A model generated the notes under the pieces. That model had not been told where the DNA came from and ran no database searches. It saw only the letters and a program-made list of their open reading frames with translations. A program made the translations under genes and the position numbers. From Plantactinospora mayteni (GTDB lineage Bacteria > Actinomycetota > Actinomycetes > Mycobacteriales > Micromonosporaceae), in NCBI RefSeq assembly GCF_016862935.1, contig NZ_BONX01000075.1, positions 1-42,156 of the forward strand: 42,156 bases of DNA, in the 5' to 3' direction. Numbering within the stretch: the stretch's first letter is position 1; each line of letters opens with the position of its first letter. Below, one piece after another: positions 1 through 42,156 of this stretch.

Positions 1-107
1 CCCCGCGTCGGCCAGGCGATCGCGACGATGTCGGCGCTGCTGGTCGTGAAGGTGCGAGGTGACGGCTCGGTCATCGCTTCGTCAGTGGTGTTCTGTGGCG
101 CTGTCAT
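1..107 (-). CDS. Unknown protein, N-terminal part (cut by window edge)
   Basis: An ATG at 107 opens a frame that stays open to the window edge (MTAPQNTTDEAMTEPSPRTF...). A purine-rich stretch (AAAGGGAAA) precedes the start. It lies just downstream of the TrbL-like gene on the same strand, so it is probably the next gene of the transfer operon. Only about 35 residues are visible, with no signal peptide or recognisable domain, so no function can be given. Confidence 0.55.
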   Translation of the reverse strand, partial: MTAPQNTTDEAMTEPSPRTFTTSSADIVAIAWPTR

Positions 108-216
108 CTGGTTTCCCTTTCGAGTTGGGGCGGTAGGTACGGCCGGTCCACGGCGCGCGTGAGGGTGTCCCGCCGTAGACGAGGGGCTTTCTGGGTGTCG
201 CGTTGATGGGCGCTCG

Positions 217-1593
217 TCAGCGCGTGTGGTTGGGCCGGTTCCAGGTGCCTCTGACCGGTGGACGTACCGGCCGGGTACGCGGCATCACGGTCGCCGGGGT
301 GACGCCGGGCGGGACCGGTCGTGGGGGTACTGACCGCGGCGGATCCGGGACGACGCCGGCGGCCCGGATCGGCGGCCGTGTCGAGCGGGGAGTGGTTGGT
401 GCGGCGCGTTTCGGCACGGTGCTCGTGTAGGGGTCGACGCCGGCGGCGAGTTCGTCGCGGGTGTAGGGGCGGACGGTGCGGCCGGTCGGGTAGCCAATGC
501 CGGCGCGGCCGGGACCCGCACCCGACGGCGGCGGCAGTGGTCGGGGCGTGAAACCGCCAGGGCGAGGTTGGCCACCGCCTCCGCCACCCGAATGCACCGG
601 CCACGGCCGGTTCACTCCGCCGGCACCGGCCGCGCCAGCACGGCCGGCGGCCCGCGCGGCGTTTCGGCCGCCGCTGAACGCGCGGGAGATCCCTCTGGTC
701 AACTGCTGTACCAACACGACGCGCAGGATCATCCCCATCGGGTTCGGCGGGGTGCGGGTGATGTAACGGCTCATCAGCCCGGGGATCTTCACGACGCCCC
801 ACAGCAGGCACACCACGATCAACAGATTCATGACCGCGGCCGGCTCACCGCCGGGTACCGGCAGGCCGAGCACCAGCAGATTGCTGTCGGGAGCGAGGAA
901 GACCCTCAGCGTGGTGTGCAGCGCAACCGCCTGCAGGGCCACCGTGCCGAGCGTGCCGAGGATCGCCCGCCACCACAGCTTGGCGGCACCCTCGGTCTGC
1001 GGGGTTCCGTGCAACGCCAGGGCGATCGGTGAGATGCCGACGGCGATGACGAGGAACCCGAGCCGGATGATCCACTGCACCAGGAGGGCGCCGGTGAGTA
1101 CCGCGATCAGCAGGCCGATGAGCAATAGCAGGAAGCCGATCGCGGTCGCACCGGTCTGGCCGCCCAACGCGCTGACCGTGGTGTTCCGCAGATGCTGCAT
1201 CGAGCCGGGCGCGGTGATGTCCTGGCTGGTCAACGCGGCGGTCAACGCGTTGGCCAGCCCGATGACGGTGGAACAGATCGGGATGGCGAAGTTGGCGGCG
1301 ATCAGGCCGATGACCAGGCGAGGGATCAACTCGCCTGGCCCGACCTGTGACTGGATGGTGTCGCGTCCCATCACCAGGACGGCCGCCCACAGGAACGCCA
1401 ACACGTAGCAGACGTTCACGATGTGAAGCGAAGTGCTGGCGAACGCGGTGACCTGCGGCAGAGTAGTCACGTCCGGGCTGACGAACGCGGTGACCGACAA
1501 CAGTTCCCACAGAGCGTTCAACACACCGATCACCGTTTCGGCGAACCACTGAAGGATGGGGCCGATGATCTGATCGGCGAACCGGTCACCCAC
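217..1593 (-). CDS. TrbL/VirB6-like polytopic conjugal transfer protein
   Basis: The protein is 458 residues. The first ~280 carry about six or seven hydrophobic segments (roughly residues 15-35, 55-76, 88-115, 150-195, 215-235, 250-272). The last ~130 are Pro/Gly/Arg-rich and probably cytoplasmic. This layout, and the position directly after a pilin-like gene, fits the TrbL/VirB6-like inner-membrane channel proteins of actinobacterial conjugative elements. The GTG start at 1593 is chosen because it overlaps the last base of the upstream TAG stop; the open frame continues upstream only as Arg/Pro-rich antisense-type sequence. Role: inferred membrane platform of a type IV secretion-like transfer apparatus. 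The family call rests on topology and context. Confidence 0.72.
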   Translation of the reverse strand: MGDRFADQIIGPILQWFAETVIGVLNALWELLSVTAFVSPDVTTLPQVTAFASTSLHIVNVCYVLAFLWAAVLVMGRDTIQSQVGPGELIPRLVIGLIAANFAIPICSTVIGLANALTAALTSQDITAPGSMQHLRNTTVSALGGQTGATAIGFLLLLIGLLIAVLTGALLVQWIIRLGFLVIAVGISPIALALHGTPQTEGAAKLWWRAILGTLGTVALQAVALHTTLRVFLAPDSNLLVLGLPVPGGEPAAVMNLLIVVCLLWGVVKIPGLMSRYITRTPPNPMGMILRVVLVQQLTRGISRAFSGGRNAARAAGRAGAAGAGGVNRPWPVHSGGGGGGQPRPGGFTPRPLPPPSGAGPGRAGIGYPTGRTVRPYTRDELAAGVDPYTSTVPKRAAPTTPRSTRPPIRAAGVVPDPPRSVPPRPVPPGVTPATVMPRTRPVRPPVRGTWNRPNHTR

Positions 1594-1934
1594 TACTCCG
1601 CCCCGATCCAGCCCTGTACGACCGCGAGCAGGATCGGCGCGAGAACTGCCAGGGCGTACCCGAGCAGCGCGTTCTTGAAGGCCGAGTTGGACTTCTCGAT
1701 CTCGGTCGGGTCGCCGCCAGCGGCCAGACGACGCAGGCCACCGATGGTCAGGAACAAAGTCGCGACCCCGACCAGCAGCCCGACAATCCAGGCCGTGATG
1801 TTTTCGATGATCCGGGGCAGCGGGTACGCAGCCAGGATCTGCGGCTCGGCCGCGTACGCCGGGGCCGAGCCGGCCACGGCCGCGAGGACCGTGACCGTGA
1901 TGGTGAGGATGCGGTAGACGTTGCGGCGGAACAT
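1593..1934 (-). CDS. VirB2/TrbC-like pilin with signal peptide
   Basis: This 113-residue protein has a signal peptide (MFRRNVYRILTITVTVLAAV...) with a likely cleavage site after AYA near residue 27. Two hydrophobic helices follow (about 40-62 and 84-105), separated by a short polar stretch (RRLAAGGDPTEIEKSN). This is the size and topology of the T4SS pilin-like families of Gram-positive conjugative elements. The ATG at 1934 follows a strong ribosome site (GGGAGG). Its stop overlaps the start of the TrbL-like gene by one base, so the two are probably translationally coupled and work in one transfer complex. Confidence 0.75.
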   Translation of the reverse strand: MFRRNVYRILTITVTVLAAVAGSAPAYAAEPQILAAYPLPRIIENITAWIVGLLVGVATLFLTIGGLRRLAAGGDPTEIEKSNSAFKNALLGYALAVLAPILLAVVQGWIGAE

Positions 1935-1942
1935 GGCGGGGA

Positions 1943-1964
1943 CCTCCCGCCCCGCGTGCGGGGC
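1943..1964 (-). promoter_or_regulatory. Ribosome site and adjoining hairpin before pilin gene
   Basis: A 7-bp perfect stem (1949-1955 with 1958-1964, two-base loop) abuts the GGGAGG ribosome site (1943-1948) of the pilin gene. This is seen directly. A role in controlling pilin translation is inference only. Confidence 0.35.
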
Positions 1965-2061
1965 TCGATTGGGGTTGAGGTGCGCCACCAGGAATCGGGG
2001 CAGGGGCCGTGGGAGCGTCGCTCCTTCCAGCCATGAGGTGATCGGGTGCGAACACGGCCAC

Positions 2062-2319
2062 TCAGGCCGGCCGCGCCCCGATCCCCGGGGCGCCGACACC
2101 GGCCGCTTCTCGGTCCGATGTCTTGCCCACGAAGGCCCACTGTTGGGTGGCCAACACGACGTCCGCCGCCACACCCGAACCCAACAGCGACCCAACACCA
2201 CGTCGCTGTTGGGCCGGCGCCATCCGTTGTTGGGTCGCCGCGACCAGATGTTGAGTCGCGCCGTCGGCAGAAGCGACGTGCTCTCGCGCAGCCGCCATGT
2301 GCTGTTGGCCCGCAGTCAC
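2062..2319 (-). CDS. Small Gln/Ala-rich repeat protein coupled to sigma-like gene
   Basis: An 85-residue frame starts at GTG 2319, overlapping the TGA of the sigma-like gene by two bases (GTGA). Its first half consists of imperfect repeats around VAATQQR (AGQQHMAAAREHV, ATQHLVAATQQRM, APAQQRR), continuing the repeats at the C-terminus of the preceding protein (HQRVAATRQRVAAIQQR). These repeats are the coding readout of the CCAACAG motif family. The second half has no clear pattern. It could be a real coiled-coil-like protein. It could also be the tail of the sigma-like protein separated by a stop, or a repeat array that happens to be open. Confidence 0.4.
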   Translation of the reverse strand: MTAGQQHMAAAREHVASADGATQHLVAATQQRMAPAQQRRGVGSLLGSGVAADVVLATQQWAFVGKTSDREAAGVGAPGIGARPA

Positions 2320-2387
2320 CGCTGTTGGATCGCGGCGACGCGTTGCCGAGTCGCGGCGACTCGCTGGTGGGTCGCGTCACCGCTGCG
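2141..2387. repeat. Repeat cluster 1: TGTTGGGTCGC / CCAACAGCG array
   Basis: At least eight copies or variants of TGTTGGGTCGC and its complement lie here (2141, 2151, 2180, 2191, 2207, 2228, 2249 variant, 2303, 2323, 2369 variant). Two form inverted repeats: TGTTGG-gtgg-CCAACA (2141-2156), and a perfect 12-bp pair CCCAACAGCGAC (2180-2191) with GTCGCTGTTGGG (2202-2213) around a 10-base loop. The array spans the end of the sigma-like gene and most of the small downstream ORF. Confidence 0.8.
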
Positions 2388-3134
2388 GCGTTTGCGGGGC
2401 CGCAACGACACGAACGTGAGGTCGCCCTCGCGGATGGCTTCCCGAAGCCGACGTTCGGCCTTCAGACGCCATGACGAGGCCAGGCTGGAGGTGATGCCGA
2501 GACCGGCTGCGGCCTGCGCGAGGGTGCTGTTGTCGAGGCGGGTGGCGGCGATCAGGTTCGCCTCGTCGGCGTCCAGCACACCGACCGCGACGGCACGGGC
2601 CAGCACCAGGTCAGGGTGGTCCCACGGGTGGATCGGCGCGATCGGGTCGGGCGCGTCGGTGTGGATCAGCTGCGTGTCGGAATCGGCGTCCCGGGCCTTA
2701 CGCGCGGCACGCAAGCCGGCATCGATCAGCCGGCCACAGATCCGAGCCGGCTCCAAGTCGATGGTCTTGAGACGCGCCACAAACCCGACCAGCAGTTCGG
2801 CGTCCAGATCGCTGGTGTCGCCCCGCCATCCCGCAGCGAGCGCACCGGCAACGTGACGCAGACCCGGCATCGCGATGCCCACCGCGGCAACAACCCACGC
2901 CGGGCCGTCCCGGCGAGCGCGGATGACCAACTCACGCCACACGGCATCCCGCACCTCAACACCGGTCTGCGGCGACAACAAAAGTGCTCGTAGCCGCTCC
3001 AACGGCAGGATGTCATCCGGCAGACCCTCGAAGCCGCGGCCATCGAACCCGACGTGCGTGGGCGGCTGAACCAGGAGCATGAAGGCACGTTCGGCCGCGG
3101 CCAGCGGCGAGGACGGCCAGGATCGAGCAGACAT
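2316..3134 (-). CDS. Sigma-factor-like (region 4) regulatory protein
   Basis: The 272-residue protein has a C-terminal sigma-70 region-4-like helix-turn-helix (about residues 195-245; LAQAAAGLGITSS followed by RLKAERRLREAI). No clear region 2 is visible, so it resembles the sigma-factor-like proteins of actinobacterial integrative elements rather than a full sigma factor. The ATG at 3134 is preferred over an in-frame start ten codons upstream because GTGAGG precedes it. The last ~25 residues are a basic, Gln-rich repeat tail (HQRVAATRQRVAAIQQR). It is divergent from the methyltransferase-like gene across an 890-bp motif-rich spacer and may regulate both. DNA binding is inferred from the HTH. 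Confidence 0.68.
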   Translation of the reverse strand: MSARSWPSSPLAAAERAFMLLVQPPTHVGFDGRGFEGLPDDILPLERLRALLLSPQTGVEVRDAVWRELVIRARRDGPAWVVAAVGIAMPGLRHVAGALAAGWRGDTSDLDAELLVGFVARLKTIDLEPARICGRLIDAGLRAARKARDADSDTQLIHTDAPDPIAPIHPWDHPDLVLARAVAVGVLDADEANLIAATRLDNSTLAQAAAGLGITSSLASSWRLKAERRLREAIREGDLTFVSLRPRKRRSGDATHQRVAATRQRVAAIQQR

Positions 3135-4024
3135 GTCAACCTCACGAGGCGATCGGCACCGCACCTCACAACGGCGCTAGACCCCTATCCGCACACGTCG
3201 ACCCAACGGTCCATGAACGTGCGAACCTGCGCCGGGAGCTGTTGGGCCTGCTCAATAGCCATGCCCGCCCAACAACCAACAGCGGGCCGCAGATGTCGTC
3301 AACGACCCAGGCGAAGGCCAACACCACAGCTCACCGGCCTGTTGGGTACCGTTGCCTCAGGAGATCAGCACGAGGCTGGTATTCGTACCGCGGCAACCCG
3401 CGCGACCACGAGGTACCCGCGCAGGAAGCGCCCAGCAAGCACTGAATTAGGCGCATAGCCCCACCTGCCGCCACCCCGGCCAGCTCTGCACCAGGCTCAG
3501 GCACATGGTCATGTGGGGGCGCATCCGGCCTGGTCACGACCGCGCCGGCAGCTGGCATCGTCGCGATCATCATTCCGCCGGCCCCGCCCACAGGACTCCT
3601 GCCGGCGGCCCGGCTCACGGACGTCCTCGTGCCGGTATCCGTGCTCGACCTGGTCTGGTCGCCAACTGAGGGCAACTGCCCGCAGCAACGCGAGAACTGG
3701 ACGCGCCGGCGCCGAAGCCGTTGGCGAGGTCAAGAACCGCGCCCTCGACGCCCCGCCTCGTCAACCAGGCCCACCAACAAGTGGCCGTCTCGACGAGGGC
3801 GGCGTGAGCGCCCACCACGTGCACTGGCTGTTGGCTACCCAACAGCCAGACACGCAAAGCCGTTGGGTTGACGATGATCAACTGTTGGATAAGGCCACCC
3901 AACAGACGGCGCACGCTGTTGGGTGCTGTTAGGTACCGGCACGCGAGAGACCGCGCTGTGAGCCGGCATCCCGGGGCCATTCGTAGATGCGAACACGGTC
4001 AACCAGCGCGGGAGCCACCCGCAC
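3135..4024. other. Divergent intergenic spacer with motif copies; no convincing gene
   Basis: About 890 bases separate the divergent sigma-like and methyltransferase-like genes. Several open frames exist on both strands, but they have Arg/Pro-biased composition, no ribosome sites and no recognisable domain, so none is called. TGTTGGGT-family copies occur at 3201, 3240, 3268, 3277, 3319 and 3340, and densely at 3826-3937. The spacer therefore looks regulatory. Confidence 0.6.
3826..3937. repeat. Repeat cluster 2 upstream of the methyltransferase-like gene
   Basis: In 112 bases there are seven motif copies: a 9-bp inverted repeat GGCTGTTGG (3826-3834) / CCAACAGCC (3839-3847), then CGTTGGGTTG (3861), CTGTTGGAT (3882), CCCAACAG (3898), TGTTGGGT (3917) and TGTTAGGTACC (3927). 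The cluster ends about 90 bases before the next start codon. Such density and mixed orientation suggest an array of protein-binding sites. Confidence 0.75.
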
Positions 4025-5158
4025 ATGACTGCTCTGCCGAACTCCGTCCCCGCCGACATGCCCCGCCCGAACCCATTCATCGCTGCACCGAACATCCACG
4101 GCGACGCGATCCTCGTCGGCGGCGACGTACCCATCGCCGTCTGGCGACTCGACGACCGCGACGACGACGCATCCACCACCGACCCCAACGCCCGCCTCGC
4201 GTCGCGGCTGGCCCAGCGACTCATCCTCGTGTACACCCGGCGCGGCGACGCGGTCATCGACTTCGACAGCGACACACATCTGCAAACCGCCAGCGCCAAC
4301 ACGTTCCGCTCCTACCTGCCCATCACCGAACCCGGCGACGTCGCGGACCTGAACTCGCTCGCTGAACCCGTCAGCCTCGTCGTCCTACGGTGGCCCCCGC
4401 AGCACACCGACCGAACGCGGGCCAGCATCGCCGACCTGTTCGGCGCATGCCGACTAATCATGACGGCCGACACCTGCGCAATCGCGGCCATCAGCTCCGC
4501 AGCACCCGACCAACCCGGAACCACATACGCCGAGCACCTGAACGAACTCCTGCCAGCTGCCCGCGCCGCGGGCCTCACACACGTCCTGCAAATCGTCGCG
4601 GTCACCGGACCAGGCAACGGCGACCAGTTCGTGTACTACGCCACCCGCGCCGAAGCCGAGGCAGCACGACAGGATCGACCGACCGGTCACCGCGACCAGA
4701 GCTTCCACGTCGACCTGATGGTCTTTACCGCCCCGGGAGTCGCGACGGCTGAATCCAACCCAACTCCGGCCGATCGCGACCCACAGCGACTCACGAGACA
4801 ACGCCACGACAATTCCCGCGACGTGACCCGAATCGCGGAAATCGATGTCGCCACACGATCGACCGACGACGGTGAGTCAAGCTACGGTGCCGCCGCACCA
4901 ACAAGCCCTACCAGCCGAAACGACCGTAACGAATCCCAATCCGAGGTACGCGCTGAAAGGACGCCCAATCCATGCCCGCCCTACCCACGCTCCACAGCGA
5001 GTCGCTCCCACAGCCTGGTCCCTCCGACACCGCAGGCCGGCGATGAACGCGCCGACCGCCCCCGAATGGCGGCCCGACCCCCTGCTCACCATCGACGATG
5101 TCGCCACCTGGCTGGGCAAGCCGAAGAACACCCTCTACGCCTGGCACAGCCGAGGTAA
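4025..5158 (+). CDS. Methyltransferase-like protein with degenerate motifs
   Basis: This frame encodes up to 377 residues. Residues ~55-200 resemble the order of a beta-class DNA N4/N6 methyltransferase: GDAVIDFDSDT sits where motif I (DPFxGxGT-like) would be, and SLVVLRWPPQ sits where motif IV (SPPY/DPPY) would be. Further alternating helices and strands follow, with LPAARAAGLTHVLQIVAV near residues 180-197. The catalytic (D/N/S)PP(Y/F) is replaced by WPP, so methylation is doubtful and a DNA- or nucleotide-binding role is possible. The Arg/Pro-rich end (after ~300) overlaps the leader ORF and xis in another frame, so the natural C-terminus may lie earlier and a late frameshift is possible. 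The first ATG is used; no strong ribosome site is seen. Confidence 0.55.
   Translation: MTALPNSVPADMPRPNPFIAAPNIHGDAILVGGDVPIAVWRLDDRDDDASTTDPNARLASRLAQRLILVYTRRGDAVIDFDSDTHLQTASANTFRSYLPITEPGDVADLNSLAEPVSLVVLRWPPQHTDRTRASIADLFGACRLIMTADTCAIAAISSAAPDQPGTTYAEHLNELLPAARAAGLTHVLQIVAVTGPGNGDQFVYYATRAEAEAARQDRPTGHRDQSFHVDLMVFTAPGVATAESNPTPADRDPQRLTRQRHDNSRDVTRIAEIDVATRSTDDGESSYGAAAPTSPTSRNDRNESQSEVRAERTPNPCPPYPRSTASRSHSLVPPTPQAGDERADRPRMAARPPAHHRRCRHLAGQAEEHPLRLAQPR
4972..5046 (+). CDS. 24-codon leader ORF overlapping the xis start
   Basis: An ATG at 4972 is preceded by GAAAGGA at 4955-4961 with a 10-base spacer, the best ribosome site in this stretch. It encodes MPALPTLHSESLPQPGPSDT plus AGRR and stops at TGA 5044-5046, overlapping the xis ATG (5043-5045) as ATGA. 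The xis start itself has no good ribosome site, so xis translation may depend on this leader. No function is implied for the peptide. Confidence 0.5.
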   Translation: MPALPTLHSESLPQPGPSDTAGRR

Positions 5159-5252
5159 AGGACCACGCGCCATCCGGGTCGGGAACACCCTGCGCTACCG
5201 GCGCAGCGAGGTCGAACTCTGGCTCGACAACCACACCGACCCGGAGCGATGA
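5043..5252 (+). CDS. Excisionase / MerR-type helix-turn-helix protein
   Basis: The 69-residue protein is a winged-helix excisionase-type HTH (HTH_17 family): LLTIDDVATWLGKPKNTLY, the conserved turn and wing GKGPRAIRVGNTLRYRRSEV, then a final helix. Such proteins sit directly upstream of the integrase in actinobacterial elements and direct excision. The same layout is seen here, with only three bases to the integrase remnant. The ATG at 5043 overlaps the stop of a short leader ORF. Because the integrase is broken, it has no functional partner in this element, though it might still act as a DNA-binding regulator. Confidence 0.82.
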   Translation: MNAPTAPEWRPDPLLTIDDVATWLGKPKNTLYAWHSRGKGPRAIRVGNTLRYRRSEVELWLDNHTDPER

Positions 5253-5255
5253 ACC

Positions 5256-5743
5256 ATGGCCCGACCTCCACTGCCCATCGGCACATTGGGCACTATCCGC
5301 ACCGAGAAGCTCGGCCCCAATCGGCATTGCGCCCGAGCCCGATATCGCGACCACGACGGCAGAACCCGCGACGTCGAGGCCACCGACACCACCGCTCCCG
5401 CTGCCGTTCGGGCGCTCAAGGTCAAAGTCCGCGACCGCGTGGCACCTGGCTGTCACCGCAGAACGTGCGCCGCCAGTGGCGGCAAGCACGCGCCGACGCC
5501 GGCCTCGAATGGGTCACCCCGCACACCTTCCGCAAGACCGTCGCCACCCTCATCGACAAGGAGGCTGACGCCAAGAGCGCCGCAGCCCAGCTCGGGCACG
5601 CTACCGAGCAGGTCACAAACAAGCACTACATCGTTAAGCCCGCACTCGCCCCGGACAGCTCCGGCATCCTCGAACAGCTCGGCGGTGGCCTGCCGACAAC
5701 TGAGCCCACCCGCCGCGACCACGACCCACGCCAGACCGGATAG
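5256..5743 (+). pseudogene. Tyrosine recombinase (integrase) with internal deletion and frameshift
   Basis: Residues 1-~60 (MARPPLPIGTLGTI..., ending ALKVKVRDR) match the N-terminal arm domain of actinobacterial element integrases. From about 5438 a different frame encodes the genuine C-terminus (RGTWLSPQNVRRQW, then TPHTFRKTVATLID, AAQLGHATEQVT, KHYI) with the HxxR, LGH and catalytic Tyr motifs. About 200 or more residues expected between the two parts are missing, including the first catalytic Arg. The joint lies near 5432-5440. The protein cannot be an active integrase, so the element is probably immobile by its own means. Confidence 0.85.
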
Positions 5744-5855
5744 GCGCGCGGGGACGGCAGCCGGCAACGCCGGCGGGAAGGTCATAATCCGATCGCCCCA
5801 GGGTATTGTTGGGGGGTTTTCGGGGGGGCGAATCAAAATCGCATAGATAAACGTC

Positions 5856-5890
5856 GAGGCCCTGACTGGCTTTCTGCTGGTCAGGGCCTC
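5856..5890. terminator. Strong hairpin beside the att remnant
   Basis: An 11-bp perfect stem, GAGGCCCTGAC (5856-5866) with GTCAGGGCCTC (5880-5890), has a 13-base loop. It lies immediately 3' of the tRNA-end fragment (minus orientation), where a tRNA terminator would sit. It also lies 112 bp after the integrase remnant and may stop transcription from that side. Confidence 0.65.
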
Positions 5891-5894
5891 ATGC

Positions 5895-5925
5895 TGGTGC
5901 CCCGGCAGGATTCGAACCTGCGACA
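5895..5925 (-). other. att remnant: tRNA 3'-end fragment without tRNA body
   Basis: Read on the minus strand this is a T-stem/loop (GCAGG-TTCGAAT-CCTGC) followed by CGGGGCACCA, i.e. the 3' end of a tRNA with a CA/CCA end. No D- or anticodon arm lies on its 5' side (5926 onward is protein-coding). It therefore fits an attachment-site copy left by integration of the neighbouring element. The isotype cannot be told from the fragment. The tRNA-Pro at 13,245 is a different sequence and is not its partner. Confidence 0.7.
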
Positions 5926-6182
5926 AGGCGGGCGATTCGCTGGTCATCACCGAAACGGTCCGGTTTAACTCGGTCAAGCCGGCCGCGGCCCGGCCGCGCA
6001 ACTCCCTGGATGTAGATCCTGGTGTGCTGCGAAGCGTCTGCACGCAGCTCGGCTTCCACCCGGATGACGGCGAACGGGTCAGCGATCTTGCGGCGGTGGC
6101 GGTGGCTCGGATGGCATGGCGAGATGGCCCGGTCGAGGATTGGCATTCGGTCCGGTTTCGACGCATCAGCGATGGGAGATGA
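5926..6182 (+). pseudogene. 5'-truncated gene of unknown function
   Basis: A coding frame runs from the att boundary to TGA at 6180-6182 (…GDSLVITETVRFNSVKPAAA… GVLRSVCTQLGFHPDD… LAAVAVARMAWRDG … VRFRRISDGR). It has ordinary protein composition and no convincing start after the boundary. The 5' end was probably lost when the att site was formed. Its stop overlaps the next gene's ATG (ATGA), so the two were one operon. No family recognised. A start at the in-frame GTG in GVLRSV would give a shorter protein. Confidence 0.5.
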
Positions 6183-6811
6183 TGCGCGCCAACGCGGCTG
6201 CCACTCGGCTGGTCCGCAGCGTCCTCCGCGATCAGCAGTCGTACCTGTACGCAGGCAGCGATCCGTTCAGGAGGGTCTTCCAGACGCTGGCGGATCCGGA
6301 CCGAATGCTTCCGGACGGGCGACGGCTGATCGATCTTGCACCGGACGCAGTGGAACTCACCAGACTCCGGACGCACGTCGAGCTGTGCTGTTCGGCGTGG
6401 GCCGACAGCGCAGCCGTCAGAGGTTTAGGTAAGATCCTCCTGCTTCTCGCCTGCCGTGGCGCGGCCTTGAACTGGCGCTGGTGGCTGTCGACTGGGTGGC
6501 CGCAGTTGGTCGAGACCTTCGTCCGTCGGATCGATGACCCGACGCTGTGGCGAAATCCCTGGGAGATTAACAATCGCCGCAGAATAGGAGATCCTCCCGA
6601 CGGGCTGACCGGCACAAACCTACGTCAGCTCCTCCTGGCTGGACCGGACCAGCTCACCGCAACCGCTGCTGCCTACTACTTAAAGGCGGGTCTGTCCGCG
6701 CTACCTCCTCAGGACTGCGGTCTGCCCCCGGCGCGACGACGCCTGCTACCGGCCGGCTACCTCGGCCTGGTGGAGGAACCTTCCGGCGATCCGACGCTGA
6801 TCACGGGCTGA
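6179..6811 (+). CDS. Unknown protein, coupled to the truncated gene
   Basis: The 210-residue protein begins MMRANAAATRLVRSVLRDQQ. It is mostly helical by composition, with one moderately hydrophobic stretch (GLGKILLLLACRGAALNWRW, about residues 81-100) and Trp-rich segments (WRNPWEINNRRR). No signal peptide, catalytic motif or family is recognised. The start at 6179 is chosen because its ATG overlaps the upstream TGA; a second ATG follows at once. A hairpin at 6845-6877 ends the unit. Together with the truncated partner it is a two-gene operon of unknown role next to an element boundary. Confidence 0.6.
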   Translation: MMRANAAATRLVRSVLRDQQSYLYAGSDPFRRVFQTLADPDRMLPDGRRLIDLAPDAVELTRLRTHVELCCSAWADSAAVRGLGKILLLLACRGAALNWRWWLSTGWPQLVETFVRRIDDPTLWRNPWEINNRRRIGDPPDGLTGTNLRQLLLAGPDQLTATAAAYYLKAGLSALPPQDCGLPPARRRLLPAGYLGLVEEPSGDPTLITG

Positions 6812-6844
6812 CGTGGCGCAATCCCGAGTACCCAACAGCGCAAT

Positions 6845-6877
6845 CCGGGCCTCTCCCACAGAATGGGGAGGGCCCGG
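6845..6877 (+). terminator. GC-rich hairpin terminator
   Basis: CCGGGCC(T)CTCCC (6845-6857) pairs with GGGAGGGCCCGG (6866-6877), with one bulged T and an 8-base loop. It lies 34 bp after the stop of the unknown gene. There is no U-tract, as is common in high-GC actinobacteria. Confidence 0.6.
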
Positions 6878-7474
6878 AGTCATTAGCCGGCACCGCCCTG
6901 TCGGGTTTTCCCTGAGGCCATCCGTGGTGTCCGACGGGTAGTGTCGTGGCCTGGCCGGTGGGCAGGTTGCCGTCAATGGTGACCAGGGTGGCGCCTGCGG
7001 GGCGACAAGGTATGCAGGCGCGGAGACCTTTCGTTCGGGCAGCAAACCTCTGCCGTGGCGGTCACAGTCGTGGCCGCGTTGGGTAGCCCTGCGGGATGAG
7101 TTGGGTAGACCCTGCGAAGTTGTTGGGCAACCGACTGTGTAATCCGCCTGGCTGTTGGGCGGTTGTTGGGTACCCAACTCCTTCTGACCGTGGCATCGAC
7201 GCTGGTCCGCGAGCCTTTTTGTGGGCGTGAAGACGAACTCGGTAGTGCCAGACCGGCGCACACGCACCACGCCGTACCGCAAGCTGATCGCGCTGCAAAG
7301 CGCGGCGGCATTGATCACACTGGCCAGACGGTCGGTGAGCATCGCCGGTGATATCGGCGACGACCAAGGCCGTCATGATCCCCCGATCAACTCGCGTAGT
7401 GGGCAGTTTGCTCCGATAGCTCCGCCCCGCTCCACGTACCAGGATCGGCGCCCGGTGCCGACGCCACAGGGTAC
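6878..7474. other. Intergenic stretch with motif cluster and possible gene relic
   Basis: No clear gene lies here. On the minus strand, about 7,200-7,376 contains protein-like sequence split over two frames (TALVVADITGDA in one; LASVINAAALCSAISLRYG and TTEFVFTPTKR in the other). This would fit a small frameshifted relic that runs out into the motif cluster at 7,079-7,178. I do not recognise a family. The stretch precedes the first recombinase and may hold its promoter. Confidence 0.35.
7079..7178. repeat. Repeat cluster 3 with a perfect 14-bp palindrome
   Basis: TTGGGTA occurs at 7079 and 7101, TGTTGGGC at 7121 and 7153, and a perfect palindrome GTTGGGTACCCAAC at 7165-7178. A further copy, TACCCAACAGCG, is at 6829-6840. 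The palindrome joins two half-sites tail to tail, the arrangement expected of an operator bound by a dimer. Confidence 0.75.
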
Positions 7475-8434
7475 GTGGCCATGAACCGGGATCCCACCAC
7501 GCTGGCGACGGGTCTGCCGCTAGCGTGGGCGACGTTCCTCACCGACTGGGATCGGACGCTGCGGTCGGGGAACTACCCGTCGACGACGCGCTACAACTAC
7601 CTCCTCGCCGTTGCGCAGTTGGGCCGGTACCTCGCCGACGACAGCCAACGGGACGCGGGGGAGGCAGCAGGCACGCCGACGGCCGTGACTCGGCGGCACG
7701 TCGAGGACTTCCAAGCGTGGATGATCACGACCCGGTCGCCGGCCACCGCGCTGAACAAGCACAAGGCCTTGCAGCAGTTCTTCAAGTGGCTCACGGTCGA
7801 CGAGGAGGAAATGGACCAGTCACCCATGCTGCGGGTGCGGCAACCCAAGACACCGAAGCGCCTCATCCCGATCATCCGGGATGAGGACACCAAGAAGCTG
7901 CTCGACACGTGCAAAGGCAAGGACTTCGTACACGTCCGCGACGAGGCGATCATCCGGCTGCTGTCCAACACCGGAGCGCGGCTGTCCGAGGTGGCGAAGG
8001 TGGACACCGACGATGTCGACCTGTCGCTCGATACAGTGCGCTACCACGGCAAGGGCGCCAAGGACCGACGGGTTCGGCTCGGGCCAAAGACCGCCCGGGC
8101 GGTCAGCCGCTACCTGCGCGCCCGCCGCGGTCACAAGGGCTTCGGGCTGCCCGACCTGTGGCTGGCGGTACGTGGCGCGCGGCCGCTGACCGCCAACGGC
8201 ATCAAGCTCATGCTCAAACGGCGGGGTCTGCGCGCCGGGGTCGATGGCGTGCACGCCCACCGCTGGCGGCACACCTACGCACACGAATGGAAGCTGGCCG
8301 GAGGAGACACCGGCGATTTGATGCTGGTGCTCGGCTGGACGTCCGAGGACATGCCGCGTCACTACGGCGCCAGCGCTGCCGCCGAGCGGGCCCAGGAGGT
8401 GCAAGCCCGGATGGGAATCGGTGAACGTGTCTGA
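7475..8434 (+). CDS. Tyrosine recombinase 1
   Basis: The 319-residue protein has an N-terminal core-binding domain (about 15-125; YPSTTRYNYLLAV, LNKHKALQQFFKW) and a catalytic domain (about 135-310). Catalytic positions are visible: Arg in NTGARLSE, Lys in HGKGAKDRR, HxxR in HRWRHTYAHEW, Trp in the LGW position that is His in XerD, and Tyr in MPRHYG. It is a close paralogue of the recombinase at 12,172-13,131. The start could be this ATG or the Met two codons later (MNRD). A small gene overlaps its 3' end. Role: site-specific integration or rearrangement; the target site is not known. Confidence 0.88.
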   Translation: MAMNRDPTTLATGLPLAWATFLTDWDRTLRSGNYPSTTRYNYLLAVAQLGRYLADDSQRDAGEAAGTPTAVTRRHVEDFQAWMITTRSPATALNKHKALQQFFKWLTVDEEEMDQSPMLRVRQPKTPKRLIPIIRDEDTKKLLDTCKGKDFVHVRDEAIIRLLSNTGARLSEVAKVDTDDVDLSLDTVRYHGKGAKDRRVRLGPKTARAVSRYLRARRGHKGFGLPDLWLAVRGARPLTANGIKLMLKRRGLRAGVDGVHAHRWRHTYAHEWKLAGGDTGDLMLVLGWTSEDMPRHYGASAAAERAQEVQARMGIGERV

Positions 8435-8741
8435 CCGCGAGAAGGAGCCGCAGACAGGCGGGCGTGGAGGAGGGACGGGCATCACCCCGCAGCAGCGCCG
8501 CCGCCGCGCCCGCATCGCCGCACATGCCTCCTGGGCCAACACCAGCGACCGTACGGCCCGCACCTCCTCCGGCACCAAGGCGTTCCTCGAGCGGTTCGAG
8601 CGCCAGGTCGACCCCGACGGTGCGCTGCCCGACGAAGTCCGCGCCGCCATGGCCAAACACGCACGCACGGCGTACATGCTGCAACTGGCTGAACGCTCGG
8701 CGGCGGCACGCCGCCGCCGAGCCCGAGCGCAGGACCCTTGA
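8421..8741 (+). CDS. Small basic protein overlapping recombinase 1
   Basis: The 106-residue protein starts at GTG 8421, overlapping the recombinase by 14 bases. It is rich in Arg, Ala and Gln (TPQQRRRRARIAAHASWAN, AERSAAARRRRARAQ) with a central helix-forming part (TKAFLERFERQVDPDG, EVRAAMAKHARTAY). The overlap implies coupled expression and a role as a recombinase partner, such as a directionality or accessory DNA-binding factor. That is inference; no family is recognised. The paralogous recombinase lacks an equivalent gene. Confidence 0.6.
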   Translation: MNVSDREKEPQTGGRGGGTGITPQQRRRRARIAAHASWANTSDRTARTSSGTKAFLERFERQVDPDGALPDEVRAAMAKHARTAYMLQLAERSAAARRRRARAQDP

Positions 8742-8849
8742 TCGCGCGGAGGTCGTGTCACTGCCGAAATTAGACGCATGGGCTATGAGCTGGGGTTTCG
8801 CCTGGCTGCGGCACGATCGGTTCGTGATGGCCCATTGCCGTATCTGATC

Positions 8850-9085
8850 ATGGTTCGGATGTTCGGCTGGCTCGCGCTCCCTCGCGCGGAGCGACGCCGT
8901 CAACTCGGCGGAGTTGCTGGTGCTATGGCATGAGGTCACCGTGTTGACGGCGCCAGGTCGGTGGGCGAGGCCGTCCTGGCCGGATCGCGCCGTGCTGTCC
9001 GTGCTGACGCGGTTGCTGCCCCGCGCACTGTGTGCGCACCGGATCGTCGCCCCGACCACGCTGCTGGCCCGGCACCGCCGTCTAG
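8850..9085 (+). pseudogene. IS481/IS3-like transposase remnant (N-terminal part)
   Basis: Two frames together give the N-terminus of an actinobacterial rve-type transposase: MVRMFGWLAL in one frame, then SDAVNSAELLVLWHEVTVL and PDRAVLSVLTRLLP through LLARHRRLV in another. Frameshifts occur near 8,880-8,890. The sequence ends abruptly at CTAG (9082-9085), where other insertion sequences follow. The catalytic core is absent, so it is dead. Confidence 0.65.
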
Positions 9086-10518
9086 TAGTGCTTTGTTAGG
9101 TTCGGTAGCGTTTGTTGCGGTGTAGTGGTTTCAGGGGTTGGTGGCAGGTGGTGCAGGCGCCGGTCCAGGTCGCGAGGAGTCGTTGTAGCTCGCGGATGAC
9201 GGTGTAGAGGGTCAGGCCGGCGCAGCCGCTTTTGGGTCCAGGCGCAGTTCGGTGATGAACAGGTGTGCGGCGGTGACGAGGGTGACGTGGCGGTGCCAGC
9301 CGGTCCAGGATCGGCCTTCGAAGTGGTCCAGGCCGAGGCCGGTCTTGAGTTCGCGGTAGTCGTGTTCGATGCGCCAGCGGATCTTGCCGTAGCGGACCAG
9401 GTCGGTGTGGTCGGTGGTGGCGGGCAGGCTGGACAGCCAGTACTTGACCGGCTCGGTCTGGTCGTCGGGCCACTGGGCGATCAGCCACCGTTCGGGCAGG
9501 GTGCCGTCGGCGTCGCGGGCGACGCGGTGGCCTGCCGGGCGTACCCGCAGGAAGATGAACTGGGAACTCATCGTGCCCTTCGAGCCTGCTCGCCAGGTGA
9601 CCGTTTCCGCGGCCTCGCGTCCAGCGGCGCGGACGTGTTCGATCAGGTTGATCGCGGTTTTGGGGTAGCGCGGCTCGGTCCTGGTTGGTGGGCGACCACG
9701 CCCGGACCACACCCGCGGCACGGGGCGCTCGTCTGGTTTGTAGGCGAGGGCGTCGCCTTTGACTTGCATGATGTAGCCAATTCCGCGCTGGTCCAGGGCA
9801 GTGCGGAACTGGCTGTTGTCGCCGTAGCCGGCGTCCGCGGCCAGCAGCGGTGGGCGCAGGCCGCGGTCGGCCAGTTCGTCGAGCATCTCTATGGCCAGCG
9901 ACCACTTCGGCCGATGACGCTCGTCGGCAGGGATCCCGCAGCGGCCCCGGCGAGCGGCCACCTCGGGATGGTCGGCCTCGTCAACGGCTTGGTCATCCCA
10001 CGACGTCGGGAGAAACAGCCGCCAGTCCAGAGGGCACGATGCGGTGTCGGTGACGGCGTGGACACTCACCCCGATCTGGCAGTTCGCCACCTTGCCCAAC
10101 GTACCGGAGTACTGCCTGGCCACACCCGGCGAACTCTTGCCGTCCTTCGGAAAGCCGGTGTCGTCGACCACCCACGCCACCGGCTCGACCACCTCAACCG
10201 CCCGCCGGGCCAGCCGCATCCGCACCGCCGTGGTATCCCACGTCGAGGTCGTCACGAACTGCTGCAACCCCTGATGATCCACCCCAAGCCGATCCGCCAT
10301 CGGCTGCATCGACTTGCGCCTCCCGTCCAGCAGCAGCCCCCGCAGATACGTCTCACCCTTGACCCGCTGATCCGACCGCACCATCGGGGTGAACAAGTCC
10401 GCAGCGAACACGTCAAGTCGTTGCCGCACAACCGAAAGCTGGTCAGGAGTCACCGCAACATCGAACTACCCCAAGCCACTCCGACGAGCCACCGACACGC
10501 CGACCTAACAAAGCACTA
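9086..10518 (-). mobile_element. IS701-family insertion sequence
   Basis: A 1,433-bp element is bounded by perfect 16-bp inverted repeats (TAGTGCTTTGTTAGGT at 9086-9101 and its complement at 10503-10518). It is flanked on both sides by CTAG (9082-9085 and 10519-10522), the 4-bp target duplication expected of this family. It carries one transposase gene and looks recent and complete. It sits exactly between the transposase remnant and the IS5-type element. Confidence 0.88.
9212..10453 (-). CDS. IS701-family DDE transposase, possible -1 frameshift extension
   Basis: The 413-residue transposase has DDE motifs visible as VVDDTGFPKDGK, LLAADAGYGDNSQF and RWRIEHDYRELKTGLG. Near its end (codons 407-408) the mRNA reads C_CCA_AAA, a classical -1 slippery heptamer (minus strand 9236-9230). 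A -1 shift would replace the last few residues with about 45 more (SGCAGLTLYTVIRELQ... to HRNKRYRT), ending at a TAA (9098-9096) inside the terminal repeat. Either the element uses frameshifting or one base was lost near the C-terminus. Role: cut-and-paste transposition at CTAG-like targets. Confidence 0.88.
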   Translation of the reverse strand: MTPDQLSVVRQRLDVFAADLFTPMVRSDQRVKGETYLRGLLLDGRRKSMQPMADRLGVDHQGLQQFVTTSTWDTTAVRMRLARRAVEVVEPVAWVVDDTGFPKDGKSSPGVARQYSGTLGKVANCQIGVSVHAVTDTASCPLDWRLFLPTSWDDQAVDEADHPEVAARRGRCGIPADERHRPKWSLAIEMLDELADRGLRPPLLAADAGYGDNSQFRTALDQRGIGYIMQVKGDALAYKPDERPVPRVWSGRGRPPTRTEPRYPKTAINLIEHVRAAGREAAETVTWRAGSKGTMSSQFIFLRVRPAGHRVARDADGTLPERWLIAQWPDDQTEPVKYWLSSLPATTDHTDLVRYGKIRWRIEHDYRELKTGLGLDHFEGRSWTGWHRHVTLVTAAHLFITELRLDPKAAAPA

Positions 10519-10522
10519 CTAG

Positions 10523-11356
10523 GCCGTGTGTCGAAGTCGGTGCCAAGTCTTGAACTGGGTTGAGGCTCTCCGCGTGTCGGTGGTCGTGATGTAGCGAGGT
10601 CTCCGGTAGATGGTTCAGCGACCAAGCAGAACCTGAAACCGGAGACCTCGTGGACACCCTAGCGGTGACGCGGCGGTTCGACCTGACCGACGCCCAGTGG
10701 GCGGTGCTGGAGCCGCTGCTGCCAGCGCCGAAGCGGCCAGGTCGACCGTCGTTGTGGAGCAGACGGCAGTTGATCGACGGGATCCGGTGGCGGATCCGGG
10801 TCGGTGCCCCGTGGCGGGACGTGCCACCCCAGTACGGGTCGTGGTCGGCGGTGTACGCCCTGTTCCGGCGCTGGCAGCGCAACGGGACCTGGCAGCAGGT
10901 CCTCACCGCGTTGCAGGCCCGTGCTGACGCCGCCGGCAGGATTACTTGGGACGTGTCGGTGGACTCGACCAGCGTCCGAGCTCACCAGCACGCCGCCGGT
11001 GCGAGGAAAAGGGGGCTCTGCAGGCCGAACCACCCGGCGGGGTCAGCGTCGAGCCGGACGATCATGCCCTGGGTCGTTCTCGCGGTGGGTTGACCACGAA
11101 GCTGCACCTGGCTTGTGAGCAGGGACAGAAACCCCTCGCCATCGTGTTGACCGCCGGACAGCGCGGCGACAGCCCCCAGTTCGTCCCGGTCCTGGCCGCT
11201 ATCCGCGTTCCCCGCCTGGCCACCGGCCGCCCGAGGACCCGTCCGGACCGGGTCCTGGCCGACAAGGCGTACACGTCCAAGGCCAACCGTTCCTACCTAC
11301 GCCGACGCGGCATCGCCGCGACCATCCCGTCCAAGACCGACCAGGACGCCCGCTGA
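10523..11356 (+). mobile_element. IS5-type insertion sequence, truncated at right end
   Basis: The transposase is split into two overlapping frames starting at GTG/ATG near 10650 and ending at 11356. The element starts directly after the CTAG of the IS701 insertion. The right end, including the last ~80 residues normally found in this family and the right inverted repeat, is missing. Confidence 0.65.
10650..11356 (+). pseudogene. IS5-family transposase, two-frame and 3'-truncated
   Basis: The first frame gives the N-terminal domain (FDLTDAQWAVLEPLLPAP, RWRIRVGAPWRDVPPQYG) and the first catalytic Asp (WDVSVDSTSVRAHQH). At an A4G5 run (11007-11015) a -1 shift leads to the second frame (EEKGALQAEPPGG, GRSRGGLTTKLHLACE, RVLADKAYTSKANRSYLRR). 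Split frames of this sort are common in IS5/IS427 relatives and may be programmed. However, the second frame stops after KTDQDAR, before the final catalytic Glu region (HAVECGINxLK in relatives), so the product is inactive. Confidence 0.75.
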
Positions 11357-11379
11357 CGGACGGCGGACCCGAAGACCGG

Positions 11380-11700
11380 ATGCTGGCGGAGCAGTTCGGC
11401 GAGATCGCGGCACGGCTGCGCGGCGGCGGGCTGCCGACGGCGGACTTCGCGGTACCGCAGGACAACACTCCCGGTATTCCCACCTGCCCGGGCGACACGC
11501 CAGCCCGCGACATCGACAAGGTCCCCCGGGAATGGACCTCCCGCGGTCCCAGGTGGTTCTACCTGCTGCTGACAGTCATCGCCATCCTGTGGCTCTGCGT
11601 CATCGTGATAGTTCCGATCGTCTGCAACCCGAACCGCAACGCGGCGGAGCACGACCGCCGAGACCATCGGACAAGCCGAGAGGACGAGCCCTCCCCCTGA
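11380..11700 (+). CDS. Small single-span membrane protein, unknown
   Basis: The 106-residue protein has a soluble N-terminal ~55 residues (MLAEQFGEIAARLRGGGLPT), one transmembrane helix (about 59-81; WFYLLLTVIAILWLCVIVIV) and a charged tail. The reading frame is open and protein-like for nine codons upstream of the ATG (CTG-ACG-GAC..., giving TDGGPEDR). The true start may therefore have been replaced when the IS5 fragment joined it at about 11,355. No family recognised. Confidence 0.5.
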   Translation: MLAEQFGEIAARLRGGGLPTADFAVPQDNTPGIPTCPGDTPARDIDKVPREWTSRGPRWFYLLLTVIAILWLCVIVIVPIVCNPNRNAAEHDRRDHRTSREDEPSP

Positions 11701-12171
11701 CCGATCCGGCGTCCCGGGATCTCCGGGAATCCGCCCAGCGCCGAGGACCGGCGTCCCTACGCGGCCCGAACCGCACCCTTAACGAGCGCCCGCCATGATC
11801 ATCGTCGAACGGCTCCCACCAGGCCCGCCTCGCCACCGCCTGAGCGCGTATGGCAGGCGGCCGCCACCTGGCCACCCGGCTATCGGCAGATAGTTGACTG
11901 GCGAACTGCCAAGGTACTCGGCCACACAGAGTGCGTGGCGGGCTCACGTTCGCGATCGAACCGTGCCTCCGGGCAGTCGGCCTGGGTTGCCGCCGTTCTC
12001 GCACTGTGGGGCTTGGCCGGCGCCTATAGCGCCACGGCTGGCTGGCCCCCAGTCACCTGATGACGGCCCGCGATCCCGTCGGCGTTCTCTGTAACGAGAC
12101 GATGCGGGAACCGCTACACCCGTGACTCCTGTGGTCGGACCGTCGGGGTCGGGGTAGTGGCGGTCCGGTGA
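11701..12171. other. Intergenic, no gene recognised
   Basis: Between the small membrane protein and the end of the convergent recombinase 2, the open frames on both strands are short or Arg-rich. None has a ribosome site or recognisable motif. No repeat of note is seen. Confidence 0.5.
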
Positions 12172-13131
12172 CTACACCCGTTCGCCGATACCCAGTCGGG
12201 CTTGGGTTTCCTGTGCCCGTTCGGCGGCGGCGCTGGCGCCGTAGTGGCGGGGCATGTCGTCGGAGGACCAGCCGAGCAGCAACATCAGGTCGCCCGTGTC
12301 GCCACCGGCCCGCTTCCACTCGTGGGCGAAGCTGTGCCGCCACCGGTGGGCGTGCACGTTGGGTACTCCGGCCGCCTTTCCGAGCCGCTTGAGAAGGATC
12401 TTGATGCCGTTGGGAGTCAAGGGGGCCACGCCGCGGGCGGCCAGCCACAGGTTCGGCAGTGCGGCGCCCTTGTGCTTGTCCCGGGCCCGCAGGTAGCGGC
12501 TCAGCGCCCGGGCGGTCTTGGGACCGAAGCGGACCCGCCGGTCCTTGGCGCCCTTGCCGTGGAAGTGCACCGATTCGGTGTTCAGGTCCAGGTCGGCCAC
12601 AAGGAGGTTGCCGACCTCGGAGAGGCGGGCTCCGGTGTTGCAGTACAGCCGGATCAGCGCCTCGTCGCGCAGGTTGGCGAACCCCTTGCCCTTGCACGCG
12701 TCGAGGAGCTTGCCGGTGTCCTCGTCGCGCATGACCGGGATCAGCTTGCGTGGTGTCTTCGGCTGCCGGACCCGTTCCATCGGTGAGCGGTCGATGACCT
12801 GCTCGTCGACCAGCAGCCACTTGAAGAACTGCTGCAGTCCCTTGTGCTTGTTCAACGCGGTCGAGGCGGACCTGGTTTCGATCATCCAGCCCTGGAACGC
12901 CTCCACGTGCGCCCGGGTCACCCCGCACGGATCGGCGGCGGCCTCCTCGGCGTCCGGATCTGGGGAGTGCTCCCCTAGGTAGCGGCCAAGCTGGGCGGCG
13001 GCAAGGAGGTAGTTGTAGCGGGTGGTCTGCGGGTAGTTCCCGGCGCGCAGTGACCGGTCCCAGTCTCGCAGGAACCCGGCCCAGCCGTTCGAGAGGCCGG
13101 TGGTGAGTTTGGAGAGATCGAGGTGTGGCAT
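12172..13131 (-). CDS. Tyrosine recombinase 2 (paralogue of recombinase 1)
   Basis: This 319-residue protein shares length and most motifs with recombinase 1. The core-binding domain has YPQTTRYNYLLAA and LNKHKGLQQFFKW. The catalytic residues lie in NTGARLSE (Arg), HGKGAKDRR (Lys), HRWRHSFAHEW (HxxR), LGWSSDD (Trp in place of His) and MPRHYG (Tyr). It is transcribed away from tRNA-Pro, whose terminator lies 65 bp upstream of the start. The ATG at 13131 has a weak AGG. A CCAACAGCG motif copy lies at 13156-13164, 25 bp upstream. It may have integrated an element at this tRNA. No accessory small gene follows it. Confidence 0.88.
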   Translation of the reverse strand: MPHLDLSKLTTGLSNGWAGFLRDWDRSLRAGNYPQTTRYNYLLAAAQLGRYLGEHSPDPDAEEAAADPCGVTRAHVEAFQGWMIETRSASTALNKHKGLQQFFKWLLVDEQVIDRSPMERVRQPKTPRKLIPVMRDEDTGKLLDACKGKGFANLRDEALIRLYCNTGARLSEVGNLLVADLDLNTESVHFHGKGAKDRRVRFGPKTARALSRYLRARDKHKGAALPNLWLAARGVAPLTPNGIKILLKRLGKAAGVPNVHAHRWRHSFAHEWKRAGGDTGDLMLLLGWSSDDMPRHYGASAAAERAQETQARLGIGERV

Positions 13132-13194
13132 GGCAACCTGCCCGAGTCAAGGAGTCCAACAGCGGCGTGCTAGACCGGACATTCATGCCGAGCT

Positions 13195-13239
13195 ATGAAA
13201 AGAGGGCTCCCGCAAGTCTCTGACCTGCGGAAACCCTCT
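13195..13239 (-). terminator. Rho-independent terminator of tRNA-Pro
   Basis: Stem parts AGAGGG (13201-13206) / CCCTCT (13234-13239) and CCGCA (13210-13214) / TGCGG (13226-13230) are separated by a 3x3 internal loop and followed on the minus strand by TTTT. Confidence 0.8.
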
Positions 13240-13244
13240 CGCTG

Positions 13245-13318
<74 letters not shown>

Positions 13319-13483
13319 CTCCCGCCCGGCGTACCGCGCGACAGCCGGTACAGCGTAGCGCAGGACGGTTTCGTACGCGCAGCGGCCTACTGCCTACCGT
13401 CGCCCGAACCCGTCCCGTTACGACCCCCAACACAACCCCCACCCCGTCCTAGGAAGATAGGTCATTGGGTCGGGCCGTGGGGG

Positions 13484-13517
13484 CGTCGTGCCCAGTTCTG
13501 GTGAACCGGGCACGACG
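13484..13517 (-). terminator. Hairpin terminator after der
   Basis: A perfect 10-bp stem, CGTCGTGCCC (13484-13493) with GGGCACGACG (13508-13517), has a 14-base loop. It lies about 20 bp past the der stop and ends the long minus-strand gene array. Confidence 0.75.
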
Positions 13518-13537
13518 ATCACAGCCCGACTACGGGC

Positions 13538-14941
13538 TCAGCCGTGCGGCTTGCCCCGGCCGCCGGCACCGACCTTCTTGCGGGGGCGTACCGAAACCTC
13601 CACCGGGCTGCCCGCGAAGCCGAACTCCTCGCGGAGCTTGCGTTCGACGAAGCGCTGGTAGCCGGCGTCCAGTGGACCGGTGGTGAAGAGCACGAACCGA
13701 GGTGGGCAGGTACCCGCCTGGGTGGCGAAGAGCACCCGGGGCGCCCGTCCGCCCCGCACCGGGTGCGGCGTCGCCTGTACCAGCGCGGTGAGCCACTGGT
13801 TGAGCTGCCCGGTCGGGATCCGGGTCTCCCAGCTGGCCAGCGCGGTACGCAACGCCGGGGCGAGCTTGTCCACCGCCCGGCCTGTCTTGGCCGATACGTT
13901 GATCCGGATCGCCCACGGAATCCGCCGCAGCTCCCGCTCGATCTCCTTGTCCAGGTAGTAGCGGCGGTCCGCGTCAACCAGGTCCCACTTGTTGAAGGCG
14001 ATCACCAGGGCCCGGCCGGTCTCGGTGACCGTGGTGAGGATCCGCTGGTCCTGCTCGCTGATCGGCTCGCTGGCGTCGAGCAGCACCACCGCCACCTCGG
14101 CCGCCTCGATCGCGGCGGCGGTACGCAGGCTCGCGTAGTACTCCGTGCCGCTGGCCTTGCCGACCCGCTTGCGCAGCCCGGCGGTGTCCACCAACTGCCA
14201 GACCTCGCCGCCGATCTCGACCAGGCTGTCGACCGGGTCGACGGTGGTGCCGGCGACCGAGTCGACGACCGCCCGCTCCTCCTTGGCGAGCCGGTTGAGC
14301 AGGCTGGACTTGCCGACGTTGGGGCGGCCGACCAGGGCCACCCGGCGCGGCCCGCGCGGGCCGGCTTCGGTGATCGGCGGCGCGTCCGGCAGCGCCTCGA
14401 GGATCGCGTCGAGCAGGTCGCCGGAGCCCCGGCCGTGTAGTGCGGAGACCGGCCGCGGCTCGCCCAGCCCGAGCGACCACAGCGAGGTCGCCTCGATCTC
14501 CACGGCCGTGTTGTCGGCCTTGTTGGCGACCAGCAGCACCGGCTTGGCGCTGCGCCGGAGCATGCGTACGGCGGCCTCGTCCACGTCGGTGGCCCCGACC
14601 GTGGCGTCCACCACGAACAGCACCACGTCGGCCGTGGCGACGGCGTTCTCCGCCTGGGCGGCGATGGCGGCGGCCCGGTCCTTCGCGTCCGGCTCCCAGC
14701 CGCCGGTGTCGACCACCGTGAACTGCCGCCCCGACCACTGCGCGTCGTACGGGACCCGGTCCCGGGTCACCCCGGGCGTGTCCTCCACCACCGCCTGCCG
14801 GCGGCCGATGATCCGGTTCACCAGCGTCGACTTGCCGACGTTGGGCCGCCCCACCACGGCCACCACCGGCACCGGTCCGGTCGACTCGACCTCGTCGACG
14901 TCCGGCTCCCGCAGCTCGACCCAACCGTCCCCCGCGTTCAC
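13538..14941 (-). CDS. der: GTPase Der (EngA), ribosome assembly
   Basis: The 467-residue protein has two tandem GTPase domains, each with GRPNVGKS (residues 31-38 and about 205-212). Matching DTGGW/DTAGL switch motifs and NKAD/NKWD specificity motifs are visible, and a C-terminal KH-like domain lies at about 355-445. Der acts in 50S subunit maturation. The GTG start at 14941 is preceded by GAGGAGG. It is the last gene of the array, 103 bp after cmk; the cmk-der order is conserved in actinobacteria (Rv1712-Rv1713). Confidence 0.96.
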
Positions 14942-15044
14942 GCCGCCTCCTCAACCGCACCGCCGAGGGAAACCCTGACGGCATCGTCCCGCCGGGTGCT
15001 ACCCCGGTCCTCCACTAGCGCACCGATTCCGCCGATCCACCGGG

Positions 15045-15728
15045 TCACCGGCCCGGCCGCCGCTCGGTGAGCAGGTCTCGCAGCCGCACGACGACCTCGT
15101 CGATGCCGAGCGCGGTGGTGTCCAGCACCACCGCGTCCGGAGCCCGCCGCAACGGGTCCGCGGCCCGGGTGGAGTCGAGCCGGTCCCGCCGGGCCAGGTC
15201 GGCTGCGGTGGCGGTGAGATCGGCGGCGTTCTCCACGCTGCGCCGCTGTGCCCGCGCCTCGGCCGAGGCGGTCAGGTAGACCTTGAGATCGGCGTCGGGC
15301 GCCACCACGAAGCCGATGTCCCGGCCCTCGACCACGATCCGGCCGGCCGCGTCGATCATCTCGCGCTGCTGCGCGACGAGCAGTTCCCGTACGGCGGGCA
15401 CAGCCGACACCGCGGAGACCGCGGCCGTCACCTCCGGGCCCCGGATCTCCCGGTCGACGGCGATGCCGTCCGCGGTCACGCTCGGCGCCTCCGGATCCAC
15501 CCCGATCTTCAGGTCGGTCTCCCCCGCCACCTTGGCCACCCCCTCGGCGTCCTGCGGGTCGACGCCGGAGCGCAACACCGCCCAGGTGACGGCCCGGTAC
15601 ATCGCCCCGGTGTCGAGGTAGCGGGCGCCGAGCGCGCTCGCCAGTCGGCGGGAGACGGTGGACTTCCCCGAACCGGACGGGCCGTCCACGGCAACCACAC
15701 ATCGCCCGGTCCGTACCTTTTCCGCCAC
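15045..15728 (-). CDS. cmk: Cytidylate kinase
   Basis: The 227-residue protein carries the P-loop GPSGSGKS (16-23), DTGAMYRA (about 40) and VEGRDIGFVVAPDA, typical of bacterial CMP/dCMP kinase. It phosphorylates CMP and dCMP to the diphosphates. The GTG at 15728 is chosen because GGAGGAGGAA lies just upstream and the family starts about 10-15 residues before the P-loop. The open frame continues far upstream but is low-complexity Gly/Arg. Confidence 0.95.
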   Translation of the reverse strand: MAEKVRTGRCVVAVDGPSGSGKSTVSRRLASALGARYLDTGAMYRAVTWAVLRSGVDPQDAEGVAKVAGETDLKIGVDPEAPSVTADGIAVDREIRGPEVTAAVSAVSAVPAVRELLVAQQREMIDAAGRIVVEGRDIGFVVAPDADLKVYLTASAEARAQRRSVENAADLTATAADLARRDRLDSTRAADPLRRAPDAVVLDTTALGIDEVVVRLRDLLTERRPGR

Positions 15729-16092
15729 CGTTCCTCCTCCACCGATCCCCTGGGCGATACGCCCGGCACTGCCGAGTTTCGCGGGCAGCCGGCCGTGGCG
15801 GCGCCGCCGCGTGTCGCTGTCCATCATGCCCCGTCCGCCGGATCGGCCCGCGCCCGACACCGGAGGCGGCGACGCAGCACACGGTCCCCTCCGGCGGGCC
15901 CGGTCGGCAGCCGACGGACCGCCGCCGTCGCCGGCGGCCGGGCGCCCCCGACCGCCCGAGGTCAGGCCCCGGCCGACGTCAAGCCCGACCGACGCCAAAA
16001 GCCCGACCAGGATCATGCCCAACCGACGTCAAGCCCGACCAGGATCATGCCCGACCGAGGTCAGGGCCGGCCGAGGTCAGGCTCGGCCGAGG
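15729..16092. other. rluB-cmk spacer with short direct repeats
   Basis: No gene seen. AAGCCCGACCAGGATCATGCC occurs twice about 30 bases apart (near 15,999 and 16,031), followed by three copies of GGCCGAGGTCAGG-like sequence up to the rluB stop (16,060-16,096). Possibly a decayed terminator or spacer repeat. Confidence 0.5.
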
Positions 16093-16842
16093 TCAGTCAC
16101 CGACCGCCTTGAAGAGCGCGGCGATCTCGGCGTTGGTCAACCGGCGGGTACGCCCGGGCCGCAGATCGCCGAGCCGGATCGGACCGATGGCGGTACGGAT
16201 GAGCCGGGACACCGGGTGCCCCACCTCCTCCAGCAGCCGCCGGACGATGTGGTTGCGCCCTTCGTGCAGGGTCAGCTCCACCTGGGCCGTACGTCCCAGC
16301 GTGTCCACCAGGCGGAACTCGTCCACCCGGGCCACACCGTCCGACAGCTCGACACCGGCCTTCAACCGCCGGCCGGCGCTCCGCGCCAGTGGCCCCGCCA
16401 CCTCGCACAGATAGGTCTTCGGCACCCCGTACGACGGGTGCATCAGCCGGTGCGCCAGCGTGCCGTCGTTGGTCAGCAGCAGCAGACCCTCACTGTCGGC
16501 GTCGAGTCGACCGACGTGGTAGACCCGTTCCTCCACCCGGCCGAGGAAGTCCGCCAGCGCGGTGCGACCCTTCTCGTCCGCCATCGTCGACACCACGCCA
16601 CGCGGCTTGTTCATGGCCAGGTAGACCAGCCGGGTGTCGGTGACGAGCCGCTCACCGTCGACGAAGATGACGGCGGTAGCCGGGTCGACCTTGTCGCCGA
16701 GCTGCGCGACCCGCCCGTCGACGGTGACCCGGCGCCGGAAGATCAGGTCCTCACAGGCACGCCGGGAGCCGACGCCGGCCGCGGCGAGCACCTTCTGTAG
16801 GCGCTCCACACCAGGGGCATCGGAAATGTCATCGCGGGGCAT
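16093..16842 (-). CDS. rluB: 23S rRNA pseudouridine synthase RluB-type
   Basis: The 249-residue protein has an S4 RNA-binding domain (about 13-60; RLQKVLAAAGVGSRRACEDL) and a catalytic domain with GRLDADSEGLLLLTNDG. The Asp in GRLDADS (residue 114) is the nucleophile. The RsuA/RluB/RluE family isomerises uridine in rRNA. Its place next to scpB supports RluB. It overlaps the scpB 3' end by 14 bases. Confidence 0.92.
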   Translation of the reverse strand: MPRDDISDAPGVERLQKVLAAAGVGSRRACEDLIFRRRVTVDGRVAQLGDKVDPATAVIFVDGERLVTDTRLVYLAMNKPRGVVSTMADEKGRTALADFLGRVEERVYHVGRLDADSEGLLLLTNDGTLAHRLMHPSYGVPKTYLCEVAGPLARSAGRRLKAGVELSDGVARVDEFRLVDTLGRTAQVELTLHEGRNHIVRRLLEEVGHPVSRLIRTAIGPIRLGDLRPGRTRRLTNAEIAALFKAVGD

Positions 16843-18217
16843 CGGCTATCTCTTCCACGTCGTCGGGCAGGAACGGGGCCAGCGGCGGCAACTGGCCGAC
16901 GGTGTCCAGCCCGAGTTTCTCCAGGAACAGCGTCGTCGTCCGGTACAGGAACGCGCCGCTCTCCGGCTCGGTGCCGCACTCCTGCACCAGACCGCGAGTG
17001 ACCAGGGTACGGATCACCCCGTCGCAGTTGACACCCCGGATGGCCGAGATCCGCGACCGGGTCACCGGTTGCTTGTAGGCGACCACTGCCAGTGTTTCCA
17101 GCGCCGCCTGCGTCAACCGGACGGACTGCCCGTCCAACACGAACCGCTCGACGTAGGCCGCGTATTCCGGCCGGGTGTAGAGCCGCCAGCCACCCGCCGC
17201 CCGGCGCAGTTCGAAGCCGTGCCCGGCCGTCGTGTAACCGGCGGACAATCGGTCCAGCATGGCCGCGATCCGCTCGGTCGGCTGCTCCAGTACCTGCGCC
17301 AGCACGATCTCGGTGACCGGCTCGTCCACCACCAGCAGGATGGCCTCCAGGGCCCCGCGCAGCTCGTCGTCGTCGATCAGTGCCAGCGCCGTGGCCCGTC
17401 GGCCGCCCCCGCCGGGCGCCGACGCCGCCGCCGACTCACCGGCCACGTCCGGACCGGCATCCTCGGGTACGCCCACCGCCTCGACCGGCTCCGCACCACG
17501 TTCCTCGGCACCGGGCTCCCGCTCCACCTGCCGCACGCCCGGCACATCCGTGGCCGGCACGTCCCCGACATTCACGTCCCCGACCGACGCACCCTCGACC
17601 GGCACGTCCTCCACCGGCACGTCCCCGACATTCACGTCCCCGACCGACGCATCCTCGACCGGCACGTCGTCCACCGACGCGCCCTCGACCGGCACGTCCC
17701 CGACCGACACATCCGTGCCCGACGCCTCCACGACCGGCATGTCCTTGGCCGACAGCTCAGCGGCAGGCCGCTCCCCGTCCGGCTGCGTCGGGACAACCGG
17801 CGCAGCCGGCTGTGTCGGAATGTCTGGCGCCCCGACCGACGACTCCACGACCTCCAACTCGTCGGCCAGGCGCGCAACCGCATCGCGCCCCTCGACCGGC
17901 AACACCTCCACAGCCGCCGCACTCGCCGGTGCCGTCCCAGCGGTCGACTCCCCGACCGGTGCCACCACGATGGTCGACTCGCCCACCGGTGCCGCCGATG
18001 GCGTCCCGGAACCACCTCCCGCCACGACGGTCGACTCGCCGGCCGGGTGCGGCACGGCAGGATGCTGGGCCTCGTCGGAGGAGTCCTGGGCCTCGGTCGG
18101 AGAGTCGGAGGTCTCGGCGGAGGTCTGCGCCGATCGGGACTCGGCCGGCCGCTCCCACGGTGGCACCCAGGCCGCCGCCTGCTCGGCCAGCGAGTCGGGC
18201 CGCTTTTCGCTGGTCAC
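16829..18217 (-). CDS. scpB: Condensin subunit ScpB with long repeat N-terminal extension
   Basis: The 462-residue protein has its conserved double winged-helix ScpB core only at residues ~278-450 (DELRGALEAILLVVDEPV, LETLAVVAYKQPVTRSRISA, GVNCDGVIRTLVTRGLV). The first ~275 residues are acidic, Pro/Val/Ser-rich and probably disordered. Within them, residues 171-220 form five near-perfect decapeptides of the type SVGDVPVEGA, encoded by 60-bp imperfect tandem repeats. Typical ScpB is about half this length. The GTG start overlaps the scpA stop (GTGA). It works with ScpA and SMC in chromosome compaction and segregation. Confidence 0.92.
   Translation of the reverse strand: MTSEKRPDSLAEQAAAWVPPWERPAESRSAQTSAETSDSPTEAQDSSDEAQHPAVPHPAGESTVVAGGGSGTPSAAPVGESTIVVAPVGESTAGTAPASAAAVEVLPVEGRDAVARLADELEVVESSVGAPDIPTQPAAPVVPTQPDGERPAAELSAKDMPVVEASGTDVSVGDVPVEGASVDDVPVEDASVGDVNVGDVPVEDVPVEGASVGDVNVGDVPATDVPGVRQVEREPGAEERGAEPVEAVGVPEDAGPDVAGESAAASAPGGGGRRATALALIDDDELRGALEAILLVVDEPVTEIVLAQVLEQPTERIAAMLDRLSAGYTTAGHGFELRRAAGGWRLYTRPEYAAYVERFVLDGQSVRLTQAALETLAVVAYKQPVTRSRISAIRGVNCDGVIRTLVTRGLVQECGTEPESGAFLYRTTTLFLEKLGLDTVGQLPPLAPFLPDDVEEIADAPR
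17559..17710. repeat. 60-bp imperfect tandem repeat inside scpB
   Basis: GTCCCCGACATTCACGTCCC recurs with a 60-bp period (17561 and 17621), followed by a degenerate third copy. It encodes the Val/Asp/Pro decapeptides of the ScpB extension. Confidence 0.85.
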
Positions 18218-19473
18218 CGCGTTTCCTCCTGCGTCTCGTCCCCGGGTGCCGTCGCGTTCGGCTCCGTTCCGCCCAGTCCCGTCGACACCCCGTCCGGTGC
18301 CGTCGACACCCCGTCCAGTCCCGTCGACACCCCGTCCAGTCCCGTCGACACCCCGTCCAGTCCCGTCGACACCCCGTCCGGTCCGGTCCCGTCACCCTCC
18401 GCCGGTACCGCCGGTTCGTCCTCCCTGGCGGGACGCTCCGCTGGTACCGGCGCGCCCGCGTACTCGTCGATGTCGAGTTCGGCGCCGCCGTCCTCGGGAC
18501 CGGTCCACCGTACGGTCAGCTCGCCGAGCGCCTCCACCTGGGCGAACCCGACCAGACCCTCCCGGTACAGCTCGAGCAGGGCCAGGAACCGGGCGACCAC
18601 CTCGAGGGTGGATTCGCAATCGGCGCAGAGGATCCGGAAGGTGGCGATACCGGCCCGACGGAGCCGGTCACGCAGCAGGGCGGCGTGTTCCCGGACACTC
18701 ACCCGGACCATGTGCACGTGGTCGATGGAGACCACCGGCGTCTTCTTCGGAGTCATCGCCTTGACCGCCAGCGCGGCGAGCCGGTCCACCCCGATGCCGA
18801 GCACCAAGTCCGGCAGCGCCTCGGCGTACCGTGGCTCCAGGGTGACGGCCCGGGGGTAGCGGCGGGAGCCGATCGCCTCCATCTCGGCGATGTGCCCGGC
18901 GGCCTCCTTGAACGCCTTGTACTGCAACAGTCGGGCGAAGAGCAGGTCCCGGGCCTCCAGCAGGGCCAGGTCCTCCTCGTCCTCGACCTGGGCGGCCGGC
19001 AGCAGCCGGGCGGCCTTGAGGTCGAGCAGGGTCGCGGCGACGACGAGGAACTCGCTCGCCTCGTCCAGGTCCCAGTCGTCCCCCATCGCCCGGATGTACG
19101 CGATGAACTCGTCGGTGACCCGGTGCAGGGCGACCTCGGTCACGTCGAGCTTGTGCTTGCCGATGAGCTGTAGCAGCAGGTCGAACGGGCCGGTGAAGTT
19201 CGCCAGCCGTACGGTGAAGCCGCCCGCCGCCTCGGCGTCGCCGAGTACCGGCTCGGCCGGAACCGCGTCCAGGCTGGCGGCGGGCGACACCGCGTCCGGG
19301 TCGGCGGCGACCGGCGGCTCGTCGACGTCGGCTGCCACGGCCGGCGGCGGGTCCGACGCGGGCGACCGGGGGTCCGGCGTGGCCGGGGAGGTGGGCGGGG
19401 AACTCACCCGACGACCGTAGTCCACCGGTTCCGGACCGTCAGCCGTCAGCGTCGCCCCGGTACCGTCACTCAC
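18214..19473 (-). CDS. scpA: Condensin kleisin subunit ScpA with heptapeptide tail
   Basis: The 419-residue protein has a Pro/Ala-rich N-terminus (1-85) and a kleisin core from ~86 (FTVRLANFTGPFDLLLQLI, KLDVTEVALHRVTDEFIAYI, LDEASEFLVVAATLLDLKA). The C-terminal winged helix (STLEVVARFLALLELYREGL) ends near 340. The last ~65 residues are a tail with six DGVST units (7-residue repeats). The GTG at 19473 is chosen for its upstream GAGGATCATCGG; a later in-frame GTG before SSPPTSP is possible. It bridges SMC heads and binds ScpB, whose gene overlaps by 4 bases. Confidence 0.92.
   Translation of the reverse strand: MSDGTGATLTADGPEPVDYGRRVSSPPTSPATPDPRSPASDPPPAVAADVDEPPVAADPDAVSPAASLDAVPAEPVLGDAEAAGGFTVRLANFTGPFDLLLQLIGKHKLDVTEVALHRVTDEFIAYIRAMGDDWDLDEASEFLVVAATLLDLKAARLLPAAQVEDEEDLALLEARDLLFARLLQYKAFKEAAGHIAEMEAIGSRRYPRAVTLEPRYAEALPDLVLGIGVDRLAALAVKAMTPKKTPVVSIDHVHMVRVSVREHAALLRDRLRRAGIATFRILCADCESTLEVVARFLALLELYREGLVGFAQVEALGELTVRWTGPEDGGAELDIDEYAGAPVPAERPAREDEPAVPAEGDGTGPDGVSTGLDGVSTGLDGVSTGLDGVSTAPDGVSTGLGGTEPNATAPGDETQEETR
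18275..18383. repeat. 21-bp tandem repeat at scpA 3' end
   Basis: The unit GTCGACACCCCGTCCAGTCC recurs about every 21 bases, five to six times, coding (on the minus strand) TGLDGVS repeats. The copies are nearly identical, which implies recent expansion or slippage. Confidence 0.9.
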
Positions 19474-19565
19474 CCGATGATCCTCGACATGGCGGGCACC
19501 GATCCGGGCCCGGACGGACGAAACGCGAGACCGCCGGCCGACCTCGGCCGGAACCGCCCACCTGG

Positions 19566-20495
19566 TTACCGCTCGGCCTGCGCGGCGATCACCTCTCGGG
19601 CGAGCTGGCGGTAGTTGCGGGCTCCGGAGGAGGCCGGATCCAGCGTGGTGATCGGCGCGCCCGCGACCGTGGACTCGGGGAACTTGACCGTCTTGGTGAT
19701 CACCGTCTGGTAGACCTTGTCGCCGAACGCCTCCACCACCCGCTGGAGCACCTGCCGGCAGTGCGTGGTGCGGCTGTCGTACATGGTGGCGAGGATGCCT
19801 TCCAACTCCAGGTCGAAGTTGAGCCGCTCGCGGACCTTGTCGATCGTGTCCAGCAGCAGGGCAACACCACGGAGGCTGAAGAACTCGCACTCCAGCGGGA
19901 TGAGCACGCCGTCCGCCACGGTGAGGGCGTTGATGGCGAGCAGGCCCAGCGACGGCTGGCAGTCGATCAGTACGTAGTCGTATTCCTTGCGGATCGACTT
20001 CAGCACCCGGGCCAGTGCCATCTCCCGGGCGACCTCGTTGACGAGCTGGATCTCGGCGGCCGAGAGGTCGATGTTGGCCGGCAGCAGGTGCAACCCGGCC
20101 ACGTCCGTCTTGATCAGCACGTCCTCGGCGCTGACGTCGTCCTGCATCAGCAGGTTGTAGACCGACAGATCGAGGTTGTGCGGGTTGACGCCCAGGCCGA
20201 CCGAGAGCGCCCCCTGCGGGTCGAAGTCGACCAGCAGCACCCGGCGGCCGTATTCCGCCAGTGCGGCGCCAAGGTTGATGGTCGTGGTGGTCTTACCCAC
20301 CCCGCCCTTCTGGTTGGCCATCGCGATGATCCTGGCCGGCCCGTGCCGGTCGGTGGGCATCGGTTCCGGGATCGGCTTGCGCATCGTGTACGCGGCCGGG
20401 TCGGCCGGACCCAGCTCGGCGCCGAGGTCCAGGGCGGACTGCTGCTCGCGCAAAGTCGAGGTCCACGCCTCGGCACGGTCGCCGTTTCCAGCCAT
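19566..20495 (-). CDS. parA: ParA/Soj-family chromosome partition ATPase
   Basis: The 309-residue protein has the deviant Walker A motif KGGVGKTTTT (about 63-72), Walker A' LLVDFDPQGALS and Walker B YVLIDCQPSLG, and ends in RQLAREVIAAQAER. A ~50-residue N-terminal extension precedes the ATPase fold. This is the ParA-like gene conserved before scpAB in actinobacteria (Rv1708), separate from the oriC-proximal parAB pair. No ParB lies nearby, so its exact partner is unknown. It probably positions DNA or condensin on the nucleoid. Confidence 0.92.
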   Translation of the reverse strand: MAGNGDRAEAWTSTLREQQSALDLGAELGPADPAAYTMRKPIPEPMPTDRHGPARIIAMANQKGGVGKTTTTINLGAALAEYGRRVLLVDFDPQGALSVGLGVNPHNLDLSVYNLLMQDDVSAEDVLIKTDVAGLHLLPANIDLSAAEIQLVNEVAREMALARVLKSIRKEYDYVLIDCQPSLGLLAINALTVADGVLIPLECEFFSLRGVALLLDTIDKVRERLNFDLELEGILATMYDSRTTHCRQVLQRVVEAFGDKVYQTVITKTVKFPESTVAGAPITTLDPASSGARNYRQLAREVIAAQAER

Positions 20496-20754
20496 GTCCT
20501 CGTACGCCCCCTCCCGACGACTGCCCGGCGTCGGAGCCGAACGGTGTCCTCTGCGGCGCCGCCGCGAACCTCGATTACCGCCTCACGAGGCCGCGCCAGA
20601 TCTCGACTCTACGCCACGTCGCAGCACCGTAGTGGGCACCGTCTCGGCGTGTCGAACCTGCCGCCGACCGCCACGAGCCGACCCCCACGAGCCGACCGGG
20701 ATCGGCCCGCCGCCCGACAGTACCCCGCCGGTGGCGCGACCGGGATCGCCCGGG

Positions 20755-21762
20755 TCAGCCGCGTGCCCGGGGGTGCGCGGTGGCGTACACCTCGCGGAGC
20801 CGGTCCACGGTGACCAACGTGTACACCTGGGTGGTGGTCACCGAGGCGTGCCCGAGCAGTTCCTGCACCACCCGTACGTCGGCGCCGCCGTCGAGCAGAT
20901 GGGTGGCGTACGAGTGCCGCAGCGTGTGCGGGGAGACCGCGCGTGCCCCGTCGACCGGTAGTCCGGCCCGGGCGGCGGCGCGGCGCAGGATGGTCCAGGC
21001 GCTCTGCCTCGACAGCGGTCCGCCCCGGGCGTTGAGGAAGACCGTCGGCCCACCCCGGCCGGCGGCGGCCAGCGCCGGCCGGGCCCGGACCAGGTAGGCC
21101 CGGACCGCCTCGGCCGCGTACCCGCCGACCGGCACCAGCCGGCTCCGGCCACCCTTGCCGTGCAGCAGCACGGAGCCGTCGGTCAGGTCGAGGTCGTCGA
21201 CGGCCGCGCCGACCGCCTCGGAGATCCGCGCGCCGGTGCCGTACAGGAATTCCAGCAGGGCTCGGTCCCGCAGCGACAGCGCGGCCCGGGGCCCGGTCGC
21301 GTCGACCGCTCCGGCGGTCTCCAGCAGCCGGACCACCTCGGTGACGTCCAGCGCCCGGGGCAGCCGCCGGGGCGGGACCGGCGGGCGTACGTCCCGGCTC
21401 GCGTCCTGGCCGACCAGGCCCTCCCGGACCGCGAAACGGTGCAGGCCGCGGACCGCGCTGGCGGCCCGGGCCGCCGACGCCGCCGCGAGCGGCGGGTGAC
21501 CGTCCGCGCCGGCCCGCAGCCGGGCGACGTGCGCGGCGATCTCGGCCGGCCCGACCGCGGCCAGGTCCTCGACGCCGCCGGCGGCCAGCGTCGCCAGATA
21601 CCGTTCCAGATCCCGGCGGTACGACGTGAGCGTGTTCGTCGACAGCCCGCGCTCGACGGTGAGGTGGTCGAGGTAGCCGCGCACGGCACGTCGCAGCGCC
21701 GGCGACGGTTCGGGCCCGTCACCGGCCGGCTGCGGCGGCGCGGTCAGGCCGGCCCTCGGCAA
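20755..21762 (-). CDS. xerD: Site-specific recombinase XerD
   Basis: The 335-residue protein has a SAM-like core-binding domain ([19 protein letters not shown]) and all catalytic residues: Arg in GTGARISE, Lys in HGKGGRSR, HxxR in [12 protein letters not shown], His in LGHASVTTT and Tyr in VYTLV. With XerC it resolves chromosome dimers at dif. The TTG start at 21762 has GGAG about 10 bases upstream; a start a little further in is possible. Position between ald and parA matches Rv1701. Confidence 0.92.
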
Positions 21763-21865
21763 TCCCGCACGGCTCCACCGACCCTCGGCCCCGGCCCCCG
21801 GTCGCCGGGCGCGGTTGCGGTCGCGGTCGCGGTCGCAGCGACGCTCGGCGCCGGTTCGGGGCGGC

Positions 21866-22981
21866 TCATCCGAGGATGTCCGCCAGCGGCAGGGTGCCCA
21901 TCCCGTGCGCCTCGGCGACCGGGCCGTAGGTGACCTGCCCGGCGTGGGTGTTCAGCCCGAGCGCGAGGGCCGGGTCGCGGCGCAGCGCCTCCCGCCAGCC
22001 GTGGTTGGCCAGTTCGAGGGCGTACGGCAGGGTGACGTTGGTCAGCGCGTACGTGCTGGTGTGCGGCACCGCACCGGGCATGTTCGCCACGCAGTAGAAC
22101 AGCGAGTTGTGCACCGGGTAGACCGGGTCGTCGTGTGTGGTCGGCCGGGAGTCCTCGAAGCAGCCGCCCTGGTCGATCGAGATGTCCACCAGTACGCTGC
22201 CGGCCTTCATCCGGGAGACCAGTTCGTTGCTGATCAGCGTCGGCGCCTTGGCACCCGGCACCAGCACGGCACCGATCACCAAGTCGGCGTCGAGGACGGC
22301 CCGCTCGATCTCGTAGGTGTTCGACGCCACCGTCTGGAGGTGGCCCCGGTAGATCGCGTCGGCCTGGCGCAACTGGCCGACCGCCCGGTCCAGCAGCAGC
22401 ACCTCGGCCTGGAGCCCGAGCGCGATCGCGGCGGCGTTCCGGCCGGAGACCCCGGCCCCGATCACCACGGTCTTGGCGGCGTACACCCCGGAGACGCCGC
22501 CCATCAGCACGCCGCGCCCACCGCCGGAGCGCATCAGGTGGTACGCGCCCACCTGCGGGGCGAGCCGGCCGGCGACCTCGGACATCGGGGCGAGCAGCGG
22601 CAGCGACCGGTCGGGCAGCTCGACGGTCTCGTACGCGATCCCGGTCACCTTCCGGTCGAGCAGCGCGTCGGTGCACGCCTTCGAGGCGGCCAGGTGCAGG
22701 TAGGTGAAGAGCACCTGCCCCTCGCGCATCCGGTGGTACTCCTCGACGACCGGCTCCTTGACCTTCAGGACCAGCTCGGCGACGCCCCACACCTCGTCGG
22801 CGTCGCCCAGGATGGTGGCCCCGGCGGCCTCGAACTCGGCGTCGGTGATGGACGACCCGGCTCCGGCGCCGGTCTCCACGTACACCTCGTGGCCGGCACG
22901 GGTGAACTCGTGCACCCCGGCCGGGGTGATGGCCACCCGGTACTCGCGGTTCTTGACCTCGCGCGGAATTCCGACCTTCAC
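21866..22981 (-). CDS. ald: Alanine dehydrogenase
   Basis: The 371-residue protein matches the family over its full length. The substrate-binding and catalytic residues Arg15, Lys75 (VLKVKEP) and His96 (TYLHLA) are in place, and the NAD-binding motif is [13 protein letters not shown]. It reversibly converts alanine to pyruvate and ammonia with NAD. The GTG start follows GAGAGG. It has its own upstream region, so it may be separately controlled. Confidence 0.96.
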
Positions 22982-23195
22982 GATTCCGACACCTCTCTCC
23001 GGGGGCTACCGGCCCCGGCCGCGCGACGCGCGGCGGCTCCGTTGCCACCGCGGTCCACCGTCCCGCCCGCGGAAGTCTAGGACCGGGGCGGGGCGCCGGC
23101 AGCCAGCATTGTGACAGCGGGTAACCGGCAACCTTGACGGTATGTCAGGCACGGCGTTTCCGGCGAACCGGCGAACCCCGTCGGGATCGGCCTGC

Positions 23196-23226
23196 GGGTG
23201 GTGGTGGTGGTGGTGGTGGCGGTGGT
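23196..23226. repeat. GGT trinucleotide run
   Basis: About ten GGT units (one GGC) lie directly against the stop codon of the Nudix gene. This is a microsatellite prone to slippage, just outside coding sequence. Confidence 0.85.
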
Positions 23227-23834
23227 CAGGGCAGGGGCGAGTCGGCGGGGCGGAGTTCCGCCCAGCCCCGGTCCCGGGAGCGGGCCGCCGCGAGCACCCC
23301 GGCGACACAGGCCACGTTGGTGATCTCGCCGGCCAGCACCATCGACACCGCCTCGTCCAGGTCGACCCGGATCACCTCCAGCCCGGCCTCCTCGTCACGC
23401 CGCTCGTGCCGCTGCTCCGGCGGTACCTCGGAGAGGTCCCGGGCCAGGAAGATCCGGACCAGTTCGTCCGAGTACCCCGGGGAGGTGTGCACGTCCACCA
23501 GCAGGTCGAGCCGGCCGGCGACGAGATCCGCCTCCTCGGCCAGTTCCCGCAGCGCGCCCGCCGGCAGCGCCTCCCCCGCGACGTCGGTCAACCCGGCGGG
23601 CAGCTCCCAGATCACCCGGCCCAGCGGGTGGCGGTACTGCCGGATCAGCACCGCCCGCCCCCGCTCGTCCAGGGCGAGCACCCCGACCGCCCCGACGTGT
23701 CGTACGTAGTCCCGGGGCACCACCCGGCCGCCCGGCATCGCGACCTGGTCGGTGACCACCGAGAAGACCTTGCCCCGGAACCGTTCCCGCCGCTCGCGTA
23801 CCTCGTAGCCGTGCCCGTCGGCCCGACCGTTCAC
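23226..23834 (-). CDS. Nudix hydrolase, ADP-ribose pyrophosphatase type
   Basis: The 202-residue protein contains YVRHVGAVGVLALDERGRAV and the Nudix box (AGLTDVAGE...LRELAEEADL), with ELPAG before it, as in ADP-ribose pyrophosphatases (Rv1700 position). The Gly near the end of the box is Asp here, as in some relatives. It hydrolyses ADP-ribose to AMP and ribose 5-phosphate. The GTG at 23834 (VNGRADGHGYEV) is preferred; an upstream in-frame ATG would add 15 low-complexity residues. Confidence 0.88.
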   Translation of the reverse strand: MNGRADGHGYEVRERRERFRGKVFSVVTDQVAMPGGRVVPRDYVRHVGAVGVLALDERGRAVLIRQYRHPLGRVIWELPAGLTDVAGEALPAGALRELAEEADLVAGRLDLLVDVHTSPGYSDELVRIFLARDLSEVPPEQRHERRDEEAGLEVIRVDLDEAVSMVLAGEITNVACVAGVLAAARSRDRGWAELRPADSPLP

Positions 23835-23964
23835 GCCCGCACCGCCGCCCCTCGACCCCTCACACGCCACCCTCTGCACCGTTCACACCCGCCACCGCCA
23901 CGCTTCACGCACCGCCACCCTCTCCACCGCTCACTCCCCCGCACCGCCACCCTCTGCACCGCTC

Positions 23965-24022
23965 TGGACCCGACCCGACCGGGACGCGACCCGACCCGAC
24001 CGGACCCGACCCGACCGGGCCG
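23965..24022. repeat. GACCC / GACCCGACCGG repeats between pyrG and Nudix gene
   Basis: About ten tandem GACCC/GACCG units cover the stretch between the two genes, next to CACCGCCACCCTCT-type repeats at 23,880-23,960. No gene or clear hairpin is seen. Confidence 0.75.
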
Positions 24023-24026
24023 CCGG

Positions 24027-25922
<1,896 letters not shown>

Positions 25923-26020
25923 TCAGCCAGGTGATCCACGTGATCCACGGGATTCCACGGTAACACCAACCCCACCCGGCCTGCCGGGGGCACCCGTTTC
26001 CGCCACCGACGCGCTGCTGG

Positions 26021-28282
26021 TCAGCCTGCCGGTACCTCGGCCGACGGCTGCGCCGGCCCGGATTCCACCTCACTTACCGGGCGGTCGGGTACCGGATCCG
26101 GACTGACCGGGCGGTCGGGTACCGGATCCGGGCCGGCGGTCGGCGCGGCCGAGCCGGGCGTCTCGTCCAGGCAGGGTCCGGTGGCCGGCATGGTCCGGTC
26201 GGTGGCGTGGTCGAGCACCCGCAACGCGGCCAGGGCGGCCATCGGCACGGTCAGCGCCGCCGCCGCACCCGCGACGTTCAGGGCCGACCCGCCGAGCAGG
26301 CCGGCGATCACCGCGGCCACCGGAATACCGGCCATTCCGCCCCGCATGGCGGGATAGATCCCGAACAGCCGCTTGAGCCCACCCCAGGGACGGAGCAGGG
26401 CGAACCACACCAGCACCGCACCGACCAGCGCGAGGACGGTCAGCGGGCTCCCGGCCAGGGCGGCCAGGTTCGCCGCGCCGGAGCGGTGCACGGTCAGCCC
26501 GCTGGTGCCGTCGCCGACGGCGGTGAGGAACCGGCCGAGGCTGCCCCGCTGGTCCAACGGCTGCCGCAGGTCCATCACCACGAACCCGATGGTCACCGCC
26601 AGACCGGCGATGGCGGCCCAGGCGAGCCGGCCGAGGCTGAGCCAGCCGCCGGTGCTGATCGCGGCGGCGATGCTCACCCCGGCGGTCAGCGCGACCGCGC
26701 CCACCGCGTCGGCGCCCAGGTAGGGGCTGCCCACCACGATCACCCCGAGCACCCCGACCAGCACCACCACGGCCGGCCGCCAGCTGCGGCGTACCCGCTG
26801 GGCCAGCCAGGCCGCCGAGAGCAGGCTGCCGGCGATGAAGACCCCGAGGCCGACGATGCCGACGCCGGCGTACCGGCCGCCCTCCAGGGCCGAGTATCCG
26901 GTGACGCCGTTGAGTTGCAGACGCGCCCCGGTGACCACGTCCGCGCCGACGACCAGCGCGGCCAGCGCGGCCACGCTGCCCAGCGGCCAGAGGGTGCGCT
27001 GGTACGCCCGGGCGAGTCGTACCGCTGCGGTGGCCAGGCCGAGCACCACCGCCGTGACCAGCCCGAAGTAGAACCCGGCGTGCTCGCCCCGCCACCACGG
27101 GACGACGTCCGCGACGAGCGCGGCCGGGATCGCCAGGGCGGCGGCGATCAGCAGTACCTCGACCGTCGCGACCACCCGCCGGGGCACCGGGGCGGGTCCG
27201 AAGGGGCCGGCGTCGCGCCGCGCCCGGCGCAGCAGTGGCAGTACGGCCACCGCGAGCAGGCACTGGAGCCCGGCCAGCAGCAGGAAGAACCACTCGGCCA
27301 CCTGCTGCTGGGCCCGGGCCTCGCGGTCGGCGTCGGCCGGTGCCGCGATCGCCGTGGGCAGGTCGGCCGGCCGGCCCTCGACCACCGCCGCCGGCCGGCC
27401 GATGAAGAGTCGCTCGGGCGCCGGCCGGCCCAGCGCGGCCAGCGCCGTGGGTGCCAGGTCGACGAGTTGCAGGTAGCCGTCCCGGCCGGTGCTGCGCGAG
27501 GTCAGCCAGCCGCGTCCCCAGCCCGGGCCGTCGGCCACCGCGACGTGCAGCCGGGACGACTGGTCGGTGTCGGCGACGCCGGCCACCATCACCAGGGACC
27601 GTTCGGGCCGGGCCGCCAGTACCCGGGCCAGCACGGCGTCGGCCCGACGGGCGGCGGCGGCCCGGACGGCGGGGTCGTCGCCGCTGACGGTGCCGAGGTC
27701 GATGATGCTGAGTACGCAGTCGTCGAGCAGCCCGGCCGGATCGGGCGGCAGTTCCGCCGCGTACCGGTCGACCCGGCCGAACGGCCTCGCGGCGGCGACC
27801 GCGGCGCCCGGGCCGACCGCGACGGTGCACCGCACCGATTCGGCCAGCGCACCGGGCATGGTGCCCCAGCGCAGCTTGTCCTGGTTGTGGGTGACCGTCG
27901 CCCGCTGGTCGGGCAGGTTGGCGCTGATCCCGTCCGGCTGCTCGACGGTGAGGTCCAGTTCCGGGCACTGCTCGGTGACGACCGTCCCGTCCCAGGCGGC
28001 GAAGTTGCCCGCGCCGAGGGTCTGCCAGCCGTCGACCGGGCAGGTCGGCTGCCGGGCCGACCGCACCGACAGCGAGCCGATCGCACCGCGTTCGGCCATC
28101 TGCCACAGCGTCGGGGTGTTCTGCGGATCGACGTCGTCCCAGCGCAGCCCCGGTACCCCGACCAGCAGCACGTAGTCGGCGGTCTGCTCCGGCGACCGGG
28201 TGGCCGGCCGGACGACGAGCGCGGCGACGCCGAGCGCCACCACCGCCGCGGTCAACAGCACGGGGACCAGCCGGCGCAGCAT
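26021..28282 (-). CDS. Large membrane protein with alkaline-phosphatase-like outer domain
   Basis: The 753-residue protein has an N-terminal signal-anchor (MLRRLVPVLLTAAVVALGV), then ~310 extracytoplasmic residues. Their start (YVLLVGVPGLRWDDVD, TPTLWQMAERGAIGSLSVRS) resembles the metal/nucleophile region of the alkaline phosphatase/sulfatase/PglZ fold. About ten to twelve transmembrane helices follow (from ~345 to ~700), then a Pro-rich tail with a repeated DPVPDRPVS. The start is fixed by TGATG overlap with the glycosyltransferase stop. Placed with MurJ, a GT4 and a MraY-like enzyme, it may modify or release a surface polymer. The function is inferred and metal ligands were not traced. Confidence 0.72.
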   Translation of the reverse strand: MLRRLVPVLLTAAVVALGVAALVVRPATRSPEQTADYVLLVGVPGLRWDDVDPQNTPTLWQMAERGAIGSLSVRSARQPTCPVDGWQTLGAGNFAAWDGTVVTEQCPELDLTVEQPDGISANLPDQRATVTHNQDKLRWGTMPGALAESVRCTVAVGPGAAVAAARPFGRVDRYAAELPPDPAGLLDDCVLSIIDLGTVSGDDPAVRAAAARRADAVLARVLAARPERSLVMVAGVADTDQSSRLHVAVADGPGWGRGWLTSRSTGRDGYLQLVDLAPTALAALGRPAPERLFIGRPAAVVEGRPADLPTAIAAPADADREARAQQQVAEWFFLLLAGLQCLLAVAVLPLLRRARRDAGPFGPAPVPRRVVATVEVLLIAAALAIPAALVADVVPWWRGEHAGFYFGLVTAVVLGLATAAVRLARAYQRTLWPLGSVAALAALVVGADVVTGARLQLNGVTGYSALEGGRYAGVGIVGLGVFIAGSLLSAAWLAQRVRRSWRPAVVVLVGVLGVIVVGSPYLGADAVGAVALTAGVSIAAAISTGGWLSLGRLAWAAIAGLAVTIGFVVMDLRQPLDQRGSLGRFLTAVGDGTSGLTVHRSGAANLAALAGSPLTVLALVGAVLVWFALLRPWGGLKRLFGIYPAMRGGMAGIPVAAVIAGLLGGSALNVAGAAAALTVPMAALAALRVLDHATDRTMPATGPCLDETPGSAAPTAGPDPVPDRPVSPDPVPDRPVSEVESGPAQPSAEVPAG

Positions 28283-29601
28283 CAGCCGCGCCCCGCCGAC
28301 GAACCGGTCTCCCACCCGGCGGAGGGCGGCCGGCCGCCACCGGTCCGCTCGGACTCCTCCGGCGGTGCCGCACCGAAACCGGCCGGCGCCGGATCGGCGG
28401 GATCCGCGGTCGAATCCTCCGGTCGTGCCGGCGGGGTGGGCCGGACCGCGCCGAGTTCGGCGTAGAGCGCGGCGGCGGCGGCGACGGTCTCCGCCTCGGT
28501 CGGCCACTGCGCGGCCCGTACGGTCGCCAGCTCGGCCAGGGCGTCCCGGCGGGCGGGATCGTCGAGCAGTACCCGGACCGCCTCGTCCACCGCGTCCACG
28601 TCGTCGGGCGGGATCAGTACCGCCGCCTCGCCCACCAGCTCCGGCACCCCGCCGACGGCGGTAGCCACCAGCGGTACGCCGGCCCGCAACGCCTCCTGCG
28701 CGAAGAGCTGCCGCGCCTCCCAGTCGCTGGTCACCACGGCCAGGTCGGCTCCGGCCAGCAGGTCGGCCACGTCGGTACGGTGCCCGAGCAGCGTCACCGG
28801 GGCCCGGGCTGCCGAGATCCGGGCGGCCAGCGGCAGATAGCTCGGGCCGCTGCCGGCGATCACCACCACCGGCGGCGGATCCAGTTCGCGCCACCGGGCG
28901 GCGGCGTCGACCAGCAGGTCGTACCGCTTCTGCGGGTGCAGCCGGCCGACGGAGAGGATCAGCGGCTGGGCCGGGGCGACGCCGAACTCGGCCCGGACCG
29001 CCGAGCGGCTGCGCCGGGGCGCCGGCAGGGTGGGTGCGGCGACCGGGGCGAGCCGGGCGTCCCGGGCACCGAGCGCGGCGGCCCGCTCGACGAGGTCGGC
29101 GGAGGCGCCGAGACTGACCCGGGCCCGCCGGGCGACGATCCGCTCGGCCAGCCGGGAGAGCCGCCCGCGCAGCCCGCTGGCGAGCACCGCGTTGTGCCAG
29201 GTCACCACGACCGGGGCGGCCGGCCGGGCGAGCACCGCCACCAGGCCGGCCCGCAGGCCGTGCGCGTGCACCACGCCGACCGGTTCGGCCAGGGCCCGGC
29301 GCAGCGCCGTGACCGCCCGCGCGTCGGCCGGGGTGGGGCTGGCCGGGATCTCCACCGGTACGAACCGGGCCCCGGCGGCGGTGAAGTCGAACTGCTCCTG
29401 GGTCGCGGCCGGACCGCAGACGGTGACCGTCATTCCGGTGCCGACCAGCCCCCGGGCGAGTGAGGTGACGTGTTGACCGACGCCGCCGGTACTGGAGGCG
29501 AGCACCAGGACGACCGAGCCGGCCTGCCCGACGGTGGCCGTCGGTGCCGGCACGTCCGGTTCGGCGCGGTCCTCCGGTCGAGCCGGCTCAAGCTCGCTCA
29601 C
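28282..29601 (-). CDS. GT4-family glycosyltransferase
   Basis: The 439-residue protein has a GT-B fold: the N-terminal motif STGGVGQHVTSLARGL, HAHGLRAGL, the central VGRLHPQKRYDLLVDA, and the GT4 C-terminal EARQLFAQEALRAGVPLVAT with GGVPELV. It has no membrane segment, so it probably acts at the inner face of the membrane on a lipid-linked acceptor. The GTG at 29601 overlaps the murJ stop (GTGA) and its own stop overlaps the next gene, so it is coupled on both sides. The sugar and acceptor cannot be told. Confidence 0.85.
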   Translation of the reverse strand: MSELEPARPEDRAEPDVPAPTATVGQAGSVVLVLASSTGGVGQHVTSLARGLVGTGMTVTVCGPAATQEQFDFTAAGARFVPVEIPASPTPADARAVTALRRALAEPVGVVHAHGLRAGLVAVLARPAAPVVVTWHNAVLASGLRGRLSRLAERIVARRARVSLGASADLVERAAALGARDARLAPVAAPTLPAPRRSRSAVRAEFGVAPAQPLILSVGRLHPQKRYDLLVDAAARWRELDPPPVVVIAGSGPSYLPLAARISAARAPVTLLGHRTDVADLLAGADLAVVTSDWEARQLFAQEALRAGVPLVATAVGGVPELVGEAAVLIPPDDVDAVDEAVRVLLDDPARRDALAELATVRAAQWPTEAETVAAAAALYAELGAVRPTPPARPEDSTADPADPAPAGFGAAPPEESERTGGGRPPSAGWETGSSAGRG

Positions 29602-31334
29602 CGCGACACCCGCTCCTTCCCGTCGTCCTCGCCCGGGTCGGCCGCGTCCGGCCGGTCCCCGCGATCCGTCTCCGCCCCGTCCCGCCGCCGCGCCGCGGGC
29701 CCGCCCCGGTGGGCCAGCGCCAGCACGCCGCGCAGCCGTCCGCGCAGCATCGCCAGCAGTGGCCGGACGTCGTGCCGGTCCAGCGGATAGGCGACCGCGA
29801 CGAAAGCCGCGCCTACGGCGACTCCGGACAGCATGCCCTGCACGAGTGCGTCGACTCGCGCCGGGGTACCACCCCCGAAGCCGGGCAACCAGTGCGCGCA
29901 CGCCGCACCGACTACCGCCGCGACCGCTCCGGCGAGCAGCCCGATCAGCGCTGACCTGGTAAATCCGGTCAACGCGGCCGGCCCGGCGCTGCGCCGGACG
30001 GCGACGACCAGTAGTACTCCCAACACCAGCATGCCGACCGAGTTCGCCGCTCCGACCGCGAACACCCGATAGTCAGCCGGGAAGGCGGCGGAGAGCCCCA
30101 CCGCGGCGACCGGTACGACGAGCCAGCCGGCCAGGGTGGCGCCGGCTGCCGGCCGGGTGGCGCCGCGCGCGTACAGGGCCCGGGTGAGTACCGCGAAGAG
30201 CCCGTAGCCGAGCAGCCCCGGTGCGAACCCGGCGACGGCGGCCACCTGGGTCGGCCCGCTGTCCGGCCAGAAGAACCGGGCCACCGGTTCGGCGGTGCCG
30301 ATCAGCGCCGCCGTGCCGAGGCAACTGAACAGCAGTACCCGGCGGGCGGTCGGAGCCAGCGTGCTGCGGTATCCCGGCTCGTCCCCGGTGGCGTGCGCGG
30401 CGGCGAGCTGCGGATACGCCGCGACCGCGAGCGGGACGGCGAGTACCGCCCAGGGCAGCAGGTACACCGTCTGGGCGAGGTTGAACACGATCTCCGCACC
30501 GGTCGGTCCACCGCTGAGCTGGCGCAGGCTGACCACCAGGGCGACCTGCTGGCCGAGTACCGTCACCGCGCCGGCCAGCGCGAGCCCGCCGATCTTGCCC
30601 CGGGCGTCGGCGGCGAAGCCGTACCCGAGTCGGGGTCGCAGGTGCAGCCGGCGGACCGGGGCGAGCAGCGACAGCGAGAGCACCACCACCCCGAGGGTGG
30701 TACCGGCGGAAAGGATCAGCTCGCCGCCCCGCCCGACCTCGGCAATGGTCGGGTGCACCCCCTCGACGGCCGCGAACGCCAGGTAGACCCCGATCACGGT
30801 CACGCTGGACAGCAGCGGTGCGATCACCGGCCAGGCGAACCGCCGGTACGACTGGAGCACCCCGGTCAGCACGATGCCGATCCCGTACAGCGGCAGTTGC
30901 GGGGCGAAGACCCGGAGCATCCGCGCGCCGGCCTCGATCTCGGCGGTGCTCCGGTGCTCCGAGATCAGTCCGACGATCGGTTCGGCGAGCAGCGCCACCG
31001 CGACCGCGAGCGGCACGAGCAGGCTCACCGTCCAGGTCAGCAGCGCTCCGGTGGTGGCCGCCACCGCCGCCCGGTCACCGGCCGCCACCGCGCCGGCCAG
31101 CAGCGGTACGACCAGACTCGCCAGCGCCCCACCGGCGACGATCTCGAAGACGATGTTCGGGACGCTGTTCGCCACCACGTACATGCCGCCGAGGTCGCTG
31201 CGGTCGCCCATCAGCCAGGTGAAGACCCCGGTACGCCCGAACCCGGCCAGTCGACTGGCCACGGTGAGTACGGCGATCAGCGCGGCGGCGCCGGCCAGCC
31301 GCCCGGCGCCGACCAGGGGTGCCGGTCTGCCCAC
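29598..31334 (-). CDS. murJ: MurJ/MviN-family lipid flippase
   Basis: The 578-residue polytopic protein has about 14 transmembrane helices of the MOP superfamily. Family features are a first helix with ASRLAGFGRTGVF, GGALASLVVPLL, and charged residues within later helices. MurJ moves lipid II across the membrane for peptidoglycan synthesis. As actinobacteria often hold several paralogues and this one sits in an envelope cassette, it may instead serve another lipid-linked glycan. The tail is charged and disordered. Confidence 0.85.
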   Translation of the reverse strand: MGRPAPLVGAGRLAGAAALIAVLTVASRLAGFGRTGVFTWLMGDRSDLGGMYVVANSVPNIVFEIVAGGALASLVVPLLAGAVAAGDRAAVAATTGALLTWTVSLLVPLAVAVALLAEPIVGLISEHRSTAEIEAGARMLRVFAPQLPLYGIGIVLTGVLQSYRRFAWPVIAPLLSSVTVIGVYLAFAAVEGVHPTIAEVGRGGELILSAGTTLGVVVLSLSLLAPVRRLHLRPRLGYGFAADARGKIGGLALAGAVTVLGQQVALVVSLRQLSGGPTGAEIVFNLAQTVYLLPWAVLAVPLAVAAYPQLAAAHATGDEPGYRSTLAPTARRVLLFSCLGTAALIGTAEPVARFFWPDSGPTQVAAVAGFAPGLLGYGLFAVLTRALYARGATRPAAGATLAGWLVVPVAAVGLSAAFPADYRVFAVGAANSVGMLVLGVLLVVAVRRSAGPAALTGFTRSALIGLLAGAVAAVVGAACAHWLPGFGGGTPARVDALVQGMLSGVAVGAAFVAVAYPLDRHDVRPLLAMLRGRLRGVLALAHRGGPAARRRDGAETDRGDRPDAADPGEDDGKERVSR

Positions 31335-31335
31335 C

Positions 31336-32211
31336 TCAGGAGTGTCGCCGGCCCAGGGCGTCCAGTTCGCGCAACCCCGGAGTGTTCTGGATCACCTGGG
31401 TGAAGCTGACCTTCTCGCTGGCGGCGGTGAGCGCGGCGATCACGGCGAGCGCCCCGGCCCGCCCCACCGGCCCGGTACGGGCGGCCAGCGCGACGCCGAG
31501 CAGTGCGCCGAGGGCGTTCGCCCCGCTGTCGCCGAGCATGACGCGTTCGTCGAGGTCGGCCGGGAGCAGCGCGGCGGCGGCGCCGACCGGGCCGGCGGCG
31601 AGCCCACCGGTCGGGCCGGGCAGCAGCGGCGCGCCGAGCAGCACGCCGGACTTGAGCGCCCGCCCCGGCCGCAGGTCGAGCAGGTTGACCAGGTTCGCGG
31701 TACCGGCGACGACGCCCGCGCCGAGCAGCAGGTCGACCATCCCGGCGGGGCGTCCGGCGCGGCGGCGGCCCGGATGGGACCGGACCGTCGGGTCGGCGGC
31801 GAGCAGGGCGGCGGCGGCCAGCCCGGCCGCACCCACCCCGGCGATCTTGACGACGCCGCTGGTCACCCGCCCCTGGCGGAGCGCGGCGAGGTGCCCGGCG
31901 AAGCCCTTTGCGGTCTTCTGCTCCGGCCGGGCCCCGACCACGTCGTCGTAGAGCCCGACGGCTCCGCAGGAGAGGCCGGCGACCAGGGCGGCGGCGCCGG
32001 CCGGCCGGCTCGGCGCGCCCGCGGCGGCACCGACGGCCGCGCCGACGGCGAGCGCGGGGCCGGCGGCCAGGGTGACGGTGCGGCCCCGGAAGTTGGTCCG
32101 GCGCAGCCCGCCGGCCCACGGGCCGGCGAGCACACCCCGCAGGGCGGCACCGGCGAAGAGCATGCCGACGCCGAGCGCCCGGGCCCGGGCGCCCCTTCGC
32201 CGGGCGGTCAC
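31336..32211 (-). CDS. MraY/WecA-like phosphoglycosyltransferase (PNPT superfamily)
   Basis: The 291-residue membrane protein carries PNPT-type motifs: GLYDDVVGA, NLVNLLDLRPGRALK (the catalytic N-DxxN-like loop) and MLGDSGANALGALLG. It has about eight to ten hydrophobic segments and is shorter than typical MraY. It would transfer a sugar phosphate to undecaprenyl phosphate. The GTG start overlaps the steB stop, and its stop is directly against murJ, so it likely feeds lipid-linked precursor to the flippase. The end (FTQVIQNTPGLRELDALG) is characteristic of this actinobacterial subgroup. Confidence 0.8.
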   Translation of the reverse strand: MTARRRGARARALGVGMLFAGAALRGVLAGPWAGGLRRTNFRGRTVTLAAGPALAVGAAVGAAAGAPSRPAGAAALVAGLSCGAVGLYDDVVGARPEQKTAKGFAGHLAALRQGRVTSGVVKIAGVGAAGLAAAALLAADPTVRSHPGRRRAGRPAGMVDLLLGAGVVAGTANLVNLLDLRPGRALKSGVLLGAPLLPGPTGGLAAGPVGAAAALLPADLDERVMLGDSGANALGALLGVALAARTGPVGRAGALAVIAALTAASEKVSFTQVIQNTPGLRELDALGRRHS

Positions 32212-33143
32212 TCGGGCATTTCCGGCAGCAGCGATCCGGCACCCGCGCCGACGCCGTACGCGCCGGCCCGCTTCTCGGTGATCTGCCGGACCAGCGCCAG
32301 CGCGGTGACGAGCTGCCCCTGCACGGTGTTGGTGTTGTCGACGGTGGAGATCGTCTTGGACAGCGCCGGATCCCGGCGTACCTCGGCGACCAGGTTGCCG
32401 CCGCTGCTGCCGTTGCCGGCGACCACGATCGCCCCGGCCTTGTCGAACTGCTCGGCGAGCTGGACCACGGACCGGTCCTTGCGGGTCGCGTCCCGGTCGA
32501 CGTACGGCTGGCCGCTGATCACCACCACCGCCTCGGCGGAACCGGTGATCTTGTTGGGCACGTTGAGGTAGCCCTCTTCGCTGTAGTCGTCCAGCACCGA
32601 GCGCCGGTCGGCGTCGGTCACCGGCGAGCCGCCCTCCGGGCGGTCCAGCAGCGCGCTGGCCAGCAGGGCGCTGGACTTCTCCACACCCTCGCCGCTGGGC
32701 AGCCCGACGTCCGGGACGGTGGGTCTGACCGCCTTGGCCGCGACACCCAGCAGCAGGACGCTGCTGTCCGGATCGAGGAACTTCTCCTGTACGTCGATCC
32801 GCCCGGTGACCGAGGCGCCGCCCAGCCGAAGCATGTCGACGACCCCGTCGACCTGGTCCTGCCCGCTCGGCAGCACGACGAGCAGCACGCGCCGCCCGGC
32901 GAGGGTGCCCTTGAGCATGTGCGGCGCCGCCTCCCTGACGAAGTCCTCCTCGCGCTGGACCTCGGTCTCCAGGTTGTTCACCGACTCGCGGAGCTGCTCG
33001 TTCTTCTTGCCCAGCGCGCTGACCTGGTCCTTGAGCGAGTCGGCGACCGGACCGTTCAGCGCCGCGGTACCCACGACCAGACCGATTGCCAGGGCGAGGA
33101 ACACCGCGGTCAACGAGACCACGTGGTACCGGAAATTGATCAC
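32208..33143 (-). CDS. steB: SteB / MctB-family envelope protein (copper transporter family)
   Basis: The 311-residue protein starts with one transmembrane helix (NFRYHVVSLTAVFLALAIGL), then a short coiled coil (about 35-70; LKDQVSALGKKNEQLRESVN) and an exported domain. It belongs to the family of Mycobacterium Rv1698 (MctB, copper efflux) and corynebacterial SteB, a cell-division and envelope partner of SteA. The GTG at 33143 has AGAGG upstream. The preceding gene encodes SteA, so a SteA-SteB envelope role is the more likely reading. Confidence 0.88.
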   Translation of the reverse strand: MINFRYHVVSLTAVFLALAIGLVVGTAALNGPVADSLKDQVSALGKKNEQLRESVNNLETEVQREEDFVREAAPHMLKGTLAGRRVLLVVLPSGQDQVDGVVDMLRLGGASVTGRIDVQEKFLDPDSSVLLLGVAAKAVRPTVPDVGLPSGEGVEKSSALLASALLDRPEGGSPVTDADRRSVLDDYSEEGYLNVPNKITGSAEAVVVISGQPYVDRDATRKDRSVVQLAEQFDKAGAIVVAGNGSSGGNLVAEVRRDPALSKTISTVDNTNTVQGQLVTALALVRQITEKRAGAYGVGAGAGSLLPEMPE

Positions 33144-33193
33144 GACAAGCGCCTCTTGATCATCATTCGGGGCCGGGAGGACACCAGCACTGG

Positions 33194-34372
33194 CTAGAAG
33201 AGCTGTCCAAGCTGGAATACGACATTGTCCCACCACTCGGAGGCGACCCCGAGGTAAGCCTTTCCAACGGTGGAGACGGCGACCGCGGACGCCATCGCGG
33301 CCAGCGCCGAGAGCACCAGCAGCAACAGCGACGACCCGGAGATGCTCTGCCGGTAGAGCCGGCTCACGCCCTTGGCGTCGACCAGCTTGCCGCCGACCTT
33401 GAGCCGGGTCAGGAAGGTGGAGGCCATCCCACCGCGACCCTTGTCCAGGAACTCGACCAGGGTGGCGTGGGTGCCCACCGCGACGATCAGCGAGGCGCCC
33501 TTGCCGTCGGCGAGCAGCATCGCCAGGTCCTCGCTGGTGGCCGCGGCCGGGAAGGTCTGCGCGGTCACGCCGAGCCCGTTCACCCGGGCCAGTCCCGGCG
33601 CCCGCCCGTCCGGATAGGCGTGCACGATCACCTCGGCGCCGCACCGCAACACGTCGTCGGTGACCGAGTCCATGTCACCGATGATCAGATCGGGCGTGTA
33701 ACCCGCCTCCACCAGCGCGTCCGCGCCGCCGTCCACGCCGATCAACACCGGCTTGAACTCCCGGATGTACGGGCGCAGCACGTCGAGGTCGGCCTTGTAG
33801 TCGTAGCCCCGGACCACGATCAGGCAGTGCCGGCCCCGGATCGGGGTCTCGACGTCCGGCACACCGACACCGTCGAGCAGCAGCTCCCGCTCCTGCTTGA
33901 GGTATTCCATGGTGTTGGCGGCGAACGCCTCCAACTGCACCGACAGCCCTTCCCGGGCGTCGGACATCGCCTTGGCCACCGACTCGGCGTCCTGCCGGCT
34001 GCCGTGCCCGACCGGCTCCTCGCCGACCAGCACGGTGTTGCCGTCGATCCGGACGGTGTCGCCCTCCCGGATGTGCTGGAAGACGCTCTCGCCGAGGTCG
34101 TCGAGGAGGGGGATGCCCGCCTTGATCAGCACCTCCGGGCCGAGGTTCGGATAGCGGCCGGAGACCGACGGCTTGGCGTTGAGCACCGCGGCGACGCCGA
34201 CCGCCACCAGGGAATCGGCCGCCACCCGGTCCAGGTCGACATGGTCGATCACCGCGATGTCACCCGGCCGCAGCCGGCTGACCAGGCGCTTCGTCCGGCG
34301 GTCAAGGCGCGCGGTGCCGACGACTTTGCCCGGTTCCGCGCTCCGGGCCCGGCGCAACGTGGGTAAACGCAT
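33194..34372 (-). CDS. steA: SteA-like protein, thiamine pyrophosphokinase-like fold
   Basis: The 392-residue protein has a central TPK-like domain with the GVDGGADALVEAGYTPDLII and GDMDSVTDD motifs. A C-terminal transmembrane helix (GSSLLLLVLSALAAMASAVA, about 345-370) leaves a short outer tail. This is the Rv1697/SteA family, linked to cytokinesis and envelope integrity in corynebacteria. The ATG at 34372 is chosen with AGGA upstream; another ATG lies three codons earlier. steB follows after 50 bp. Confidence 0.9.
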   Translation of the reverse strand: MRLPTLRRARSAEPGKVVGTARLDRRTKRLVSRLRPGDIAVIDHVDLDRVAADSLVAVGVAAVLNAKPSVSGRYPNLGPEVLIKAGIPLLDDLGESVFQHIREGDTVRIDGNTVLVGEEPVGHGSRQDAESVAKAMSDAREGLSVQLEAFAANTMEYLKQERELLLDGVGVPDVETPIRGRHCLIVVRGYDYKADLDVLRPYIREFKPVLIGVDGGADALVEAGYTPDLIIGDMDSVTDDVLRCGAEVIVHAYPDGRAPGLARVNGLGVTAQTFPAAATSEDLAMLLADGKGASLIVAVGTHATLVEFLDKGRGGMASTFLTRLKVGGKLVDAKGVSRLYRQSISGSSLLLLVLSALAAMASAVAVSTVGKAYLGVASEWWDNVVFQLGQLF

Positions 34373-34551
34373 CCCAACCATCCTGGCATGTGAGGCAGAG
34401 CTTTCTGTCGCGACATGCCTGAGCAGGGCCGCCACCCCAAGGGAACCACATTCATGCCCGGCCGGGTGTGGTCGGCGTCACACCATTCATTTCGGTACCA
34501 CGGATCGTGCTCCCCAGGGTCACACTCCGCTGCACGCGCGGTGCCGCAGCC

Positions 34552-36309
34552 TCAGAAGTGTCGTTCCCGGGCGGCCACGGCCAGAAGTTCCTCTGCATGG
34601 GCGATACCCAGATCGGAGTCCGGCAAACCGGCGAGCATCCGGGCCAGTTCCCGGGCCCGGTCGGTGTCCTCCACCACCCGTACCCCACTGGTCGTCACCG
34701 CGCCGCCGGTGTCCTTGGCCACCACCAGATGCCGGTCGGCGAACGCGGCCACCTGCGGCAGGTGCGTCACCACCAGTACCTGGTGGCTGCGGGCCAACCG
34801 GGCCAACCGGCGGCCGATCTCCACCGCCGCCTGCCCGCCGACCCCGGCGTCGACCTCGTCGAAGACCAGCGTGGGCGGACCACCGGAGCCGGCGAACACC
34901 ACCTCGATGGCGAGCATCACCCGGGACAACTCACCGCCGGAGGCACCCCGCTGCAACGGCAGCGACGGGGCGCCCGGATGGGCCATCAGCCGCAGCTCGA
35001 TCTCGTCCGCCCCGTCCGGACCGACCCCGACCTCGGCCCCGTCCACGGTGAGCGTCGGCTCGGCCTTGCCCGCCGGCCGGGGCAGCACCGCCACCTCGAT
35101 CCGGGCGTGCGGCATCGCCAGCCCGGCCAGCTCCACCGTCACCTGCTCGGCGAACCGGATCGCCGCCTCGCGACGGGCCGCCGAGAGCCGGCCCGCCAAC
35201 TCGGCCACCTCGCCGGCCAGCCGCTGCCGCTCCTTGTCCAGCTCGTCGAGGAGTTCGTCGGAGGTGTCCAGCTCGGACAGCCGGGCCCGGGCCCGGTCCG
35301 CCCAGGCGATCACCCCGTCGACGTCGTCGGCGTACTTGCGGGTCAGGCCGCGCAGCGCCGCCCGGCGCTCGTAGATGACCTGCAACCGGGCCGGATCGGC
35401 GTCCAGCGCGGCGAGGTAGCCGGACAGCTCGGCGGCGATGTCCCCGACCAGCGTGGCGACCTCCTCCATCCGTACCGAGAGGTCGCCGAGGGTCCGGTCC
35501 ACCCCGGCCTGTGCCTCCAGCGTCCGACGGGCGTGCCCGAGCAGGGTGGTCACGTCGGCCATCTCGTCGGTCGGCTCGGCGGCACCCGCCACGCAGTGCT
35601 GGGCCGTCTGCGCGGCCGTACGCAGCCCCTCGGCGTGCTCCAGCCGCTGCGCCTCGGCCTTGAGTTCCTCGTCCTCGCCCGGTTGCGGGTCGACCCGGGT
35701 GATCTCGTCCAGGCCCAACCGCAGCAGGTCCGCCTCCTGGTTGCGCTCCCGCGCGTTGCGCCGCCGGTCGGCCAGGTTGTCGGAGACCCGCCGCCACCGC
35801 GCATACGACTCGCGCAGGCTCTCCAGCAGCTTCTCGTGCTCCGGCCCACCGAACCGGTCCAGCGAGGCCCGCTGCTCGGCCGGCCGGAGCAGCCGGAGCT
35901 GGTCCGACTGGCCGTGTACGGCCAACACCTGCTCGCCCACCTCGGACAGCATCGACACCGGCATGCTGCGGCCCGCCACGTGCGCCCGCGACCGCCCCTC
36001 CACGGTGACCGTACGGCTGAGCAGCACCGACCCGTCGTCGTCCGGCTCACCGCCCGCGTCCACCACCCGGGCGTGCACCGCCGTCGCGGCATTGCCGGCC
36101 AGCCGCAGCCGCCCCTCCACCACGGCCCGCCCCGGATCGGCGCGCACCCGGCCGGCGTCGGCCCGCCCGCCGAAGAGCAGGCCGAGACCGGTCACCACCA
36201 TTGTCTTTCCGGCGCCGGTCTCGCCCGTGATGACGTTCATACCGCGGGTCAGCGGCAGTGTGGTGTCCTCGATGACGCCCAGTCCGGTGATGCGCAGCTC
36301 TTCCAGCAC
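34552..36309 (-). CDS. recN: DNA repair ATPase RecN
   Basis: The 585-residue SMC-like protein has Walker A GETGAGKT (29-36), a long coiled-coil middle (about 160-360), the ABC signature SGGELSRVMLAIE and Walker B TLVFDEVDAGVGG. It acts at double-strand breaks. The GTG at 36309 gives the usual MLEELRI start; a GTG two codons upstream is equally possible. It lies between nadK and steA as in Rv1694-Rv1697. Confidence 0.95.
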   Translation of the reverse strand: MLEELRITGLGVIEDTTLPLTRGMNVITGETGAGKTMVVTGLGLLFGGRADAGRVRADPGRAVVEGRLRLAGNAATAVHARVVDAGGEPDDDGSVLLSRTVTVEGRSRAHVAGRSMPVSMLSEVGEQVLAVHGQSDQLRLLRPAEQRASLDRFGGPEHEKLLESLRESYARWRRVSDNLADRRRNARERNQEADLLRLGLDEITRVDPQPGEDEELKAEAQRLEHAEGLRTAAQTAQHCVAGAAEPTDEMADVTTLLGHARRTLEAQAGVDRTLGDLSVRMEEVATLVGDIAAELSGYLAALDADPARLQVIYERRAALRGLTRKYADDVDGVIAWADRARARLSELDTSDELLDELDKERQRLAGEVAELAGRLSAARREAAIRFAEQVTVELAGLAMPHARIEVAVLPRPAGKAEPTLTVDGAEVGVGPDGADEIELRLMAHPGAPSLPLQRGASGGELSRVMLAIEVVFAGSGGPPTLVFDEVDAGVGGQAAVEIGRRLARLARSHQVLVVTHLPQVAAFADRHLVVAKDTGGAVTTSGVRVVEDTDRARELARMLAGLPDSDLGIAHAEELLAVAARERHF

Positions 36310-36420
36310 AGCCACCGACAGTAGTAGCGGTCCCCGACACTTGACCACCCGGCACGCGTCCCGATCGGTATCCGGCACGCGTCCCCGAGCGATGTGTGGC
36401 GGCGCCGCCACCCGACGCGG

Positions 36421-37305
36421 TCAGCGGCGGTTGCCGCGCCAGCCATGCACCGGCAGGCCGAACTTGGCCACCAGCCGGTCGGTGAAGTGCCGGGCCCGCA
36501 GCCGGACGATCCGCACCGGCAGCGCACCCCGCTGCACGGTGACCCTGGCCCCCGGCGGCAGGTCGTAGACCCGGCGGCCGTCGCAGCAGAGCACCGCCAG
36601 GGTGGTGAACGGGTCCACCGTGATGGTGAAGGTCGCCGTCGGCGCGGTGACGATCGTCCGGCTGAACAGCGCGTGCGCGCTGATCGGCACCAGCAGCAGC
36701 GCCTCCACCTCCGGCCAGACCACCGGTCCACCGGCCGAGAAGGCGTACGCGGTGGAGCCGGTCGGCGTCGCGCAGACCACACCGTCGCAGCCGTACCGGG
36801 ACAGTGGTCGGCCGTCGACGTCGACGAGCAGCTCGAGCATCTGGGCCCGCTCGCCCTTCTCCACGCTCGCCTCGTTCAGCGCCCACGACTCGATCACCGG
36901 GCCGCCCTCGAACTCGGCCCGGACGTCGAGGGTGAGCCGCTCGTCCACTGTGTAGTTCCGGTCCACGATGTCCCGGACCGCCTGGTCCAGGTCGTCGATC
37001 TCGGCCTCGGCGAGGAAGCCGACCTTGCCGAGGTTGATGCCGAGCAGCGGTGCCTTCGCCGGCCGGGCCAGGTCGGCGGCGCGCAGGAAGGTGCCGTCGC
37101 CGCCGAGCGCGAAGACGATCTCGGCGCCCTCGGCCGCGCCGAGCAGACTCACCGGGGTCACCCCGGGCAGGTCCAGGTCGTCGGCCTCCTCGGCCACCAC
37201 CCGGACCTCGAAGCCGGCCTGGATCAGGTCCGCCGCGACCGTACGGGCGTGCTCGGTGCTCCGCCGCCGTCCGGTGTGCGTGACCAGCAGGGCCGTCCGG
37301 GTCAT
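36421..37305 (-). CDS. nadK: NAD kinase
   Basis: The 294-residue protein has the NAD-kinase motif GGDGTFLRAA (68-77), LGINLGKVGFLAE, the NE pair in WALNEASVEKG and the conserved DGVVCATPTGSTAYAFSAGG. It makes NADP from NAD. The ATG overlaps the tlyA stop (ATGA), so the two are coupled. Confidence 0.96.
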   Translation of the reverse strand: MTRTALLVTHTGRRRSTEHARTVAADLIQAGFEVRVVAEEADDLDLPGVTPVSLLGAAEGAEIVFALGGDGTFLRAADLARPAKAPLLGINLGKVGFLAEAEIDDLDQAVRDIVDRNYTVDERLTLDVRAEFEGGPVIESWALNEASVEKGERAQMLELLVDVDGRPLSRYGCDGVVCATPTGSTAYAFSAGGPVVWPEVEALLLVPISAHALFSRTIVTAPTATFTITVDPFTTLAVLCCDGRRVYDLPPGARVTVQRGALPVRIVRLRARHFTDRLVAKFGLPVHGWRGNRR

Positions 37306-38138
37306 CGGGCTCCCTCCCGCGCCACCGCCGGGCCGGCCAGCCCGGCCGTCACCACCGCTGCGACCTGCGCCTCGTCCGGCGGCGGCGCGTCGGCACGCAG
37401 CCAGACGAAGAACTCCACATTGCCGCTCGGCCCCGGCAGCGGACTCGCCACCACACCGGCTAGGCCGAGCCCGAGCCCGGCAGCCGCGTCGGTCACCGCG
37501 AGCACCGCCTCGGCCCGCAATTGCGGATCACGTACCACCCCACCGCTGCCCACCCGTTCCTTCCCGACCTCGAACTGCGGCTTGACCATCAGCAGCAGGT
37601 CGCCGTCCGGGACGGTGCAGCCGGCCAGCGCCGGCAGCACCAGGCGGAGCGAGATGAACGACAGGTCCGCGACGGTGAGGGTCACGGTGCCGCCGATGGT
37701 GTCGGGCGTCAGGGTACGCACATTCGTGCGCTCGAATACCCGGACCCGCTCGTCGGACCGGATCGCCCAGGCCAACTGGCCGTAGCCGACGTCCACCGCC
37801 ACCACCTCGGCGGCACCGGCCCGGAGCAGCACGTCGGTGAAACCGCCGGTCGAGGCCCCCGCGTCCAGGCAGCGCCGGCCGGTGACGTCCAGCCCCTCGG
37901 GGGCGAACGCCGCCAGCGCGCCGGCCAGTTTGTGGCCGCCCCGGGAGACGTACTCGGTGCTCGGGTCCTCGCCGAGTACCCGGACCGGGTCCGCCGGGTC
38001 CACCATCGCGGCCACCTTGTGGGCCCGTACCCCGCGGACCTGCACCCGCCCGGCCTCGACCAGGGCCGCTGCCTGTTCCCGGGACCGGGCCAGCCCACGG
38101 CGGACGAGTTCGGCGTCGAGCCGGGTACGACGTGCCAT
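37302..38138 (-). CDS. tlyA: TlyA, 16S/23S rRNA 2'-O-methyltransferase
   Basis: The 278-residue protein has an S4 domain (about 3-62; RLDAELVRRGLARSREQAAA) and a Rossmann methyltransferase domain with LDAGASTGGFTDVLL (SAM binding), AVDVGYGQLAW and the VKPQFEVGKE motif. TlyA methylates rRNA and affects capreomycin/viomycin sensitivity in mycobacteria. The ATG has GGAGAA upstream. Confidence 0.93.
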   Translation of the reverse strand: MARRTRLDAELVRRGLARSREQAAALVEAGRVQVRGVRAHKVAAMVDPADPVRVLGEDPSTEYVSRGGHKLAGALAAFAPEGLDVTGRRCLDAGASTGGFTDVLLRAGAAEVVAVDVGYGQLAWAIRSDERVRVFERTNVRTLTPDTIGGTVTLTVADLSFISLRLVLPALAGCTVPDGDLLLMVKPQFEVGKERVGSGGVVRDPQLRAEAVLAVTDAAAGLGLGLAGVVASPLPGPSGNVEFFVWLRADAPPPDEAQVAAVVTAGLAGPAVAREGAR

Positions 38139-38163
38139 CGAGAGTTCTCCGAGGGGACTGGGC

Positions 38164-38439
38164 TCACGCCTGGTCGATCGTGGCGAGGGTTTCCCGCAGG
38201 GTCTGGTGCGCGGCCTCGTACTGGGCGATCTGGTCGGCCGGCGGCAGGTTCGCGGCGTTCGCCATCGCCTGTAGCACCGCGTCCACGGCGGGGTGGCCGG
38301 AACCGCCCCCGTCCGGGCCGGTCGGGTTGCCGACCGGATCGCTCCGCCCAGCGGCCGACCCCGGACCGGGAACCGGCCGTGCCGCCGCTGAGCCGGGTGG
38401 AGCCGGCCGGAACGGCCCCGGTACGGGTACCTGACTCAT
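38164..38439 (-). CDS. Small conserved-looking protein, unknown
   Basis: The 91-residue protein starts MSQVPVPGPFRP after a strong GGAGGGG site. It has a Pro/Gly-rich first half and a helical second half (AVDAVLQAMANAANLPPADQ, then ...YEAAHQTLRETLATIDQA). It lies between the phasin/H1-like gene and tlyA on the same strand. The amphipathic C-terminal helix suggests a protein-protein contact. No function is recognised. Confidence 0.7.
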   Translation of the reverse strand: MSQVPVPGPFRPAPPGSAAARPVPGPGSAAGRSDPVGNPTGPDGGGSGHPAVDAVLQAMANAANLPPADQIAQYEAAHQTLRETLATIDQA

Positions 38440-38491
38440 GCCGCCCCTCCGCTCCGTCCGGTCCCCCGCCGGGTCCGGTCTCCGGCGGAGA

Positions 38492-39160
38492 TCATGCCGC
38501 ACCGCCGCCCGATGCCGCCGCACGCTTGGCCACGGCCTTGCCCGGGGCCGACTTCTTGCTGGCCACCGCCTTGCCGGCGCCGGCCTTCTTTGCGACAACC
38601 TTCTTCGCCACTGTCTTCTTCGCCACCACCTGCTTGGCGACCGCCTCGGGCGCGGCGGCCTTCTTCGCCACCGCCTTCTTCCCGACCGCCTTCTCGGCCA
38701 CAGCCTTCTTCGCCACCGCCTTCTTCCCGACCGTCTTCTTGGCCAGTGCCTTCTTGGCCAGGTCGCCGGTTCCGGCCGGCACACCCGCGTCCGGCGGTCG
38801 TACGCCGCCGCCCGCCGCCGCCGCGGTCGCCATACCGGCGGGGCCAGCCGGCGCACCCGCCCGGGCCGCGGACAGCTCCCGTTCCAACCGGGCCACCCGG
38901 TCGGCCAGCGCCGTGACCTCGTCCGCGCTGGCCAGCCCGAGCGCGGCGAGGGTGCGGTCGATCTCGACCCGGATGATCCGGATCAGCGCCTCCCGGTTGG
39001 CCATCCCGGTGGAGACCAGCTCCTCGGCCATGGTTTGCAGTTGGGCGGCCGTGGCACCGCTGGAGCCGACCAGCTTCCTGGCGGCGGTCTGGGCGCGCTT
39101 CTTCGACGCCTCCGTCAGCCCGAGGGCCAGCTCAAGGTAGGCCCGCCACGCATCCTGCAT
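38492..39160 (-). CDS. Phasin-like helix protein with histone H1-like Lys/Ala tail
   Basis: The 222-residue protein has a helical N-terminal domain ([40 protein letters not shown]) and a short coiled coil (about 80-100; [17 protein letters not shown]). The tail from ~133 is built of [15 protein letters not shown] repeats, like histone H1 or HupB-type tails. Similar actinobacterial proteins occur next to tlyA. It may bind DNA through the tail and self-associate through the helices. The repeats also make length variation likely. Confidence 0.78.
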
Positions 39161-39279
39161 ACCCCGGTCCTTTCGCGGGTGCCGACAGTTCAGGTTGTCA
39201 CGCTACCGGGCGTCCCGGCCCGCCCAGTGCGGTACGGTGCCCGGGGGACGGGCGTGGCGTGATGCGAGGGGGCACGACG
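39161..39279. promoter_or_regulatory. Divergent promoter region
   Basis: 119 bases separate the minus-strand phasin/H1-like gene and the only plus-strand gene of the block. Promoters for both must lie here or in the flanks. No clear -35/-10 pair can be asserted. Confidence 0.35.
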
Positions 39280-39618
39280 ATGGCGACCGTGGACGAGTGT
39301 CGGCAGGCGTTGCACGATTTGGCGGCCCGGATGGATGCCAACGCCGACAAGGTACGCAAGCAGGTCGATCTCGAGCGGACCCTGGCGTGCCGGATCACCG
39401 ACCTGGGCACGGCGTTCCACGGCCGGCTGACCGGCGGGCGCCTGGTCGAGCTGGCCGACGGGGACGATCCCAAGGCGAAGATCGCGCTGAGCACCACCAG
39501 TGACGACCTGATCAGTCTCGTCCGGGGCGAACTGGACGTGCCGAAGGCGCTCGCCTCCCGGCAGATGTCGATCAACGCCAACCCGTTCGACCTGCTCAAG
39601 CTCCGCAAGATGCTCTGA
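39280..39618 (+). CDS. SCP2-like sterol/lipid carrier-type protein
   Basis: The 112-residue protein has the alternating pattern of SCP2-like domains (RTLACRITDLGTAFHGRL, GDDPKAKIALSTTSDDLISL, LASRQMSINANPFDLLKLRK). These small domains bind hydrophobic ligands. The ATG at 39280 has GCGAGGGGG upstream. It is the only plus-strand gene of the conserved block and is convergent with the HAD gene. Confidence 0.72.
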   Translation: MATVDECRQALHDLAARMDANADKVRKQVDLERTLACRITDLGTAFHGRLTGGRLVELADGDDPKAKIALSTTSDDLISLVRGELDVPKALASRQMSINANPFDLLKLRKML

Positions 39619-39675
39619 CCGCGCCGGGCGGTCACCCTCACCCGCTCTGACCGCGCCGGGCGGTCACCCTCACCC
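39612..39675. repeat. Exact 32-bp tandem duplication containing a hairpin
   Basis: Two identical 32-bp units (39612-39643, 39644-39675). Each holds a GACCG/CGGTC inverted repeat, and the first includes the stop of the SCP2-like gene. The unit looks like a duplicated terminator between convergent genes. Confidence 0.85.
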
Positions 39676-39775
39676 ACGAGGCGTACCGGCCGCTCCGGTC
39701 CGTACCGACCCGGTGGGTGCCGCCGGCCCGGTGTCTGCGGCCGGCCCGGCAGTGTGGCCTGCCGGCGGTGGCGGG

Positions 39776-40800
39776 TCAGCGCAGCAGGTCGAGTTCCCCG
39801 AGGGCCTTCCGGGCCGCCTCGGAGCCCGGCTCGACGCCGTCGACCGGCACTCCGGACCAACTGGCCGCACAGAGCGTGGCCAGCGCGGCCAGGCTCGACC
39901 CCTCCCCGGTGAGCACCGTCGGGCCGCCGTCGACCACCTGCCAGCCGGCGCCGATGGCGTCGGCGGGGTCGGTGGTCAACCGGGCGACCCGGGCCGGGTC
40001 GAAGAGTCCGCCCAGGTCGCTCGCCACGAAGTCCGGTCGGGCCGACGGCGGCGCGTGCAGCAGGTCGACCGGCGCCGAGACCCCGGTGAGTACCAGCAGA
40101 CTTCCCATTCCCGCCCGGACCGCGCCCTCGATGTCGGTGTCCAGCCGGTCGCCGACCGCGAGCGGGCGGGCCGCGCCGAACCGCCGGGCGGCGGCGGTGA
40201 ACAGGGCCGGCTCCGGCTTGCCGACCACCACGTCGGGGTCGCGGGCCAGCGCGGTACGCACCGCCGCGACGAGCGAGCCGTTCCCGGGTACCGGACCACG
40301 GGCGGTCGGCAGCGTCCGGTCGGTGTTGGTGACGAACCAGTCGGCACCGGCCCGTACCGCGAGGGCCGCCTCGGCGAGATCCGCCCAGCCGACCTCCGGT
40401 CCGTAGCCCTGCACCACCGCCACCGGCGCGTCCTCCAGCCGGGAGACGGGGAGCAGCCCGACGTCACGAATCTCGGTCCGGAGCGCCTCCGCACCCACCA
40501 CCAGCACCGGGGAGTCCGGCGGAAACCGGTGGGCCAGCAGCTCCGCCGCGGCAGCCGCCGAGGTGAGTACCTCCTCCGGCCGCACGGCGAGTCCCATCCC
40601 GGTGAGCAGCGCGGCAACCTCGTCCGCGCGCCGGGAGGCGTTGTTCGTCGCGTACGCCAACGGCTTGCCCTCGGCGTGCAGCCGGCCGACCGCCGCGACC
40701 GCCGTCTCGATCGGCCGGTCGACGAGATAGACCACGCCGTCCAGATCGAAGATCACCAGGTCGTACGCGTCGACCAACCGGCCGCCCGCCGAGGAGTCGC

Positions 40801-40804
<4 letters not shown>
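39776..40804 (-). CDS. HAD-superfamily phosphatase (NagD/glycerol-3-phosphatase type)
   Basis: The 342-residue class IIA HAD hydrolase has motif I VIFDLDGVVYL (Asp20, Asp22), motif II YATNNASR, and motif III/IV VVGKPEPALF and AVGDRLDTDIEGA. It has the extra C-terminal domain typical of the Rv1692 group, reported to act on glycerol 3-phosphate. The GTG start overlaps the stop of the TPR gene (GTGA), so the two are coupled. Confidence 0.9.

Positions 40805-42156
<1,352 letters not shown>

Follow-up and report, generated by a model that had tools for sequence, protein, structure and literature searches.

A window of 42,156 nt from Plantactinospora mayteni, the whole stretch of DNA analysed here, carries a dense family of short repeats among the genes of an integrative element, raising the question of whether these are genuine DNA sites and which protein might read them. 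The word TGTTGGGT occurs in ten exact copies in the window (both strands), all located at 2141-7171, while 100 dinucleotide shuffles of the window gave a mean of 0.51 copies and a maximum of three, bearing out the clustering described in a first-pass annotation. Its count of more than twenty copies in about 5 kb is likewise correct, since 31 of the 43 sites with at most one mismatch fall at 2000-7300. The sites form four groups rather than the three originally described (Table 1), the last comprising 6830 plus 7077-7179, while the additional copy placed at 13156 (TGTTGGAC) is two positions off TGTTGGGT and absent from the one-mismatch list. The word is concentrated without genome-wide enrichment, as 73 exact copies were found in the whole genome (9,841,081 bases, 9.84 Mb) against 70 of a reversed-pattern control; ten of the 73 are in the window and four more at 9316-9649 of C88, another contig bearing T4SS genes of this element type. 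A refined consensus, (G)CTGTTGGG with T (70%) or C (29%) as the next base, was obtained from 238 clustered sites. The trailing A(C)C of the original consensus is unconserved, each position 3' of (G)CTGTTGGG(T/C) carrying at most 0.15 bit.

Table 1. Features of the repeat-bearing part of the window (array sites with at most one mismatch, strand in brackets)
Feature	Position	Strand	Remarks
TrbL-like gene after pilin gene	217..1593	-	Label from position and composition; Pfam scan without match
T4SS pilin, VirB2-like	1593..1937	-	T4SS_pilin E 9.3e-14
DNA block beside triad	2073..2138	-	Conserved as DNA; candidate T4SS promoter or oriT
Array A	2141..2372		2141(+), 2179(-), 2190(-), 2207(+), 2228(+), 2249(+), 2323(+), 2365(+)
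Candidate regulator	2316..3134	-	C-terminal sigma-region-4-like domain, residues about 165-245
Promoter-like stretch of regulator	3179..3208	-	Site CGTTGGGT (3201-3208), 11 bp, then core GATAGGGGTCT (within 3179-3190)
Array B	3201..3347		3201(-), 3240(+), 3267(-), 3274(-), 3340(+); upstream of regulator gene
Array C	3829..3934		3829(+), 3837(-), 3861(+), 3883(+), 3897(-), 3917(+), 3927(+); upstream of 4025 gene
ORF of no assigned family	4025..5158	+	Precedes excision/integration genes; true end may be near 5042, the xis-like start
Excisionase-like protein	5043..5252	+	HTH_17, E 3.5e-11
Integrase-like stretch	5256..5743	+	Start aligns to full-length tyrosine integrase of G278 (85% over 64 residues); Pfam scan gave no match of its own
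ORF of no assigned family	6116..6811	+	Relatives adjoin site clusters in G104 and G312
Array D	6830..7179		6830(-), 7077(+), 7099(+), 7121(+), 7153(+), 7164(+), 7172(-); upstream of integrase at 7475
Xer-like tyrosine recombinase	7475..8434	+	

The repeats are real, conserved DNA sites, and the same arrays are present at corresponding positions in integrative elements of the T4SS type from other Micromonosporaceae, as the comparison with related elements proposed in the first-pass annotation showed. Elements of this kind carry T4SS genes for a VirB2-like pilin, PrgI, VirB4 and a VirD4-like protein. Further T4SS genes are located on C88 (L001); the gene order over C88 and the window contig (C75) was taken from relatives and the contigs were kept unjoined, while contig C97 (L002), judged a probable ribosomal RNA contig as it is without long ORFs, was set aside. 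In the related elements, three intergenic regions, set from tblastn matches with the window's own proteins and including 60 bp of the gene ends (for C88 the region was defined manually), hold 6.09 sites per kb against 0.18 per kb elsewhere, pooled counts that are not independent because the elements share ancestry. Of the two refuting conditions set out in the first-pass annotation, neither applies, as density is uneven over the chromosome and the repeats are kept in related elements.

Arrays are located upstream of the regulator, the 4025-type gene, the pilin gene and the integrase, and also beside Replic_Relax, with many sites falling outside called genes and in both orientations. As is typical of the operators of an ICE regulon, the same sites precede several transfer genes and are conserved in related elements. 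Array A extends into the regulator gene at its 3' end and contains a conserved triad upstream of the pilin gene, formed by two tandem sites 11 bp apart and an inverted site 39 bp further; the adjacent DNA block is kept as DNA also where the regulator ORF stops before it, as in the window. A search on DNA alone in 354 genomes, with follow-up chiefly of pairs spaced 11 and 12 bp, listed 18 pairs of sites with 11-bp spacing, every one of them adjacent to genes of this element family. Regulator or T4SS genes accompany 15 of them, and the remaining three lie with a degraded element (L213), a relative of the 6116 ORF (L212) and an integrase alone (L211), the array of the latter being about 350 bp before a match with 76% identity to the window's integrase (7475). 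Pairs spaced 12 bp occurred at four places, three of which were examined. Site spacing follows whole helical turns (10-11, 20-21, 31 and 42 bp), with same-strand spacings of 22, 22, 32 and 11 bp in array D. This phasing holds in the closest group of elements; it was repeated element by element, with G025 left out, against a null of independent uniform distances that overlapping pairs from one array do not strictly satisfy. Neither the clade II sites nor the GGTACCGG repeats show phasing at 10.6 bp.

We suggest, with a probability of roughly 0.6, that the repeats are the binding sites (operators) of a transfer regulon carried by an actinobacterial T4SS-type ICE, the most likely reader being the 2316-3134 protein through its sigma-region-4-like domain. 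The earlier proposal of a recognition site for a transfer, partition or regulatory protein is thus favoured in its regulatory form, as the sites recur before the same transfer genes in related elements and are helically phased; no parA/parB-type protein was found among the element proteins scanned, which represent part of the element's genes. The asymmetric word of 7-9 bp, (G)CTGTTGGG(T/C), would be sized for one protein monomer and, with sites lying whole helical turns apart, cooperative binding of several monomers along one DNA face would be possible. Since arrays stand before the regulator, the T4SS, the gene preceding excision and integration, Replic_Relax and the integrase, one protein could switch excision and transfer together, in whichever direction the control may run. 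The regulator gene may furthermore be autoregulated, as its nearest site adjoins a conserved promoter-like core.

The putative reader, encoded amid the repeats, is probably this sigma-factor-like protein, which would recognise the site in the manner of a sigma factor at a -35 element, although another element protein could also do so. A helix-turn-helix domain of the region 4 type of the sigma-70 family was found in its C-terminal part, for which computation gives a sigma-region-4-like fold, while the structure model (mean pLDDT 48.3) is poor outside this domain and too unsure at region 2. Searches recovered relatives in 201 of 354 family genomes; a class-wide sample of 394 genomes contained 56 with a relative, among them the present one. 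Plasmid records held no match to the regulator, a scan of viral contigs gave one relative, which was not used, and a sequence search of solved structures returned three weak, unrelated matches. Upstream of the regulator, one site is in fixed register to the promoter-like core, also in lineages with a differing motif, the core pattern having been fitted to alignments seen beforehand. The octamer is followed at 18 bp by GTCT at the regulator gene and, in the copies read, the second triad site of the T4SS region is followed at 18 bp by GTC.

This register, together with the GTCT or GTC downstream and the region-4-like fold, is also consistent with the protein being a working (ECF-like) sigma factor, with the promoter-proximal site as its -35 element and the other copies auxiliary or decoy, a reading which overlaps the operator reading in that the reader is the same and the mode different. 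A whole-length profile alignment with 30 sigma factors of the same genome (E 2e-5, probability 77%) points the same way. Region 2 alone, however, aligned weakly with the genome's own sigma factors (E 0.03, against 0.068 for the best of 40 column-shuffled controls), and such E values mean little because a Replic_Relax control alignment reached 0.0046 with the same sigma profile. The protein is furthermore not among the 83 Pfam Sigma70_r2 matches of this genome, the sites occur in both orientations and are antisense before Replic_Relax, and no matching promoter-like core was found at the 4025-type gene. A working sigma factor is, as such, an unlikely reading, if one to be kept in view.

Replic_Relax itself (Pfam E 6.9e-41) adjoins one array and, in ten listed elements chosen for having this gene, one site starts 25-26 bp before its start codon. 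A segment labelled helix-turn-helix-like from its sequence diverges together with the motif, and TGTTGGG sites are retained next to VirD4/Replic_Relax in G089 and G085, whose regulator relative is very different. The reader might accordingly be a different protein of the element, Replic_Relax being the most plausible, in which case the sites would serve replication or DNA processing (as iterons or relaxosome sites) and would not be promoter operators. We consider this improbable, as arrays are also found upstream of the four other genes, and in clade II sites occur upstream of the regulator even where no T4SS or Replic_Relax gene was detected within the 20 kb examined. Replication iterons would lie at one origin beside the initiator gene, whereas these arrays precede several genes in both orientations. 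A conserved CCCAACA by a 220-residue gene downstream of Replic_Relax was left out of the operator count because it was read as the first codons of that gene (VPNT...).

The TRS of Streptomyces clt loci, to which the repeats had initially been likened, are clustered 8-bp repeats recognised by TraB, and their resemblance to octamers clustered in an actinobacterial conjugative element, as well as an array extending, in several elements of clade I, over the 3' end of the VirD4-like gene, might suggest clt/TRS-like or KOPS-like sites read by a VirD4-like DNA translocase and near promoters by chance. Such a role is very improbable, since the two differ in sequence, orientation, placement and transfer system. 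T4SS genes (VirB4, VirD4, PrgI, VirB2-like) were found among the element genes scanned instead of single-protein transfer by an FtsK/SpoIIIE-type TraB, the VirD4-like protein fits the TrwB coupling-protein model best (TrwB_AAD_bind 3.4e-8; FtsK_SpoIIIE 2.1e-5), and the arrays, rather than being confined to a clt locus near traB, occupy several places in both orientations, with one site in fixed register to a promoter-like core. An explanation by coding repeats or simple repeat expansion can practically be dismissed. The repeats do translate into peptide repeats, often 21 bp apart, at the 3' ends of the regulator (an ATQQRVA-type tail) and VirD4 genes, but many lie in intergenic arrays on both strands, and phasing is seen also at 10-11 and 31-32 bp, distances not divisible by three.

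Different motifs are found in the same intergenic regions of diverged elements by exact k-mer enrichment, which was adopted because de novo EM motif finding was too loose, returning mostly GC-rich words outside the closest group. The examined intergenic regions of the window's element contain 11 copies of TGTTGGG and none of TGTCAGG, while those of a second element in the same genome (C6) contain none and three, respectively. TGTTGGG arrays are absent from G037, G044 and G060, where a related word (TGTCGGG, TGTTGGA, TGTCGGC) precedes the promoter-like core and no array was established, and eleven loci from the class-wide search gave no clear motif. A broader reading, which we put forward tentatively and at well below even odds, is that of a conjugative-element family widespread in Actinomycetes and run by a degenerate sigma factor turned array-binding switch, in which region 4 recognises a -35-like octamer repeated in phased, cooperatively bound arrays at transfer promoters. 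Octamer and recognition helix would have drifted together (TGTTGGG, TGTCAGG, GTTGGGT, TGTGA, ACCGGTAC), and co-resident elements, such as the two in this genome, might thereby keep separate regulons.

The literature searched contained no description of these repeats, and a search for the motif as a string gave unrelated papers among the matches listed, while searches on how T4SS-type conjugative elements are controlled in filamentous actinomycetes yielded little, namely reviews and work on other ICE families. The FlhDC-like SetCD is an ICE-encoded regulator which, in the SXT/R391 ICEs, reportedly controls transfer genes via its own promoter sites. The candidate regulator would likewise be an element-encoded protein with its own sites at transfer-gene promoters, but it is sigma-4-like, and its putative sites, asymmetric octamers, form arrays phased with the helix, with a word that varies between lineages. 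Small regulators of the BldC/Xis type bind direct repeats about one helical turn apart cooperatively, resembling the spacing and proposed cooperativity here, although relatives of the window's Xis-like protein occur in just two of the 20 related elements first mapped. PrgX of pCF10 and Rco of pLS20 have operators at transfer promoters, with autoregulation and nucleoprotein complexes, and work by way of paired operators, with tetramers looping the DNA (PMC6540685). Putative operators at transfer promoters and a proposed autoregulation are shared with these systems. The present case differs in its candidate reader, which is sigma-4-like, and in the large number of sites, each sized for a monomer, that precede several genes. 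The pSAM2-type AICEs combine element-encoded control of int/xis and transfer by Pra/KorSA with transfer by an FtsK/SpoIIIE-like protein (PMC3218068). The present element is also an actinobacterial integrative element with proposed element-encoded control, but it has T4SS genes and no Pra/KorSA-type protein among those scanned.

In many soil actinomycetes these arrays indicate where the transfer genes of a mobile element are likely to be switched. They offer a directly testable code for the membership of promoters in the transfer programme, the identity of the reader acting on them and the way in which co-resident elements avoid cross-talk. If the reader is indeed sigma-like, sigma region 4 would have been reused as an array-binding regulator.

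Ten exact copies of TGTTGGGT occur in the window, all inside 2141-7171, where shuffled sequences give an expectation of 0.51 for the window, and 31 of the 43 matches with at most one mismatch fall within 2000-7300, in keeping with the more than twenty copies in about 5 kb reported in the first-pass annotation. The clustering described there is retained as a concentration, but in four groups rather than three, while its additional copy at 13156 is a weak match. Across the P. mayteni genome (9.84 Mb) the motif word occurs 73 times against 70 for its reversed control; the unusual feature is therefore the local concentration and not a genome-wide excess. A four-copy cluster is located at 9316-9649 of C88, a 13-kb contig of this genome encoding PrgI, VirB4, VirD4-like and Replic_Relax proteins, and the three genomic matches to the pattern TGTTGGGTN{3,24}TGTTGGG are found on this contig and on C75. 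As the window is contig C75 (42,156 bases), the element is truncated at its left end.

Features in and around the site arrays of the window
Feature	Position	Strand	Remarks
Conserved DNA block	2073-2138		Beside T4SS triad; terminates in a GC-rich inverted repeat; may be an oriT or a T4SS promoter
TrbL-like gene		minus	
VirB2-like pilin gene		minus	T4SS_pilin, E 9.3e-14
Candidate regulator, ~273 residues	2316-3134	minus	C-terminus weakly matches Sigma70_r4, E 0.038
ORF of unknown family	start 4025	plus	
Xis-like protein		plus	Between 4025 ORF and integrase-like stretch
Integrase-like stretch		plus	After Xis-like gene
tRNA 3′-end-like fragment	5899-5924		Found just once more in this genome (one mismatch), where contig C50 begins; possible attachment site and contig break
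ORF of unknown family	start 6116	plus	
Xer-like tyrosine recombinase	7475-8434	plus	
Xer-like tyrosine recombinase	12172-13131	opposite to 7475-8434	~70% identical to 7475-8434; transposase-like ORFs (labelled by eye) between the two
tRNA-Pro(ggg)	13244-13318		Adjoins second Xer-like recombinase

Searches with the 273-residue putative regulator identified relatives in 201 of 354 genomes of the family, and 20 related elements (33-40 kb stretches) and 40 more distant ones (12-20 kb) were mapped. In the closest relatives (regulator ~65-91% identical), T4SS genes follow the regulator in conserved order and TGTTGGG arrays recur at matching places, namely in the two gaps that separate the regulator from the 4025-type gene and from the pilin gene, from the VirD4 3′ end through to Replic_Relax, and downstream of Replic_Relax. 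The first three regions, pooled over 17 stretches, harbor 197 copies in 32.3 kb (6.09/kb) versus 106 in 582 kb (0.18/kb) in the remainder of the same stretches. Other stretches of the P. mayteni genome contain 34 copies in 339 kb (0.10/kb), a density biased upward by their selection for a related word, and the four of them that lack an exact octamer contain five in 78.6 kb. Clustered sites are unevenly distributed (just two in G025, seven each in G321 and G183), and arrays were not found in the related elements of G037, G044 and G060. The recombination module behind the 4025-type gene varies between a tyrosine integrase (G304a, G278) and a serine recombinase (G104, G304b, G079). The cargo of the G304a element (L052, from about 10658) includes a protein which we take to be an ArdC-like antirestriction protein.

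Searched as DNA alone in the 354 genomes, TGTTGGGTN{3,24}TGTTGGG matched in 72. Pairs spaced 11 bp occur at 18 places among the matches listed, 15 of them with regulator or T4SS genes; one further pair is found in a degraded element (L213) that retains pieces of TrbL, the regulator and the 4025-type gene, one adjoins a relative of the 6116 ORF (L212), and one lies ~350 bp ahead of the match to an integrase of 76% identity, where the 20 kb examined gave no regulator (L211). Pairs spaced 12 bp occur at four places, and the three examined (L217-L219) showed no element gene, while the other spacings followed up include unrelated repeats. Examples of the latter are tandem TGTTGGG repeats in other genomes (L201, 1383-1461; L192, 1501-1659; L194, 1501-1569), with periods of 8, 19 and 14-16 bp, respectively, and no gene of the element family was detected in the 3 kb examined around each. 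In G089, an array (L227, 9401-9557) lies ~230 bp before a Xis-like gene match, and the 20 kb examined there gave no relative of the regulator.

The 238 clustered sites share the consensus (G)(C)TGTTGGG followed by T (70%) or C (29%), with nothing informative past this position, where a trailing (C)C had been proposed. Same-strand spacings concentrate at 10-11, 20-21, 31, 42-43, 52-53 and 63 bp (R 0.68 at 10.75 bp; null 99.9th percentile 0.20). Sixteen of the 17 stretches entered a per-stretch test, and phasing reached p < 0.05 in 11 of the 15 with at least two distances, missing it in C88 (p 0.07), G292, G183 and G031; G321 contributed one distance only. The P. mayteni array regions (at most one mismatch) gave 44 distances with R 0.56, matched by none of 5000 random sets. 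Proteins seated on one face of the DNA would need such phasing, and a coding repeat as the source would not produce it at 10-11 and 31-32 bp. Arrays do extend into the gene ends of the regulator (2316-2372) and VirD4 (3′ end, L001), where in translation they give short repeated peptides, ATQQRVA-like for the regulator, whose length varies among elements.

The final site ahead of the regulator gene keeps a fixed register, its octamer being followed by 11 bp and a conserved (G/A)AT..GGTCT core, for example CGTTGGGT-N11-GATAGGGGTCT in P. mayteni, TGTTCGGT-N11-GATAGAGGTCT in G104, TGTCGGGC-N11-GATGAGGGTCT in G037, TGTCAGGT-N11-AATCGAGGTCT in G290 and TGACAGGT-N11-AATGAGGGTCT in G353. Of 61 upstream regions, 23 show this arrangement under a search pattern fitted to the alignments (10 in the closest group, three in the G037 group and 10 in clade II, the group at 37-45% identity), a few cores being one base longer or shorter; eight further matches seem unrelated, and 30 regions gave no match, some of which (e.g. 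G080) have a variant by eye. A constant core with an octamer changing between lineages is what would be expected of a -35-like element or of an operator overlying a promoter. In the T4SS region, two sites 11 bp apart are accompanied by an inverted third 39 bp further, all three exact TGTTGGG in eight of the 13 elements listed, and clade II has a similar two-plus-one layout. The 2073-2138 block beside this triad is strongly conserved even where the regulator ORF ends earlier. In ten listed elements, selected for this feature, a site also starts 25-26 bp ahead of the start codon of Replic_Relax.

Words enriched in the array-type intergenic regions, as determined by k-mer analysis, differ between lineages: TGTTGGG in the closest group, TGTTGG in G269, G225, G236 and G323, GTTGGGT plus GGTACCGG- or ACCGGTCC-type words in the G350 elements, ACCGGTAC in G051 and G342, TGTGA-type words in G332 (same genus) and, modestly, TGTCAG(G) in clade II, except for its member G194. 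The clade II TGTCAG sites precede the regulator match by ~60-270 bp, persist there in loci with no T4SS gene detected in the 20 kb examined, and recur upstream of the pilin gene where this is in view. Contig C6 of P. mayteni (L114) carries another T4SS element belonging to this family, with a TGTCAGG-type word; TGTTGGG and TGTCAGG counts in the examined regions are 0 and 3 for this element and 11 and 0 for that of C75.

Among the motif groups the 273-residue protein varies in its putative recognition helix, as does Replic_Relax in a helix-turn-helix-like segment, and co-variation alone thus cannot name the reader. A bolder reading, to which we give a probability of about 0.3, is that a degenerate sigma factor has become a switch that binds arrays, its codes diverging. 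That the protein, with its Sigma70_r4-like C-terminus, is a working sigma factor appears slightly more doubtful still, a rating lowered because of the Replic_Relax control. Neither phased arrays nor a sigma-like regulator are described for actinomycete T4SS elements in the parts seen of PMC3218068 and PMC9513070 (actinobacterial ICEs) and of a review of Gram-positive conjugation control (PMC6540685), in a literature mostly without subscription papers.

The sites are a real, conserved and phased family. The first-pass annotation proposed a transfer, partition or regulatory site, of which the regulatory part is upheld: judged from sequence, these are probably conserved regulatory sites of a conjugative element. 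Its comparison with the TraB-recognized repeats of clt loci is not borne out, as this kind of element has a T4SS and sites at several places. The element would instead be controlled in the manner of an ICE regulon, through operators of its own.
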